Source of the DNA: a virus
DNA length: 57,088 nucleotides
Virus record (IMG/VR): IMGVR_UViG_3300044619_000511
Coordinates: 1-57,088 of that record
Strand: one strand, 5' to 3'
In this document: positions 1 to 57,088 of the stretch, one piece after another
Layout: each line of letters starts with the position of its first letter
How positions within the stretch are numbered: position 1 is the first letter of the stretch
Position numbers and translations under genes: made by a program
The notes under the pieces: generated by a model
What the model was told of the DNA's origin: nothing
Databases searched by the model: none
What the model saw: the letters and a program-made list of their open reading frames with translations, nothing else

Positions 1-73
1 ATTCTTTTTTGTCGACATCAAATACCTTTGTCTTGATACCTTCTACGTGTAGTCCTATTTTCTCTATCCTCAT
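1..73 (-). CDS. Partial hypothetical protein, runs off left edge
   Basis: This is the first 24 codons of a minus-strand gene starting with ATG at 73. It overlaps the stop of the upstream 22-aa ORF in an ATGA junction, which supports the start. I recognise no family. The frame leaves the window with one spare base. Joined to the right edge of the window it continues in frame into the 51-codon open frame at 57086-56931, which would make a 76-aa protein. This is the main sign that the sequence is circular. Confidence 0.7.
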   Translation of the reverse strand, partial: MRIEKIGLHVEGIKTKVFDVDKKE

Positions 74-138
74 AAACTTAGTAAAGTAAGAATGGTTACG
101 ATTAATAATACGATTGGTAGGGTGAAGCCCTTTTTCAT
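70..138 (-). CDS. 22-aa hydrophobic microprotein
   Basis: A very small ORF starting with Lys-Lys-Gly-Phe-Thr and followed by about 16 hydrophobic residues, so probably a single membrane-spanning peptide. Its start overlaps the upstream stop (ATGA at 135-138) and its stop overlaps the next start (ATGA at 70-73). That double coupling is the main evidence that it is translated. The N-terminus looks superficially like a type IV prepilin leader (KGFTL) but the chain is too short to be a pilin. Its function is unknown. Confidence 0.55.
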   Translation of the reverse strand: MKKGFTLPIVLLIVTILTLLSL

Positions 139-335
139 TCAATCTTTTTTGAGATGAAGATTCCGTTGGGTGTACGCTCTACGATTAACCCATTCTTTTC
201 CATCTCTGCCAGTTGCTCATCCAGTGGCATGATCGGGCCGTCAGTTTTAGAGAACCCTACGTTGTCGGGGATCTTACCACTGGCGGTCTTCTTTACTTTG
301 ATAGTTGACTTCTTGTTGAATGCGTTGTCGTTCAT
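135..335 (-). CDS. Hypothetical 66-aa protein
   Basis: A charged soluble protein with no family I recognise. The N-terminal half is Lys-rich, and the C-terminal half (about residues 38-66) reads as a short helix followed by a beta hairpin. It is coupled to its neighbours by ATGA overlaps on both sides. A CAAAACCCC block lies directly before the start, the same leader motif seen before several other left-arm genes. The coupled position within the leftward operon makes it a likely real gene. Confidence 0.75.
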   Translation of the reverse strand: MNDNAFNKKSTIKVKKTASGKIPDNVGFSKTDGPIMPLDEQLAEMEKNGLIVERTPNGIFISKKIE

Positions 336-580
336 GGGGTTTTGTTTTTGTGTAAATTAATAAGATTTTGTTTCAGCTCATCAAGGTAGATAATAATGTT
401 ATCCACATCGTGCTTATTGACTTCATCTCGTAACTGGCTTTCAGTTTCCAGTCCCTTGTCGTACCACCTAGCATCATCGCTCATCCGGTAGTAGAAGTCG
501 TGGTCAATAACTCTTTTCAGTAACTCTTTCATTTGCAAATAGTTGTTTAAATCCTCTATAAACTCCTCGCTTGTAGGCAT
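332..580 (-). CDS. Hypothetical 82-aa acidic protein
   Basis: Acidic, helix-rich protein with no recognised family, ending in an ATGA overlap with the next gene. The ATG at 580 overlaps the upstream gene by 77 bases. An internal ATG at 532 (beginning MKELLKRV) would cut the overlap to 29 bases, so the start is uncertain. Composition and codon use fit a coding frame throughout. Confidence 0.65.
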   Translation of the reverse strand: MPTSEEFIEDLNNYLQMKELLKRVIDHDFYYRMSDDARWYDKGLETESQLRDEVNKHDVDNIIIYLDELKQNLINLHKNKTP

Positions 581-797
581 CAGTCTCGTGGTTGAATGCT
601 CCCGCCAGTATCAGAGAGGTGACTGATACATACTTCGTTTCAATGTAGTGGAGGAGATTGGAGAATGTCTTACCATCTCTCAGCCTATCCAGTAGTTCTT
701 CGGGGGACGTAACTGGGACATCATCGAACTCATTGATTCGCTTTGCGTTGATATGCGCATCAGCGATTGCCTTGATTTCGGGGGTGATACGTTTCAT
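504..797 (-). CDS. Hypothetical 97-aa protein
   Basis: Soluble mixed alpha/beta protein with no recognised family. It starts at ATG 797, four bases after the stop of the upstream 54-aa gene. Its last 26 codons share sequence with the start of the 82-aa gene in another frame, and both frames look protein-like there. Two TTCGGGGG octamers (699-706 and 777-784) lie inside it. Confidence 0.7.
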   Translation of the reverse strand: MKRITPEIKAIADAHINAKRINEFDDVPVTSPEELLDRLRDGKTFSNLLHYIETKYVSVTSLILAGAFNHETDAYKRGVYRGFKQLFANERVTEKSY

Positions 798-800
798 AGA

Positions 801-965
801 TTATTGTTTGGTTACTAATCCTAACTGGACGGCGGTATCGGCATCGGCTTCGCTACCAAATTCAATGGTGGCTGGATACTCTCCTTCGGGGGAGGTGATT
901 TCAAAGTCGAGGTCTTCATCCATTAGATACATAATGTCAGATCGGGAGTGTGCTAGGTACTTCAT
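801..965 (-). CDS. Hypothetical 54-aa acidic protein
   Basis: A short, very acidic ORF from ATG 965 to TAA 801-803, rich in Asp and Glu. It is tightly spaced between two other minus-strand genes, four bases after the upstream stop and four before the next start. No family is recognised. The tight packing and clean reading frame support translation. Confidence 0.6.
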   Translation of the reverse strand: MKYLAHSRSDIMYLMDEDLDFEITSPEGEYPATIEFGSEADADTAVQLGLVTKQ

Positions 966-969
966 ATGT

Positions 970-1143
970 TTATAATTTTTGGTAACGTTTCCATCCTACT
1001 TGCTCCTCATCCTCACTGGCGAGTATCCTATACTTATCGCGTAGTTCGGAACGTAGCTTTCGGTCTTTTGTTTTGTGATACTCATCCCACACCTTGTCAA
1101 TCTCTGACTGGGGGGTTAGTTGCTGATAGATTTTCGATTTCAT
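970..1143 (-). CDS. Hypothetical 57-aa charged protein
   Basis: Lys/Glu-rich, helix-prone small protein from ATG 1143 to TAA 970-972, with no recognised family. It follows the leftward operon pattern of tight packing. Its first codons overlap, in another frame, the end of the possible 30-aa ORF at 1097-1189. It probably acts as a small helical host-takeover or accessory factor, but nothing in the sequence shows this directly. Confidence 0.6.
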   Translation of the reverse strand: MKSKIYQQLTPQSEIDKVWDEYHKTKDRKLRSELRDKYRILASEDEEQVGWKRYQKL

Positions 1144-1189
1144 TTGCTAGTTTTATAATGTCATCGATTGCTTCTTGTATCTCTTTCAT
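1097..1189 (-). CDS. Possible 30-aa helical peptide
   Basis: A tiny ORF whose ATG at 1189 overlaps the stop of the 88-aa gene in a TAATG junction, a common translational coupling. The peptide is acidic and predicted to be a single amphipathic helix. It overlaps the start of the 57-aa gene by 47 bases in a different frame, so one of the two may be spurious. No family is recognised. Confidence 0.4.
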   Translation of the reverse strand: MKEIQEAIDDIIKLANEIENLSATNPPVRD

Positions 1190-1455
1190 TACCATTGATT
1201 TTCGGTGAAGAATTTAATTGCATTTTGCAGACTGCCAGTTGTCCCTTCCTTTACCTCAGTGCGACTGGGGATGCGGTTGCCGTAGTAGTCTCGGTGTGAC
1301 TGCTTGGGTAGGAAACACGCCCCCGACCTTAGTAACTCCATGGCCGTCCTTCCGACTGCCCCCTCCATCTTCCATGCAGTGCCGGATTCAATTAGTGACT
1401 GGATTTGGTCATAGCCTTGCTCTCGTTGGTGCTTGCGGATAGTTTGAATGTGCAT
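1189..1455 (-). CDS. Hypothetical 88-aa basic protein
   Basis: A basic, mostly helical protein with no recognised family. It starts at ATG 1455, about 19 bases downstream of RNA element A (1474-1519), behind the leader CTAACCAAACCCTA. It ends in TAATG, which may start the 30-aa ORF. It is the last gene of the series in which each cistron is preceded by a two-stem RNA element. Confidence 0.7.
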   Translation of the reverse strand: MHIQTIRKHQREQGYDQIQSLIESGTAWKMEGAVGRTAMELLRSGACFLPKQSHRDYYGNRIPSRTEVKEGTTGSLQNAIKFFTENQW

Positions 1456-1473
1456 ACATTAGGGTTTGGTTAG

Positions 1474-1519
1474 GAACTGGCATCCGTATCGATCGGATTA
1501 CGATTCTCTCTGCCAGTTC
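1474..1519 (-). promoter_or_regulatory. Two-stem RNA element A (minihelix-like)
   Basis: Read on the minus strand: 8-bp outer stem GAACTGGC/GCCAGTTC (1519-1512 with 1481-1474), a 13-nt unpaired 5' linker beginning AG and containing CG, a 5-bp inner stem ATCCG/CGGAT, and a 7-nt loop ATCGATA. Acceptor-like stem, T-arm-like stem and CGA at loop positions 3-5 match tRNA minihelix geometry. It fills the spacer between the 75-aa and 88-aa genes. Confidence 0.75.
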
Positions 1520-1524
1520 GGGAG

Positions 1525-1752
1525 CTATTGAATAATCTTTAGTACTCGATGACCATAAAATGCATAGCCCTCAAATTCAATAAAATTACTAACTGGATCG
1601 GAACAAGAGGTTACCTTCAGCAACTGGCCCCTCTTAGGCCCATTCTCTAAATCTTCAACATCAATTGCTACAACTAAATCGCCTTCAAATAATTGTGTTC
1701 CGTCAATGTCATTGCAGTATTGGTTAACTGGAGTTTCTGATAGATTAGACAT
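1525..1752 (-). CDS. Hypothetical 75-aa acidic beta-rich protein
   Basis: A small protein with an alternating pattern of short strands (LFEGDLVVAID, RGQLLKVTSC, EFEGYAFYGH, RVLKII), consistent with an SH3-like or small beta-barrel fold. That pattern resembles short phage proteins of the YopX/KOW-like sort, but I cannot assign a family. The start at 1752 lies behind the leader CTAACCAAACCC of RNA element B. RNA element A follows its stop. Confidence 0.75.
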   Translation of the reverse strand: MSNLSETPVNQYCNDIDGTQLFEGDLVVAIDVEDLENGPKRGQLLKVTSCSDPVSNFIEFEGYAFYGHRVLKIIQ

Positions 1753-1771
1753 AGTATTTGGGTTTGGTTAG

Positions 1772-1812
1772 GAACTGGTTGCCATCGAAGGCCACGGCAT
1801 ATCCGCCAGTTC
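1772..1812 (-). promoter_or_regulatory. Two-stem RNA element B (divergent copy)
   Basis: Minus strand: 7-bp outer stem GAACTGG/CCAGTTC (1812-1806 with 1778-1772). The inner stem is weaker than in the other copies: GTGGCC/GGCAAC with one mismatch, closed by the loop TTCGAT. It has CCCCC immediately before it and CTAACCAAACCC after it. This is the least regular of the six copies. Confidence 0.6.
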
Positions 1813-1822
1813 GGGGGTGTTC

Positions 1823-2053
1823 TTAGAATGCGAGGCGCTTTAACTCATTGAGCATTGATTCTCCGCCATCGAATACTCCGTTGTAGGTTATCCAATATTG
1901 GAGTAATTCAAAGTCACTATACTGATCAAGAAGGTCGTAGCTTTCCTTATAGGTCTGATGTAGTTGCGCCGAGTCTATCTCGGCCATGTAATCCAACAAA
2001 TATTTTCTAAAGTCTTGGCACTTTTGGTTTGGTGGGGCGATGCATTTAAACAT
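1823..2053 (-). CDS. Hypothetical 76-aa protein
   Basis: A helical protein with an N-terminal Cys-containing stretch (MFKCIAPPNQKC); no family is recognised. I take ATG 2053 as the start. An ATG 54 bases upstream at 2107 is in frame, but it would translate through RNA element C. The chosen start keeps the element, its leader and the start codon in the same order as in the other cassettes. Confidence 0.7.
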   Translation of the reverse strand: MFKCIAPPNQKCQDFRKYLLDYMAEIDSAQLHQTYKESYDLLDQYSDFELLQYWITYNGVFDGGESMLNELKRLAF

Positions 2054-2072
2054 AAAATAGGGTTTTGATGAG

Positions 2073-2115
2073 GAACTGGGAGCGGAGTCGAACCGCTCTG
2101 ATACCATGCCAGTTC
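2073..2115 (-). promoter_or_regulatory. Two-stem RNA element C (T-arm-like loop)
   Basis: Minus strand: 7-bp outer stem GAACTGG/CCAGTTC, a 10-nt linker containing ATGGT, a 6-bp inner stem GAGCGG/CCGCTC and the 7-nt loop TTCGACT. That loop is a canonical tRNA T-loop sequence. CCCCCC precedes the element and TCATCAAAACCC follows it. There are no D or anticodon arms, so it is not a tRNA gene. Confidence 0.75.
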
Positions 2116-2122
2116 GGGGGGA

Positions 2123-2218
2123 TTATAATGCCCGATTAGAGGGTAAAATAACGTATCCGTTTTTGATAGAAAAGAACTCACGGATTGAATTGCGGAAGGA
2201 CTTGATTGCTTTTGACAT
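2123..2218 (-). CDS. Hypothetical 31-aa basic peptide
   Basis: A short Lys/Arg/Phe-rich ORF from ATG 2218 to TAA 2123-2125. It sits in the same cassette arrangement as its neighbours: RNA element D, then the CAAAACCCC leader, then ATG, and RNA element C after its stop. That shared context is the main reason to call it a gene despite its length. No family is recognised. Confidence 0.55.
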   Translation of the reverse strand: MSKAIKSFRNSIREFFSIKNGYVILPSNRAL

Positions 2219-2237
2219 TGTTAGGGGTTTTGATGAG

Positions 2238-2283
2238 GAACTGCGGTCGGTTTCGCTCCGACTTCGGTCTTACCTCGCAGTTC
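2238..2283 (-). promoter_or_regulatory. Two-stem RNA element D (covarying stem)
   Basis: Minus strand: 8-bp outer stem GAACTGCG/CGCAGTTC, 13-nt linker AGGTAAGACCGAA, 5-bp inner stem GTCGG/CCGAC and 7-nt loop AGCGAAA. Compared with copies A-C the last outer pairs change on both sides (GG/CC to GC/GC), and the inner stem is different but still fully paired. This covariation is good evidence that the RNA structure is selected. Confidence 0.78.
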
Positions 2284-2290
2284 GGGGGGG

Positions 2291-2782
2291 TTAAAATTCC
2301 CAGTCATAATGATACTCTGCTTGTCCAAAGAGAATGTTTACCTTAGGATACCTCCTTTTAGCCTTAGTGAATCCCTTGACCAGTTTAAGGTCGTTGTTAT
2401 CATCGTAGAGGCCTATTTCACTGCAGCGAATCCATAGGTCAACACTATTTTTAAACTGCTCATAGAACGATTCCTCAAAAACGATATTCTCAATCACCTC
2501 TCTCCATGCGCCATTGCGATAGATGAGAGTGCGTTTGTATCCATTGGGATTAGGAGTCAGTTCCCAATCTTGGTGTCCCATACCTTCCGAATTGGGCTTA
2601 GCCGTGTGATTCATTTCGCGGATGACACACTGCTTACCATCAGCGGATACCTCCAGTACTTCAGCGGGATGGCGGTCTGAATAGGAGAGGAGAGTAGCAC
2701 CTTTGCCTACCTCGGGGGTAGTCGAATTGTTGCCCATAAGGTAGTTGGTGAAGCTACCTTCGAGTCTTCTAGTTTGTCTCAT
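2291..2782 (-). CDS. Hypothetical 163-aa protein
   Basis: The largest unassigned left-arm protein. Residues about 20-95 read as a beta-rich module (GATLLSYSDRHPAEVLEV, KQCVIREMNH), and the C-terminal half is mixed alpha/beta and ends in aromatic residues. No family is recognised. The start is taken at ATG 2782, because an in-frame ATG at 2824 would lie inside RNA element E. The leader before 2782 contains ATCAAACCCC as in the other cassettes. Confidence 0.75.
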   Translation of the reverse strand: MRQTRRLEGSFTNYLMGNNSTTPEVGKGATLLSYSDRHPAEVLEVSADGKQCVIREMNHTAKPNSEGMGHQDWELTPNPNGYKRTLIYRNGAWREVIENIVFEESFYEQFKNSVDLWIRCSEIGLYDDNNDLKLVKGFTKAKRRYPKVNILFGQAEYHYDWEF

Positions 2783-2801
2783 TGTAAGGGGTTTGATTCG
2801 T

Positions 2802-2845
2802 AACTGGGGGTGGTATCGCTCCACCTTCGCACATTGCTCCCAGTT
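2802..2845 (-). promoter_or_regulatory. Two-stem RNA element E
   Basis: Minus strand: 7-bp outer stem AACTGGG/CCCAGTT, 13-nt linker AGCAATGTGCGAA, 5-bp inner stem GGTGG/CCACC and 7-nt loop AGCGATA. Linker and loop closely resemble those of elements A and D (AGnnAnnnnCGwA and AkCGAwA), while the inner stem has a different, still fully paired sequence. CCCCCG precedes it on the transcript. Confidence 0.78.
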
Positions 2846-2853
2846 CGGGGGAC

Positions 2854-2937
2854 TTATCTACAAATTTGGTCTTGCAGTAAACCTACTACATACCCTACCA
2901 CTAGTAGGACAAGTAATAACTGAATAACTGGTTTCAT
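2854..2937 (-). CDS. 27-aa membrane microprotein
   Basis: A tiny ORF with a continuous hydrophobic core (LLLVLLVVGYVVGLL, about residues 7-21), so probably a single-span membrane peptide. Its ATG at 2937 overlaps the stop of the 64-aa gene (ATGA), and RNA element E lies directly after its stop. No family is recognised. It is the second hydrophobic microprotein of the left arm, with the ORF at 70-138. Confidence 0.55.
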   Translation of the reverse strand: MKPVIQLLLVLLVVGYVVGLLQDQICR

Positions 2938-3128
2938 AGAGGAGATAATTTAGCTTGTTTACAAAGACGCTCCCATTTAAGGTCACGTAGGATTTGCTTA
3001 GAGTCCCCGCCTAGTTCCACGAGGATTTGTTTCACGCGTGTGTGGGTGGAAATAACGGCTTCCGTTCTGCGGATTAACTGGCCATTGGCCTTAGCCGAGA
3101 ATAGGGGTGTTTTAATTCTCTTGCGCAT
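2934..3128 (-). CDS. Hypothetical 64-aa basic protein
   Basis: A strongly basic helical protein, possibly nucleic-acid binding by charge alone. No family is recognised. It overlaps the end of the 44-aa gene by 17 bases and is joined by ATGA to the 27-aa membrane peptide, so three small genes share one cassette between RNA elements F and E. Confidence 0.65.
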   Translation of the reverse strand: MRKRIKTPLFSAKANGQLIRRTEAVISTHTRVKQILVELGGDSKQILRDLKWERLCKQAKLSPL

Positions 3129-3246
3129 TGCTTGGAGATTGAAGGGTTATTGAATCTGATTGAAAGGATACTACTAGCCATCCGTCGTATAGATACTGGG
3201 CAGCTAGTTGTTGTCCTTTTAGGGTGGTGAGGTTTATGCTTATCAT
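3112..3246 (-). CDS. Hypothetical 44-aa protein
   Basis: A small protein with two predicted strands around a short helix (GQQLAAQYLYDGWLVVSFQS). No family is recognised. The start is taken at ATG 3246, just downstream of RNA element F and an AACAAAACC leader. An in-frame ATG at 3351 would put the element inside the coding region and overlap the PAPS-reductase-like gene. Confidence 0.6.
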   Translation of the reverse strand: MISINLTTLKGQQLAAQYLYDGWLVVSFQSDSITLQSPSNAQEN

Positions 3247-3264
3247 AGCTGAGGTTTTGTTAAG

Positions 3265-3307
3265 TAACTGGGAGGGGAGTCGAACCCCTCCTAAGACCAT
3301 CCAGTTA
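3265..3307 (-). promoter_or_regulatory. Two-stem RNA element F (T-arm-like loop)
   Basis: Minus strand: 7-bp outer stem TAACTGG/CCAGTTA, 10-nt linker ATGGTCTTAG, 6-bp inner stem GAGGGG/CCCCTC and T-loop sequence TTCGACT. The outer stem begins inside the TAA stop codon of the PAPS-reductase-like gene. The first pair is U-A here and G-C in the other copies, another compensated change. It is closest to element C. Confidence 0.75.
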
Positions 3308-4066
3308 TCCGCAGACGAACTCTGCGACCTTGAACTGCGCATCACCCTCAACGATATCCTTCAGCCAGTTTTTCTCCTTCCCACTCATAAGAAGGGTAAA
3401 GCCCAGTCTCTCCTCAGTTTCAACGTATCGCTTGTATAACTGGGGGTTATGCTTCGCGGCTACCTTGATATCGCTCTTGTTACTCATAATGCAAAACACA
3501 CAAGATAGACGGCTCATGCCGAGGTCATAGGCGTAGTGTCTCTTCTGACCTACGGACTCAATTTCCGCCCATACTTCCTTCACGCTCCAGTCAAAGATGG
3601 GTAGCCAGTCATACCACTCACGACCTGCTTTGCTATTGCGCTCATTGAGACGGAATGGGATTTGCTTTGCTCGTGCGGATGATTCTTCTGCACGAATCCC
3701 CATACAATTCACAATGAGAGTTTTACCTCGCTCCTTGCACCAGTTACGGATAAATTTCTCGATTGGCTGACGCTTGAGGTCGCTTGTACACTGGCGATAA
3801 CTGGGGGATGGGAACATCCCACGATGCTCAACCATCTCAAAGAAGGTTTTACCGGCACGAACTAAATGCGCCTCTATGCCCAATGAATTCTCTTGTACGT
3901 GACTCCAACACCCCTCCCAGTCAACTTCGGGAAGGTCTGCGTGAACGATTACCAATTGGTCGTGAGGAACTACCTTGCTAAGAAATATCTTCATCGCTTG
4001 GCTATCCTTTCCTCCGGAATCATTGATAAAAAAGATTGCACCTTTGTCGATTAATTCTTGAATCAT
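3305..4066 (-). CDS. PAPS reductase family PP-loop protein
   Basis: A 253-aa protein of the phosphoadenosine-phosphosulfate reductase / adenine nucleotide alpha-hydrolase family. It has the PP-loop SGGKDS at about residues 17-22 and a conserved Cys in QCTSDLKRQP (about 93). A CxxC pair lies at about 189-192 (SCVFC). Such Cys sets are seen in Fe-S-binding relatives and in DndC-type DNA sulfur-modification proteins. Phage members may act in sulfur metabolism or in nucleic-acid thiolation; the sequence does not decide which. I take ATG 4066 as the start because the longer frame (ATG 4174) would translate through the hammerhead ribozyme. It is the first gene of the leftward operon after the structured leader. 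Confidence 0.85.
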   Translation of the reverse strand: MIQELIDKGAIFFINDSGGKDSQAMKIFLSKVVPHDQLVIVHADLPEVDWEGCWSHVQENSLGIEAHLVRAGKTFFEMVEHRGMFPSPSYRQCTSDLKRQPIEKFIRNWCKERGKTLIVNCMGIRAEESSARAKQIPFRLNERNSKAGREWYDWLPIFDWSVKEVWAEIESVGQKRHYAYDLGMSRLSCVFCIMSNKSDIKVAAKHNPQLYKRYVETEERLGFTLLMSGKEKNWLKDIVEGDAQFKVAEFVCG

Positions 4067-4079
4067 AACTGGGGTTTTG

Positions 4080-4128
4080 GGTTTCGGCCTGCTTGGCCTC
4101 ATCAGTACGGATAGCGTATCCGTAGACC
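4080..4128 (-). ncRNA. Hammerhead ribozyme (type III layout)
   Basis: Read on the minus strand, every core position is present: cleavage triplet GTC (4127-4125), stem I of 8 bp TACGGATA/TATCCGTA with loop CGC (4124-4106), CTGATGA (4105-4099), stem II GGCC/GGCC with loop AAGCA (4098-4086), then GAAA (4085-4082). Stem III has only three clear pairs next to the core (GGT with ACC); it may continue after an internal loop by pairing ATGAC (4135-4131) with GTTAT (4069-4065), which would include the start codon of the PAPS-reductase-like gene. Self-cleavage is predicted between 4125 and 4124. Stems I and II are closed, so stem III is the open end. Confidence 0.82.
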
Positions 4129-4490
4129 TTGTCATTTCGGGGGTAGTCAATGGCGATAAATCGGCCAACAACATCTGCCCCAGTAGGTGAGTCCTTTCGG
4201 TTCTCTCACCCCAACACCCTAACTACAACTTGTGTAGGTTTGGCGCGACCTTGTGTGAACACTGGGAGTCGGTTCGTTACCGCCAGTGTGCCTGTGTTTA
4301 TGTGCCGAGGAAGGCATCCTCGAGTCTCTCTCGCTCAACACGATTTTATCGAGACCATCGCTTTGCATTTATCGTGGTTTGGTGTCCGTCCGTCCATCGT
4401 ACTCACCTAGTCTGGTGGATGGGTGGGGGTGCATTGCCCTAACACGTTGTAGCGAACATTTGAAAGAACTGCGGACTCATTGTCGAATCC
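4129..4490 (-). ncRNA. Structured untranslated leader of the leftward operon
   Basis: About 360 nt with no convincing gene between the leftward promoter and the hammerhead. On the minus strand it folds into successive hairpins: CGAT/ATCG around AAA, GAGGA/TCCTC, ACACTGG/CCAGTGT (4288-4260, the same size as the minihelix outer stems), CTACA/TGTAG, and GGTGAG/CTCACC (4210-4186) with an inner CCGAAAGG. It has a higher GC content than its flanks. Short plus-strand frames overlap here in several frames, as expected of noncoding GC-rich DNA. The function of the leader is unknown. Confidence 0.5.
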
Positions 4491-4494
4491 GATG

Positions 4495-4527
4495 CAAACA
4501 TAGGGTGGCAGGGTAACTACTTCCAAA
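4495..4527 (-). promoter_or_regulatory. Bacteroidetes-type promoter, leftward operon
   Basis: On the minus strand a -33 box TTTG (4527-4524) is followed after 21 bases by a -7 box TATGTTTG (4502-4495), matching the Bacteroidetes consensus TTTG-N19/21-TAnnTTTG. Transcription would begin near 4488 and run through the structured leader and hammerhead into the left-arm genes. Poly-A/T tracts lie just upstream. Confidence 0.6.
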
Positions 4528-4651
4528 TTTTTTTACAACTTTTTTTAAAAATACGTATTCTTACTTAGAATTTGGATTGAGAATCAAGCAATTAAGCAAA
4601 AAAATAATTTAGGGGTAAGTAAGGTCGGGAGGGTAAAATGGGGGTATCGGC

Positions 4652-4727
4652 TACTAAAAGCATTAGTAATCAATACTAAAGAAATTAGCTGGTTGTCAAT
4701 GAAAGCAAATTGCTAAAGAGATTAGCA
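4652..4727. promoter_or_regulatory. Three 17-bp operator-like palindromes
   Basis: Three imperfect palindromes with 6-bp arms and 5-bp centres: TACTAAAAGCATTAGTA (4652-4668), TACTAAAGAAATTAGCT (4674-4690) and TGCTAAAGAGATTAGCA (4711-4727). The consensus is TRCTAA-5-TTAGYA. They lie between the winged-helix gene and the leftward promoter, so they are likely binding sites of a dimeric regulator. The third could also form an RNA hairpin after the upstream gene. The remaining sequence from 4528 to 4750 is AT-rich with no gene. Confidence 0.55.
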
Positions 4728-4750
4728 AAGGCGGGGGGTTCGGGGGAATA

Positions 4751-5083
4751 CTAGAGCCGTTTATTAAGTAGATAGCTCCGTATATAGGATAAGTACTCTC
4801 TCCCTAGAGGAGTAATAGAATACCGCTTGTGTGTCTCCCTAATAGCAAGGCCAAGAAGACAAAGAGAATTCAAGTAGTTCCAAGAGGAACGATTGTCTGC
4901 CCGCTTAACATGGGGGCGATGCAAAAAAACAAAATCAGCTAAGGCCGTTTGACTGGTAGTGCCTAGCCTACGAAGGCCGTATAAAAATCGTAACTGGGTA
5001 TAGTTTAACTCAGCAATTCCAGTACGCTGAGATGCACGATAAATGGCAGTATCTACACACAAAAAGAATTTCTCAATCTTCAC
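4751..5083 (-). CDS. Winged-helix DNA-binding protein (putative regulator)
   Basis: A 110-aa protein that reads as a MarR/PadR-sized winged helix. It has helices over about residues 25-60 (YTQLRFLYGLRRLGTTSQTALADFVFLHRPHVKRA). A recognition-helix-like segment follows (SSWNYLNSLCLLGLAI), and then a wing ending in the common motif YSITPLGREYL (about 90-100). It is coupled to the upstream 40-aa ORF by ATGA. It sits beside the three operator-like palindromes and between the divergent operons, so it is the best candidate for the switch regulator. A match to a named family needs a profile search. Confidence 0.65.
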   Translation of the reverse strand: MKIEKFFLCVDTAIYRASQRTGIAELNYTQLRFLYGLRRLGTTSQTALADFVFLHRPHVKRADNRSSWNYLNSLCLLGLAIRETHKRYSITPLGREYLSYIRSYLLNKRL

Positions 5084-5202
5084 GGATGAAAGGTTTTTTG
5101 TAAAGGGAGGAGGGGGGCTATTGTATCTTTAAACACACACGCATAATCGCCACATTCCCAATATGTTGCAAGGTTTTTATCCAGTTCCGTTTCCCTCTTC
5201 AT
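5080..5202 (-). CDS. Hypothetical 40-aa protein before the regulator
   Basis: A short ORF joined by ATGA to the winged-helix gene. The frame is open upstream to an ATG at 5445, which would give 121 aa. The upstream part has an odd composition and spans a promoter-like box (TAATTTTG, minus strand 5372-5365), so I prefer ATG 5202. No family is recognised. It may serve mainly to couple translation of the regulator. Confidence 0.45.
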   Translation of the reverse strand: MKRETELDKNLATYWECGDYACVFKDTIAPLLPLQKTFHP

Positions 5203-5352
5203 TCCCTCCCCATTGATTACCCCACTACCTCCTTCACAACCTAACGCAATATGTGTCAGCCAGTTAGGTATTATATGGGGGTTATATGGTATTACCCGTT
5301 CAGCCCTAAAATCGTTTTTGGAACTGCCAAAAATACCCCCACCCAGTTTGCG

Positions 5353-5372
5353 TTTTGCGATTCGCAAAATTA
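5353..5372 (-). promoter_or_regulatory. Promoter with overlapping palindromic operator
   Basis: A perfect palindrome TTTTGCGA-T-TCGCAAAA (5353-5369) overlaps a minus-strand -7-like box TAATTTTG (5372-5365). A repressor bound here would block transcription of the 40-aa and winged-helix genes, which fits autoregulation. No clear -33 box is seen. The sequence between 5203 and 5352 has no gene that I trust. Confidence 0.45.
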
Positions 5373-5517
5373 TCAAAAGCCACTTAAAATAATGTATTAC
5401 CCCCACTCTTTTCCCACACACATCTGATCTATAAACCCTTGGCATAAACTCTCGATTTTTTGTAGTCCAAATTTAGGCTTTATTTGTTGGTTATAGACGG
5501 GTGTGAAAAACTTGTAT

Positions 5518-5549
5518 CTTGGCGGTTCGGGGTTCTCTTTGTATGTTTG
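5518..5549 (+). promoter_or_regulatory. Promoter for the rightward operon
   Basis: CTTG (5518-5521), a 20-base spacer and TATGTTTG (5542-5549) form a Bacteroidetes-type promoter on the plus strand. The start would be near 5555, at the base of the first hairpin of the structured leader. It would serve the structural operon beginning at 5804. Confidence 0.5.
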
Positions 5550-5552
5550 TCT

Positions 5553-5735
5553 GGCTACGTTATCCGGGTGCATGGAGATAACATCAAGGGGGCCCCGTAG
5601 CTGTGCGAAGATTGAAACTTCGGCGACGATTTAATAGGACAGGTCAACACGCGTAAACCGGCGGAAGATCCTCCAGCAGGCGATGCCACCAAATAGGATG
5701 GACGGCCTTAAACAACCCTAAGGGGGGAAAGGGGG
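5553..5735 (+). ncRNA. Structured leader RNA of the rightward operon
   Basis: No gene is seen between 5550 and 5803. The RNA would fold as GCTACG/CGTAGC (5554-5559 with 5596-5601) enclosing TTATC/GATAA (5560-5564 with 5577-5581). Next comes CGAAG/CTTCG with the 7-nt loop ATTGAAA (5606-5622), and later CCTTA/TAAGG near 5706-5723, followed by two G runs. GC-rich, stop-rich sequence in all frames supports a noncoding RNA or regulated leader. It matches no RNA family that I recognise. Confidence 0.45.
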
Positions 5736-5803
5736 GTGTGCTCAGAATTTTCTTGGCTCAGATTTAATGCTTTATTATCTCTCGTTTAATTAATTTGCAC
5801 TGT

Positions 5804-5965
5804 ATGGAAATGATGCTTCGTAAGGATGGTTCTTACTCTCGTCGTGGACTCTGGGATAATATCAGGGCCAAGGCTGGTAGTGGTAAGAAGCCAACCAAAG
5901 AAATGTTAGAGCAAGAACGTAAAATAAAAAAAGATGCCTCTAAAAAAAGCAAAAAGAAAAAGTGA
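5804..5965 (+). CDS. Small basic phage protein (LRKDGSYSRRGLWDNI type)
   Basis: A 53-aa Lys-rich protein with the motif DGSYSRRGLWDNIRAK followed by GSGKKPTKEML. I recall similar short proteins next to the packaging genes of Bacteroidetes and aquatic phages; their function is unknown. It is the first gene of the rightward operon. Its 3' end overlaps the next gene by 32 bases in another frame. The start ATG 5804 follows the promoter-like motif ATTTGCACTGT. Confidence 0.7.
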   Translation: MEMMLRKDGSYSRRGLWDNIRAKAGSGKKPTKEMLEQERKIKKDASKKSKKKK

Positions 5966-6107
5966 GCTCCAGTCAGCCATCTCGGCTAACATCCGTGAGC
6001 TTATGGCGGATAACAAGAAGAAGGGGAAGGAGAAGGGAGCTGGTGGTAAAGCCAGATCCAAGAAGCAGATCCTTGCAATTGCTATATCAGCCGCTAAAGG
6101 TAAATGA
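5934..6107 (+). CDS. Small basic protein, C-terminal QILAIAISAAKGK
   Basis: A 57-aa, very Lys-rich protein ending in a helix of the type KKQILAIAISAAKG, which resembles the C-terminus of small phage and viral proteins (KPQKQALAIAYS type). It probably binds nucleic acid or sits in the virion, but the role is unknown. It overlaps its upstream neighbour by 32 bases and the downstream HNH gene by ATGA at 6104-6107. Confidence 0.7.
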   Translation: MPLKKAKRKSELQSAISANIRELMADNKKKGKEKGAGGKARSKKQILAIAISAAKGK

Positions 6108-6373
6108 GGAAGCACACTAAGGTATACTTAGACTTCTTTGGTTATGGGATGGATAGCTGGATGCCCTGTGAGGTATGCGGATCTACTGCTGTGGATGTGC
6201 ACCATATCGAGGCTCGGGGTATGGGTGGCTCTAAGACAAAGGATGAGATCGACAACCTAATGGGTCTTTGTCGGTCATGCCATATTGAGTATGGCGATAA
6301 AAGAAAGTACATGGATATGCTTCGTGAGGCGCACATGCGTTTCATGGATAAGTATAGTAATTCACATTTGTAG
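6104..6373 (+). CDS. HNH endonuclease-like protein
   Basis: An 89-aa protein with a zinc-binding HNH core: Cys22-x2-Cys25, DVHHIEARGMGG with His33/His34, Asn51 in IDNLMGLC, and Cys56-x2-Cys59-His60. It is a small stand-alone HNH domain of the kind often placed near terminase genes, where it can assist packaging or DNA nicking. It starts in an ATGA overlap with the upstream gene. A homing role is less likely because no intron or intein is seen nearby. Confidence 0.85.
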   Translation: MRKHTKVYLDFFGYGMDSWMPCEVCGSTAVDVHHIEARGMGGSKTKDEIDNLMGLCRSCHIEYGDKRKYMDMLREAHMRFMDKYSNSHL

Positions 6374-6420
6374 ATAAGTAATATGATTAAGATATCCACA
6401 TCTTATAGTAATTTAGTCAT

Positions 6421-6990
6421 ATGCAGCCGATCTACAAGATATTCGTTAAGATTGATAAGCGGTTCCAAGACGAGATAGAGACCGAGTCTGGTCTAAAGTT
6501 ATACAAGGACACTTCATTTAAACAAGAGGAGAACTCAACAATTGTTGGGCATGTGGTTGCTGTACCGGATAAGTATGACCACTCTATGGGGTCTGAGGAT
6601 TTTAAGGCTAACGTCAAGGCTGGAGATAAATTATATTTTCATTTCTTGGTAGCCATGGATGAGGAGAATAGAATAGAGGTAGATGGGGAGGAGTACTGGA
6701 TGGTAGATTATTTTAACGCGATCGCGCTGGTGCGCGATGGTAAGATCATACCTGTCGGTGACTATATCTTACTAGATCCAATCAAAGAAAAGGTTGATAC
6801 CAGCCTTATCGTCCCAGACACGGTGGATAAGGAGGGTACCCGCGGATTGGTGGTAGCCAGTAACGATCCATCTATACCTGAAGGGTCTACTGTTGAATAT
6901 GAGGAGGTTGGTAAGTTTTGGAATATCATTGAGGGGCGTAGACTGTACTGCATGTTCAACCAAAACATTTTATTTATACACAATGACTAA
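6421..6990 (+). CDS. Two-domain GroES-like co-chaperonin
   Basis: A 189-aa protein that reads as two GroES folds in tandem. Residues about 5-105 show the pattern KIFVKID, STIVGHVVAVP, VKAGDKLYFHF and EYWMVDYFNAIALVRDG. Residues about 110-189 repeat it as VGDYILLDPI, RGLVVAS, PEGSTVEYEE and RRLYCMFNQNILFI. Ordinary GroES is about 95 aa with one fold. Phage co-chaperonins (T4 gp31 type) pair with host GroEL to fold the capsid protein, and that is the likely role here. No GroEL gene is present. Confidence 0.8.
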   Translation: MQPIYKIFVKIDKRFQDEIETESGLKLYKDTSFKQEENSTIVGHVVAVPDKYDHSMGSEDFKANVKAGDKLYFHFLVAMDEENRIEVDGEEYWMVDYFNAIALVRDGKIIPVGDYILLDPIKEKVDTSLIVPDTVDKEGTRGLVVASNDPSIPEGSTVEYEEVGKFWNIIEGRRLYCMFNQNILFIHND

Positions 6991-7318
6991 GCAACAGATG
7001 AAACAGATACGAGAGATTGCCAACCGGTTGCCGGTGGTTTATGAGCAGTGTGCTTCTGGAGGTGAGGTTGTAGAAAATGATGGTAATAATGTATTTATGC
7101 CAAATGTTTATAATCATCCGGTCAATCATGTTCGTAGAATGAGAAAGGCTTACGAGCAGCTTGGGATGGATGGTATTAGAAGCTATTTAGAAAGTATTCA
7201 CCAACTTCAATTAAAGAGAAATGAAACTCTCAAAGAAGACATCGCAAGTGGTAAGTTCTCACCCCAAGGGGATAGTTTACCAACAGATAGTGAGTCTATT
7301 CCTGAAGATAGGAAGTAA
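6983..7318 (+). CDS. Hypothetical 111-aa protein
   Basis: Soluble, largely helical protein with no recognised family. A motif VYNHPVNHVRRMRKAYEQLGMDGIRSYLESI lies at about residues 38-70, so there may be a small helical DNA- or protein-binding region. The C-terminus is disordered and acidic. ATG 6983 overlaps the end of the GroES-like gene by eight bases. A longer in-frame start at 6893 would overlap that gene much more and is rejected. Confidence 0.75.
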   Translation: MTKQQMKQIREIANRLPVVYEQCASGGEVVENDGNNVFMPNVYNHPVNHVRRMRKAYEQLGMDGIRSYLESIHQLQLKRNETLKEDIASGKFSPQGDSLPTDSESIPEDRK

Positions 7319-7409
7319 GACATTCTCTATCCATCTTAGCTACCCCGGTCTAGTAAAGACTTGGGAAGAGTGGCAGCATGAAATAGATTTAAACTTCTAC
7401 GAATGCTAG
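7221..7409 (+). CDS. Doubtful 62-aa ORF
   Basis: An open frame whose C-terminal half (from about residue 33) looks protein-like (LSYPGLVKTWEEWQHEIDLNFYEC) and fills an otherwise empty 84-base gap. Its only ATG lies 98 bases inside the 111-aa gene. It may be a real short gene with a non-ATG start near 7319 or just a gap. It overlaps the next start by seven bases. Confidence 0.3.
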   Translation: MKLSKKTSQVVSSHPKGIVYQQIVSLFLKIGSKTFSIHLSYPGLVKTWEEWQHEIDLNFYEC

Positions 7410-7900
7410 ACTGCCAGACAGAGCTGGGTGAGTTCTTTATGAAAGAACAGTATCGAGTGCAGGGTGTGCTCGAGACTAGAGGTTACACTGTTATCAATAC
7501 CAGTGGTCTTGAGAATAACAGTGATGTAATACTCGCCAAGCCTGTGGATGGTAGGTTGACAATTGTAGGGTTAGCGGAGATCAAGTGCAGGAAGAGTGCC
7601 GGTGGTGTACCGCTGACTAGAGAGTACTTGTCAGATAATGGCGGGTATCTTATAACCAACCAGAAATTAAAGTATGGCGGGTTTGCTAGTTCTTTATACA
7701 GAGTGCCATTCTTTGTTATTGTTTCGCTGATGGAAGAAAATGTAATACTGGTATGGCAGATAACGGACAGTAAGGGTAACTTCGTAGAGAAGTACGATAT
7801 TAAGAAAACGGTTACTAGGAAGACGGTGAATGGTGGTGAGATAGCTAGAGAGAATGCCTTCCTTCCTATTAACTCTAAATATTTAACAACCATTGAGTAA
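7403..7900 (+). CDS. PD-(D/E)XK nuclease-like protein
   Basis: A 165-aa protein (153 aa if ATG 7439 is used) with the nuclease signature Asp in NNSDVILAKP followed by GLAEIKCRK, giving the D...ExK triad in the order helix, strand, strand. The N-terminal segment GVLETRGYTVINTSG is the usual first helix and strand of Holliday-junction-resolvase-like enzymes. It probably cuts DNA during recombination or packaging. It is followed in an eight-base overlap by a second nuclease-like gene. Confidence 0.7.
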   Translation: MLDCQTELGEFFMKEQYRVQGVLETRGYTVINTSGLENNSDVILAKPVDGRLTIVGLAEIKCRKSAGGVPLTREYLSDNGGYLITNQKLKYGGFASSLYRVPFFVIVSLMEENVILVWQITDSKGNFVEKYDIKKTVTRKTVNGGEIARENAFLPINSKYLTTIE

Positions 7901-8258
7901 AGGTGCCGCCGCTGAGGTTTTGTTTGATTACCATATTATTGAACGTGGTATGATGACGGCACGACCGATATATGATTCTGGTTATGATCGCATTGTTGAT
8001 CATAAAGGGAATCTAACACGGGTGCAGATCAAGATGACGACCTGCAAACAAAATGGTTCTTTCTGGGTATCTACCAGTGGTGTAAATAGAAGAAGGTATG
8101 TTAATGAGTTTGATGTGCTGGCTATTTATATAAAGCCAGAGTGCGCTTGGTTACTGATGCCGTTTTCTGAAATTACTGGTAGCGCAATGCGGGTAAGGGT
8201 GGATCGTAGATTTGAAAAGTATGTAAACAATTGGGGAATATTCTATGCGAAGAACTAA
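7893..8258 (+). CDS. PD-(D/E)XK endonuclease-like protein
   Basis: A 121-aa protein that starts with TTG at 7893. It has the pattern KGAAAEVLFDYHIIERG (first helix), YDRIVDHKGNLTRVQIKM (Asp and the QxK strand) and a later strand FDVLAIYIKP. This is typical of the PD-(D/E)XK group related to PF11645, in which Gln can replace the Glu of ExK. It overlaps the preceding nuclease gene by eight bases and the next gene by 14. A role as a partner or paralogue of that nuclease is possible. Confidence 0.7.
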   Translation: MSKGAAAEVLFDYHIIERGMMTARPIYDSGYDRIVDHKGNLTRVQIKMTTCKQNGSFWVSTSGVNRRRYVNEFDVLAIYIKPECAWLLMPFSEITGSAMRVRVDRRFEKYVNNWGIFYAKN

Positions 8259-8691
8259 AAATATAAAGATAAACATGTACCAGTGTGCGGTGCATTTTAT
8301 TCTTACCGATGATCTCGCTAAGGAGTATAACCGCGTATATCGTAAACACAAGGAGTTACCAATCTATCCTGCTGAGGATGGGGAGGCGTGGACACTTACG
8401 TTTGATATTTCTGATTATTATATTCTAGTATCAGAGAAACATAAGTTCGTTAATACGATAGCGCACGAGGTATATCATGTTGTATATAGCATACTTAATG
8501 ATAGGGATATTGATGATGAGGAAAATGGGGCTTGGCTGTGTGGTATGCTAATTGATGAAGCATTTAAATTTTATTTTAAAACCAAAGATAATGGCATTCA
8601 TAGACCGATTCGTAAAACTGAAGGTGATGTTGGAGGGACCGTCGGGGTCAGCTCTGATAACGTACGTATACATAAATCCAATGACGATTGA
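8245..8691 (+). CDS. HExxH metallopeptidase-like protein
   Basis: A 148-aa protein with the zinc-protease motif in NTIAHEVYHVVYSIL (His74, Glu75, His78). A downstream Glu in GMLIDEAFKFY could be the third ligand. The small size and layout resemble phage proteins of the ImmA/IrrE or SprT-like zincin type. The target is unknown; possible roles are prohead processing or cleavage of a host regulator. Its last 100 bases overlap the next gene in a different frame. Confidence 0.65.
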   Translation: MRRTKNIKINMYQCAVHFILTDDLAKEYNRVYRKHKELPIYPAEDGEAWTLTFDISDYYILVSEKHKFVNTIAHEVYHVVYSILNDRDIDDEENGAWLCGMLIDEAFKFYFKTKDNGIHRPIRKTEGDVGGTVGVSSDNVRIHKSNDD

Positions 8692-8839
8692 CGCATTCAC
8701 TGAAGAGGTTGTTACTTACGATCTTGACTATGAGAAGGGCGTTGAGCAGGATGCGGTTCGTGTTTGGACAAAGCATGATATCCATCTTGTGCTCATGCAT
8801 GTAGATGATTTTATGGAGATGTTAAACAATAAATATTGA
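8591..8839 (+). CDS. Hypothetical 82-aa beta-rich protein
   Basis: A protein that reads as a chain of short strands (FVKLKVML, GSALITYVYINP, AVRVWTKHDIHLVLMH) followed by a helix (VDDFMEML), with no recognised family. The start is unsure: ATG 8591, 8627 and 8681 are all in frame, and only the last avoids a long overlap with the HExxH gene. I prefer 8591 because the strand pattern continues upstream of 8681. Confidence 0.55.
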   Translation: MAFIDRFVKLKVMLEGPSGSALITYVYINPMTIDAFTEEVVTYDLDYEKGVEQDAVRVWTKHDIHLVLMHVDDFMEMLNNKY

Positions 8840-9807
8840 AGATATTATCTTGGATAAAATCTTTGGATGGGTGTTCTTACCATCGTGTGTTTATGCCTAA
8901 TAGTTATGTTAAGGCTGAGGTTAAGACTGTTTCTAACTTAACCGAAGAGGATCTAAAATGGTGTGATATACTACACTACTCTAGGCATGTGATGATCTCT
9001 CCTGTGTTTATAGCTCAGCAGGCTAAGAAGCATAATGTTAAAGTGGTAGTTGATACGGATGACTGGTGGGAGGTTGGTAAGGATCATCCTAAGTACAATA
9101 TGTGGAAGAAGAGTGATATTGGTTTACAGATACGCCAGCATTTGATTTATGCTGATGCTGTAATAGCTACTACAGATAAGCTGGCTTCTATAGTTCCCAA
9201 TAAGAATGTACATGTAATACCTAATGCACTACCATATGGTGTTGGACAGTTTAGAGAACACGAGCTGCCCAAGAGTGATAAGGTACGGTTGATATATGCT
9301 AGTTCTGCGATGAACTATGCAAATACATTTTTAATAGCTGGCGCCATGAAACAACTAGTTGATCTGCCGATAGAGTGGGTTATAGTTGGTTATGTAGAGG
9401 GTGATGTGTATGATGTTATCTTGCATAACCTTACTGCCGATGGTAAGATACCACACACTACTGTTGAGTGGTCTGGTGTAGAGGACTACATGTCTGGTTA
9501 TAAAGGGGATATACTAGTCGTGCCGAGCAAGTCTAATGAGTTTAATTCTTATAAGAGTAATATAAAGGTTCTTGAGGCTGCTGCTTTAAATATCCCTATC
9601 ATTGTATCGAAGGCAGAACCATATTTAAATATGCCAGTAAACTATTTCTCTGGTGATAAGGAATTTGTTTCTGAGTTAACTAGATTAGTAAAATCAGTGG
9701 AGTATAGAAAACAATCCGCCGCTAGGACTAGAGAGTTTTGCTTAGATAATTATGACCTACACAAGTGGGGTGAAAAAAGATTAAAGATTTATGAGCAAAT
9801 CATTTAA
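8836..9807 (+). CDS. GT4-like glycosyltransferase (GT-B fold)
   Basis: A 323-aa protein with two Rossmann-like halves. The N-terminal half has CSYHRVFMPN and VVVDTDDWW; the C-terminal half has the typical family signature near KGDILVVPSKSNEFNSYKSN followed by IKVLEAAALNIPIIVSK. It should transfer a sugar from an activated donor to an unknown acceptor. It begins with TTG at 8836, overlapping the upstream stop by four bases, and is the first of three adjacent glycosyltransferase genes. Confidence 0.85.
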   Translation: MKILSWIKSLDGCSYHRVFMPNSYVKAEVKTVSNLTEEDLKWCDILHYSRHVMISPVFIAQQAKKHNVKVVVDTDDWWEVGKDHPKYNMWKKSDIGLQIRQHLIYADAVIATTDKLASIVPNKNVHVIPNALPYGVGQFREHELPKSDKVRLIYASSAMNYANTFLIAGAMKQLVDLPIEWVIVGYVEGDVYDVILHNLTADGKIPHTTVEWSGVEDYMSGYKGDILVVPSKSNEFNSYKSNIKVLEAAALNIPIIVSKAEPYLNMPVNYFSGDKEFVSELTRLVKSVEYRKQSAARTREFCLDNYDLHKWGEKRLKIYEQII

Positions 9808-10465
9808 TGTAATAATAGCTACAGCTGGTAGACGAACCCTGCAAAGGATGGTCGATAGTATTGCGCCACAACTACAGGAGCAGGATTATCTTACTATCAT
9901 ATGGGATTGTCAACCTATAGCTTTACAAATTGATAGCGCTTGTCAAGTTATATCTTTACATAACCCCGAACCGTTAGGCTTCTGGGGACACGGATCTAGG
10001 AATAGATGGCAGGATGAACTACCCGGAGATTACTTTATGAACGCCGATGATGATGATATATATGCATCAAATGCAATGGAAACGATAAGGAAACATTGTA
10101 CAGAGCGCAAACTTTATATATTCCAGTTCAATAATTCAGGTGCTAGGATACCAGATGGAGAGGAGGTAAGAGTGGGTAATGTAGGTACATCTTGCGGAGT
10201 ATATCCTAAAGTTGATAAATTCCCAAATTGGGGGTACGTATATGGTGGTGATGGCGAGTTTTATGTTGCTCTATCCAAGCTTCTGCCTTATCAACATATA
10301 CGTGAAGTTATATATATTGTAAGGCCTGTGCCATTTGACGAAAGTAAAAACATACCAGAGAAGGAGTATAAGCATTGCACTTGTGGGGTTATGGCTAATA
10401 TGTACTACGATGAAATATTTAAAACTTGGCGTGGTTTTTGCCATAGATGTGATAAGCAATTATGA
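9791..10465 (+). CDS. GT2-like glycosyltransferase with C-terminal zinc ribbon
   Basis: A 224-aa GT-A-type enzyme: N-terminal NVIIATAGRRTLQRMVDSI and the metal-binding run MNADDDDIY (about residues 83-91). The final 35 residues carry two Cys pairs (CTCG and CHRC), which looks like a zinc ribbon added to the catalytic domain. It overlaps the preceding gene by 17 bases. The acceptor is unknown; glycosylation of virion proteins, modified DNA bases or host surface is possible. Confidence 0.75.
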   Translation: MSKSFNVIIATAGRRTLQRMVDSIAPQLQEQDYLTIIWDCQPIALQIDSACQVISLHNPEPLGFWGHGSRNRWQDELPGDYFMNADDDDIYASNAMETIRKHCTERKLYIFQFNNSGARIPDGEEVRVGNVGTSCGVYPKVDKFPNWGYVYGGDGEFYVALSKLLPYQHIREVIYIVRPVPFDESKNIPEKEYKHCTCGVMANMYYDEIFKTWRGFCHRCDKQL

Positions 10466-11082
10466 TACATTATTTTTTAGAAGGCGAACTAGGGTATGAT
10501 TACAGGGATAGCTGGGCTAAGCATGCTGGCCATATTGAATGGATGAAGTGGGATTCTAGTAATCTTCCAATTGAAGAATACCCAATAGTTAAAAAATATA
10601 TTGATAATAAGAAATGGAGTGTGGTATCAGATTTTGCTAGACGTTGGGCAATATTTAAATATGGAGGCATATACTTAGATTTTGATATAGAGTTAGTAAA
10701 ACCTATAGATTCTTTATTAAATAAATATTCGTTTGTTGGAATAGAGGGTACGCCAATATTAGCTAATGCTGCTGTTACTGGAGGTATGCCTAATAACAAG
10801 CACCATAATAATATGTTAAATGATTACATTGATTTATTGAATAATGAATCAGGTTTTATCAACGAAGTAAAGTGTGGGCCGTTATTGATAACAGAATATG
10901 TTAAATATATGAAGGGAGGAGATCTTGATAATAGTAACCTATATGAAGTAAAAGTGTATGAAGATTTTACCACGCTGCCAAAAGAATACTTTTATCCATA
11001 CAATTGGAACGAGGAGTATAGACCATCATTATTAACAAAAAACACCATAGGCATACATTGGTGGAAACACAGTTGGAAATGA
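10462..11082 (+). CDS. GT32-like glycosyltransferase
   Basis: A 206-aa protein of the DXD-containing GT32 (OCH1-like) group: SDFARRWAIFKYGGIYLDFDIE (about residues 56-77) holds the conserved Arg, the Tyr-Gly-Gly turn and the Asp-Phe-Asp metal site. These enzymes usually transfer hexoses with retention of configuration. It overlaps the GT2-like gene by ATGA, and the next gene starts inside its stop codon. The three transferases probably build one short glycan. Confidence 0.82.
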   Translation: MIHYFLEGELGYDYRDSWAKHAGHIEWMKWDSSNLPIEEYPIVKKYIDNKKWSVVSDFARRWAIFKYGGIYLDFDIELVKPIDSLLNKYSFVGIEGTPILANAAVTGGMPNNKHHNNMLNDYIDLLNNESGFINEVKCGPLLITEYVKYMKGGDLDNSNLYEVKVYEDFTTLPKEYFYPYNWNEEYRPSLLTKNTIGIHWWKHSWK

Positions 11083-11684
11083 TACCAGAAATTGAATATA
11101 AAAAGATGGAGTTTAACCCAACGGTTAAAAAACCGTTGTTTTCGTCGTACCCTAAATTAGTCCAAATTTTAGGCAAAGCGGACGACAAGCTAACTCGTTA
11201 TGTGTTACTCATGTATGACATGAATTCACCCCTTCGCGAGTACTATCCAGAGATATCGAAGCGTAAGCAATTCGCTGCTTCTATTGCTGGATTTGATTTA
11301 GATACTGAAGATGTTACTGGTCTGTTTGATTTTAAAGTAAAGGTTGATGATGACGAGGTTCCTTATGAAGAACTTCTAAACCTAATTGTCAAGTATTTAA
11401 AATACCAGAATAATTATGTCTGGTCAATGATCGTAAGTAACGAGCAGGCGTTCTATGAATTTAATAAGAGGGTGATGCTGCCGGTGGATGGTAATAGAGA
11501 CAAGGACATCTTACAAGCAATTACTATCAAGACACAGATTATGACAGCACAAGATGAGATTGTTCAGAGACTGCATCGATATCTTCGTCAGCTTACTGGT
11601 GAGGATGATCAATTAGAAGAAGCAATGACAAAACGTAAACGAATAAGACCGGAGGATATAGCCAATGTTCAGTCCAATAAATAA
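11079..11684 (+). CDS. Hypothetical protein next to terminase (possible small terminase)
   Basis: A 201-aa protein directly upstream of and overlapping (20 bases) the large terminase gene, a position often taken by the small terminase. It is largely helical, with a C-terminal basic segment (TKRKRIRPED). No helix-turn-helix is obvious, so the small-terminase label rests on position only. ATG 11079 overlaps the previous stop; a TTG at 11058 in the same frame is less likely. Confidence 0.65.
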   Translation: MIPEIEYKKMEFNPTVKKPLFSSYPKLVQILGKADDKLTRYVLLMYDMNSPLREYYPEISKRKQFAASIAGFDLDTEDVTGLFDFKVKVDDDEVPYEELLNLIVKYLKYQNNYVWSMIVSNEQAFYEFNKRVMLPVDGNRDKDILQAITIKTQIMTAQDEIVQRLHRYLRQLTGEDDQLEEAMTKRKRIRPEDIANVQSNK

Positions 11685-13668
11685 TGGTTCTAAAGAAAAT
11701 ATACAGGGGTTGTTATGTTATACACCCCCACCCGGTTTTGTATTCAATATACTAAACGGGGAGATAGAGGAGCGATCTGTATACGCTAGGTCCCCAAAGA
11801 AGTCTGAACAGTATTTTGACTATACTCCTCTGCCAAAGGATTATGCAAAGATTAGGGCTAAGGAGCAGCAAAGGCAGAACGAGGACCCTGAGTATTTCGA
11901 TCCTAAGCTGGAACAATTTCGTCAACAGGAGTGGGACCGTAGGCTTAATGGTTACTGGTTTTACAATAATGGCGTTCCAACCTACATTACAGGTCTGCAC
12001 TACTTCTATTTAAATTACTGGAATCTAGATACCGGTCTACCAAAGTATAGGGACACTGACAGGAAGTATTTCTATTTTATGCAGTACTGCATTGAGGACC
12101 CAGAGTGTATGGGAATGGTAGAGATTACTAAGCGTAGACAGGGTAAGACATTCCGTGGTGGTGTGTTCTTATATGAATACCCGTCTAGAACTAATAATGC
12201 TAAGTCTGGTATCCAATCCAAGACTGGTGCAGATGCTAAGGAGGTATTCCGTAAGGCTGTGATCCAGCCGTTCAAGAAGCTACCTGATTTTTTTGTACCC
12301 ATCTTTGATGCGTCTAAAGGTTTAACTCCAACCTCTGAACTTCGTTTCTATCAAACTACTGTTAAGGGTAGGAAGGCTAATATGATTAAGGATGAGCATG
12401 AATTGGAATCAGCTATAGACTGGAAGACTTCAGAGGCTATATCTTACGACGGACAGAAGTTGCACAGGTATCTAGGAGATGAGGTTGGTAAGACGATGGA
12501 GGTGGATGTCTGGAACAGATGGCTGGTTACAAAGTACTGTCATCTAGATGATGAGGGTAGGATTATTGGTAAGGCTTTATTAACCACTACAGTTGAGGAT
12601 ATGGAGCAGGGTGGTGCTTCTTTTAAGAAGATATGGGAGAACTCTGATCAGAATAATAAAAAGGGTAAGAGAACTGCCTCTGGTCTTTACCGTTACTTCT
12701 GTAGTGCTGCAGAGACTAGATACTATAATGATTATGGTATAGCGGATCGTGCTAAGGCTGAACAGGAGATAAGGGATGAGAGAAAGCTATTAGCTCACGA
12801 CCCCCGAGCTCTCAGTTCTGTAATTAGAAAGGAGCCTATTGAGTGGGAGGAAGCGTTTAGGATCGATGGTAGCAAGTGCTTGTATAACCCTGAGTTTCTG
12901 AACGAAAGAATGGATAGGCTAAGTTGGAAGGATAATTTGACAACAAGAGGTAACTTTGTGTGGCTTAATGGCGACCGAGACACTAGGGTTGTTTTTGAAC
13001 CATCAAAGACTGGCCGGTGGGAGGTTGCAAAGCTATTTGAAAAAGAAGAGGATAGTAACAATGTTAAAAAAACAGGTGGTCTATTCCACCCGGCTAACGG
13101 CTTAAACTTTGTGATAGGTGTGGACCCAGTGGACCACAACGTAACAGAGGATGGCAGAAGGTCAAACGGTGCAGGGATGGTACTTCAGAAGTACAGCGCC
13201 GCTCGGGAGAATGATATCTATAACTACGCATTCGTTGCTAAGTACGCATACCGTCCTGAATCAGTCCAAATATTCTATGAGGATATGATTAAGATGGCAG
13301 TATACTATGGTGCCCCAGTATTGTTTGAGAACCAGAAGATTGGTCTTATGCACTACTTCGATGATCGGGGGTATGCTCCATTCCTTACATGGCTACCTGA
13401 AAGGAACCAGCCGGGTATTGCAGCCAGTGCTAAAACGCACCAGCAAATAGCTGAGCTGACTGAGGACTATATCAATAAGATGCACGATCGGGTTTATTTT
13501 AAGGATCTGATCCAAGACTGGCTAGAGTTTGATATATCCAAAACAACCAAGTTTGACTTGGCTATGGCAGCTGGGTACGCCCTGATCGCCGACCAAGTTA
13601 AAGTAAACGTGAAAGGAACTGGTCAGATACGAGACGTGTCTGATTATTTTAGGAAGAATAAAATATAA
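11665..13668 (+). CDS. terL: Terminase large subunit
   Basis: A 667-aa packaging motor. Residues about 150-300 form the ATPase: Walker A variant KRRQGKT (156-162), Walker B-like YLGDEVG (269-275, Asp272/Glu273) and coupling motif ALLTTTVED (about 304-312). The nuclease domain follows with VIGVDPVDH (Asp487), LFENQK (Glu555) and KFDLAMA (Asp631), an RNase H-like triad. It translocates DNA into the prohead and cuts it at termination. It is longer than the roughly 450-550 aa usual for podoviral enzymes, mostly through an N-terminal extension of about 130 residues. Confidence 0.93.
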   Translation: MFSPINNGSKENIQGLLCYTPPPGFVFNILNGEIEERSVYARSPKKSEQYFDYTPLPKDYAKIRAKEQQRQNEDPEYFDPKLEQFRQQEWDRRLNGYWFYNNGVPTYITGLHYFYLNYWNLDTGLPKYRDTDRKYFYFMQYCIEDPECMGMVEITKRRQGKTFRGGVFLYEYPSRTNNAKSGIQSKTGADAKEVFRKAVIQPFKKLPDFFVPIFDASKGLTPTSELRFYQTTVKGRKANMIKDEHELESAIDWKTSEAISYDGQKLHRYLGDEVGKTMEVDVWNRWLVTKYCHLDDEGRIIGKALLTTTVEDMEQGGASFKKIWENSDQNNKKGKRTASGLYRYFCSAAETRYYNDYGIADRAKAEQEIRDERKLLAHDPRALSSVIRKEPIEWEEAFRIDGSKCLYNPEFLNERMDRLSWKDNLTTRGNFVWLNGDRDTRVVFEPSKTGRWEVAKLFEKEEDSNNVKKTGGLFHPANGLNFVIGVDPVDHNVTEDGRRSNGAGMVLQKYSAARENDIYNYAFVAKYAYRPESVQIFYEDMIKMAVYYGAPVLFENQKIGLMHYFDDRGYAPFLTWLPERNQPGIAASAKTHQQIAELTEDYINKMHDRVYFKDLIQDWLEFDISKTTKFDLAMAAGYALIADQVKVNVKGTGQIRDVSDYFRKNKI

Positions 13669-13670
13669 AA

Positions 13671-16172
13671 ATGGACAAACTCCAGAAGACTGATTTCCCA
13701 AGTCACCTAATCGATCCAAGAGAAAAGGGTCGCGACTGGGTTCTTCAGTATTGTAAAGCAGCGTGGAGCTCTTTTGATAATGATCTACCACGCGAGATCT
13801 TTTACCATGCCCGCTACCGCTATGAGGTAATCATGCAGTATGCTGTTGGTAATCAATCAATTAACAAGTATAGACCGTTGATGCAGGTTGATGAGGAATC
13901 TAATGAAGATTGGTTAAATATTGACTGGTCTGTACTTCCTATCGTTCCAAAGTTTAGAAGAATAGCTTTAGGTAAATTAAACAAAGTTGGATATAATATT
14001 GTCGCTACTCCGATCGACTCCTTGGCTAATGATGAAATTCAGGATTACTTTGCTAATCTTAAAGCCAAGATTCAGTTACGTGAGGAGGCAGCTAAGCTTG
14101 ACCCGTCATTGTTAGAGTCACCAGCACTGCAGTTAATGCCTAATGAGGCAAAGGATATGAAGGAGTTAGAGATGCAGATGAACTACACGTTCAAGCATCA
14201 GATGGCTATTGAGGCAGAGCAGGGAATTAAACTTGTACTTGAGCAGAACCAGATCGAGAAGCTTCGTGAAGGTGTACGTCAGGATTTATTTGACTATGGT
14301 GTTGCTGGGTATAAAGAGTATATTGATAGCAATGGCGCTGTTAAGGTTAGAAAGGTAAACCCTAGAAATATTCTTATTAATAATTGTAAGAATAAAGATT
14401 TCTCTGACGCTTCTTACATCGGTGAGATTACGGAGATGACTATTTCTGATTTAAAGCAGATGGCTGGTAATCAGTTTACAGAAGAGGAGTACGAGCAGAT
14501 CGCTAAAAAACATATCGGCTATTTAGGTAATCCGTCTGAGTGGCCTTCTTCATTATCTGTATATAATAAAGGTTATGATAGATTTAGGATTCGTGTTCTT
14601 GACTTAGAGTTCTTTTCTGTTAATGAGATGGTCTTTGAAAGCCGTGTTGACAGAAGGGGTAATAAAGTTTACGCTCGCGGTAAGTATGATGACAAGAATA
14701 AGAGAAAAGATAAATTTGAACGTGTAGCATATAAGGTTGTATATAAGGGTAAGTGGATTATCGGTACAGACTATTTGTTTGATTATGGTCTTTGTACTAA
14801 TATGAAGCGTGCTAAGTCGTCTCTCATGGACACACAGTTGAGTTATCATTTGATTGCTCCTGAGTTCTGGGATATGAAGGCATACGGTATTATGCAACAC
14901 TTAATGCCAATGGCTGATGCTATTCAGATTGCTTTTTATCGTTTACAAAATGCAATCAATCAGGCTAGACCTAAGGGTATTATGATTGAGATGGGTGCCC
15001 TAGAAGACATCCCTCTTGGTGCTGGAGGCAAGAGGTTGACTCCGATGAAGGTGCTAGACCTTTATAATAAGACTGGTACTCTAGTATATCGCAAGGCAGA
15101 TCAGCAAGGTCGTATGACTAACTATAAGCCAATTGAAGAATTGGAAAATGGTTTAGGTCGTGATGTTATGAATTACTGGCAGATCATTCAAAATAATATC
15201 CAGCTCATCAGGGATGTAACTGGTATGAATGAGATGACTGATGGTTCTACCCCCGATCCTCGTACGCTTACTACTGTCGCTAAGCTTGCATATGAAGGAA
15301 CTAATAATGCATTGACTAGTATTGTGCATGGCGAAAAACAATTACTAGAATCATTAGCTAATTCTGTTATTCTTAGATTACAGGATGTTGCTTCTAGTGG
15401 TGAAGTTAAAGGTTACGTCCGTGCACTAGGATCTAATACTATGAAGTTCTTTAAGACTTCTCCGCACTTAGCATTATATGAATTTGGTATATTCTTAGAG
15501 GATAAGCCAACTGATGATGAGCGTGCTATGCTACAACAGCAGGTAATGGCTGGTCAGGCAAATGGTTTGTTAGATATTGAAGATGCTATTATTATTCAGA
15601 ACACTGACAACCTAAAGGTGGCTCAGCAGTTGCTTGCGTATAAGATTAAAAAGCGTCGTCAAGAAGAAGAGGATAAGGCAATGCGCATGCAACAAATGAA
15701 TGCTCAAGTACAGCAACAGTCTTCAATGGTTGCTGAGCAGGCTAAACAACAGACCATCCAGACAGAGGGTCAAGTTAAGAGCCAACTCATCCAGTTAGAG
15801 AAGGAATACGATGCTAAGATTTTGGAGATGAAGTATAAGTATGAGATAGAGCTAGAAAAGATGCGCATGAAGGGTAAGGTTGAAACCAAGAAGGTTGAGA
15901 ATAAAGGGAAGAAGAGCGTAACGAAAATAAAGATGGGCCAACCTGATACTGACGCTGAGGAGCCTGTAGAAGCAATGGCTGTTGAGGAAGAGATGCTGAT
16001 GGTACCTGAACAAGAAATGCAACAACAACAGATGCCACAGCAAATGATGCAACAGGAAATACCAGAGGTTGAAGAGGAGGAAGAAGTTGAAGAAGGCGGA
16101 GAGGAAGTAGAAGAAGGTGGTGAAGAGAATGAGATGGAAGGTGGAGAAGAAATGGAAGGGGAAGAAAAATAA
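13671..16172 (+). CDS. Portal protein
   Basis: An 833-aa protein directly after terminase. It begins with helices around WVLQYCKAAWSSFDND and has the ring-forming core with KVNPRNILINNC, LITGTD-like strands and the long helix near IQIAFYRLQNAINQARP. From about residue 660 it becomes a Gln/Lys-rich coiled coil (EEEDKAMRMQQMNAQVQQQ), and it ends from about 790 in a nearly pure Glu/Gly tail. The portal dodecamer forms the DNA entry vertex. The acidic tail could bind scaffold or ejection proteins. The call rests on position, size and overall pattern. Confidence 0.85.
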   Translation: MDKLQKTDFPSHLIDPREKGRDWVLQYCKAAWSSFDNDLPREIFYHARYRYEVIMQYAVGNQSINKYRPLMQVDEESNEDWLNIDWSVLPIVPKFRRIALGKLNKVGYNIVATPIDSLANDEIQDYFANLKAKIQLREEAAKLDPSLLESPALQLMPNEAKDMKELEMQMNYTFKHQMAIEAEQGIKLVLEQNQIEKLREGVRQDLFDYGVAGYKEYIDSNGAVKVRKVNPRNILINNCKNKDFSDASYIGEITEMTISDLKQMAGNQFTEEEYEQIAKKHIGYLGNPSEWPSSLSVYNKGYDRFRIRVLDLEFFSVNEMVFESRVDRRGNKVYARGKYDDKNKRKDKFERVAYKVVYKGKWIIGTDYLFDYGLCTNMKRAKSSLMDTQLSYHLIAPEFWDMKAYGIMQHLMPMADAIQIAFYRLQNAINQARPKGIMIEMGALEDIPLGAGGKRLTPMKVLDLYNKTGTLVYRKADQQGRMTNYKPIEELENGLGRDVMNYWQIIQNNIQLIRDVTGMNEMTDGSTPDPRTLTTVAKLAYEGTNNALTSIVHGEKQLLESLANSVILRLQDVASSGEVKGYVRALGSNTMKFFKTSPHLALYEFGIFLEDKPTDDERAMLQQQVMAGQANGLLDIEDAIIIQNTDNLKVAQQLLAYKIKKRRQEEEDKAMRMQQMNAQVQQQSSMVAEQAKQQTIQTEGQVKSQLIQLEKEYDAKILEMKYKYEIELEKMRMKGKVETKKVENKGKKSVTKIKMGQPDTDAEEPVEAMAVEEEMLMVPEQEMQQQQMPQQMMQQEIPEVEEEEEVEEGGEEVEEGGEENEMEGGEEMEGEEK

Positions 16173-16240
16173 TTCACCCCCTCTAATCCATTGTTATTCA
16201 AAACCTTTGGTAAAACTTTGCATAACCAAATAATATAAAT

Positions 16241-17245
16241 ATGAGTGATGAACTGAATTTCAACGAGTTGTCATTAAATGATATTACCGTTGGAGGAAAA
16301 CCTATAGTAGAAGCTGCGCCAGAACAAGCGCCAGTAGAAACTAAAACAGAACCTGCTACAGAAGAACAGACTCCAGTAGAGGCTGCTCCTGAAGAAAAAG
16401 CAGAAGCCCCTGTCGATGAAGAGGTGATCGGCAAGGCAAGACAAGTGGCTCCCAAGTATGAATTCAAAGATGATTTCATTAAGGGCGCCGTTGAATATTA
16501 TGAGAAGACAGGTGATTTGACACCATATCTTCAAGCGAAAACTGTAGATTTTTCTACTATGGATGATGCGGCGGTTATGAGACGTAATCTCCGCGAACAG
16601 TATCCAGATGTTTCTGAAAAGGCGTTTGATCGTCTTTTCCAGCAGCAGGTAGTTGATAAGTTTAAGCTTGACCCAGAGCAGTGGGGAGAAGATGACGTAG
16701 AGCTTGGGAAAGAACTCCTAAGATCTGAAGCTCAGAAACTCCGCACACAGTACATGGACTGGCAGAAAAAATTTGTGGCTCCGGAACCACAAGCTGATCC
16801 AGAAGCTGAAGCTCAAGAGACTGCAATGCAGGAAGCGCTAGCTCAATTTGAGAAAGCGGTATCCGAGAACTCTCTGACTAGATCTATCTTAGAGGCTAAG
16901 AGACTTAGCATTAAGACGGGCGATGATGAGTTCAATTATGAGTTGCAGAATCCTCAAGATATGGTTGAGATGACGCTGGATAACAACAAGTTCTTTCAGC
17001 AGTTCGCGTCTGGCGAAAATCAATTAGACTATAGTAAATGGTATAAGACCGTTGCCTACAGTCAGAATCCTGAGCAATTTGAACGTGCTCTGATTAACTT
17101 TGGTAAGACGCTTGGACGTTCCGAAGTGACGAAAGAAATTAAGAACCCATCTACTGCTCCTGTAGGTGATGTTCCAACAGAAAGTTCGGGGGACTTTACT
17201 TCAGGTCTTCTCCAAGCTTTCGCAAGTAGGGGCATTTCAAAATAA
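16241..17245 (+). CDS. Head scaffolding protein (putative)
   Basis: A 334-aa acidic protein placed between portal and major capsid genes. The first 65 residues are Pro/Glu/Thr-rich and disordered. The remainder is helix-rich, including MQEALAQFEKAVSENSL near 200. Size, composition and location fit a scaffold that guides prohead assembly and then leaves the head. A short spacer of 68 bases separates it from the portal gene. No protease motif is seen. Confidence 0.75.
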   Translation: MSDELNFNELSLNDITVGGKPIVEAAPEQAPVETKTEPATEEQTPVEAAPEEKAEAPVDEEVIGKARQVAPKYEFKDDFIKGAVEYYEKTGDLTPYLQAKTVDFSTMDDAAVMRRNLREQYPDVSEKAFDRLFQQQVVDKFKLDPEQWGEDDVELGKELLRSEAQKLRTQYMDWQKKFVAPEPQADPEAEAQETAMQEALAQFEKAVSENSLTRSILEAKRLSIKTGDDEFNYELQNPQDMVEMTLDNNKFFQQFASGENQLDYSKWYKTVAYSQNPEQFERALINFGKTLGRSEVTKEIKNPSTAPVGDVPTESSGDFTSGLLQAFASRGISK

Positions 17246-17270
17246 TTTTTAACAAAAAAAATAATTAATC

Positions 17271-18599
17271 ATGGCGGGTGTTTTAGGAAACATTAACAAA
17301 AGTTATGTTTCATCAATCAACTTCCTCGATCAGCGTGAGATCCTGAACAAAGTTCTGGACGTAACCAACGAGGAAATCTCTTTCTTGGATATCATGGAGT
17401 TAACTAACCGTTCTACTCCTACTTCAGTTCCTGTTTACAATCACTTCGTAAACGAAGAGCTTTATGTTCTCGGTACTGTTAGTGCTGTAACTGGTTCTGG
17501 TGTAACTGGTACAACTTCTGCTCCTCCTTCTGTAACTGCAACAATCGACGCTACTGCTTTTGCTTATGTAAACGTAGGTGAGTTGGTTATGTTCCCTGAT
17601 GGAAAAGTAGGATATGTAACTGCTAAAGCTACTACTAATAATATCGTAGTTAAGTCTGTAGATGGTTCTACATTGACTTTGGTTAGCGGTGACAAAATCT
17701 CTTTCTTCTCTAATGCTGCTGGTGAAGGTTCTCTTTCTCCTGAGGCTAAGAAGTGGGGAGTAACTAAGTACGACAACCAAGTGCAAATCTTCAAAGGTAA
17801 GTTCAGTATCACTGACATCCAGAAGGCTTCTAAGGTTGAAGTTGAGTTTCAAGGTAAACCTTTCTACATGTACAAAGGTCAGCACGAGAGCTTAATGAAG
17901 TTCCGTGGTGATATCTCTACTGCTTTGATGTTCGGACGTAAGAGCTCTACTCTGTTCGCAGATGCTGCTCCTGCTCTAACTGATGCTGATGGTAAGCCTG
18001 TACAAACTACAGGTGGTATGGATCAGCTTGTTACATCTCGTGGTATCAACCAATCTTTGTTGACTGCAGGTACTGCAACTCTTGCTGACATTCAGACTCT
18101 TACTCAGACTTTGAACAAAGCTCGTTGCCCTCAAGAGTACTTCTTGTTTGTAGGTACAACTATGAACATTGCTCTTGACAACTTGTTCAACAACTTAGGT
18201 AACAGTGCATTGCTTTCTCAAGGTGCTCGTTTCCAGATCGCTGGTAAAACTTTGGATCTTGGAATCGATACTGTTAAGATCTACGGACGTACTTACCACA
18301 AGAAGTATTTACCTCTGTTAGACCACCAGAACATCGTAAACTACACTGGTTCTCCAAACTTTAAGAACAGTGCTTACGGTGCTCCTGCTGGAAAGATCAA
18401 GACTAACGACGGTCAAATGTTGGATCGCTTTGGCGTTCGCTACATGGCTGGTGACGGAACTGACCTGAAGTATCGTGAGATCCTTCTTGGTGGTTTGGCT
18501 CCTGTTCCAACTAACGAGCGTTCTGTATTGGAGATCCACTACGAGAGCGTACAAGGTCTGGAGATCCTCGGTGCAAACCAGTTCTTCAAGCTTTCCTAA
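17271..18599 (+). CDS. Major capsid protein
   Basis: A 442-aa protein following scaffold, closed by a strong terminator. Residues about 70-150 form a strand-rich insertion, and the rest shows the mixed pattern of an HK97-type subunit, with helix SLMKFRGDISTALMFGRKS and the C-terminal LEIHYESVQGLEILGANQFFKL. Codon use is strongly biased toward a few frequent codons (many GCT, GTA and TCT), as expected of the most abundant protein. The fold is inferred, since no exact family match was read. Confidence 0.82.
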   Translation: MAGVLGNINKSYVSSINFLDQREILNKVLDVTNEEISFLDIMELTNRSTPTSVPVYNHFVNEELYVLGTVSAVTGSGVTGTTSAPPSVTATIDATAFAYVNVGELVMFPDGKVGYVTAKATTNNIVVKSVDGSTLTLVSGDKISFFSNAAGEGSLSPEAKKWGVTKYDNQVQIFKGKFSITDIQKASKVEVEFQGKPFYMYKGQHESLMKFRGDISTALMFGRKSSTLFADAAPALTDADGKPVQTTGGMDQLVTSRGINQSLLTAGTATLADIQTLTQTLNKARCPQEYFLFVGTTMNIALDNLFNNLGNSALLSQGARFQIAGKTLDLGIDTVKIYGRTYHKKYLPLLDHQNIVNYTGSPNFKNSAYGAPAGKIKTNDGQMLDRFGVRYMAGDGTDLKYREILLGGLAPVPTNERSVLEIHYESVQGLEILGANQFFKLS

Positions 18600-18630
18600 G
18601 CTGATTATCAATCAATTAGCTATAGCATAC

Positions 18631-18664
18631 GGTAAGGGGATAAAACCCCTTACCTTTGCTTTTT
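18631..18664 (+). terminator. Rho-independent terminator after the capsid gene
   Basis: A 9-bp perfect stem GGTAAGGGG/CCCCTTACC (18631-18639 with 18646-18654) with loop ATAAAA, then a T-rich tract ending TTTGCTTTTT. It lies 32 bases past the capsid stop codon and would set capsid mRNA level apart from downstream genes. Confidence 0.8.
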
Positions 18665-18687
18665 ATCAATAACCAAAAACACACCAG

Positions 18688-19518
18688 ATGAAAAAAACAG
18701 AAATGTACAATCAGCTATCTGATAAGCTGATTAAATCAACCATGTTGAAGCCGGGTCAATCTGTAACCTATCGGCTACACAACATTCAGAGAGATGCTTT
18801 CGATCCAAACAGATTAGCTATCCCAGCTGTAAAGGGAGTCCCAGTTATCGATACAATCTATGATGAAGAGAAGGGTGAATATGTAGATATTGCCGCTGTT
18901 CGTTCTGTAGATGGTCAAGGTAACCACTTATTCCACGAAATTAATTTCTATTCAAATATGGCGGGCCACATGATTCTCACTGGTGGTCGTGCATTTGATC
19001 AGGAGATTCATAGTTATCTTTCTCTTTGTGATTATAATGTTTCAAAACCAAATAGAGATACAACTAAAGAATCTATCTTTGAGCTTGTTGATGAGAATGC
19101 TTCTGCGGAGAAGGATAGTAAAACTAGAAACCAGCGTCGTGAGGCGTTAAATGCTGCAGCTGATCTAAGCCAAGATGAGGTTAAGAATCTTGCTGCTGCT
19201 TTAGGTAAGGATGATTCGAAGTCTGTAACAGTTCTTCGTAATGAATTAGAGGAGCTTGCGGATAATGATCCTAAGACTTTCTTAGATCTAATCAGCAATA
19301 AGCAGGTTATCGTTACAGCTACTATTAACCGTGCCATCAAAAAGGGAGTGGTTATATTTAATCAAGAACAATCCCGATTCGAATGGCCAAATGCTGAGGT
19401 TATCTTGGTAGTTGCTAGAACCGGTAATGATGCTATTGAAGAGTTCGTAAGTTTCTGCACCAGCTCGGCTAAGGGCGAGAAGGTGTTTCAAACCATTCAG
19501 AGTAAGGCCAAAAAGTGA
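18688..19518 (+). CDS. Hypothetical head-region protein
   Basis: A 276-aa protein with no recognised family. The N-terminal 120 residues are beta-rich (SVTYRLHNIQ, VPVIDTIYDEEKGEYVDIAAVRS), and the C-terminal part is helical, with TATINRAIKKGVVIF and a terminal basic SKAKK. It lies alone between two terminators right after the capsid gene, so it is probably made at its own level, perhaps as a minor capsid or DNA-associated protein. Confidence 0.75.
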   Translation: MKKTEMYNQLSDKLIKSTMLKPGQSVTYRLHNIQRDAFDPNRLAIPAVKGVPVIDTIYDEEKGEYVDIAAVRSVDGQGNHLFHEINFYSNMAGHMILTGGRAFDQEIHSYLSLCDYNVSKPNRDTTKESIFELVDENASAEKDSKTRNQRREALNAAADLSQDEVKNLAAALGKDDSKSVTVLRNELEELADNDPKTFLDLISNKQVIVTATINRAIKKGVVIFNQEQSRFEWPNAEVILVVARTGNDAIEEFVSFCTSSAKGEKVFQTIQSKAKK

Positions 19519-19570
19519 TCCTTAGTTCACAACTGAGCTGAGGTTCATCTCGTGTTTGGTTGTTTGGTGA

Positions 19571-19600
19571 AAGCCTCCTGTTTCTACAGGGGGCTTTTTG
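19571..19600 (+). terminator. Rho-independent terminator
   Basis: An 11-bp stem AAGCCTCCTGT/ACAGGGGGCTT with one G-T wobble (19571-19581 with 19586-19596), loop TTCT, then TTTT. It closes the 276-aa gene before a new promoter. Confidence 0.85.
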
Positions 19601-19635
19601 TGCTGCTTTTGTATGATTAATAGCGATCTTTGTAT

Positions 19636-19643
19636 TAATTTTG
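19636..19643 (+). promoter_or_regulatory. Probable -7 box before the fibre genes
   Basis: TAATTTTG followed by TAAC and, one base later, the ATG at 19648 matches the Bacteroidetes -7 pattern (TAnnTTTG). TTTG-containing sequence lies about 24 bases upstream (TTTTGTATG). Coming right after a terminator, it would start the tail-fibre transcript with almost no leader. Confidence 0.5.
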
Positions 19644-19647
19644 TAAC

Positions 19648-20823
19648 ATGCCCACGATACCCAATACGTCATTTAATGTCAAATTTGACTTGGACGGGAC
19701 CCCTACGCTAGTCCTTACAGATACTACGACTGCTCCACCTGCCGGGTTAGTGGGTATCTTTTCAATAACCCAGCCTGACGGGTACACTAGAAATGGTGAT
19801 ATTAACACTCCAGATATCGCATCCGCTGGGTCTAGTTTTTCGTTCGTCCTGACGCTAGACTCTACTGGGCAGGTGCAGCGGGGGCCTTATACAATTGTAT
19901 ACACAACGGCAGCTCCGGGGTACTTATCTACAAACTTTACTAGAACCTTCCAGTTCCAGTATCTACCTGTTACATTATCTCTGAACGAAGAGTTCGATGT
20001 ATTTACACCAAAGCTAGAGTATATTGATACAACGGTGTACCAAGTTGCGAACTATAATAATACATCAGTTACAAGAGCTTGGACAGCTGTATCAACTCCA
20101 ACTGGCACTATAACTGGAAGCACTTCTACATTTGATGTTAAATATCTGAATCAGTACTGGGATGCGTATTATACAATTACGCTAAGTGCTAGTACTGTCT
20201 ATACACATCAGGTGTATTCTTGGTTAACTGTAGAGGAGACTATTACTAAATCAGTATCTACATATGCAGAAACTCCTAAGACGCTTCTGCAGATAATCAC
20301 ACTTATTAGTGCGCTTAAAACAAAAGTAGATCTAGCGGTAGATACGGTTTCTAATCTAGAGCAGGTTAAGGAAGACTTTGAATATGCGCAGAGTTTACTT
20401 GTGCATATTATAGATAAGCTGAAAGTTAACAATCTAGCTAACATAGATCGTGATCTAAAGGATCTATTAGCTGTATTGCATAACTATCAAATACCAACAT
20501 ACGTACCAACAAACTTACCAATACCGCCATATAACTGGAGTGCATATAATACAGTTGCTTGGGGTAACATAACTGGTAATATACAAAACCAAACCGATCT
20601 ATGGACTATTCTTCAGACGCTAACAGTACAGAATAATTATGTGCATGACCAGCAAGTGGCAAGCGCTTCTTGGGTTATAGTGCATAATATGGGGAAGAAG
20701 CCAAGTGTAAGTATTGTAGATACAGCTGATGATGAGGTAATTGCAAAAGTAACTTATAACTCTAATAATCAAGTAACATTAACTTTTTCTTCTCCAATTA
20801 GTGGGAAGGCGTATTTAAATTAA
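19648..20823 (+). CDS. Tail fibre or virion-decorating protein
   Basis: A 391-aa beta-rich protein with Ig-like strand patterns over about residues 1-210 and a helical coiled segment from about 215 to 280 (TLLQIITLISALKTKVDLAV). The last 60 residues (VHDQQVASASWVIVHNMGKKP ... SGKAYLN) form a small C-terminal domain that I associate with phage fibre proteins. It is the first of four consecutive fibre-type genes and probably builds a trimeric appendage. Confidence 0.7.
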   Translation: MPTIPNTSFNVKFDLDGTPTLVLTDTTTAPPAGLVGIFSITQPDGYTRNGDINTPDIASAGSSFSFVLTLDSTGQVQRGPYTIVYTTAAPGYLSTNFTRTFQFQYLPVTLSLNEEFDVFTPKLEYIDTTVYQVANYNNTSVTRAWTAVSTPTGTITGSTSTFDVKYLNQYWDAYYTITLSASTVYTHQVYSWLTVEETITKSVSTYAETPKTLLQIITLISALKTKVDLAVDTVSNLEQVKEDFEYAQSLLVHIIDKLKVNNLANIDRDLKDLLAVLHNYQIPTYVPTNLPIPPYNWSAYNTVAWGNITGNIQNQTDLWTILQTLTVQNNYVHDQQVASASWVIVHNMGKKPSVSIVDTADDEVIAKVTYNSNNQVTLTFSSPISGKAYLN

Positions 20824-20827
20824 TACT

Positions 20828-21922
20828 ATGTCAAAAAAGATGTTGGTCAATCTTGACCTAACCAAAAATCAGATCCTCAACGTAGCGTTGCAGAATCTTG
20901 GCGGTCCACCCGCTTCGCCTGTTGCTGGCCAGATATACTACAATACCGCAGATGGTAACGTATATTACTGGAATGGTACGGCTTGGGTAAGCATCTCAGG
21001 AGATATCACTGCTGTAGTTGCTGGCGCAGGTCTTACTGGTGGTGGTACTAGCGGATCTGTAACTTTAGATCTTAACCCAGATAATACTACAATTGAAGTT
21101 GACTCTGATATTGTAAGAATTAAAGATCTTGGGGTTAGTACTGGTAAATTAGCAAATGATGCTGTTACGACTATCAAGGTGACAGATTCTAATATTACAT
21201 TCGCTAAAATACAGAACATTGCTACAATGACCGTTATGGGTCGTGTGGCTTCTGGCACTGGTGTTGCTAGTGAGATTTCAATTCTCGACAGCAATACAAT
21301 GTCAGGCGCGTCTTCTTTAAACTTAGCAACAGCTGGTTCAATTAAGGCATATGTTGATAACACTGTGGCTGGCCTAGGTAATCTTGAAGGTGGGTTCGCC
21401 GCAGGTTCTTCTGTTAACTTTCCTACTGGTGCTGGTGGTACTAAGAAAGGAGACTATTGGTATGTTACCAGTGCGGGTACAGTTCAAGGAGTTGCATTAA
21501 ATATTGGCGATGTATTGATCGCTAATATCGATAACGCTTCTCCTACTTCATCTTCTGACTGGACATTCCTTGAGTCTAATCGTGACCAAGCTACTGAAAC
21601 AGTTCTTGGCGTTGTAAGACTTGCGACTCAAGTAGAAGCTGATGCAGGAATAAATGATACTGCAGTTATTACCCCATTAAAATTAAAAACAGTTCTTGAT
21701 AACCGTGTTGGCGGGTATGCTGCTAATATTGGTAACGGAGCTGCTACATCTTACGCTGTTACTCACTCGCTGAATACAATTGATGTTATTGTTATGATTA
21801 AGGACAACGCAACTCTTGAAGAAGTTTTTGCTGACGTCGTTATCACAGATGCAAATACCGTGACGGTAAGTTTTGCAATTGCTCCACTTAGTAATGCATA
21901 CAGAGTAATAATTAAGAAATAA
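20828..21922 (+). CDS. Tail fibre protein
   Basis: A 364-aa protein. The N-terminus (LVNLDLTKNQILNVALQNL, then AGQIYYNTADGNVYYWNGTAWV) is the modular attachment start found in many tail fibres. A beta-solenoid-like body follows (about 60-200), and it ends with the VTHSLNTIDVIVMIKD domain, which resembles the C-terminus of the preceding fibre gene. It overlaps the long fibre gene by one base (TAATG). Host receptor binding is the probable role. Confidence 0.75.
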   Translation: MSKKMLVNLDLTKNQILNVALQNLGGPPASPVAGQIYYNTADGNVYYWNGTAWVSISGDITAVVAGAGLTGGGTSGSVTLDLNPDNTTIEVDSDIVRIKDLGVSTGKLANDAVTTIKVTDSNITFAKIQNIATMTVMGRVASGTGVASEISILDSNTMSGASSLNLATAGSIKAYVDNTVAGLGNLEGGFAAGSSVNFPTGAGGTKKGDYWYVTSAGTVQGVALNIGDVLIANIDNASPTSSSDWTFLESNRDQATETVLGVVRLATQVEADAGINDTAVITPLKLKTVLDNRVGGYAANIGNGAATSYAVTHSLNTIDVIVMIKDNATLEEVFADVVITDANTVTVSFAIAPLSNAYRVIIKK

Positions 21923-24900
21923 TGAGATTTCTAACAAACATATTAGCAAAGGCTGGTTTAATAGTAGACGGTACTACGCAATTAAATACAATTGCTAACG
22001 CTACTGTTGACACAGATAAGTTTCTTGTAAGTGATGGCGGTGTCGTTAAATATAGAACAGCCCCTCAGTTGGTTGCTGATCTTGGCCCGCTCCCATCATC
22101 TGTATTAAGACATCAGGTAAAACTTGGTGAGGCAATTAATAAAGGACAAGCAGTATACGTATCTAGTGCAGACGGTACTAATATGATTGTATCTAAGGCG
22201 TCAAATGTTACAGACTTAACATCATCAAAGACGCTTGGACTTATAGAGACAAGTGGTGTAACTAATGATCAGGTTAATGTAGTCACAGAAGGATTGCTGG
22301 CTGGTCTTGATACATCTACAGCCACTGCTGGTGACCCAGTATGGTTGGGGACAAATGGTAACCTAATATTCGGATTAGTTAATAAACCATCTGCGCCAGC
22401 TCACCTAGTATTTATAGGGGTTGTAACAAGAGTTCAATCTGTAAATGGTGAGATCTTTGTTAAGGTGCAGAACGGGTTTGAGATGGAAGAACTTCATAAC
22501 GTTGCCATCTCTTCTATAGCAAATAAAAACTTGTTGATGTATGAAGCAGCGACAAGTTTATGGAAGAATAAAACTCTTGGTAATGTTATTGGCGGTACAT
22601 CTACACAGTATGTAAAAGGTGACGGTACTCTTGGATCATTCCCTGATATTGGTGGTGGAGGTGGATTAGTATACTATCTAAATGGAAGTGTTTCTGCTAG
22701 TGTTGGCGGATATTTTCAAATGAGTAAGACGCCAGTTATTGGAGCTGGAACTGACTTTAGTAAAACAGGAGATGGATTAATATGCCAGTTTTTAACTGAC
22801 GTGAATGACCCATCTTTGCTTAGCGTGCCATCTGGTGCTTGGAGATTCGGTTTATATGCTTCAATGGGTAGCGCAGGTAACTCATCAAAATTCTATGTTG
22901 AGGTATTTAAGTATGATGGTACTACATTTACATTAATAGGTAGTTCTTCTGGCACCCCAGAGTCAGTATCTAATGGTACTGCAATAGAGTACTATACGAC
23001 TACCGTAGCGATGTCTACTACTGCTTTAACTGTTACAGATAGAATAGCGGTAAGGGTATACGCCACAGATAACAACACTAGAACAATGACTATTCATACT
23101 GAGAATAGCCACTTGTGTGATATTTCAACTACATTCCCTTCTGGTATAGCATCTATCAATGGATTAATTACTCCTTCACAATATTTATCTACAACAACTA
23201 CTGGAACTGATTTCACAATCTCTTCCTCTAGCAATACACATTATTTTAATCTTCCTGTTGCTAGTGCTACCATAACTGGTAAGCTTAGCTCCACTGACTG
23301 GTCTACCTTTAACAATAAGCAAAATGCTTTAGGGTATACCCCTGTTAACCAGACTAGATCATTAACAATTAATGGAGTCACATATGATCTATCTTCTGAT
23401 AGAACTTGGAGCGTAGGTACGGTTACTTCAGTTGGGCTATCTGTTCCAACTGGATTTTCAGTATCTAATACTCCAGTAACAGGAAGTGGAACAATAGGAC
23501 TTTCTTTTACAGCTGGTTATTCTTTACCAACCACTGCGTCTCAATCGAATTGGGACGTAGCATATACAAATAGAATTACATCCCTGACTACTACAGGTAC
23601 AAGTGGCGCTGCTACATTAGTTAGTAACGTACTTAATATACCTCAGTATCAAGCTCAGGGTAGTTATATAACTTCATTAACAGGTGAGGCTACGGCATCA
23701 GGTCCGGGGTCTGCATCTGTAACACTATCTACATCCGCAGTCACAGGTAAGGTGCTTACCGGTTTAAACGTAACCGGTGGCACTGTACTTGCTACTGATT
23801 CTATTTTAACTGCATTCGGTAAGTTGCAGAATCAAGTAAATGGTTTAGCTGGAGGTGTAACTTATCAGGGTGCATGGGATGCTTCTACTAACTCTCCATC
23901 TCTTACAAGTTCTGTTGGAACTAAGGGATATTATTATGTGGTATCAGTTGCTGGTTCTACAAACCTAAACGGTATCACAGACTGGAAGCTTGGAGATTGG
24001 GCGATCTTTAATGGTACTGCATGGGAGAAGGTTGACAACACAGACGCGGTAGTTTCTGTAAACGGGTTTACTGGCGCTGTTAGTTTAACAACTACAAATA
24101 TCGCTGAAGGTACTAACCTTTATTATACAGATACTAGAGCAAGAGCTGCTATTAGTTTAACTACTACTGGTACATCTGGCGCTGCTACCTATTCTGCAGG
24201 AGTATTAAATATTCCTCAGTATAGTTTGGCCGGGCTCGGGGGAGTTCCAAGTAATAGAACACTAACAATCAACGGAACATCATACGATTTATCTGCAGAC
24301 AGGACATGGACGATTACAAATATATCCGGTAACTCAGCTACCACTTCAGCCGTTTCAGGTACTACCAACTATATCCCCAAGTTTACAAGTTCAAGTGCAA
24401 TAGGAAATAGTGCAGTTTATGATGCTTCTGGAAGTATTGGTATTGGAACTTCAAGTCCAGTTGCAAATACTCCTTTGACTTTACAGGCAGCAAGTGGTTA
24501 TACAGATATTTTGTGGTTAAAATCAGCGGGAACAAACATTGATGCAAGAATTAATATGGCTCCAACTGGAACTGGTCTTGCTCAATTAAATAATACAAAC
24601 GGAACTGGGATTGCTTTTCAAATATCAGGTAGTGAGCAAATGCGTCTTACCTCTACTGGCTTGGGTATAGGTACTTCCCCAACACAAAAATTACACGTTT
24701 TTGGTACAAGTGGTGCAACAACTGCCATCATAGAAGGTGCAACAAATGCAAGCGCATACGGTAAATTAGAGTTAAGAGGTAGACCAGCTGGTGCAGGCCA
24801 ATCTACAGGTTGGATTGTAGCTGCATCAACAGAAGGAGGTCAAGCTGCAACAAACGTAGCAGGTATTGATTTCACAATGGCTGGGGCTGCTGGCAATGCG

Positions 24901-27423
24901 CATAATATTCAAATATCTACTCATAATGGTACTTCATTAACAGAGAAGATGAGAATAGGTAGCACTGGTACAGTAAGATTACTTAGTTATACCACAAACG
25001 GTTTCGTTAAGTTTTCAAATAGTGATGGTACTTTAACAGTAGACACTAATACATATCTTACTGCTGAATCAGATACTCTAGCTACAGTTACCGGAAGAGG
25101 CGCAAGCACCTCCTCCGCTTTAACACTTAATGGGAGTGTTACACTTACATCTGCTTATACAGGTGGTAGTGGAGACTGGACGGGTGTAAGTACTCCAATA
25201 TTAAAGATCGCTCCTATTTCAGGTTATTGGAGAATACCTCACCTATCAAATAATGCAACTGTTTCAGGAGTTTATAATTATGAAACAAATAAGGATGTGT
25301 ATTGGGGTGAGCCTACTGATAGTGGCAACTATTATTTCAGAGGAAGGGTATTAAAGCATGAGAACTCGTTAGGTCAAATTTCAACATATTTACATTCTAA
25401 TAACTATAATAGTTATGCTCCAACCTTAACAGGTGGAGGAGCATCAGGAACTTGGGGAATTAGTATTACGGGGTCAGCGGGTAGTGCTAGTTCAGTTCCT
25501 TGGACAGGAGTTAGTGCGGGTACTAGAACTAACTATACTCTTAGATTTCAACCTCTTGCAAGTGATTATGCAGGTTTTGAGTTCAATACTTCTAGTGGTG
25601 GTGGAGGAGGATATTTTTTAATTAGAGGAACGTCTGATAGTGATGTATATACTGCAGAAGGTATTACACTTGTTGCAGATGCAGGATGGTTGACTCTTGC
25701 TCAGAGAACAGCATCAAGTAAGGGTGTTAGAATTATGACAGGTACAACATCAGCAGTAAGGGCATCTTTTGCTACAGATGGTAGTATAAACTTTACAGGA
25801 GACCCTGTTGCATCAGGATCATTCCGCGCTCCATATTTCTACGATTCATCTAATACATCGTATTATGGTAGATTCTCAGGTACATCAAGAATGTATGGCG
25901 CTCAGTTTGATTATGTAGGTATTGGTCAGGGCATTAATACGAGTTATAGTTTAATAACTAATGGATCGATTTATCTTAACAGTAACTCTAACGGCTGGGC
26001 GGAAGGTACTTGGAAACAGCGTAGAGGTGGTGCAACATTCTATGATGTTATTGATACGGGTAATTATAATTCATATTCTCCAACCTTGACAGGTGGAGGA
26101 GCCAGTGGTACATGGGGGATAAGTATTACAGGTACTGCAGCAGGTGAAACACTTGCAACTGTAACTGGTAGAGGGGCAAGTACTTCTACTGCTGTTACTT
26201 TTAATGGTAATGTAAATGTTGGCACTTCTGCTTCTCTTCTATTTGGAAGTCAGACAAGACAGATGATAAATCTGTGGGGTACACAATATGGAATTGGCGT
26301 GCAGTCTAATACTTCATATTTTAGAAGCGATGGCAGGTTTTCTTGGTTTAGAGGTGGAACACATAATGATGCTCAAAATAATCCCGGTGGTGGTACAGTA
26401 GCTATGACACTTGATGGATCAAGTAATTTAATTGTTACTACTTCTGTTCAGGCTCCTATCTTCTATGACTCTGCTAATACATCATACTACTTAGACCCGA
26501 ATTCAACTACTTCTATTAGAACAGTAGGTTCTTGGAGAGCGGATTCATCTGCATGGGACGGGGAGTTTAATGGTAAGATACAATACCATTCTAACCATTG
26601 GTATATACAAGGGGCTGATTTGTTTATATATAGAAATTCAGGTGGATCGAATGTATTTACTGTAAACCAAGGAGGGACTGCTACAGCTACAGGAGATATG
26701 CGTGCGCCTATTTTCTATGATTCTGCTGATACTACTTATTTCGCAGACCTTGCTAGTACGAATACTTCCATCTATACAGCAGGTATCATCAGATCTTCAG
26801 GGGTACAAGTAAAGGGAAGTTCAACCGGTGGTCAGATATATCCTACTATGTCTAATGGTGGTGTTAGTTTGTATGGTGGTAATAGTTTTACTAACGGTGC
26901 CTACTTTACTGTAACAGGTATCGACTATGCTTCTTCTCCCGGTGCAGGTAGTGCTGAGTTTGTTATCAGAAATACTGCAACATCTAAGTTCGCTCTATTC
27001 TCTTACAACGGGTCTACTTGGACAGGCAGATACGGACTCTTTGGATCTACAGGTAACGTGACTATAGGAGATGCCAACACTGACATTGGGTATCGCCTAT
27101 ATGTTATCGGTGATATATATGCTACCGGTAATATAATTGCAAACTCTGATGCTCGTATTAAAACAAATATAAGAGAGATCGAAAATCCACTAGCTCGTGT
27201 GCTTAATACTAAGGGTGTTATATACGACCGTATTGATATCGAAGAGAACAATAGTATAGGTTTTATAGCACAAGAATTAGAAAAGGAATTCCCTGAATTA
27301 GTTTCTACTAGCACAGACGGAAGAAAGGGTGTTAAGTATCAGAACATGGTTGCAGTACTTGTAGAGGCTATTAAAGAACAGCAAAAACAAATTGATATTT
27401 TACAATCATTAATAAATAAATAA
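21922..27423 (+). CDS. Long tail fibre with S74 chaperone domain
   Basis: An 1833-aa fibre. The N-terminal 160 residues form an attachment domain. The body is repetitive: two copies of RTLTINGTSYDLSADRTW type, two of LTTTGTSGAAT type, two of TLTGGGASGTWGISITG, three of APIFYDSANTSYY and two of LATVTGRGAST. The last 93 residues are a Peptidase_S74 intramolecular chaperone: SDARIKTNI, GFIAQELEKEFPELV, then the helix AVLVEAIKEQQKQIDILQSL. S74 domains guide trimer folding and then cut themselves off at the Ser-Asp. The repeats allow length changes and host-range variation. Confidence 0.9.
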   Translation: MRFLTNILAKAGLIVDGTTQLNTIANATVDTDKFLVSDGGVVKYRTAPQLVADLGPLPSSVLRHQVKLGEAINKGQAVYVSSADGTNMIVSKASNVTDLTSSKTLGLIETSGVTNDQVNVVTEGLLAGLDTSTATAGDPVWLGTNGNLIFGLVNKPSAPAHLVFIGVVTRVQSVNGEIFVKVQNGFEMEELHNVAISSIANKNLLMYEAATSLWKNKTLGNVIGGTSTQYVKGDGTLGSFPDIGGGGGLVYYLNGSVSASVGGYFQMSKTPVIGAGTDFSKTGDGLICQFLTDVNDPSLLSVPSGAWRFGLYASMGSAGNSSKFYVEVFKYDGTTFTLIGSSSGTPESVSNGTAIEYYTTTVAMSTTALTVTDRIAVRVYATDNNTRTMTIHTENSHLCDISTTFPSGIASINGLITPSQYLSTTTTGTDFTISSSSNTHYFNLPVASATITGKLSSTDWSTFNNKQNALGYTPVNQTRSLTINGVTYDLSSDRTWSVGTVTSVGLSVPTGFSVSNTPVTGSGTIGLSFTAGYSLPTTASQSNWDVAYTNRITSLTTTGTSGAATLVSNVLNIPQYQAQGSYITSLTGEATASGPGSASVTLSTSAVTGKVLTGLNVTGGTVLATDSILTAFGKLQNQVNGLAGGVTYQGAWDASTNSPSLTSSVGTKGYYYVVSVAGSTNLNGITDWKLGDWAIFNGTAWEKVDNTDAVVSVNGFTGAVSLTTTNIAEGTNLYYTDTRARAAISLTTTGTSGAATYSAGVLNIPQYSLAGLGGVPSNRTLTINGTSYDLSADRTWTITNISGNSATTSAVSGTTNYIPKFTSSSAIGNSAVYDASGSIGIGTSSPVANTPLTLQAASGYTDILWLKSAGTNIDARINMAPTGTGLAQLNNTNGTGIAFQISGSEQMRLTSTGLGIGTSPTQKLHVFGTSGATTAIIEGATNASAYGKLELRGRPAGAGQSTGWIVAASTEGGQAATNVAGIDFTMAGAAGNAHNIQISTHNGTSLTEKMRIGSTGTVRLLSYTTNGFVKFSNSDGTLTVDTNTYLTAESDTLATVTGRGASTSSALTLNGSVTLTSAYTGGSGDWTGVSTPILKIAPISGYWRIPHLSNNATVSGVYNYETNKDVYWGEPTDSGNYYFRGRVLKHENSLGQISTYLHSNNYNSYAPTLTGGGASGTWGISITGSAGSASSVPWTGVSAGTRTNYTLRFQPLASDYAGFEFNTSSGGGGGYFLIRGTSDSDVYTAEGITLVADAGWLTLAQRTASSKGVRIMTGTTSAVRASFATDGSINFTGDPVASGSFRAPYFYDSSNTSYYGRFSGTSRMYGAQFDYVGIGQGINTSYSLITNGSIYLNSNSNGWAEGTWKQRRGGATFYDVIDTGNYNSYSPTLTGGGASGTWGISITGTAAGETLATVTGRGASTSTAVTFNGNVNVGTSASLLFGSQTRQMINLWGTQYGIGVQSNTSYFRSDGRFSWFRGGTHNDAQNNPGGGTVAMTLDGSSNLIVTTSVQAPIFYDSANTSYYLDPNSTTSIRTVGSWRADSSAWDGEFNGKIQYHSNHWYIQGADLFIYRNSGGSNVFTVNQGGTATATGDMRAPIFYDSADTTYFADLASTNTSIYTAGIIRSSGVQVKGSSTGGQIYPTMSNGGVSLYGGNSFTNGAYFTVTGIDYASSPGAGSAEFVIRNTATSKFALFSYNGSTWTGRYGLFGSTGNVTIGDANTDIGYRLYVIGDIYATGNIIANSDARIKTNIREIENPLARVLNTKGVIYDRIDIEENNSIGFIAQELEKEFPELVSTSTDGRKGVKYQNMVAVLVEAIKEQQKQIDILQSLINK

Positions 27424-27425
27424 TT

Positions 27426-28070
27426 ATGCCAAGTGAATTACAAAGTCAACAACTTTATATAAGTACCGGCGGTGGTAGTATAGGTGGTAGTACTGTACAA
27501 ATTAATCCTTATGGTTTTAATGGAAATTCATCAGGAGTGGGAGCGGGTCTGGGGTCTAGTAGTTTTGGCGTGGGAGGTTCAGGTACGAGTGGTAGTGATG
27601 GTAATGGTGGGTGGAGTTTTTATAATTACTATATAAATACAACACCTAGTAACGGGGAGAACTTCCTATACGATCCTAATGCATGGTTTGGGCCTGTAAA
27701 CGGAGCATTATATATAGGTGGCCCTCTTTTTCAGAATGCATACTCTGACGCTAAGTACAAGGATAATGTAACCCCAATTGCTAATGCTCTTGATAAGGTG
27801 AATGCCATAAGAGGTGTAGAGTTTGATTGGAATGAATTGGCTAAAGAAGAACAAGGAAGAGCAGGGCATGAGGTTGGAGTGATAGCTCAAGAGGTTCAGG
27901 CTGTTTATCCATTTGCTGTTAGAGAGGTGGACAAAGAAAGAGAAGATCATGTAACAACTGCGCTAGTTGTTGACCATGAGAAACTAATTCCCCTGTTGCT
28001 TCAGTCTATAAAGGAATTGAGTGCAGAGGTTAATTTATTAAAACAACATATTAATGGAGCCAACATTTAA
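27426..28070 (+). CDS. Short fibre-tip protein with S74 domain
   Basis: A 214-aa protein whose first 100 residues are Gly/Ser-rich. It then carries a second Peptidase_S74 domain beginning SDAKYKDNV (Ser107/Asp108) and including GVIAQEVQAVYPF and the closing helix LLLQSIKELSAEVNLLKQHI. Its own N-terminal body is very short, so it may be a stand-alone trimerising tip or a captured remnant of a longer fibre. It follows the long fibre gene at once. Confidence 0.85.
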   Translation: MPSELQSQQLYISTGGGSIGGSTVQINPYGFNGNSSGVGAGLGSSSFGVGGSGTSGSDGNGGWSFYNYYINTTPSNGENFLYDPNAWFGPVNGALYIGGPLFQNAYSDAKYKDNVTPIANALDKVNAIRGVEFDWNELAKEEQGRAGHEVGVIAQEVQAVYPFAVREVDKEREDHVTTALVVDHEKLIPLLLQSIKELSAEVNLLKQHINGANI

Positions 28071-28350
28071 GTGGATCATACAGGATATCTATTGCAAGCC
28101 TACGTTTACTGATAAGTACAATAATCTAAGGTCGAATGCTATAAAAACAGTAAATTTATTATATATAGGAAGCTTGGGTAATATAGAGCACCGATCGCCT
28201 TTGAGTGTTAATCTTAGCTTAATTGATCTAACTAACTTTATAGACAGAAGTGAGATTTCTAATGAGCAGGTACTAGAAATGGCTTTGTCATCTAGAAATC
28301 CAAAAGAAATAGAGGCAATAGAAAACTCAGTTAAAAACCGCTTTAAATAA
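28054..28350 (+). CDS. Hypothetical 98-aa tail-region protein
   Basis: A small mixed alpha/beta protein with no recognised family, starting at ATG 28054 inside the end of the S74-tip gene (17-base overlap). The N-terminal half carries several aromatic residues and the C-terminal half is a helix. It lies among tail genes and may be an assembly factor or minor tail component. Confidence 0.7.
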   Translation: MEPTFKWIIQDIYCKPTFTDKYNNLRSNAIKTVNLLYIGSLGNIEHRSPLSVNLSLIDLTNFIDRSEISNEQVLEMALSSRNPKEIEAIENSVKNRFK

Positions 28351-28356
28351 AAACAA

Positions 28357-28728
28357 ATGGCAATTGAAATCAAATGGGTAATCACAGCGATGCCCGCAGC
28401 ACCATCAGAAGATGGTATGACAGATGTAGTAAAATCAATCTGTTGGACGAGACTGGCTACAGAAACAGTTGGAGAAGGCGAGACTGCTAAAACTTACACA
28501 GCAGGTTTCCCCGGAGTAACACCTTGTGGTGCCCCCGATCTTACACATTTCACCCCCTACAACGAGATCACAGAACCTCAAGTAGAAGGATGGTTGAATG
28601 AGCTGGTTGACGTGGCAAGCTTGGACGCTCAATTAACTAAGAACATTCAGGATCAGATTACCCCACCAGTGGTTGTTCTACCTCTGCCTTGGGCCCCTCC
28701 TACCCCTAACACACAGGAAAACAATTAA
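28357..28728 (+). CDS. Small tail-region protein (DUF7936-like)
   Basis: A 123-aa protein. The start IEIKWVITAM, the middle WTRLATETVGEGETAKTYTAG and the strand-plus-proline tail PPVVVLPLPWAPPTP match, from memory, a family of small proteins next to fibre genes in aquatic and Bacteroidetes phages. The role is unknown. It is packed between two other small genes with gaps of a few bases. Confidence 0.65.
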   Translation: MAIEIKWVITAMPAAPSEDGMTDVVKSICWTRLATETVGEGETAKTYTAGFPGVTPCGAPDLTHFTPYNEITEPQVEGWLNELVDVASLDAQLTKNIQDQITPPVVVLPLPWAPPTPNTQENN

Positions 28729-28730
28729 TT

Positions 28731-29003
28731 ATGAAGACTATTCAGCCAGTAAGTATTTGGTTTAATGGTGAGGTAAAGCAGGCGACAATCCTAGATGCAT
28801 CTGCTGTAAAGCTTGAGCTTGGCCAGTGGGCTAAGTTCCAGTACAGCCTGATAGTATCTGGCGTTGGTCAGGTGGCATCCGGCAACCTAGTAATGGAAGG
28901 TCAGGATTACCAAGACTGGGATCAGGACTCCTTTGCGTGGGATTGGATTGCCCAAAAGCTTGGACTCACTATTACAGGTGATGTGCAAAACCAAGGGTCG
29001 TAA
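28731..29003 (+). CDS. Hypothetical 90-aa tail-region protein
   Basis: A beta-rich protein (QPVSIWFNGEV, ATILDASAVKL, AKFQYSLIVSG, SGNLVMEGQDYQDW) that ends in a short helix and resembles small phage proteins encoded after fibre genes. No family is named. It is followed by a spacer with a promoter, so it is the last gene of the fibre block. Confidence 0.7.
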   Translation: MKTIQPVSIWFNGEVKQATILDASAVKLELGQWAKFQYSLIVSGVGQVASGNLVMEGQDYQDWDQDSFAWDWIAQKLGLTITGDVQNQGS

Positions 29004-29029
29004 ATTTTCTGAAATAGTATTGTATTACA

Positions 29030-29037
29030 TATCTTTG
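29030..29037 (+). promoter_or_regulatory. Bacteroidetes -7 box TATCTTTG
   Basis: TATCTTTG is an exact -7 consensus, with a weak -33-like TTTTC about 20 bases upstream (29006-29010) and the next ATG at 29053. It would start transcription of the small genes, the spanin-like lipoprotein and the ring/nozzle block. Confidence 0.6.
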
Positions 29038-29052
29038 TGTAAAATATAATCT

Positions 29053-29331
29053 ATGTTAGATTTCAACCAAGCATTGAAGGGACTCGACGGAACAGAAGTA
29101 AAGGACATGGACGGATCGTTCATTACCCTTGGTAAGCTTTTGTCTTCTCAGCTCGCTTCAGCAAACAAAGGAGATGCACTTAAAATGTTTACATGGGCCC
29201 AGAAGATCTACAATGGGGAAACTCTTGACCTCGATCCGAGTGATGAGTCCACATTGAAGGAATTCATTAAAAGCAATGAGGCTTTGACCGTACTTGCTAA
29301 GGCTCAATTATTAAGTGTATTTAAGTCTTAA
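29053..29331 (+). CDS. Hypothetical 92-aa helical protein
   Basis: An acidic, helical protein with no recognised family (residues about 25-55 and 65-90 are clear helices). It is the first gene after the promoter TATCTTTG, in front of two membrane-linked genes, so it may be an accessory of tail assembly or lysis. It is separated from the next start by three bases. Confidence 0.7.
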   Translation: MLDFNQALKGLDGTEVKDMDGSFITLGKLLSSQLASANKGDALKMFTWAQKIYNGETLDLDPSDESTLKEFIKSNEALTVLAKAQLLSVFKS

Positions 29332-29334
29332 ACT

Positions 29335-29592
29335 ATGGCGAACAGTCTGGACAGGGTTAAATCTTGGTTAAGCCCGATGATCATATCCGGATTTGGATTG
29401 GTACTGTGGAGTCTTCTACAGGAAATTAGGTCAGATGTAAAGTCGCTACTCCAAGCGGAGGCAGCCACCACAATCAAGATCGAGAATCTAGAACGACGTG
29501 TTACGGCAACTGAAACCTTCCTAGCCCAGAACAGACTGTTCGCTATTAAACCAGAAGAAATTGATGCCCCTAAGCCTAAAACTATCAATTAA
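29335..29592 (+). CDS. Small membrane-anchored coiled-coil protein
   Basis: An 85-aa protein with one hydrophobic segment near the N-terminus (MIISGFGLVLWSLL, about residues 15-28). It is followed by a predicted coiled coil (EIRSDVKSLLQAEAATTIKIENLERRV). Such small membrane/coil proteins are common near lysis genes. It overlaps the lipoprotein gene that follows by 29 bases. A holin-accessory role is possible but not shown. Confidence 0.65.
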   Translation: MANSLDRVKSWLSPMIISGFGLVLWSLLQEIRSDVKSLLQAEAATTIKIENLERRVTATETFLAQNRLFAIKPEEIDAPKPKTIN

Positions 29593-30121
29593 TGCTCTTA
29601 TAGTATTGATTCTCTTGGGATGCAATCCAGTAAAAAAGGTGATGCAAGATCCTGAGAAATTCGAGCAGGTTGCTAGTGAGGTGATTAGGAGAGGGTACTG
29701 TGTAAATGACACCACAGTAATAACAGAAGTAAAGGACTCTATAATTTATAGAGATTCTATCATAGAGAAGGTTGAAAAAATACCTTGTAAGGATTTTGAT
29801 ACTACAATAGGGCGTGCCCGTATATCTGTCAGATCGGGGGTACTTACATACAGCGCCAAGGATTCTATAGTATATAGAAATAAGATTACTACTAACACGG
29901 TAAGAGATGTAGCCTATGAGCGCATATTGCTATATGACGTTCGTTCGCTGAAGGATACCCTAGTAACTGAGAGGGCTGCCATGATCACCCTGTCTGCCGA
30001 GTACAAGGCCTATAAGCTGGACTCAAGAATTGACCGGGCGAAATTGTGGCTATTGATCGTAGCTATTGGGATATTTGCATTAAGAAAACAAATCTCTTCT
30101 GTATGGCGCTTTTTCATGTAA
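29564..30121 (+). CDS. Spanin-like lipoprotein (unimolecular spanin candidate)
   Basis: A 185-aa protein with a signal peptide and lipobox LILLGC (Cys20 would be lipidated) and a second hydrophobic segment near the C-terminus (LWLLIVAIGIFAL, about residues 163-175). Between them lies a helical/strand linker of about 140 residues. An outer-membrane lipid anchor plus an inner-membrane C-terminal anchor is the plan of unimolecular spanins such as T1 gp11. These fuse the two membranes in the last lysis step. The start is ATG 29564, since the frame also opens at TTG 29561. Confidence 0.65.
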   Translation: MPLSLKLSINALIVLILLGCNPVKKVMQDPEKFEQVASEVIRRGYCVNDTTVITEVKDSIIYRDSIIEKVEKIPCKDFDTTIGRARISVRSGVLTYSAKDSIVYRNKITTNTVRDVAYERILLYDVRSLKDTLVTERAAMITLSAEYKAYKLDSRIDRAKLWLLIVAIGIFALRKQISSVWRFFM

Positions 30122-30381
30122 TGGCTGCGAAGGATGGTAAGCACGCTTGGAAGGCTACCGGCACCAATCCAAAGACGGATCGTGAGATCACGCTGAAGGG
30201 TGGTGAGGCTAAGCACCGTGGCAAGTGGGGTATGAAGGGTGGCAAGAGTGAAGGTCAGGTTAAAAGCTTCTTTGCTCGCCATGCTAAGAATGACAGCCCA
30301 GTTGCATTTATTAATGCGCTGAATTGGAAGAGAGGTTCGCAAATTGGAAAGACAGTTAATATCCCTAATAGTAAGTTCTGA
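30121..30381 (+). CDS. Small basic virion-associated protein (putative)
   Basis: An 86-aa basic protein (KDGKHAWKATGTNPKTDREI ... GGKSEGQVKSFFARHAKND). It resembles short phage proteins with a KSFxARH-type segment encoded near tail and head genes. ATG 30121 is formed in a TAATG junction with the upstream stop; longer in-frame starts inside the spanin gene are rejected. The function is unknown; its charge suggests contact with DNA. Confidence 0.7.
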   Translation: MAAKDGKHAWKATGTNPKTDREITLKGGEAKHRGKWGMKGGKSEGQVKSFFARHAKNDSPVAFINALNWKRGSQIGKTVNIPNSKF

Positions 30382-31073
30382 TGAATATCAATGATGTCCA
30401 TAAAACAATTCTGTACTTCGTTAATAAGGAGCAGAATGCATTTATCACCCCAGCGGAGATAGATCTTGTATTGGACAAAGCTCAGATGGTTCTGTTCAAC
30501 CAGTACCACACAAACCCAAAGCTGCCTTCGAATGTACAGGCAAAGAACTATGGGGATTCTCAACGTATTGACGATGCGCTTAGTGCGTTTAAGTCTAAGT
30601 ATACATTCACAAGCTTAACCTCTCCTGCTGGATTAATTACACTACCGGGTGACTATATGCATTTAATATCACTGTTCACTACAGTGTATAATGCGCAGCT
30701 CGGGAGAAACGTATACTCCGCCGTTCAGGTAATGAATGAGGAAGAGTTGATTGAAAGATTGGAGTCTCAGGTTATCCCTGTTAATGCGGATGAGCCTGTA
30801 GCAATTATGAATAGCTTTAATAGAATTCAGCTATTCCCAGAGGCTACTGCCACTGGTGGTGTTTATTACTTTAGAAGACCGGCTGTTCCTGTTTTCGGAT
30901 ACACACAGGCTGGTCGTGCTATAACATACAATCCTCTTACTTCTACGCAGCTTGAGTGGAGAGATGCCGACATCATGAATATCATCGTGATCGCTCTCTC
31001 TTACTACGGTTTGAATATGTCTAGTGAGATGATTTCTCAGTTTGCTAACGTCAAAGAAGTACAAGGTCAATGA
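30381..31073 (+). CDS. Putative head-tail adaptor or ring protein
   Basis: A 230-aa protein with helices in the first 60 residues (HKTILYFVNKEQNAFITPAEIDLVLDKAQ) and then a beta-rich region including LPGDYMHLISLFTTVY. A strand of the type LP-x-DY/F followed by an aliphatic strand recurs in the next two genes, so the three may be related ring components below the portal. It ends in an ATGA overlap with the next gene. The call is based on position and the recurring pattern. Confidence 0.65.
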   Translation: MNINDVHKTILYFVNKEQNAFITPAEIDLVLDKAQMVLFNQYHTNPKLPSNVQAKNYGDSQRIDDALSAFKSKYTFTSLTSPAGLITLPGDYMHLISLFTTVYNAQLGRNVYSAVQVMNEEELIERLESQVIPVNADEPVAIMNSFNRIQLFPEATATGGVYYFRRPAVPVFGYTQAGRAITYNPLTSTQLEWRDADIMNIIVIALSYYGLNMSSEMISQFANVKEVQGQ

Positions 31074-31690
31074 CAACTAAATATAAAATAGCGGAACAGG
31101 TGCAGCGTTTGCTTAACGGCAATCCTGTAATTAGTGGTCGTTTCAACCTAAACGAGATTAAGGTGCTTGTGGCACAGGTAGCTAACCAGTTGTTAAAGGC
31201 AGATCACTTTGCCGTTAACATGCCAGAAGGTGATACTATACCTACTAACTGCATGGTATATACTTATGATAACGTACCTGTTACTACATATAAGACAACA
31301 TTAAGTAAGGCGACATTACCATCTATTCCTATTGGTCTTCCAAGGAATATGGGTGTGCTTCATGTGTCTAAGATTGATGCTATTGAGGAGCCGTTCGTTC
31401 CCATCCCTACCAGCATGTATGGTATTATCAAGCCACAGGATTTGCTTGGCGAATTATCTGGTTTGATTGGGTATGAGGTTGTTGGTAAGGATATTATCTT
31501 TACTAAGAACTTGCCGGGTATGAGCGTGAGTTCAGTGTATATCAGGCTGGTTGGTGTGGATTTAAATACTGTATCTGACTACGAGACGCTGCCATTAACA
31601 GCTGATCTAGAGGCACAGGTTGTTACACAGGTTTATAATATACTTGTTCAGACTCCATCTGGAGAGAATAAATTAGATGAAAGGCAATGA
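31070..31690 (+). CDS. Putative tail ring protein
   Basis: A 206-aa protein with an N-terminal helical segment (YKIAEQVQRLL ... EIKVLVAQVANQLLKADHFAV). A beta-rich body with VHVS-type strands follows, and it ends in a terminal helix. It overlaps both neighbours by four bases. It lies between two genes with similar layout, which fits a ring or connector stack of a short-tailed phage. No exact family is recognised. Confidence 0.65.
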   Translation: MTTKYKIAEQVQRLLNGNPVISGRFNLNEIKVLVAQVANQLLKADHFAVNMPEGDTIPTNCMVYTYDNVPVTTYKTTLSKATLPSIPIGLPRNMGVLHVSKIDAIEEPFVPIPTSMYGIIKPQDLLGELSGLIGYEVVGKDIIFTKNLPGMSVSSVYIRLVGVDLNTVSDYETLPLTADLEAQVVTQVYNILVQTPSGENKLDERQ

Positions 31691-32448
31691 AAGTAAGTAC
31701 ACTAGATAAAATCGTAAGGGGCGCTCTCGCTGACAGGAATTATCCAATGCATTGGTATCTACAGTTTATGACCTATGCGGTTTCTTGTCTGCGTGAGTTG
31801 AACTTTGATGTCCTTCAAAATATCAAGAGTGTACGTTTGCCAGTAAATTCCTATAAGGCTGCTACTCTCCCTGTAGACTTTGTTGATTACATAAGAGTCG
31901 GTAATGAACTCGGCCAGTATATATCCCCATGGGGAGAGAAGAGAGATTCCTTTAATCGTTTAAACAAATTTGATTCACAAGGAAACAAGATCCCCTATGG
32001 AGACATCGAAGCAGCCAATGGAATACTTCCTAATAACTGGGAAGGGTTCTGGTATACGAATTATATTAATGACAAAGGTGAACATCTGGGACGTATATTC
32101 AATAACATCCCGGGCTTTAGAGAATCCTTTGTTATCCTCAGAGAGCGTGATGAGATCCAATTAGATGTGAGCTACTCTGGGCAGTTTATCGTTATGGATT
32201 ACATATCTGATGGTATGTTACTTAACGCTTCAAATTCGGTTCATCCTTATGCGATCGAGACGATCAAGGCATATATATTCTGGAAGATGAAAGAGCACGG
32301 TAGACAATTCAATCTTAGCGAAAGACAACTTGCTAAGGATGAGTTTTATAATCAGCTCCGCATCCTCAGATCAAGAATGAATACTATTGATACACTGGAT
32401 ATCCGTCGTAGTCTACAAGCTTCGTACGGTCCTGTCATAAAGAATTAA
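31687..32448 (+). CDS. Tail tubular/ring protein (T7 gp11-like, putative)
   Basis: A 253-aa protein with the pattern LPVDFVDYIRVG near residue 60, characteristic of tail-tubular-A-type and crAss-like ring proteins. C-terminal helices (YAIETIKAYIFWKMKEHGRQ, LAKDEFYNQLRILRSRMNTI) match the same group. It probably sits between portal and nozzle in a short tail. It joins the next large gene after two bases. A structural comparison would settle the assignment. Confidence 0.72.
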   Translation: MKVSTLDKIVRGALADRNYPMHWYLQFMTYAVSCLRELNFDVLQNIKSVRLPVNSYKAATLPVDFVDYIRVGNELGQYISPWGEKRDSFNRLNKFDSQGNKIPYGDIEAANGILPNNWEGFWYTNYINDKGEHLGRIFNNIPGFRESFVILRERDEIQLDVSYSGQFIVMDYISDGMLLNASNSVHPYAIETIKAYIFWKMKEHGRQFNLSERQLAKDEFYNQLRILRSRMNTIDTLDIRRSLQASYGPVIKN

Positions 32449-32450
32449 TA

Positions 32451-35400
32451 ATGCCTGTAGTAAAAAAAGCATTCACGGTCGGAATTAATAATGACGACGC
32501 CTCATACTTAATGGACCCTAAGGAATACCTTGGGGCTCTTAATATTAGGTTTGTTACGTCAGAGAATGGTGAGGTTGGGCAGATTACTAACATCGAAGGT
32601 AACCAACTAAAGAACCAGACCATTGATCGTGTAGGTGCTACAACTACATTTACGCTACCACAATACGGATGGAATAAGACTATTGGTGCATATGAGGATT
32701 ATGCAAAGAGAAGACTTTTTTGGTTTAACTACAATTCTACAGGTTGGCATGGCATATATTGTTACGATGCAGATACTGATAAGATCTACACTCTGCTAGA
32801 GAATACAAATAACGATAATCTCATATACTTCTATCAGGACAGGTTTATACATAGTATCGCCATGATTGGTGATTTAATGTATTGGATAGAGAATGGATTA
32901 CAGAAAAAGATAAATGTTGAGGCAGCGATTAAAGCTAATCACCCATCTTACTCTACAAGCGTAGAAAGATATGAATTGTTTAACCCGCTTATTACTACGC
33001 CCGGATCTGGTTATACTAATGGTGTTTATGTAGATGTACCAGTTAGCAATACTACTCCCCCGAACCCAGCCCATATTGGTATTGGTGCAAGGGCTACTGT
33101 TACAGTTGCTGGTGGCGTTGTAACAAAAGTGGTTATGACCTACTTTGGTAGGTACTATAGAAATGGTGATACGTTCACCTTTAACTCAGCTGTAATTGGC
33201 GGTACCGGTTCTGGTGTCGTGGTAACTATTAATGGGTTATTAGCAAAGAGTGTATTAACTGTGATTAGGTGGAAGCCGGTTTTCCCAGCTACAGCTACTG
33301 CACAGGTTGAACTTGGTTTAATAAATAATTTTATCGATAATAATGCGTATCAATTTACGTATCGTTATGTATATAGAGACGGCGAGAAGTCTGTATTTGC
33401 TCCACTGTCTAATATGATACCTTATGACTTAGATGGCGGTAGTATAAACTGTATAGACGTTAAGCATCCTAACCGACTTATTGAGCAGGATGTGACTTCG
33501 GTGGAGTTTGCTGTTAAGTTCATGACTGGCGGGAAGATGTTCATAATTAAGACATTTAACAAGTCAGATATTGCAACACATAACAGTGGGTCATTTCTTA
33601 CTTACAGATTCTATAATGACACAGCAGGTGCAGCTGTTGCTCCAGCAGAATACTCAAAGCCTTACGACTATGTGCCTGTTAGTTCAGAGACACTAGAGAT
33701 TGCTAAGAATAGATTATTCTTGGGTAATAACGTATATGGCTATAACGACCCAAACACTACTTCTTTATCAGCAAAAGCTATACCTATTGTATACAATAAA
33801 GTAACTGGGGTATGGATGGAGCTTGAGTATCTAAAGCTTGGTGTTGTATTAAAAGGATATTATGTTGGTATTGCATACGAGGGTGGGTATAAATATTTCT
33901 ATCCAGATACGCAACCAATCCCTCCATCATTCCCTTCTACACTTAATTTTATAAATGATCTAAACTTATTCTCTCCATCTGTAGACTTCATTACTCCTGA
34001 GCAAATAGCTACATTTGAGGGTGGTACGCTACTTACGTTTAAGTATACTGGGTATTATGCTGATGTTACCAACTTACCATTACTTCCACCAGTAACTGCA
34101 GCGGGTGCAGGTGGGATTAACTTTAAGAGTAATACATACTATAGACTTGGTATTGTGTTTTATGATAAGTACGGAAGAGGCGGTGGGGTGATTGGCAATG
34201 AACCTGCAAAGGCTATTACTGCTGATACTGCATATTCTAACTTTACTTACAATAGGGATATTATATGGAGCCTATCACAGACCAATGCGCTGAATGAGAT
34301 ACCAGATTGGGCTTGGTATTACAGTATTGTAAGAACAAAATGCTTGACTGTTTCTTCTTTTATGCAGTGGCGTGACGATTTCAAATACGTTATTAAGGAC
34401 CCAGTTACCGGCAACCTAACATATCAGGATACTTATAGCGTTGGTGCATATGGTATAGGTATACTGACAAAGAATTTAGCTGCATTGGGAATGGGATATA
34501 CATATGATGTTGATGAAGAGGCAGTTGTTAGAGTGTATAAAAGTGACGGTACTAAATTTACCTTAAATGTTAAAGACCAGTCTGGAGATTATATAATTAT
34601 TGAACCAGCTGATATTGGGTCTTCTGCTGTAGTCCCTGATCCTCTATATGAATTAAGTATACCATACGTTCTTAGTGAACAGGAGTTCTACTATGAGGTT
34701 GGTAATATGTACGAGGTAGCTAATCCTACTAGCAACTTTAGAAGTTATGCAAAAACATACGGATTTTTAAGTGGTGATGTATATATAAAACTAATTACAC
34801 CGGGTACATATTTTACTGAGAATATGAGTCTCAATAAAAGGTACTGGCAGAATTGGTATACAGGTATAGGTATGGCTAACGCTATTACCTCAGCCACACA
34901 ATCGCCAAGACCAGTTAGTATTTCCTACTCTGGTACATACCTACCCGGCACTAAGCTAAACGGTTTAAGTTCATTTGAGGCTTTAGATTTTGTGGATTTA
35001 CCTACAGAACTGCATTCTATACAGAAGTTGATTATTACTTCTAAGATTCAATTTGAAGGTAATGTGATGCTTGCGATTGGTGAGCAGGGCACAGCAAATA
35101 TATATGTAGGCGAGACTCAATTATTTGATAATACTGGCTCATCCCTCATAGCCAAGAGCTCGGGGGTAATAGGCAATATTAATATATTAAGAGGTGCCTT
35201 TGGAACCATAAATCCAGAGAGCGCCTTTAGATGGTCTGGAGAGGTTATCTATTTTGATGCCAATCGTGGAGCGTGGGTAAAGTATGATATGAATGGATTG
35301 TCTGCTATCTCAGATAATAAGATGCGGAAGTTCTTTAAAAAGTCTGGCCTTGCAATCCTAGAGAATAAGCAAGAGCCATCGGTATATAATGCAATTAATA

Positions 35401-36488
35401 CTAACCTTCCAATTAGGGTACTTGGTATGGTTGATCCATTTCATGAAGAGTATCTGGTGGCTATGCCTAGAATGGGTGTTGTCCCTGAGAATGCTGTATT
35501 AAGTGATGTTGAGATTGAAACCTATGGCTATATATTTACTATGGCTAATGCAGTAATTACTGCTGTCCCTGATAACCTATCAGGGTTCACTTATGAGTTT
35601 GGCGCAGGTCCTTCTACATCGCAGTCATTCACTTTAACTGCATCGGATCTTTCTCCAAATGGCAACCTGACAATTACAGCGCCTGCTGGATTCTCTGTTG
35701 GTACAACCGCATTAGCTAATAGTTCGTCTATAACTGTGCCTTATACTGGAACAGGGTTATTAGCTACTAATACTATATATGTAAGAATGGTTGGTGGGTT
35801 GCCAGTCAGCACACCTAGTGGAACATTGACAATTGTTGGTGGAGGTGGATCGGAAAGCGTTTCATTATCTGGAGCTGTTACTTCGCCAGTTGGAGCTATA
35901 TTAACTGCAACTCCTAGCTCAACAAGTATATTAAACTATGTTGATTCAGCCGGACCTTCTACAGCTGTGCAGATCCAGCTTACAGGATTTAACCTATCCC
36001 CTGCTTCTGGCAATATAACAATCCCTGCTTCTACCAATATTGAAGTGTCAACAACAAGCGCTACTACAGGGTTTAGCACTGCTGGTGCTACTATACCTTA
36101 TAGTGGTGGTGCACTTGCGAGCACTAATATTTGGATAAGATTAAAGGCTGGATTGGCTATTGGTTCATATAGCGAGAACATAGTTCTTACTGGTGGAGGC
36201 GCCTCTACTACTATCACAGGAAGTGGTATTGTATCAGACTGGGATATCATAACACTAGTACCAGCAGGTATTGGTAATACAACCAATGAGGCTTGTACAA
36301 CTGCTAGTATGTACGACATTATTACCCCTTACACTGGTAATCCGTTTGGACCGGGCACAGTCTTATTCTTCTCTGGTGCTCCTCCTACGCCTGTCACTGG
36401 TTATGCATATGTTAACGCCAGTGGTAGTCTTTGGAACTTAGACCCATTAACTGGTACCGTTCTTTCACTTTCACAAACTCAGTGCTAA
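32451..36488 (+). CDS. Tail nozzle/stabilisation protein with Ig-like C-terminal repeats
   Basis: A 1345-aa protein. The first about 1040 residues are beta-rich with strand and aromatic repeats (GWNKTIGAYEDYAKRRLFWFN, YRYVYRDGEKSVFAPLSN), like the beta-propeller nozzle or tail-stabilisation proteins of podoviruses. From about 1045 it carries two tandem Ig-like repeats (SQSFTLTASDLSPNGNLTITA ... TIYVRMVGG and a second VQIQLTGFNLSPASGNITIPA copy). The C-terminus (VPAGIGNTTNEACT) is Cys-containing. The Ig repeats match a domain of secreted Bacteroidetes proteins and may bind the host surface. Confidence 0.78.
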   Translation: MPVVKKAFTVGINNDDASYLMDPKEYLGALNIRFVTSENGEVGQITNIEGNQLKNQTIDRVGATTTFTLPQYGWNKTIGAYEDYAKRRLFWFNYNSTGWHGIYCYDADTDKIYTLLENTNNDNLIYFYQDRFIHSIAMIGDLMYWIENGLQKKINVEAAIKANHPSYSTSVERYELFNPLITTPGSGYTNGVYVDVPVSNTTPPNPAHIGIGARATVTVAGGVVTKVVMTYFGRYYRNGDTFTFNSAVIGGTGSGVVVTINGLLAKSVLTVIRWKPVFPATATAQVELGLINNFIDNNAYQFTYRYVYRDGEKSVFAPLSNMIPYDLDGGSINCIDVKHPNRLIEQDVTSVEFAVKFMTGGKMFIIKTFNKSDIATHNSGSFLTYRFYNDTAGAAVAPAEYSKPYDYVPVSSETLEIAKNRLFLGNNVYGYNDPNTTSLSAKAIPIVYNKVTGVWMELEYLKLGVVLKGYYVGIAYEGGYKYFYPDTQPIPPSFPSTLNFINDLNLFSPSVDFITPEQIATFEGGTLLTFKYTGYYADVTNLPLLPPVTAAGAGGINFKSNTYYRLGIVFYDKYGRGGGVIGNEPAKAITADTAYSNFTYNRDIIWSLSQTNALNEIPDWAWYYSIVRTKCLTVSSFMQWRDDFKYVIKDPVTGNLTYQDTYSVGAYGIGILTKNLAALGMGYTYDVDEEAVVRVYKSDGTKFTLNVKDQSGDYIIIEPADIGSSAVVPDPLYELSIPYVLSEQEFYYEVGNMYEVANPTSNFRSYAKTYGFLSGDVYIKLITPGTYFTENMSLNKRYWQNWYTGIGMANAITSATQSPRPVSISYSGTYLPGTKLNGLSSFEALDFVDLPTELHSIQKLIITSKIQFEGNVMLAIGEQGTANIYVGETQLFDNTGSSLIAKSSGVIGNINILRGAFGTINPESAFRWSGEVIYFDANRGAWVKYDMNGLSAISDNKMRKFFKKSGLAILENKQEPSVYNAINTNLPIRVLGMVDPFHEEYLVAMPRMGVVPENAVLSDVEIETYGYIFTMANAVITAVPDNLSGFTYEFGAGPSTSQSFTLTASDLSPNGNLTITAPAGFSVGTTALANSSSITVPYTGTGLLATNTIYVRMVGGLPVSTPSGTLTIVGGGGSESVSLSGAVTSPVGAILTATPSSTSILNYVDSAGPSTAVQIQLTGFNLSPASGNITIPASTNIEVSTTSATTGFSTAGATIPYSGGALASTNIWIRLKAGLAIGSYSENIVLTGGGASTTITGSGIVSDWDIITLVPAGIGNTTNEACTTASMYDIITPYTGNPFGPGTVLFFSGAPPTPVTGYAYVNASGSLWNLDPLTGTVLSLSQTQC

Positions 36489-37246
36489 TGCCATACTCAA
36501 CTACCATAACTACAAGTTTAGTACCTGATCTAACATACAAGATCACTTGTGCTCAGCCGGTTGAGGTATTCTATATGGGGCAGAAGGTATACGGGGCTGG
36601 TTTAACTGGGTGCTTTATCGCATCTACCTCTAGCCATTTGGTAATAGAATCGGATACATTACTATCTAGCACCCTGTACGTTACACAGATAATGACGAAC
36701 TTCTATGATCCGTATGATGGTACTGGTGGGGTATATGCATATCAGAATGCTGCCAGCAGGTTTACTTCTAAGTATGGCTTCCGTCCAGAGTGGATGAATA
36801 ATGTAGGTGGGCGGCTCGTGTCCTTCAAAGATGGCTTACCATATGTACACAACGGGCCTATCAATACATTCTACGGTACCCTTCAGGCATCCGCTATAGC
36901 TGGATTGCACAATGAGGCTGGCAATACCGTAAAGGTTTACGACTCCGTAGGGATAGAAGGGGATACGCCTACAAGGGTGCATGTAAGAACCGAGGTCCCA
37001 AATGTACAGAGTACGGATATAACTGATTTAGAGTTTGTTATAAAGGAAGGGGTTAGTTATGCCGGGATAAAGAGAGATAGGATTAGCCCTAATGTCACTG
37101 GCGGGTATAACATAGCCATGTGGAATGGGGATAGGATGAGGGGCGAGATCGCCAAGTTTATAGTTTACTATCTGTCTGCCGCTACTAAGAGGGCGTTGAA
37201 GTTCGTGAACCTAGGGTTTAATGGCAGCACTGGACAGAGTGTGTAA
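36488..37246 (+). CDS. Tail protein, probably distal part of the nozzle
   Basis: A 252-aa beta-rich protein starting at ATG 36488 in a TAATG overlap with the nozzle gene. It contains KYGFRPEWMNNVGGRLVSFKDG and YVHNGPINTFYG, a strand pattern that I associate with the last blades or tip of propeller-type nozzle proteins. It may have separated from the preceding protein. No named family is recognised. Confidence 0.65.
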   Translation: MPYSTTITTSLVPDLTYKITCAQPVEVFYMGQKVYGAGLTGCFIASTSSHLVIESDTLLSSTLYVTQIMTNFYDPYDGTGGVYAYQNAASRFTSKYGFRPEWMNNVGGRLVSFKDGLPYVHNGPINTFYGTLQASAIAGLHNEAGNTVKVYDSVGIEGDTPTRVHVRTEVPNVQSTDITDLEFVIKEGVSYAGIKRDRISPNVTGGYNIAMWNGDRMRGEIAKFIVYYLSAATKRALKFVNLGFNGSTGQSV

Positions 37247-37286
37247 AACTATATCGGATTTTCATAGTAGAAAGAATTAATAATCA

Positions 37287-37294
37287 TATTTTTG
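37287..37294 (+). promoter_or_regulatory. Bacteroidetes -7 box TATTTTTG
   Basis: TATTTTTG followed by TAAC, 30 bases before the ATG at 37317, in a 70-base gap after the tail genes. It would start the ejection-protein block. A weak TTTTC at -33 lies about 23 bases upstream. Confidence 0.55.
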
Positions 37295-37316
37295 TAACTA
37301 TACAAATTTTCAAATT

Positions 37317-37973
37317 ATGCCAATACCTTTAGCTATACCTCTTATATTGGGTGGAGCAGGTGCTATTTCTAATATTGTTGGTGCTGGTGCACAATCTCAA
37401 GCTGCTAGACAGATCACACGCTTGATGGGTGAGCTACCTAAACCTAAGATGTCTGAAGCTGCACAGAGACTTGCTGCAGAGTCAAGACTCGCTGCTCAGG
37501 AGAATCCATTGATGGCTGCAATGCAAAGGGGCGTGGCTAGCCAACAGGCTACTAATTTATTTGCTGCTCGTCAGGCTGCACGTCCAGACCAATTCTTACA
37601 GTTTGTTGCCGGTGCTGGTGAGCAGGCTCAGGATACTATGTTGAAAGCTGCTATGCAAGGCCAAAGTTTACAGGAAGGCAGAAGACAAGCTTACTATGGG
37701 GCGCTTCAAGGGCAGCAACAGGCAGAACAACAATTATTTGAAAACCAATTAGGTAACATTCAGGCTAGAGCTAACATTCTTGCTGGAGCTGCTGGGATGA
37801 GACAGGCTGCTGCGCAGGGGATTGGCCAAGGTCTAATGGGGGCAGCTAGCTCTATGTTTAGCAGTGGACTTGTTGGTGGTGCCGGTAGAGCAGCTGGAGC
37901 TGCAGGTGGTGCAGCTGCTGGTGGATCCGGAATTGACTTTGCTTCATTCATGAATTCAGTAAGAAGAAGATAA
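37317..37973 (+). CDS. Internal virion/ejection protein (T7 gp14-like, putative)
   Basis: A 218-aa protein rich in Ala, Gly and Gln. It has a hydrophobic N-terminus (LAIPLILGGAGAISNIVGAG), a long helical centre and a Gly/Ala tail that could insert into membrane (GLVGGAGRAAGAAGGAAAG). This composition and its place before two very large proteins match the smallest of the three T7 ejection proteins. It ends in a TAATG junction. The role as a membrane-inserting part of the ejection channel is inferred. Confidence 0.72.
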   Translation: MPIPLAIPLILGGAGAISNIVGAGAQSQAARQITRLMGELPKPKMSEAAQRLAAESRLAAQENPLMAAMQRGVASQQATNLFAARQAARPDQFLQFVAGAGEQAQDTMLKAAMQGQSLQEGRRQAYYGALQGQQQAEQQLFENQLGNIQARANILAGAAGMRQAAAQGIGQGLMGAASSMFSSGLVGGAGRAAGAAGGAAAGGSGIDFASFMNSVRRR

Positions 37974-39604
37974 TGGCAATAACAGTTACAGTAAACCCAG
38001 TTATTCCTTCAGGAGATGGTGGCTATGAGCTACTGGCTAGATCTATCATGGCTGGTCAGGAGATTAAGAGGAAGAGAGAGGAGGAGATACAGAAGACTAT
38101 ACTAGCACAGCGTGATGCTAACCAAAAGCTATTTGGTAGTACTCAGGAAAATCTTAGAACCTTCTACAAGGATGCTGCTAACGTGCCTGCTGAAGTTAGA
38201 AATTCAATATTCAATCAAGGTGTACAAGAGTTAAAGGCCGCTGCTAACACACCAGAGTTTCAGGCAAAAGCTCAGGAGATAGCCAATAAGGCATTTCAAT
38301 TAAACAACACATATTCGTCATTCTATAAGGGAGTCGCAGATGCTAGTAAAGTATTAGCTGATGAGATGGGCATGGACCAAGCATCAATACTTTCATTCGC
38401 TAATAAATCAATATTTGAAGAGCAGAAGGATATGCAAGGTAATGTGACCGGGAGAAGCCTTAGAGATATTTCAAACATCGCAGATCCTGTTGCTTTTATA
38501 AGAGATGAGGTGATGGCGCATCCTGAGGTGTATACTAATAGGACCGCTATGGATACTGGCGCCTTCAAGGAAATGGATGATATGAGGAAGAAGGATGCTG
38601 ATATTAAAAGTGATTTAAAGATTGACCCAACAGGTAAGAAGACTTTATCATTAGGATATAATTATAAGCTTAGCCCATTTGAGAGTGAGGAAGAAAGAAC
38701 TGATAATGTTACTGGTTTAAAATATAAAGTACCTGTATTAAAAGAGGTTATTTCTACTATATCTATACCGGGTACTAAGGATTCTTATAAAGAATTAGAT
38801 CCAGTAAAGTATGAGCAGTTTGTCGGACAAGCTGGCCCAATGACAAAGAAGAAATTATATATCGGTGCTATTGATTATATAAGAGATCATAACGCTAAAG
38901 TGCTTGAGGCTGCAGGTGTGCCTAACGCTAAAGATGTGGCGCTTACAATCTCTAAGAACAATGTTAATATGTTTGACAAGATGCCCGGATTTATCAATCC
39001 CTTTAACTCTGCAAACATAGAAAGCTTTGAGCGTATTTATGCAAAGGATTTTTTAAGGCTTGCTAAGCAATATGATGAAAAGGGTGAGGCTAAAGAGTTT
39101 ACATTAAATAGAGGTGTTGATATAGCTAAGCCTCCAATCACTGTTAACATTGGAGATAAATCTGCTACTGGCCTTGAGTCTAAACCATATCACCCAACTA
39201 CAATCGTACAGGGTATTATTGAAAATAGAGGTGGTTTTAGAGGCGCAACAGTAAATGCAGAAGGGTTAAATATGTTTGATGTTACTGATGCATTTAGTTC
39301 ATATAAGCCTTTTAAGGTTGGCAGCTACCAACAAGCATATCAAAGAGTTCTTTATTCCCCAGAAAAGAATAGATTCTATTATAGCCTATCACCAACAGGT
39401 AAATTATTTAACCAGTCTCCTGATCAATTCCAATCTTCAATAATTCAGTCTGCCCCAGATCTTGGATTTAAAGCAGATCCAGAAATATTCAGATCACTTC
39501 CTAAAGCCACTCAGCCAGCAAAGACTATCACTGCTGATCAGTTTAAAAAGATGAACATTCAGCAGAGAACAGATTTTATTAATAGTGGCGGAGTTGTAAA
39601 ATAA
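37973..39604 (+). CDS. Internal virion/ejection protein (putative)
   Basis: A 543-aa protein, mostly helical in its first 150 residues (coiled-coil-like MAGQEIKRKREEEIQKTILAQ), then mixed, with Thr/Ser-rich linkers. No enzyme motif is seen. It stands between the 218-aa and the 2451-aa protein in the same order as T7 gp14, gp15 and gp16, so I read it as the second ejection protein. It starts in the TAATG overlap. Confidence 0.65.
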   Translation: MAITVTVNPVIPSGDGGYELLARSIMAGQEIKRKREEEIQKTILAQRDANQKLFGSTQENLRTFYKDAANVPAEVRNSIFNQGVQELKAAANTPEFQAKAQEIANKAFQLNNTYSSFYKGVADASKVLADEMGMDQASILSFANKSIFEEQKDMQGNVTGRSLRDISNIADPVAFIRDEVMAHPEVYTNRTAMDTGAFKEMDDMRKKDADIKSDLKIDPTGKKTLSLGYNYKLSPFESEEERTDNVTGLKYKVPVLKEVISTISIPGTKDSYKELDPVKYEQFVGQAGPMTKKKLYIGAIDYIRDHNAKVLEAAGVPNAKDVALTISKNNVNMFDKMPGFINPFNSANIESFERIYAKDFLRLAKQYDEKGEAKEFTLNRGVDIAKPPITVNIGDKSATGLESKPYHPTTIVQGIIENRGGFRGATVNAEGLNMFDVTDAFSSYKPFKVGSYQQAYQRVLYSPEKNRFYYSLSPTGKLFNQSPDQFQSSIIQSAPDLGFKADPEIFRSLPKATQPAKTITADQFKKMNIQQRTDFINSGGVVK

Positions 39605-39610
39605 TAACCA

Positions 39611-42600
39611 ATGCCAGATCCAATTAAAAGTTTATTCGAAGCCACGAAGTCTAAGAAGATATTTTTAGATGAGGCAGATTTTAAATCTCAATTGAGTAAA
39701 GATCCTCAAGGAGTTTTTAATGCAGTATCTGATAGTAAATTATTTCTTGACTTTGATGACTTTCAAAATACATTAGGCTTAAAAAAAAAAGATGGTACAG
39801 GGTTGTTGGAGACTACTGTGCAACCTACTGGAGAACCATCTGCTACTACTTCCCCATCACAATTACCATCAGTATCGGAGCCTCTAACAAAACTAAGAGG
39901 AGCTGATATAAAGGCTATCACGCCTAAAGCACAAGGCTTAGGTGTAGACCCAATTGCTCTATCTTCTGCTGTCAATGACTTTGAGGCTGATGATGATTTT
40001 ATTGTAAACAAGGCGAAAGAGTACCAAACAAATAAAGCAGAGTATGATAAAAGTAAGGCTGCATATAGATGGCGTAGCTTACTGAAAAGCTCAATGACTG
40101 CTAAAGGGTTGAGTGACGCCGATGCTGATATACAGCTTGATTATGTTACAAAGCTACAACAGCTCGATATCGATCCTAATACTGGTGAGAATATAAAAGC
40201 AAACTTTACAACTGCATTAGATCGTGTTAATAAGATTAGACAGGCGATTACAGATAATATACCAGACCAAGACGACAAGGCTGAAGCTCTAAGAGCTTTA
40301 CAGGTTGACTCATATGCAGCTATCTTTCAAGGAATGAAAGATCAAAATGTTGTAAACAATTGGGCTGCTACTGGTGGCGGTAATATGTTTATTGGCGCTG
40401 GTCTTGATGCTCTAAAGCTTACAGATCCTGAGAAGGCTAAATTTTTAGAAGAAAGAATAAATAATAAATATGCCCCTGAAGAGGATAAGCAGTTGTATAA
40501 AAAAGAGTTAGAAGATCTTGGCTTATCTGCAGTTGCATTTGAGATAGATAGAAACTTTAATAGGGTAAGCCAAAGCGGTGCAAAGCCATCAGAGAATTTT
40601 ATTAATAGTCTTTCTAATTGGAAGAACTTGGTTGAGAAGACCAAGCGTTCTCAGATGAATAGATATGGAGATGTATCTTCTGCAGATATTGATAAAATAT
40701 TATTTGATGTAACAGAGGGACTTGAGACACCATCCGCTAAAAAATCTATATACAATGTGGCTGTTGGTGCAACAGAATGGTTAGAGAGAGGTTTGTCTGG
40801 CATATGGGATTATGCAACTAAAAACAGAGAAGAAAGAATCGCTGCTGATATGAAGCGCGATCACTCTAAATATATGACTGATGAGATCCTAAACTATGGC
40901 GACGTTGGGTCTTCGATAAGAGAGGTAGACTATATACCTAAGATTACGAATGCAGATACTAAAAAGAAGATAGACGATATTATCGCTAATACAGAGTTGT
41001 CAAGAGACAAGAAATATGAAAGTGTTTATCCTTTAATTAAATCAGCATATCAGGAAGGCCAAATAGAGTTCTTCCCTAACCCTAATAAGGGGAATATTAA
41101 TCTTACATCAAAAAATGTATTACATCTCTTATCAACATCTGGGGCTAGATCTTTAGGGAATATTATCCCAACAATTGCTAGCGGTGGTGCAATACCTGCT
41201 CCGATTATAGCAGGTCTTGATGCTACTGCCATGAAATACGATGAGCAGTTCAGGGAAGGTGAAAATGATCCAGCAGGTAGAGCTATCAGAAGCGGTCTTA
41301 CTGTTGGTATTCTATCAAATATAATGGATGAAGGTGCTTCATTAGCTAAGGCTTTCAAGGGCGGCAATGTTACTCTTGCTACTGCAAGACCTACTACTAT
41401 CACAGCTATGAAGAAGGCCGGAGAAATGATGGCAAAGGAGCAAGTGGAAGAATTAGCAACTGAAGCTATAGATGGAGATGTGGTAAAGAACTGGAAGGAA
41501 GTAATGTTATCTACTGCAATTATAGCACCAGTATTCGCTGGTTCTACTGCAGTGATTGATAAGAGAAGGTCATCAGAGTTTTATCGACAGTTATGGTTTG
41601 AGGCTGGGACTAACCCGATGCTCGCTAAGTCTGGGTTAAAAGCTATGCTTGATGATGGAGGTATAAATTCTAAGCAATATGATGAAGCAGTAAAAAGGGT
41701 AGACCAGATATCAAACATTGTGGCTAACATGCCTAAGGTTGATATGAATGGTAATCCTCTTAGTGATAGCCAGAAGGCTTTATATGCTGATAACTTAATG
41801 AAGCAATATGAAGCTAAGAACTTACCTGATACTTTGCCAAGTAAAATGGTTGACAGTATAAAGGAGGTAGCTAAGAAGGCTGATGATGAGAATGCGGTTA
41901 TACTGGAAGGCGCTGAACCTGTAAAGATGCCTGCCATACAGGTTGATAAGCCTGTGATAGAGACTAATACTTTAGCAGAGGTAGATAGGGTTAAGTCATT
42001 AGCGCCTGAGGTAGAGGATGGCGCGACGTTTGATCTAGATGGTAAGAAGTATGAAGGTAAGGGATTAATCATACCAGTGCTATCCGAGAATACTACCATA
42101 GAAGAACTGACTCCAAAGAAGATAGCTGACTTTATAGAGGCTAATAAAGCTAAGCTCGGTGGATCCACCAAAGCTGGTATATATAAGTTCCCTAATTCCA
42201 ATAAAGTATCTATCGATTTAAATATCGTAGTAGATCCAAAGTATAGAGGTATAGGATTAGAGTTCGGTAGAAATGCTGGTCAGGAATCATTATTTGATTT
42301 GGGTACATTTGAGAATGTAAAGACTGGTGCTGACGGTAAGAACCCAATGCAGTTTAGTGATGAGCAGTTTAGCGAAATTAGTAAGGCATTATCTGAGGGT
42401 AAGATGCCTAATGTGTTTGGCGGGGAATCTACAATAGAGGAGAGATTAGGCGATGAGGTTAAGGGCGATGTTGATCAGAAGGTGCAGATGGCACAGAATG
42501 CACTACAAGCAACTGGTGTAAAGATTAATATGATTGACAATACAGCTGACTTTGAAGCGGCTGTAGCTGAGCGTAAAGGTCCTGCTGGTGTTGAGGGGGT

Positions 42601-45600
42601 ATTCCTTTCTGATACTGGTGAGATACTTATTAATAAAGAATTACTTGCTAAGGGTATTGCCGATGGCCGTGTAGTATGGCATGAGGCTTCGCACCCTGTG
42701 ATTAATATTGTAAGGAACACGAACTCCCCGCTTTTCGATAAGGTGATTGCGGGCATGAAAGAGGCTGCTAAGACAGATAAAGCTGTTGATGCAGTTCTAA
42801 ATTGGTCCAATGATAACTATGGTGTAGAGGGCGAAGGAGTGGTAAACGATGAAGCGGTTGTAGAGATGATCGCCAATATCTCTGAAGGTACTATTGATAT
42901 TACAAAACTACCTACTGGATTCAAACAGTCAGTGATAGACTTTGTGAATAGTATTGCTAAGGCATTAGGGTTTAATCCTGTGTTATCTGATACTGATGTG
43001 GCTGCCTTTAAGAATTTGGTTACCCAGATTTCAGATGCACTTACCACTGGTCGTGATATATCAGAGGTTGTTGGCGCAGAGAATGTAAAAGAATATTTAA
43101 ATACTGTTCAGGCGCCCGGAGTTGTAACTGGAGGTGAGTTTAAGATTCAAGCAAGAACTACAGATCAACCAGCTATTAACGTATATGAATCAAAAGATAT
43201 TGAAAAATTAAACCAGCGTTCGATAGAAGATGTTTATAATAATTATGATGGTAAAGCTGTCGTGATTAATTCAGACCCAACAAGAGTTGGTGAATTGATT
43301 TTACCGTCAGGCAAGAAAGTGTTTATGTATGGCGGCCCGGCATACTTATCTATTAAAGATAATGTAGCATCTAACGTAGGTTTTGCTACCACACAAATTA
43401 GCAAGGTTAACACTTGGATGAAGTATGTAAAAGATGTATTTGGTAATAATCCCGGTGTTACACTAGTAGCATCTCAAGCTCCTACTTCAATACTTAGTAA
43501 CTCATATGCTTTGCGTTATGTGATGGATGGAATATCTATGTTGCCAAAATCTGTTCTTAAATCTTCTGATTTTAAAAATGAATTCTTTGGTAAGGACCTT
43601 GTTTTATTAAAAGATGCATTTGGTGAAAAGGCATATAACGAGTTTGTAAACAAGTATAAAAAAGCAGATTTATCTGATCCTAAGGTTATTGATGAGATGA
43701 TTGCAGAGATGGCGTATAAGGTTGGAGATGATAATAAGCCTGCTAGTTTTAAGGCTCGCGGTGCATTTGTTGCAAATCTATTAGGTGGCATAGCTCCTAA
43801 GTCTGCGCTGAAAGGTGTAGAAGGGGATATTGGTTATGTGTCTAAAAAACCTAACAAGTTCATTTCTAAGCAATTGATGGATCGTCTTGGTATTAACGCC
43901 GAGAAGGTGATGAGAGAAATTGGAGAGCCATCGCTGGTAGACCTATATATGAACGATGGGAAGTGGGGATTTGCAGTTGCTGGGTTTGAGACTGATCCTA
44001 ACATGAATGTTGAATCAGTACAACAAGGCGGTGTTAAGCACCCATTATTTAATGCTAAGTTCCCCGGCAAGAATGCTTTTATATTAGATGGCGCTTATGA
44101 ACTAAATAAAATGTTTACGCCGGTTGAAATCACTGGACCTTCTGGTAAGCCATACACTAAGACAGCAGCACAAATGCTAGCTGGTAGTATGTATGTAAAG
44201 GGAGAGCCACTTGCGGAAGGAGGTTCATTTGAATATGTACGTACAACACCGGCTGGTAGAAGAATACAAGCTTCTCGTGGCCGTCGTGATCTAGATGCTA
44301 AGTTAAAAGCATTCGCTCAGAAAGAGCGCGAGCTCGGGAGCACAGATCAGGAGATCGAACAGGCTATCCGCAACCGTTTCCCGCTAATGGATAAGGCACG
44401 TATCGATGAGATCATGGTGCCAGTTACTGTAGCACAGCCAACCGTAGGGGAAAAGCTAGAGACTGTAGTACAGCCAGAGGGCGAGGAGAAGGTAAGAGGC
44501 ATGGAGAAAAGACTGGGAGATCTGGATGAGGATACATATAATAAAATAGTAGACGAGTCTAAGACCTACTTTAGCCAGCCCAATAAGCAGACAGAGAAAG
44601 CTGCTGAGGAGTTTATGAAGGGGAAGTCACTAGAGTATATGGCTGAGTTTGTTACCTCTAATCCTAACATCCCCGGAGCCGTCAATGTTTGGATGGCTGC
44701 GATGACTGCTAAGAAATTAGGGACAGAGATTGATGCAGCTAAGAAGGCTGGTGATGTTGATAAGGTGGAAATGTTATCCGCTGCCCGTGCTAATATCTAC
44801 AACCACTTCTCAGCTAAGGCTACTGAACTCGGTCAGACTGTACAGGCTTTCGTATCATTCAAGAACGATCCTGCTGCTAACCAGTTCATATTCAATAAGA
44901 TACTGAAGCAGCTGGAAGAGAAAGGTGTTACTGGGTTAACCGATTCGCAGAAGGCGGAGATTAAAAAGATGTTGGATGATGTGTCGACTGCTGCTGCTGG
45001 ATTGCCTAAGGATATGGCAATCACTAAGCTATCACACTATCTTGGTAAGCTTACGCCGATCAGTGCGTTTGATATTATGCAGGCGATGTGGTATGCAAAG
45101 ATTCTATCTGGTATTACTACACAGTCTAAGAACTTCTTTGCCAACATGGTCAATACATTTGTAGAGGTACCAGTGGTTGCGATGAGAATGTCTGTTCAAA
45201 CAGGAAGTCTACAGCCTATATTCTATGCAATGAAAGGATTAGGTGGTGGTGCTATTAAGGGATTAGTAAAGGCTGGCGATATCCTGAAGTCTGGTGTTAC
45301 TTCAAAGGCTGAAGATAAGTTCTTCAATAATGATAACTTACTAGAGTATTTCACTTGGTCTGATACTAAGATTGGTAAAGGCTTGGGTGGTGCAGTGGGT
45401 AAGATATTAGACTTCCCTCTGTTGTTTGAGACAAGCCCCCGAGCCCTCAAGTTTGTAGGACGCTCTCTGACTGCATCCGATGCCCTATTCTCAACAGCTA
45501 ACCAAGAGGCGGCTGCTAACATGTTAGCATTTGCTCAAGCGAAGCAAGAGGGTTTAAAGGGTAATGTATACAATAGAGTACAGCAGATCCTTAATAATAC

Positions 45601-46966
45601 TAAGCAATCTGTAGTAGATGCAAAGGCACAGGCTACTGGGGAAGGATTCAAACCCGGTACAGTTCAGCATAAGAGAAGGATGATAGAACTTGTGAATCAA
45701 AATAGAGGTGAGGAGATTGTTACTAAGGCTGAGGAGATGGGGAAGCGCGCAACACTTACTAATGAGCCAGAAGGTTTTACTAGAGGTATTTATATGATGG
45801 CAACTAAGATACAGGAGACTATGCCGATATCAAAAGTAATGATACCGTTTACACGTATCGTTGCTAACGTATCAGAGATGATGATTAACTTCTCTCCTGC
45901 TGGTACATATCGTGCAGTGACTGGTATTAAGAACCCTAAGTTTAGTTTTAAGTTTACGCCAAGTGGTGACAATAAATTAACTAACGATCAGCGAGCTGAC
46001 TTGTTTATTAAATCTATGATCGGTATCACAGCCTTAACCGTTCTTGCTAATAACATTGGTGATGATGAGGATGACTGGTTTGATATCACAGCTGGTGGAC
46101 CTACAGACTTTGCTAAGAAATATGAGTTAATGAAGGGTGGCTGGAGACCATATACAATCACATTCAAAGATGGTACTAAAATAAACTATGCTGAATGGCC
46201 TGTGGCTGGAGCATTATCTGCACTTGGTACTGTGTTAGATGTTGATAGATATGGTAATGTAGAAGACCCAGAGTGGATAGACAAGATGGTTATTGGTGCT
46301 GCTGGTTACATGTCTTCTATATATGATAAGTCACTACTAAAAGGTATCTCCGACTTCGTAGATATATTTAGACCAACTGGAAAGTATGGGGCTGGATCTG
46401 ATGACTTTATAAAAAGAACAGTAGAGAATACTACCAAGTTCGGAGCACAGCAAGCTAAAGCGTTGACGCTATCTAACTTCTCACAGCAGGCATTAAAACT
46501 TACTGACGAATACAAAGATAATCCTATTAGGGAAGCAAAGGGGGCTGAGGTATTCTATAGAGATATCCCAATTATTAATGATGGATTAAATCCGATTGTG
46601 GATGTGTTCGGAGATCCTGTTACCTATGCAACTACAGAAAGATTGCTACCTTGGATGAGTGTTAGTGATGAGAAAAAAGATCAGGTGCTTGCCTATCTAA
46701 ATCGCAATAACGTATTTGTTGGTATGGCTAAGGAAAAGCCAATGATTAATTTAGACAATGGCGAGGAGAGAAAGATGACACGCCAAGAGTTATATGAGTA
46801 TAGAAAGCTTGCAGGTAAATATACTAAAGAGTTCCTGTATGAAAATATCTCTACGTTGAAAGATATTAATGCAATGGAGAACGGCAAGGAGATGATGAAA
46901 CAAGTAGTAGCAGACTTTACTTCTGCTGCAAGAGATAGAGCTTATGCGGAAATATTAATTAAATAA
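39611..46966 (+). CDS. Giant ejected virion protein with HExxH motif
   Basis: A 2451-aa protein, the largest of the genome. The start is polar with repeats of K-x-F-L-D/E type (SLFEATKSKKIFLDEADF, FDDFQNTLG). The middle contains a candidate zinc-protease motif WHEASHPVINI (His1024, Glu1025, His1028). The C-terminal third has hydrophobic segments (WYAKILSGITTQSKNFFANM, VMIPFTRIVANVSEMMINF) of the kind in phage large polyvalent proteins. It probably enters the cell with the DNA, crosses the wall or inner membrane, and may cleave a host protein. The peptidase call needs a profile check. Confidence 0.75.
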   Translation: MPDPIKSLFEATKSKKIFLDEADFKSQLSKDPQGVFNAVSDSKLFLDFDDFQNTLGLKKKDGTGLLETTVQPTGEPSATTSPSQLPSVSEPLTKLRGADIKAITPKAQGLGVDPIALSSAVNDFEADDDFIVNKAKEYQTNKAEYDKSKAAYRWRSLLKSSMTAKGLSDADADIQLDYVTKLQQLDIDPNTGENIKANFTTALDRVNKIRQAITDNIPDQDDKAEALRALQVDSYAAIFQGMKDQNVVNNWAATGGGNMFIGAGLDALKLTDPEKAKFLEERINNKYAPEEDKQLYKKELEDLGLSAVAFEIDRNFNRVSQSGAKPSENFINSLSNWKNLVEKTKRSQMNRYGDVSSADIDKILFDVTEGLETPSAKKSIYNVAVGATEWLERGLSGIWDYATKNREERIAADMKRDHSKYMTDEILNYGDVGSSIREVDYIPKITNADTKKKIDDIIANTELSRDKKYESVYPLIKSAYQEGQIEFFPNPNKGNINLTSKNVLHLLSTSGARSLGNIIPTIASGGAIPAPIIAGLDATAMKYDEQFREGENDPAGRAIRSGLTVGILSNIMDEGASLAKAFKGGNVTLATARPTTITAMKKAGEMMAKEQVEELATEAIDGDVVKNWKEVMLSTAIIAPVFAGSTAVIDKRRSSEFYRQLWFEAGTNPMLAKSGLKAMLDDGGINSKQYDEAVKRVDQISNIVANMPKVDMNGNPLSDSQKALYADNLMKQYEAKNLPDTLPSKMVDSIKEVAKKADDENAVILEGAEPVKMPAIQVDKPVIETNTLAEVDRVKSLAPEVEDGATFDLDGKKYEGKGLIIPVLSENTTIEELTPKKIADFIEANKAKLGGSTKAGIYKFPNSNKVSIDLNIVVDPKYRGIGLEFGRNAGQESLFDLGTFENVKTGADGKNPMQFSDEQFSEISKALSEGKMPNVFGGESTIEERLGDEVKGDVDQKVQMAQNALQATGVKINMIDNTADFEAAVAERKGPAGVEGVFLSDTGEILINKELLAKGIADGRVVWHEASHPVINIVRNTNSPLFDKVIAGMKEAAKTDKAVDAVLNWSNDNYGVEGEGVVNDEAVVEMIANISEGTIDITKLPTGFKQSVIDFVNSIAKALGFNPVLSDTDVAAFKNLVTQISDALTTGRDISEVVGAENVKEYLNTVQAPGVVTGGEFKIQARTTDQPAINVYESKDIEKLNQRSIEDVYNNYDGKAVVINSDPTRVGELILPSGKKVFMYGGPAYLSIKDNVASNVGFATTQISKVNTWMKYVKDVFGNNPGVTLVASQAPTSILSNSYALRYVMDGISMLPKSVLKSSDFKNEFFGKDLVLLKDAFGEKAYNEFVNKYKKADLSDPKVIDEMIAEMAYKVGDDNKPASFKARGAFVANLLGGIAPKSALKGVEGDIGYVSKKPNKFISKQLMDRLGINAEKVMREIGEPSLVDLYMNDGKWGFAVAGFETDPNMNVESVQQGGVKHPLFNAKFPGKNAFILDGAYELNKMFTPVEITGPSGKPYTKTAAQMLAGSMYVKGEPLAEGGSFEYVRTTPAGRRIQASRGRRDLDAKLKAFAQKERELGSTDQEIEQAIRNRFPLMDKARIDEIMVPVTVAQPTVGEKLETVVQPEGEEKVRGMEKRLGDLDEDTYNKIVDESKTYFSQPNKQTEKAAEEFMKGKSLEYMAEFVTSNPNIPGAVNVWMAAMTAKKLGTEIDAAKKAGDVDKVEMLSAARANIYNHFSAKATELGQTVQAFVSFKNDPAANQFIFNKILKQLEEKGVTGLTDSQKAEIKKMLDDVSTAAAGLPKDMAITKLSHYLGKLTPISAFDIMQAMWYAKILSGITTQSKNFFANMVNTFVEVPVVAMRMSVQTGSLQPIFYAMKGLGGGAIKGLVKAGDILKSGVTSKAEDKFFNNDNLLEYFTWSDTKIGKGLGGAVGKILDFPLLFETSPRALKFVGRSLTASDALFSTANQEAAANMLAFAQAKQEGLKGNVYNRVQQILNNTKQSVVDAKAQATGEGFKPGTVQHKRRMIELVNQNRGEEIVTKAEEMGKRATLTNEPEGFTRGIYMMATKIQETMPISKVMIPFTRIVANVSEMMINFSPAGTYRAVTGIKNPKFSFKFTPSGDNKLTNDQRADLFIKSMIGITALTVLANNIGDDEDDWFDITAGGPTDFAKKYELMKGGWRPYTITFKDGTKINYAEWPVAGALSALGTVLDVDRYGNVEDPEWIDKMVIGAAGYMSSIYDKSLLKGISDFVDIFRPTGKYGAGSDDFIKRTVENTTKFGAQQAKALTLSNFSQQALKLTDEYKDNPIREAKGAEVFYRDIPIINDGLNPIVDVFGDPVTYATTERLLPWMSVSDEKKDQVLAYLNRNNVFVGMAKEKPMINLDNGEERKMTRQELYEYRKLAGKYTKEFLYENISTLKDINAMENGKEMMKQVVADFTSAARDRAYAEILIK

Positions 46967-46967
46967 T

Positions 46968-47432
46968 ATGCAGATATCTAAACATCTATCACTGGCTGAA
47001 GTTAGCCGTAGTGAGACAGCAAAGAGAAGAGGAATCAACAACACACCGAGCGGTGAGCATCTAGAAAATTTTAAAAAGCTGGCGGAGAATATCTTCGAGC
47101 CCATCCGTGAGCACTTCGGTGTACCTATCCACATCAGCTCTGGATACAGAAGCAAGGAGTTGAATAGCGCTATAGGTGGATCTGCAACGTCTCAGCACTG
47201 CAGCGGTGAGGCTATCGATATCGATATGGACGGATCTGCTAGTGGTGTAACTAACGCTCAGGTATTTAATTTCATTAAGGATAACCTACAGTTCGATCAG
47301 CTTATCTGGGAGTTCGGGAGTAACAGCAACCCAGACTGGGTGCATGTTAGCTATGAGACTACGGGTAAACAAAGAAAGCAAATATTAAAGGCGGTAAAAT
47401 CAAACGGTAAAACAGCATATGAAAAGTATTAA
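46968..47432 (+). CDS. Endolysin, peptidase M15 family
   Basis: A 154-aa zinc peptidase of the M15_3 group. Motif HISSGYRSKELN starts near residue 55, SQHCSGEAIDIDM (His77, Asp84) provides zinc ligands, and WVHVS (His126) closes the site. It cuts peptide cross-links in peptidoglycan. It has no signal peptide, so it depends on the holin encoded next, whose start overlaps its stop by 14 bases. Confidence 0.9.
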   Translation: MQISKHLSLAEVSRSETAKRRGINNTPSGEHLENFKKLAENIFEPIREHFGVPIHISSGYRSKELNSAIGGSATSQHCSGEAIDIDMDGSASGVTNAQVFNFIKDNLQFDQLIWEFGSNSNPDWVHVSYETTGKQRKQILKAVKSNGKTAYEKY

Positions 47433-47691
47433 GAAGTTCTTCGCTGATCTATTCAACGACAGCAATACTATTAACGAGAAGGCAGTGGTTGGATTTATTG
47501 CTTTTGTAATGATGGTAATCACACTAGTGACTGATCTAGTTACTGGAGTAATGGGTAAGAATATGCCCATCCATCAGTTTATATTCGATGGGTTTATGGT
47601 AATTGTCCTTGGCGCTTTTGGTATAGCATCTATTGATAAGTGGATTAATAAAACTAAGGGTGGTTCTAATAGCGAACAGTCTGATAATTAA
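47419..47691 (+). CDS. Holin
   Basis: A 90-aa protein with two hydrophobic segments: VGFIAFVMMVITLVTDLV (about residues 24-41) and FDGFMVIVLGAFGIASI (about 56-72). They are joined by a short charged loop, and a polar C-terminal tail follows. This is a class II holin layout (two membrane spans). It overlaps the endolysin gene by 14 bases, the classic holin/endolysin pairing. It forms the pores that release the endolysin at lysis time. Confidence 0.8.
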   Translation: MKSIKKFFADLFNDSNTINEKAVVGFIAFVMMVITLVTDLVTGVMGKNMPIHQFIFDGFMVIVLGAFGIASIDKWINKTKGGSNSEQSDN

Positions 47692-47699
47692 TATCTTTG
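47692..47699 (+). promoter_or_regulatory. Bacteroidetes -7 box TATCTTTG
   Basis: TATCTTTG followed by CACT, with the ATG at 47704: a consensus -7 box with almost no leader. It sits just after the holin stop codon and would express the last rightward gene independently. The -33 region is weak. Confidence 0.55.
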
Positions 47700-47703
47700 C
47701 ACT

Positions 47704-48561
47704 ATGAGTTTACTAGATGTTATGAATGGAAAGCCAAACCCAGAGAAGGGGTTGGTAAGAAAGTACGCCACGAGCCCGCTGCCTAAGGGTAAGGGGAAGA
47801 CGCTGGCTGATCTGTCAAAAGAAATTGGTAAACAGTTGGGTATCAACCCTAACATGCTGGCTTCCAGCTCTTTAGTAGAGGGCGCTAATATATTATTCGA
47901 TACTAAGGCTGGGGGTGAATCATCTGCCTATGAGATTGCTGCAGAGGGTGGTATGGTGGATCGTAGTAAGTACCCAATTGATGCATTCCTTCTTGCTGGT
48001 CTAGATAACTTTGGAACCATGGCTAACAAGCTAAAGAGCAAAGGATATCTGCCAAAGGACGTTGACTATCAAGTTTACCCAGCGTGGAATGAGCAGACAG
48101 AAAAGAGCATCGCAAAGTTTGACAGATCGGGGAACATAACAGAATACTTCATGCCTAAGGATATAGTAGACAAGGCATACTTCGGTACTGGCAAGGAAAG
48201 ACAAGCTGCTGTACAAAGTATTAATAGCAAGTTAAAATCCAAGGGAATCGAGCCCGTTCAGACCGTGGCATTTACAAATAGTGAGGACATGATTAGGGCT
48301 AAGGGCGCCTATCTCAGAGAGCTACAGGATGAAACACTAGCCTATGCAAAGAAGAAGGGCATAACCCCAAAGGGCGAGGAGCTAGACTATCTTGTTATGT
48401 CTGCTTACAATGGTGGTGCCGGTGCTATGCAAGAGCTAGTGGATCAGATCAAGGCTGGTGAGAAAGAGGTTACTAAGAAGGGTGGGAAGAGACAGCAGGT
48501 ACACCAGAATGTATCCAAGCGTATTGGCTATATGGGTTACATGTCTGATCTATTCCAGTAA
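47704..48561 (+). CDS. Transglycosylase-like protein
   Basis: A 285-aa protein. From about residue 220 it has YLVMSAYNGGAGAMQELVDQI, a variant of the lytic-transglycosylase motif AYNxG. An upstream Glu near SSLVEGANILF (about 59) could be the catalytic residue. The N-terminal 50 residues are polar and the protein has no signal peptide, so it may act from inside the virion or after holin opening. It is the last rightward gene; its TAA touches the TAA of the next minus-strand gene. Confidence 0.65.
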   Translation: MSLLDVMNGKPNPEKGLVRKYATSPLPKGKGKTLADLSKEIGKQLGINPNMLASSSLVEGANILFDTKAGGESSAYEIAAEGGMVDRSKYPIDAFLLAGLDNFGTMANKLKSKGYLPKDVDYQVYPAWNEQTEKSIAKFDRSGNITEYFMPKDIVDKAYFGTGKERQAAVQSINSKLKSKGIEPVQTVAFTNSEDMIRAKGAYLRELQDETLAYAKKKGITPKGEELDYLVMSAYNGGAGAMQELVDQIKAGEKEVTKKGGKRQQVHQNVSKRIGYMGYMSDLFQ

Positions 48562-49056
48562 TTATTCGGCGAACCACACCGTAGACACTCCCTTATATAT
48601 ACTAACGCCCATGCGTTTAAATGGCTTTGGCCATCCATTCTCAAGTATTACATTCTTATGTGGCTTTGAGTTGACCCAGAGGTCTAGCAATTCGTCTGGT
48701 GTCATTTGTAGTTTCTTATCCCAGTTCATTGCTGCTATCTCGTAGGCGTACACATTCATCCCCAGTAGTTCTTTGGGCTTATTGTACATGATTCCCCACT
48801 TATCATTCTTCCCCTCTGGTATACATCCTCCTGTCCATCTTGTGCTATACGACCAAGTATGTAGGCTGCACGGGTCCTTGATATCGAAGTGAAAGAATAG
48901 GTCTATGCTGTGTGTCTCTGCTACATATGATAGGGAGTCTGAGTACTGGAGTGCAGTCTTACCGTTCTTGATTCTGTACTCGTTGATCTTATTGAACAGG
49001 TTTACTTCCTGTGGTTCTCTTTCGTGTAAGAATAAAAATATTAGTGGTAGTATCAT
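48562..49056 (-). CDS. CAP (SCP/PR-1) domain protein
   Basis: A 164-aa protein with a short hydrophobic N-terminus (MILPLIFLFLHE) that may be a signal anchor. The CAP fold pattern follows: LFNKINEYRIKNGKTALQYSDSL, VAETHSIDLFFH and the late HKNVILENGWPKPFKRMGVSI. CAP proteins are secreted; in bacteria and phages their targets are mostly unknown. It is the last gene of the leftward unit. Its ATG overlaps the upstream stop by four bases. Confidence 0.8.
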   Translation of the reverse strand: MILPLIFLFLHEREPQEVNLFNKINEYRIKNGKTALQYSDSLSYVAETHSIDLFFHFDIKDPCSLHTWSYSTRWTGGCIPEGKNDKWGIMYNKPKELLGMNVYAYEIAAMNWDKKLQMTPDELLDLWVNSKPHKNVILENGWPKPFKRMGVSIYKGVSTVWFAE

Positions 49057-49181
49057 GGCTGGTTGATTAGGTCCTCTAATTCTTTTAATGTCTGGCCTAT
49101 AACGATACCGATCTTTAGGTTATCGCCTTCTTCTATAGCTTTGGCTAGGGCTATGTAGATTTGTTTAAGACTTTCTTTCAT
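49053..49181 (-). CDS. Hypothetical 42-aa helical protein
   Basis: A short acidic ORF (MKESLKQIYIALAKAIEEGD) with ATGA junctions on both sides (49053-49056 and 49178-49181), which strongly suggests that it is a translated gene of this operon. It is predicted to be one or two helices. No family is recognised. Confidence 0.65.
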   Translation of the reverse strand: MKESLKQIYIALAKAIEEGDNLKIGIVIGQTLKELEDLINQP

Positions 49182-49372
49182 CTGTTCTTAGTTGGTGTAC
49201 GAATAGCAGTTACTGATCCTGTCTTTTCTATCTTTATGTCCTTAAATCCTAGCGCCCCCGAGCATGCCGGGCACTTGAACTTCTGCTTATTGACATCGCT
49301 ATCCCATACATACTCCTTTAGCGTGGCGCCACACTTACACTTGTAGGTTCTTGGTACTAGTTTGTTTGCCAT
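49178..49372 (-). CDS. Zinc-ribbon protein
   Basis: A 64-aa protein with two Cys pairs, CKCG (residues about 12-15) and CPAC (about 34-37), on short strands, forming a rubredoxin-like zinc ribbon. Such small ribbons usually bind DNA, RNA polymerase or a partner enzyme. It overlaps the kinase gene upstream by 16 bases and the 42-aa gene downstream by ATGA. Confidence 0.75.
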   Translation of the reverse strand: MANKLVPRTYKCKCGATLKEYVWDSDVNKQKFKCPACSGALGFKDIKIEKTGSVTAIRTPTKNR

Positions 49373-50070
49373 ATCTTATTCATTAGTAGTTGAACTGTTT
49401 GCTGTAAACATTCTAGGTCAGATACATTTGCAATCTTATAATCAAAGTCCCAGTTGTCAAGCGCAATCTCAGATGGATGATCATTAACCGGACCGACACC
49501 GGGTCTATCTACTCTGATAACTACACCACCATTATCTTTAATAGCTTGCGCCTCATTTGGGAAACGGCAGTCTGTAAATATCCAGTGCGGTAATTCAGAC
49601 ACTGGCGATCCATTACCATCATAACCAACGACACTAGATTTGTATCCAGCCATAGCAGCATTGACCCATGCATTAGGATGAAGGCCATTACGAATAGCAT
49701 CTGTGCCTAGCTTTTGTAGTAGCTCCCGAACCGACATCATCTTCATAAACTTCACATCATCAAACACTACATCTAGTGGAGCCTCTATTTCTGTGTGCCA
49801 CTCTTTGCCAAGAAATGAATCTTTAAATTCTTGATCCTCAAACCTATGTACCGGTATACCAGTAAGGAGGCTGGCTACTTTCTTTAATGCGCCAGAGAAC
49901 TTTTTAATTCTCCATAGTGATTCGATGTCGAGTATGACCTCATAGTTTCTATCATTTACAGCATCTTCAAGTGAATACTCTACAGTTGTGTTCCTTCTGT
50001 TAATGTACTGAATGATCTTAGCTACGGTATCCTTCCCAGATTTTGCGTAGCCTGATATCCCAATGATCAT
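49357..50070 (-). CDS. Deoxynucleoside monophosphate kinase
   Basis: A 237-aa P-loop kinase. Walker A is GYAKSGKD (residues 6-13), and the catalytic middle has MMSVRELLQKLGTDAIRNGLHPNAW. Next comes HWIFTDCRFPNEAQAI with a Walker B-like strand, then VIRVDRPG. This order matches phage dNMP kinases of the T4 gp1/adenylate-kinase-like group. It raises dNTP precursors for phage DNA synthesis. ATGA joins it to the 95-aa gene upstream. Confidence 0.85.
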   Translation of the reverse strand: MIIGISGYAKSGKDTVAKIIQYINRRNTTVEYSLEDAVNDRNYEVILDIESLWRIKKFSGALKKVASLLTGIPVHRFEDQEFKDSFLGKEWHTEIEAPLDVVFDDVKFMKMMSVRELLQKLGTDAIRNGLHPNAWVNAAMAGYKSSVVGYDGNGSPVSELPHWIFTDCRFPNEAQAIKDNGGVVIRVDRPGVGPVNDHPSEIALDNWDFDYKIANVSDLECLQQTVQLLMNKIWQTN

Positions 50071-50354
50071 ATTGATTTGATTGTTTGTGTTTCTCTTAAT
50101 TCGATCTTGTCTTGGTGATGAAATATTAGTAGCGACAGTAGCTCCACTATCTCATGATAGTCTAGCTTTATTCTCTTACCATCTAATACAATCTTAACAC
50201 CATTCCCATCATCACTTAAAGTAGCAGCAAGACCACTGGGGGTTGCCCATTCAGTTGTACTAGAGTAGCGTAGTTCAATGTCGTCATTAACAACGATGTC
50301 ATAGTCATAGCTATTTACTTCTCCATGCCTATCTCTATTTGTCCATACTTGCAT
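50067..50354 (-). CDS. Hypothetical 95-aa beta-rich protein
   Basis: A protein with a Trp/Asp-rich N-terminus (QVWTNRDRHGEVNSYDYD), several short strands and a C-terminal helix (IVELLSLLIFHHQDK). No family is recognised. A 71-nt structured RNA element lies just upstream of its start, so its expression may be controlled at the RNA level. It ends in ATGA with the dNMP kinase. Confidence 0.7.
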   Translation of the reverse strand: MQVWTNRDRHGEVNSYDYDIVVNDDIELRYSSTTEWATPSGLAATLSDDGNGVKIVLDGKRIKLDYHEIVELLSLLIFHHQDKIELRETQTIKSI

Positions 50355-50368
50355 AAGAAAAAAATTAA

Positions 50369-50439
50369 GGGAGGCATACGGCTATCTAACGCGAGATAGT
50401 ATTCCTCTACTCATGTAGAGTTAGTCCGACTCTCCTCCC
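50369..50439 (-). promoter_or_regulatory. Three-way-junction RNA element with alternative hairpin
   Basis: Minus-strand 5' leader: outer stem GGGAGG/CCTCCC (50439-50434 with 50374-50369) enclosing hairpin CTCTAC/GTAGAG (50420-50405, loop ATGA) and hairpin CTATCT/AGATAG (50399-50382, loop CGCGTT). An alternative hairpin AGAGT/ACTCT (50433-50417) shares bases with the first. Mutually exclusive pairings upstream of a start codon are what a regulatory leader or riboswitch shows. No known class is recognised. Confidence 0.5.
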
Positions 50440-50448
50440 GTGGGTTAA

Positions 50449-50679
50449 TTAAAAGGGTAGCTTCTCTTCTGCTTGAGCAGGTGCAGGTGTATACACTTGC
50501 AGGTAAGGCTTGCCTTCCTTGCTCTTGCGAAGGGTTACATTAACCCAACCCTTCTCGTTTAGATTGTCTGTCAGCTTCTGAATGTCATCAGCTGTGAATC
50601 CAATACGAGTTTCTAATTCACCGAATTTGTTTGTCGCTTCGGTAGTACGACCTACGTAGACCTTCTCTGTGTTTGCCAT
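50449..50679 (-). CDS. Small protein with SSB-like C-terminal tip
   Basis: A 76-aa protein. A small beta domain with VYVGRTTEATNKFGELETRIGF and WVNVTLRKSKEGKPYLQVYTP is followed by a Pro/Ala linker and the ending EEKLPF, which resembles the acidic DDxPF tip of bacterial single-strand DNA-binding proteins. That tip recruits repair and replication enzymes. It lies within the replication block. A full OB fold would be larger, so this is at most a reduced SSB-like protein. Confidence 0.6.
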   Translation of the reverse strand: MANTEKVYVGRTTEATNKFGELETRIGFTADDIQKLTDNLNEKGWVNVTLRKSKEGKPYLQVYTPAPAQAEEKLPF

Positions 50680-50680
50680 G

Positions 50681-50833
50681 TTACTTGGTTTTAAAATTTG
50701 TGAGAATTGTTAATGTGTATTTGTAAAGTCCTAGTTCAATATAAAGTTCTTTCTCTTGTAGGTGCCAGACTATTGCAAAGACTGGGAAGATAAAGAACTC
50801 TTTGTGCTTCTCGGTGGTTGTGGTGATGGTCAT
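50681..50833 (-). CDS. Hypothetical 50-aa protein
   Basis: A small ORF (ITTTTEKHKEFFIFPVFAIVW ...) with a mildly hydrophobic centre. It may be a membrane or interface peptide. It starts in an ATGA overlap with the upstream nuclease (50830-50833) and ends one base before the next start region. No family is recognised. Confidence 0.6.
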   Translation of the reverse strand: MTITTTTEKHKEFFIFPVFAIVWHLQEKELYIELGLYKYTLTILTNFKTK

Positions 50834-51174
50834 ATAATTTTATTTATTTTAAGCATGTCGATCAGTTCCTGAAAGTCTTCCAGTGTCATCGCTACTATTG
50901 TCCCCTGTCTGTTTTTTTTGTGGAATACCAAATTTATGTTAGAATCTTGTGGCATCTCCGCTAATACTCTATGAATACTCCCCAAGTTTTCCACAGCCTT
51001 ACACTGGCAGGAGAATGGTGGTGTGTTGGTGAGGTCTACCTTCTTATCATCCAGCATTTTAGATTCGTATCTGGATGTTTGGCATTTCTCCCACCCCCGA
51101 TCCCTCCACCATTCAGCCATCTGTCTTTCAAACTGGTGCCCCTTTATACGAGCACTCCGTCCTTTAGTCGCCAT
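50830..51174 (-). CDS. PD-(D/E)XK / Holliday-junction-resolvase-like nuclease
   Basis: A 114-aa protein with the core helix RIKGHQFERQMAEWWRDRGW. Asp in KVDLTNTPPF and the strand FSCQCKAVENLG follow; in this strand the usual ExK is replaced by QCK. The downstream helix/strand NLVFHKKNRQGTIVAMTLEDF completes the fold. The small size matches phage branch-resolving or VRR-like enzymes. It may process recombination joints made by the Rad52-like and YqaJ proteins in the same operon. Confidence 0.75.
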   Translation of the reverse strand: MATKGRSARIKGHQFERQMAEWWRDRGWEKCQTSRYESKMLDDKKVDLTNTPPFSCQCKAVENLGSIHRVLAEMPQDSNINLVFHKKNRQGTIVAMTLEDFQELIDMLKINKII

Positions 51175-51437
51175 ATGCGTTTGTATTTAATTAATGATTG
51201 AATAGTATCCCATTCCACCAGTGGTGAGAAGTAGCATTCATAGAATACAGTGAGTCTCATTGCGTTGATCATATAGTAGTTCGTGTCTGGCTTGATATCA
51301 TCCTCAGTGCATAACACTAGTATCTCGTGTCCTTCAGTAAGCAAAATCCATTTACCGTTTAGACATCTATATACTTCCTGCGTTGATAAGCTTTTCGTAC
51401 GGCTGCTTGACGAACTTTTCTTTGTCCGAGCCATCAT
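51144..51437 (-). CDS. Hypothetical 97-aa protein
   Basis: A protein with a Ser/Lys-rich N-terminus and a beta-rich body (VYRCLNGKWILLTEGHEILVLCTE) plus aromatic strands near the end. No family is recognised. Its N-terminal 24 codons overlap the 3' end of the primase-helicase gene in another frame; the ATG at 51437 is the only in-frame start that keeps the body intact. It overlaps the next nuclease gene by 31 bases. Confidence 0.6.
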   Translation of the reverse strand: MMARTKKSSSSSRTKSLSTQEVYRCLNGKWILLTEGHEILVLCTEDDIKPDTNYYMINAMRLTVFYECYFSPLVEWDTIQSLIKYKRIWRLKDGVLV

Positions 51438-53088
51438 TTATTTTTTGAGTGGGTGAGTAAATAGAATTAGCTATATCAAACCTAAAGTAGTCTGTCTCTT
51501 CTTTGCCACTGAACCTGAACCTTATCTTCCAGAAGTGTATCTCCGTTTGGTTAGTCTCTCTGTTACGATATACAGTGATGCCGTTATCGGGGGCATTATA
51601 GTAGTGAGAACTATCACCTACATCATAACCAGTTGGTACTTCATAAGCGCCCTGCTTGATCTTAGTTAGCTTCTTTGGGTGTGCTACTAGCCAGATATGA
51701 ATGCCGTGCTCCCGAGCAAACGCCCTAAGGTCTCGCATCATGTTACCGATTTGATTGTGACGATTGTCAGAGTTACTCCCGAACTGACGCTCTACTGTAC
51801 TCATGTTATCAATGACAAGACCTCTGATACCTAACCTCTTTACCATCTCCTCTGCCTTACTCATGATCGCCTCTACCGTAGACTCGTTCTCATTTAATTT
51901 GTAGTACTTGAAGTGATCGTTTAAGAACGGCGTACTGTCTATCACCTCTTCTCTTGAGATGCGTGGGCAGTTCGGTGCGTTGAAGAATGACTTACCAGTC
52001 TTGATAGACAATAGATCAGTCATAGCAAACGTAGCGTTAGCCTCCTCTGCTGAGTACAGTAGGTAGGACCAGTCATGTCTATCCGCCAGCCTAACCAGTA
52101 GATTCTTCAGCCATGTGGTTTTACCGTGCCCGGGGATTCCAGTGATGAGGGTGACCATCCCGGGGTGCCAGACGAAGTGCTCGTCCATGTTCTCCCACCC
52201 TGTGTCAAATCCTTTTGGATATCCCTCTTCCCAAAGTCCGAGTAGGTCATGGTCTGTGACGACATCGATTCCGTCCACTGGGTACGGCTCTGCATTCTGG
52301 TAACATTCCACCAGCCGTTCTTTACCGTGTTTAAGAAGTGTGTCATTGGCGTCCTTCTCTGGTAGGTTAATGATAAAGCAGTTAGTCTTACCCAGTCTGC
52401 GAGCAAGCTCAGTGCGAAGACCAATGCCTGCATCATCATTGTCAGTAGCAAGATATATTTTCTTGCCCTCGATATACGGCAGCATCTCTTCGAGCCATTC
52501 CAATTTCTGATTGCCCTTGCTTGCTCCATTTGGTACACTGACTGCTGTTTTGATTCCGGCTTCATAGAATGATAGTGTGTCGATTTCACCTTCTGTTATA
52601 ATAATTTCAGTATCAGAGTTATCCATGGAAACATCAATGCCATAAAGACTAAGCATAGCCCCACTAACAAGCTTGAAATTCTTTTGACTATCTCGATACT
52701 TGATATTAACAACTTCGCCATGTAAATAATAATTAAAGTTTATACATAATGATTCCGTGCCGGTCTGTGGCATGTACTCGTTAGACTCTGTGACCTTGTA
52801 TCTAAGAAGTGTTTGGTTGGTTATCCCCCGACCTGCGAACCAAGTGATTACCTTATCAGATAATACTTTGTGTTCACTAACAGGTTTGGTGTACTCCTTC
52901 TTTTGTTTTACAACGCCACCTTTCCAGCCACAGTTATGGCAGTTCCATATACCATCTGTTACATTAACAGACAGGCATGGATCGCTCTTGTGCTTGCGTG
53001 TATCAGAACACTTTGGACATGTGGTCTTCACATCTCCTCGTGAACCGGCTCGCACATGGATGCCATATCTTTTTAACTGGTCTATCAT
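51367..53088 (-). CDS. DNA primase-helicase (T7 gp4-like)
   Basis: A 573-aa bifunctional enzyme. A zinc finger lies at Cys24-x2-Cys27 and Cys50-x2-Cys53. The TOPRIM primase follows, with IIITEGEIDTLSF (Glu167) and LATDNDDAG (Asp216/Asp218). The hexameric RecA/DnaB-type helicase domain has Walker A TGIPGHGKTT (316-325) and Walker B LVIDNMS (424-430). It primes and unwinds the fork, presumably for a host DNA polymerase, since none is encoded. It joins the upstream gene by ATGA. Confidence 0.92.
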   Translation of the reverse strand: MIDQLKRYGIHVRAGSRGDVKTTCPKCSDTRKHKSDPCLSVNVTDGIWNCHNCGWKGGVVKQKKEYTKPVSEHKVLSDKVITWFAGRGITNQTLLRYKVTESNEYMPQTGTESLCINFNYYLHGEVVNIKYRDSQKNFKLVSGAMLSLYGIDVSMDNSDTEIIITEGEIDTLSFYEAGIKTAVSVPNGASKGNQKLEWLEEMLPYIEGKKIYLATDNDDAGIGLRTELARRLGKTNCFIINLPEKDANDTLLKHGKERLVECYQNAEPYPVDGIDVVTDHDLLGLWEEGYPKGFDTGWENMDEHFVWHPGMVTLITGIPGHGKTTWLKNLLVRLADRHDWSYLLYSAEEANATFAMTDLLSIKTGKSFFNAPNCPRISREEVIDSTPFLNDHFKYYKLNENESTVEAIMSKAEEMVKRLGIRGLVIDNMSTVERQFGSNSDNRHNQIGNMMRDLRAFAREHGIHIWLVAHPKKLTKIKQGAYEVPTGYDVGDSSHYYNAPDNGITVYRNRETNQTEIHFWKIRFRFSGKEETDYFRFDIANSIYSPTQKINDGSDKEKFVKQPYEKLINAGSI

Positions 53089-53255
53089 TTCTTTAATTCT
53101 TTAGCTACTACTTTTATTTTCTGTTCTAACTCGTATATCTTTTTCTTCAAAGAATCTGCTCTCTCATATGACCTAGTCAATTTGCTAACTAATTCTTCTC
53201 GCTGATCTTCCAGTTGGTCGTACTTAATGTACAACTCTTTTCTTTTATCTGTCAT
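53085..53255 (-). CDS. Small coiled-coil protein
   Basis: A 56-aa, almost entirely helical protein (heptad-like LEDQREELVSKLTRSYERADS). The start is taken at ATG 53255, which forms an ATGA junction with the upstream stop; an ATG at 53279 also exists. It ends in an ATGA junction with the primase-helicase, so it may be a small partner of the replisome. No family is recognised. Confidence 0.65.
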   Translation of the reverse strand: MTDKRKELYIKYDQLEDQREELVSKLTRSYERADSLKKKIYELEQKIKVVAKELKK

Positions 53256-53659
53256 ATCTGTTTGTGTTTTTGAATCCAATAATTTGTTGCGTCGTCTAGG
53301 TACTGAAGGAACTTATTCTTAGAACCGAAGAGTGTGGCTGGACGAATATAATCTTTCATCTTGATATCCTTACCCCACGTTTCTTTTTTGTGTAGAATTA
53401 CTGACTGGAACTGGTCGAACCCGACCTTAGGTATCTGTCTAATGACAGCACGTATCTTGTCAGCATTCTTGTAGTGGGTTTCGTTTACCTCGTTGAAGTA
53501 GTCCATTACCTTCTGCGCTAGGTCCTCATCTTGATGGCTATCAATCTCCTGCCATAACAGTTGGTAGCTGCTATCGTATTTGATCAGCATATCAAGGGCG
53601 ACCAGTGCATCTTTCTTAGTGCTAAACTTCTTCAGGAAATTCTGTGCGTCCGTATTCAT
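53252..53659 (-). CDS. Replication-associated protein, Phg_2220_C-like
   Basis: A 135-aa protein whose residues about 50-130 (VMDYFNEVNETHYK, IRAVIRQIPKVGFDQFQSVI, then MKDYIRPATLFGSKNKFLQYLDD) fit the Phg_2220_C domain found at the end of phage replication-initiation proteins. A DNA-binding N-terminal half, usual in that family, is missing or very short. It probably helps load the helicase encoded two genes downstream. It is joined to both neighbours by overlaps. Confidence 0.75.
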   Translation of the reverse strand: MNTDAQNFLKKFSTKKDALVALDMLIKYDSSYQLLWQEIDSHQDEDLAQKVMDYFNEVNETHYKNADKIRAVIRQIPKVGFDQFQSVILHKKETWGKDIKMKDYIRPATLFGSKNKFLQYLDDATNYWIQKHKQI

Positions 53660-53843
53660 ACATAGTGTCTTTAATAGTTTGTTCCATCCATCCGCCTGCT
53701 ACCAGTAGTGCAGCAAACTTTTCTATTATGTCATCAATGGGTGTCTCATCAATCTTATTATCACCCATGAATGCTAGACCATCTGTACCGTACTCGCTTT
53801 CCCAAACAAACTTTTGTCCGTAGTATTCAATTATTATCCTCAT
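53622..53843 (-). CDS. Hypothetical 73-aa acidic protein
   Basis: An acidic protein with an N-terminal strand (MRIIIEYYGQKFVWESEYG) and a C-terminal helix (IDDIIEKFAALLVAGGW). No family is recognised. The start is taken at ATG 53843, since the longer frame from 53888 would overlap the upstream gene more. It overlaps the Phg_2220_C-like gene by 38 bases. Confidence 0.65.
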   Translation of the reverse strand: MRIIIEYYGQKFVWESEYGTDGLAFMGDNKIDETPIDDIIEKFAALLVAGGWMEQTIKDTMYEYGRTEFPEEV

Positions 53844-53844
53844 G

Positions 53845-54231
53845 TTATTCGTATTTAATTGTACCGAAAGATAGGTAACTCCCGCCATACATATACTTAA
53901 TGGCGTTTAAAGTTAAGTTAACTTTCAAATAAAATTTCTTGATGTTATCATCTACAGAATAGATACTATCGTTAGCTTCTCTTACCCTGCACTCTTTGAT
54001 GTTATCTCTAAATGTGGATAGCTTGTTACGATATGAATCGAATCGCATATCAAGATAGTTCTGCACCTCTTCGCTTTTAAATCCGTGCATATCAGCTATG
54101 CCTACGAAGATCATACGTGCAATATCCTTTGCTCCCTCTTGTGTCTCAAGTGTTTGCAATGGTTTTGCTGGACTCTTTTCCCATACGAATTGGCCACGCA
54201 TGGCTTTCTCTAATTGTGTTAGATTGTTCAT
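53845..54231 (-). CDS. Hypothetical 128-aa helical protein, DnaA-domain-like
   Basis: A helix-rich protein. Residues about 32-75 (AKDIARMIFVGIADMHGFKSEEVQNYLDMRFDSYRNKLSTF) resemble a compact helical DNA-binding unit of the DnaA domain IV kind, but I cannot confirm this. It lies in front of the initiator-like gene, so it may take part in replication initiation. It has no ATGA coupling upstream; a 110-base spacer with paired hairpins comes before it. Confidence 0.6.
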   Translation of the reverse strand: MNNLTQLEKAMRGQFVWEKSPAKPLQTLETQEGAKDIARMIFVGIADMHGFKSEEVQNYLDMRFDSYRNKLSTFRDNIKECRVREANDSIYSVDDNIKKFYLKVNLTLNAIKYMYGGSYLSFGTIKYE

Positions 54232-54262
54232 GTTTATTTGTTTTAGATGATTGAAATGTTAA

Positions 54263-54342
54263 AGACCAGCCTGAGAACAAGCTGGTCTATTGCTGGAGTT
54301 TACCAAACCAAAACCCCTTTTGTTAATAATTAAACCAGCAAT
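54263..54342 (-). promoter_or_regulatory. Paired hairpins in spacer upstream of the 128-aa gene
   Basis: Minus strand order: ATTGCTGG (54342-54335) pairs with CCAGCAAT (54296-54289), immediately followed by AGACCAGC/GCTGGTCT (54288-54281 with 54270-54263). CCAGC and GCTGG each occur twice, so the segments can also pair crosswise. That gives two competing folds, as in attenuators. The first arm begins within the stop codon of the exonuclease gene. Confidence 0.45.
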
Positions 54343-55337
54343 TAGGTTAAGCGCACATTGAATTGTTTGCGCCAAGTTATTTTACCATTCGGTAGTTCCA
54401 TTATCTGAGCACCACCATTCTGTTCCATGTACTGCTTCAGTTGATTACCGTAGAGTAGCTTTGCGGACTCCCAAGATTTTATGGTTTCGTTAATGCGTAC
54501 ATACTCTTCGGCCCACTCGGCTTGTTCTTTATCGCCTTGTATTGTAATATCATTCTCGCGGTCCTTATGCTTGATGGAGATGAAGGCATTGAAGTCCTCA
54601 GAGTTATCAGCCGGCGGTTCGAACTGAGCAGCGATACCGTATATCTCTTCTTTATCAGATGCACCTGCCTTGATGATTGCCTCTCGTGCAGCGATGACTC
54701 TCCCTCTATGTTCAGCTGCTTTGTTAAGTATTGCCTGTTGGATATCAGGATCGGCATCAAATGTTTTAACTAGCATATCCTGACCATCTACCTGCATACA
54801 TATCTCTGCATATTTAAGACCAGTCACTAGCATGTAGTGATTCATCTGAGCGATGTAGTTCGGGGGAACGCCATCAATATAAGAATCAACAGTCATCTTA
54901 CCCACGTTCTTAATCTCCAGTATCCCCTTCTTCTTACCATACACCGGGTGCTGTGTTACCATACCATCTAGGTTGGCGAATAGCATAGGGTACTCAGGAT
55001 TCTCGATGATGGCCTTTACCTTTTTGAATTTACGAACCTTATTCTTATGGATTACATTCTGAATAAAGTTCTCTTCACCATCCCAGTACTGCCACATCTC
55101 AGCGATGGTATCCTCCAGCATTTTGCCGAAGGCCATCTGCCGGTTCATCTTGGTAGGCAGTAGGTCCATACCAATTGACTGGTAGAATAGATTGATTGGG
55201 GACTTCCATTTGTTCCATCCCAGTAGCGTACCGGCATCCGATCCGCCCACCATTCCCCGAGATGAAAACGACTGGCGTAATTTCTGCCAGTCGATCTCGG
55301 ATAGGTTCTTCGTGCTTGTCTGTTTAAGCTTTGGCAT
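54342..55337 (-). CDS. YqaJ-like viral recombinase / exonuclease
   Basis: A 331-aa nuclease of the lambda-exonuclease/YqaJ group (PD-(D/E)XK). GMVGGSDAGTLLGWNKWKS (from about residue 29) is the characteristic N-terminal motif. Asp124 in FANLDGMV and Glu141/Lys143 in GILEIKNVG form the catalytic set. It resects double-strand ends to make single strands for the Rad52-like annealing protein encoded upstream, whose gene it overlaps by 14 bases. Together they form a single-strand-annealing recombination pair. Confidence 0.9.
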   Translation of the reverse strand: MPKLKQTSTKNLSEIDWQKLRQSFSSRGMVGGSDAGTLLGWNKWKSPINLFYQSIGMDLLPTKMNRQMAFGKMLEDTIAEMWQYWDGEENFIQNVIHKNKVRKFKKVKAIIENPEYPMLFANLDGMVTQHPVYGKKKGILEIKNVGKMTVDSYIDGVPPNYIAQMNHYMLVTGLKYAEICMQVDGQDMLVKTFDADPDIQQAILNKAAEHRGRVIAAREAIIKAGASDKEEIYGIAAQFEPPADNSEDFNAFISIKHKDRENDITIQGDKEQAEWAEEYVRINETIKSWESAKLLYGNQLKQYMEQNGGAQIMELPNGKITWRKQFNVRLT

Positions 55338-56016
55338 CCTTGATTAGTTTGGTTAAGGTTGTTTTCTGTGCTAGGTTCAACTTGTACTTTGGTAGCGCTG
55401 CTTCAACGTCAGTAATCTTGCCTTCGCTGATAGCCTTTACCATTGCATCAAATTGCTTTGGTGATAATGCCGTTAGCTCGGGGGATTCAGGAACCTCAGG
55501 ACTGGGATTCGGCTTGGGAGCCTCCTGAGGAACCTTAGCTTGCGTCTTCCCCTTCGTGTTTATATGTTTGGTTAAATCCCATATACGCTCGCCTCTGTCA
55601 TCTACTGGGTTGCCATACTGGTCGCATTTTACTGTGACCATTTCTAGATCATAGAGGAATCTCCCGATCCCCCACTGAACTGCTGCCCTTTTAAATGCAT
55701 CGCTCGCTGCAGACTTACCAGCCTGCTCGTACATTTGGTCCTTCTCGTCGTTCTCGACTCTAGCCCCGCAGTCCCATCTCCAGACTACAGAACCATCATC
55801 TTTGGCTACACCTATACCAGCAAAAATGAAGCCATCTATCTCTTTAAAGTCTGATTGCCAGCCATTTCGACAGTGCTTGTCTAGTGTGTCCATTACTTGG
55901 CGTGCGTCAATGTAAGCCGAACAGAACGCCTTTGTCTTGTCTTTATTACGGCTTTGTACCCTCCATTGATAAGGGATCGGTTGCTTCAGTTGAGCAACTA
56001 AATCAGGTATGTTCAT
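55324..56016 (-). CDS. Rad52/22-like single-strand annealing protein
   Basis: A 230-aa protein. The core has YIDARQVMDTLDKHC, GIGVAKDDGSVVWRWDCGA and the signature AGKSAASDAFKRAAVQWGIGRFLY (about residues 98-121), as in Rad52-type annealing proteins of phages. The C-terminal part (from about 150) is a Pro-rich linker followed by a helical tail (FDAMVKAISEGKIT). It anneals complementary single strands during phage recombination and is paired with the YqaJ-type exonuclease. Confidence 0.85.
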   Translation of the reverse strand: MNIPDLVAQLKQPIPYQWRVQSRNKDKTKAFCSAYIDARQVMDTLDKHCRNGWQSDFKEIDGFIFAGIGVAKDDGSVVWRWDCGARVENDEKDQMYEQAGKSAASDAFKRAAVQWGIGRFLYDLEMVTVKCDQYGNPVDDRGERIWDLTKHINTKGKTQAKVPQEAPKPNPSPEVPESPELTALSPKQFDAMVKAISEGKITDVEAALPKYKLNLAQKTTLTKLIKDAKA

Positions 56017-56025
56017 ATAAAATTT

Positions 56026-56250
56026 TTAGAGTGAGTTAAGATACCACTGTAAGAAACCATACTCGCTGGCTAAGAAGTAGATAGTCTGCCAGTCATAGTA
56101 GAACTTGGTCTCCTTGCCTATCTGTATAGCTTTAACAAAGTGACCAACGACCAATGACTCGTGGTTAGCCATCAGCCATTTGCGGTACGGCTTTAGGGCA
56201 TACTCCTTGCCGTCTATTATCATCACATCCTTGGAATAATCGTACTTCAT
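56026..56250 (-). CDS. Hypothetical 74-aa protein
   Basis: A Tyr/Lys-rich small protein with alternating strands and helices and no recognised family. It starts at ATG 56250, right after the 470-bp repeat-rich gap, so it is the first gene of the recombination/replication operon and ends nine bases before the annealing-protein gene. Confidence 0.65.
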   Translation of the reverse strand: MKYDYSKDVMIIDGKEYALKPYRKWLMANHESLVVGHFVKAIQIGKETKFYYDWQTIYFLASEYGFLQWYLNSL

Positions 56251-56721
56251 TTAGACTAAGGTAGGTATAATACATACACATTATTAAAAAGTTTTCCAAA
56301 TGTTTTACACATAGAAAGGTCTATATCCCTGAGACTGGGATAGTCAACTCATTTGTCTAGTTTTTTGCACAATAAACTGGACATTACTTGTAACATTTTT
56401 ATACCATTATTTGTTACAAAAATTATATCAGTTCGGGTATAATCCGAATTAATACTGATATTTTATACCTAATTGGGTATAATTTAATGTCGAAAAAGTG
56501 TACATTAAAGCGCTTTTATGTACATAATGTATGATAAAAGCGACATTTTACTACCTTTTGTACCCTTTTAAGGCACTTTTTTGTGAAAAAATCACAAAAA
56601 CAAATGTCACAAATTTTCAAAAAAACGTGACAAGAGTAGGTGCAATGTTTAAAAAGTAGGCGCAATTTGTACTAATAGTATAAAAATCTGCATGAATTTT
56701 TCCTAATATTTCATGCAACCT
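56251..56721. promoter_or_regulatory. 470-bp repeat-rich intergenic region, possible origin
   Basis: AT-rich with no gene. It holds inverted repeat TTGTAAC/GTTACAA (56388-56394, 56413-56419), direct repeat GGGTATAAT (56435-56443 and 56475-56483) with inverted TATACC (56464-56469), direct TGTACA (56499-56504, 56519-56524) flanking AAAGCGCTTT (56507-56516), TGTCAC/GTGACA further on, near-repeated AGTAGGTGCAAT/AGTAGGCGCAAT, and a hairpin TATCCC/GGGATA near 56323-56342. A promoter-like TATAATTTTTGTAAC (minus strand) lies at 56426-56412. Such density of repeats fits a regulatory region or replication origin. Confidence 0.45.
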
Positions 56722-56955
56722 TTACAGTACCCTATTAATATTGGCGAACTCCTCATGCACTGGGCCGGATAGGCATGAGCCTACAATCCTATAATTAAGA
56801 GTGAAGTCCACCCACGTCTCATCCTTTAGTGCCGGTTCGGGGGTATCAATGGGAACCCATGCAGTACGGCTAATGATTCTATTTCCACCATATGGGATGT
56901 CCTTATTGAATCTAACCCACCATCTATTCTCTAGTCTGAATGTTTGTCCTTGCAT
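56722..56955 (-). CDS. Hypothetical 77-aa protein
   Basis: A beta-rich small protein with Trp/Arg-containing strands (FRLENRWWVRFNKD, ISRTAWVPID, TWVDFTLNYRIVG). No family is recognised. It overlaps the end of the right-edge partial gene by 25 bases. On a circle it would be the last gene of the leftward left-arm operon before the repeat-rich gap. Confidence 0.7.
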   Translation of the reverse strand: MQGQTFRLENRWWVRFNKDIPYGGNRIISRTAWVPIDTPEPALKDETWVDFTLNYRIVGSCLSGPVHEEFANINRVL

Positions 56956-57086
56956 AATAAATCGTTTAAGAATTGTTCGTAATAGGTATTAATCTCACTC
57001 TTGTGTACACTATCCACCCACCCCTGATATCTCTTGATGGCATCTGACTTGTGGCCGGAGGCAAACCTTACGTGGTCCAGTGATAC
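56931..57086 (-). CDS. Partial hypothetical protein, enters from right edge
   Basis: Fifty-one codons plus a stop, open from the right edge with no internal start. It is rich in charged residues (GHKSDAIKRYQGWVDSVHKS). It continues in frame from the left-edge partial gene (73-1) if the ends are joined, forming a 76-aa protein. No family is recognised. Confidence 0.65.
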   Translation of the reverse strand, partial: VSLDHVRFASGHKSDAIKRYQGWVDSVHKSEINTYYEQFLNDLLCKDKHSD

Positions 57087-57088
57087 AC

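Follow-up and report, generated by a model that had tools for sequence, protein, structure and literature searches.

Short gaps separate a run of small genes in the left arm of this viral genome, and six of these gaps had been noted to encode a stem with an inner hairpin that resembles a tRNA minihelix. What are these elements, and what do they do between the genes? In the following, the window is the whole 57,088-nt stretch that was analysed, and all positions are numbered on it. The TerL relatives of the virus are Flavobacterium and Cellulophaga phages and, judged by sequence, its host is likely to be a member of the Bacteroidota.

Architecture of the elements and their leaders

The left-arm genes in question are encoded on the minus strand, and all six elements lie between them in this mRNA sense. 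The coordinates originally assigned to the six spacers were verified, and each has an outer stem of 7–8 bp. An inner stem with a CGA loop, described before as a general feature with mostly 7 nt in the loop, is found with a 7-nt loop in elements A, C, D, E and F, but not in B, whose inner part instead branches into two short hairpins at a three-way junction. The division into two subtypes also stands: C and F have an ATGGT linker and a TTCGACT loop, and A, D and E have an AGnnAn..CGwA linker and an AkCGAwA loop. In RNA sense, the stop codon of one gene is followed by a C-rich spacer (not in F), GAACTGG or a variant of it, the one-sided linker, the inner hairpin and CCAGTTC; a leader similar to CUnAnCAAAACC then runs to the AUG of the next gene.

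Following the minus strand, a PAPS reductase-like gene (nt 3305–4066) is succeeded by element F (nt 3265–3307), a type I element scoring 43.9 bits with its covariance model. F starts with the TAA that ends the PAPS-reductase gene, so that its first three bases serve as the stop codon, and it accompanies this gene in relatives. The next genes are a small one of family f15 (nt 3112–3246) and f16 (nt 2934–3128), which together with a 27-aa ORF (nt 2854–2937) form a block ending in element E (nt 2801–2846; type II with a terminal G-A mismatch, 67.1 bits). A gene of family f19 (f12 in a second clustering; nt 2291–2782) lies between E and element D (nt 2238–2283; type II, 68.6 bits), which has a 19-nt leader to the ATG at 2218. 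Between D and C there is a 31-aa ORF (nt 2123–2218). Element C (nt 2073–2115; type I) consists of the acceptor GAACTGG, the linker CATGGTATCA and the T-arm GAGCGG-TTCGACT-CCGCTC, and has a 19-nt leader to the ATG at 2053; it scores 64.3 bits (E = 1e-17) with covariance model R2 and has a folding z-score of -3.53. A 76-aa gene (nt 1823–2053) separates it from element B (nt 1772–1812; type III), in which a hairpin CGG..CCG precedes GCC-TTCGAT-GGC, with a 19-nt leader to the ATG at 1752. Near-identical copies of B occur in contigs L038 and L048. After a 75-aa gene (nt 1525–1752) comes element A (nt 1474–1519), a type II-like minihelix made up of GAACTGGC, AGAGAGAATCGTA, ATCCG-ATCGATA-CGGAT and GCCAGTTC. 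It matches covariance model R1 at 57.3 bits (E = 7e-17), and its 18-nt leader runs to the ATG (1455) of an 88-aa gene (nt 1189–1455) with a weak match to DUF7417/phrog_3908.

When the window was scanned with a strict descriptor (xxCGAxx loop, stack of 13 positions, one-sided linker of 9–15 nt), the only matches were the five elements with a CGA loop, compared to a mean of 0.08 and a maximum of 1 in 60 dinucleotide shuffles of the window. Folding z-scores of the single copies A to F were -3.2, -1.7, -3.5, -3.5, -2.5 and -0.7, and the low values of B and F mean that single-sequence folding alone would miss these two.

With inner folds III–VI included, 72 elements were catalogued. The distance from the stop codon to the element is mostly 5–11 nt (mode 7), and that from the element to the AUG is usually 18–20 nt (mode 19), with a second group at 14–16 nt. 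Distances of 33–43 nt occur where the leader has an extra small hairpin, as read from the sequence. The leader is nearly free of G, and A is found at position -12 in 67/72 cases, at -11 in 57/72, at -13 in 56/72, at -6 in 52/72 and at -3 in 35/72. This pattern agrees with the translation-start determinants of Flavobacterium johnsoniae, which lie at -3, -6, -12 and -13 (PMC6847099). Intrinsic terminators and sigma-70 promoters were rejected as the identity of the elements: in a scan for these rather than for Bacteroidota-type promoters, none coincided with an element and the totals were not above those of shuffled sequences.

A wider RNA family with tRNA-like features

Kindred elements were detected in about 18 other Bacteroidota-type phage contigs and in one marine group. 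Three DNA patterns were used for searching, the first fixed on the outer arms only, the second on the linker and loop of type II with the stems left free, and the third on type I, and all recovered further copies in viral contigs. In the free-stem copies (L080, L082, L087, L089, L090 and L091) the stems are paired though their sequences differ, which is evidence for structure that was not put in by the search. The type II alignment (A2, 24 sequences) has 96.3% of its cells paired and 64 double-change cells, against 13.9 in shuffles; the corresponding values for type I (A3, 13 sequences) are 96.4% and 38, against 11.8. Both-side changes occur at 12 of the 15 pairs in A2 and 11 of the 13 in A3. 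These covariation values were reached by no shuffle and collapse in slid controls. Covariation extends to a mini-hairpin of two pairs within the linker of type II, where one pair occurs as G-C, C-G and A-U. The preliminary description had held that structure rather than sequence is kept, and had named an absence of covariation in wider alignments as refuting; covariation is present in both A2 and A3, and the claim finds strong support in these alignments together with the independent copies in other phages. Covariance models run on 24 whole viral records gave E-values down to 1e-22, and in records with several strong matches these lie close together on one strand.

The proposed likeness to a tRNA minihelix is strongly supported by the wider alignments. 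All 23 type I sequences share a linker GG and a G-UUCGAYU-C hairpin, and these invariant residues correspond to those forming the elbow of a tRNA. Type I thereby comes close to a perfect tRNA acceptor/T-arm, its GG linker resembling a D-loop: at the level of sequence and covariation it has the 12-bp acceptor/T-arm stack (a 13th pair is optional), the G53-C61 pair, the TTCRANT loop and the D-loop GG expected of a tRNA. The junction between the stems shifts (6+7, 7+6 or 8+5) while the total length stays constant. Elbow mimicry is thus firm for type I at the sequence level, and a three-dimensional D-loop/T-loop contact is predicted for it. The other inner folds stand behind one common outer stem; types II–VI have a one-sided linker or a three-way layout and a C-G in the loop without a canonical T-loop, and their elbow mimicry is putative. 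The anticodon arm is absent from the elements, ARAGORN does not recognise them as tRNAs, and real tRNA genes were rejected as their identity, with 0 found in the window.

Searches of Rfam 15 with the whole window gave 0 matches at gathering score, and at E ≤ 10 the region 1400–3400 returned only a tmRNA T-arm fragment. No earlier description of such elements was found in the open-access papers searched, which cover RNase P substrates in mRNA, phage and tandem hammerheads and PeSL cassettes. They appear to be an undescribed RNA family and so supply a structured family that is missing from Rfam; if cut, they would perform a familiar task by a new route. Among known isolates or deposited genomes, arrays are absent in elemo, immuto, phi38:1, phi14:2, phi4:1, crAss001, FCL-2, Panino and MW202828, and phi38:1, phi4:1 and Panino gave weak matches that most likely stem from the T-arms in their tRNA or tmRNA genes. 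A blastn match in crAssphage cr131_1 is one real-looking type I copy, which is not at a start codon. For prophage or host copies, a reading that was set aside, the search gave three pattern matches in genome contigs, all from unrelated bacteria. The idea that AACTGG enrichment reflects decayed elements was unsupported, L200 having AAGGCG arms without an enrichment of AAGGCG.

Hammerhead ribozymes and gene shuffling at the same junctions

Immediately upstream of the PAPS-reductase start, a type III hammerhead ribozyme is encoded on the minus strand (nt 4076–4132; predicted cleavage between 4125 and 4124). It matches RF00008 at 31.4 bits (E = 2.5e-4 in that stretch), under the gathering score of 48.5; by chance, the window would contain its core pattern 0.01 times, and the copy in L198 has compensatory changes in stem II. 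The preliminary description mentions neither this hammerhead nor the additional inner folds, nor the recombination breakpoints in the stem arms.

Types I and III hammerheads were present in 23/43 element contigs and in 0/80 control loci, a count that takes related contigs as separate and whose 23/20 split was tabulated by hand; because the element contigs are interrelated, these co-occurrences are not independent events. From a starting set chosen by hammerheads only, type I minihelices were found in 5/71 contigs compared to 0/80 controls (p = 0.02; one visibly false match, in L042, was set aside for the control figure), which makes them a minority feature of hammerhead-bearing phages. The cleavage site of type I hammerheads lies 19–22 nt from the AUG in 21/24 cases and, in an independent set collected by the hammerhead pattern alone, 19–24 nt in 76/104; the stop codon is commonly inside stem I or the core. 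At two genes the two kinds are exchanged. The PAPS-reductase gene is led by the hammerhead in the window and by a minihelix in L194/L131 and L196, whereas f15 follows element F in the window but a hammerhead in L047/L194.

Gene order varies among the window and its relatives (L130/L194, L131, L132/L196, L133 and L198 were compared), with breakpoints at the stem arms. Near-identity between the window and L130 extends up to and including CCCAGTTAC of element F and is lost directly afterwards. When element E of the window is compared with element F of L130, there is no relation ahead of CCCAGTTAC but near-identity beyond it. With both breakpoints at this motif, the block f15-f16-E is an exact insertion, closed by element E, relative to L130 and also to L131. 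Another case is the f19 gene, which in L130 and L131 is identical up to the stop codon and then followed by different elements. The window and L198 share an identical stretch of about 60 nt that comprises element D and its leader, and the genes on both sides are unrelated. Where the upstream gene is shared and the downstream gene differs, mean core identity of the elements is 0.67 (at least 0.92 in 5 of 22 pairs); where only the downstream gene is shared it is 0.55, equal to the background of 0.54. Only a small number of shuffling events was seen, and some of them are not independent of one another. The genome encodes a RecE-like exonuclease and an Erf-like annealing protein (nt 54,342–56,016, minus strand), a candidate engine for short-repeat shuffling, as well as a RusA-like resolvase. 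The repeated stem arms would double as short homologies by which gene units are shuffled, probably through this Erf/RecE-type recombination of the phage.

Proposed punctuation of an early message and related systems

The best explanation, to which we give a probability of about 45%, is that the elements are mRNA punctuation, interchangeable with hammerheads and putatively cut by host tRNA-processing enzymes. This suggests that these uncultured viruses cut one long early message into single-gene messages. Punctuation of a polycistronic mRNA had been proposed before, and that proposal is supported in part and indirectly, by the slots shared with hammerheads and the similar leader length. Since hammerheads cut themselves, a tRNA-like fold that takes their place is most readily understood as a substrate of host tRNA enzymes. 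On the mRNA-sense strand, each element folds as an acceptor/T-arm stack without an anticodon arm and could be taken for a pre-tRNA by the enzymes of tRNA maturation. RNase P would cut at the 5' side and RNase Z behind the base that pairs with G1, so splitting the early polycistronic transcript. The downstream message would retain a short, G-poor and unstructured leader, suited to the SD-less translation of Bacteroidota; a cut at the RNase Z position would leave CUCAUCAAAA..., near in length and sequence to the UUAAUCAAAA... of type I hammerheads. A fuller version is proposed tentatively: tRNA mimics lacking an anticodon, which host RNase P and RNase Z would cut, and self-cleaving hammerheads would be interchangeable marks that divide early polycistrons into messages of one gene each with a leader of about 19 nt, and would double as joints for gene shuffling. 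Several features count against punctuation: types II–VI lack a canonical T-loop, GAACTG is conserved in many phages beyond structural need (L200 has AAGGCG and others differ), the 3' flank of the elements is C-C-U, not CCA, G-U pairs are rare, and none of the isolated phages examined has an array.

These 19 nt would also be free next to an uncleaved minihelix. Spacing by itself therefore does not separate a cut element from an uncut one, and the leader lengths may be similar simply because ribosome loading requires an unstructured region. The elements could be insulators, compact folds that separate cistrons, block translational coupling or RNA decay and keep the next start single-stranded. 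The fixed distances to stop and start codons, the A-rich and G-poor leader and the diverse inner folds behind one outer stem would all fit, as would the tuning of F. johnsoniae translation by mRNA structure near the start (PMC6847099). This reading is possible but rather unlikely, as it leaves unexplained both the exact T-loop and D-loop-like residues of type I and the self-cleaving hammerheads in the same slots.

Conservation of loop and linker residues within each subtype could also point to an operator, a site through which an RNA-binding protein of the phage or the host, for example an enzyme that modifies T-arms, regulates the next gene. That many inner folds unlike one another are found at equivalent positions within a single genome, beside unrelated genes, makes this improbable, and no candidate protein was seen among the proteins scanned. 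The slots shared with hammerheads, and the reported enrichment of ribozymes near other ribozymes (PMC10085705), would be compatible with a new self-cleaving class; we consider this very improbable, as the conserved residues resemble the tRNA T-loop/D-loop contact rather than a catalytic core and vary between subtypes at the same position. Least probable is a DNA-level recombination site similar to an integron attC hairpin, with incidental RNA features. The elements often travel with the upstream gene, the junctions lie in the arms and G-U pairs are rare (6/538 outer pairs), but the T-loop, the D-loop-like linker and the exact start-codon distance are features of RNA and translation, and the junctions occur at both arms rather than at one base. 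No tyrosine integrase or other tyrosine recombinase, and no transposase, was present among the scanned proteins, which were part of those of the window; an integrase could act in trans.

Several known systems share individual features with the elements. The T-arm of element F resembles positions 347–363 of the tmRNA model (Rfam clan CL00001; 11.2 bits), but the likeness is limited to this arm and the score is far under the family threshold. Integron cassettes similarly combine a gene with a downstream folded site, whereas the present elements have RNA-type conserved residues and junctions at both arms. PeSL are promoter/stem-loop cassettes of T4-type phages that are reported to be a repeated intergenic module at points of gene shuffling (cited in PMC4503421). 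The elements likewise mark such points, albeit from few events among close relatives; PeSL join a promoter to a terminator stem-loop, whereas the elements showed neither in the sigma-70/terminator scan. Hammerheads are known from phages and, in tandem, from polycistronic RNA; HHphage lies 13 nt upstream of a start codon and is found in haloviruses HF1 and HF2, and the biological role of phage hammerheads has been described as unproven (PMC3088659). The minihelices occur in the same slots and the same genomes, with a similar short leader, but differ in having no match to Rfam hammerheads and, in all six elements of the window, no hammerhead core (CUGANGA ... GAAA, three stems). A second, unrelated fold in hammerhead slots points to a shared job, the defining of mRNA ends.

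In mitochondria, polycistronic transcripts are punctuated by tRNAs. Substrates of RNase P are also found in mRNA and phage RNA, such as T4 gene 32 mRNA and the M3 and C4 RNAs of phages (PMC11143913). Common to these and the present elements is a tRNA-like fold at a gene junction that may be cut by tRNA enzymes. The elements differ in lacking an anticodon arm, in being repeated at least six times in some genomes and in having several inner forms, and their cutting is a prediction. If true, they would explain the swapping of small early genes as plug-in units, and would represent a phage counterpart to the tRNA punctuation of mitochondria.

Arm sequences inside and outside the elements

The motif AACTGG/CCAGTT, which forms part of the outer-stem arms of the minihelix-like elements, is strongly enriched outside the elements in window 1-5445 (20 copies vs 2.77 expected), where the majority of copies lie within genes and on both strands. 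It is common in relatives too, e.g. contig L198. The copies in another viral contig, L200 (7718-7760 and 10499-10542), have a different outer stem, AAGGCGT/ACGCCTT, in common, and element arms thus seem to be homogenised inside one lineage.

Hammerhead ribozymes ahead of start codons

Start codons in many viral contigs are preceded by hammerhead ribozymes, with the stop codon being part of stem I or the core. They include the type III hammerhead of the window (4076-4132, minus strand), just upstream of the PAPS-reductase gene start, and those of contigs L087, L028, L067, L201 and L224-L294. A scan of viral contigs with a type I hammerhead pattern returned at least 120 matches. The stretch before the window hammerhead (4133-4520, minus strand) is mostly non-coding and carries additional hairpins, e.g. 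CACTGGCGGTAACGAACCGACTCCCAGTG; a portion of it, AACCGAAAGGACT, is kept in L047.

tRNA-like and type I elements in other phages

Contig L177 (MW202828.1) carries a pair of tRNA-like sequences with D- and T-arms at about 560-720, the second apparently without an anticodon arm; ARAGORN called neither. Type I elements, which are minihelices with a linker GG and a G-TTCGAYT-C hairpin, also occur in the 128-kb phage contigs L104 (4230-4273) and L121 (267-310), each ahead of a start codon, and L104 shows DNA similarity to Flavobacterium phage immuto. A lone type I element of a crAss-like phage (crAssphage cr131_1, NC_055902.1, 75022-75064, minus strand; L127, 2996-3038) is located between a gene and a tRNA-Leu and does not sit at a start codon.
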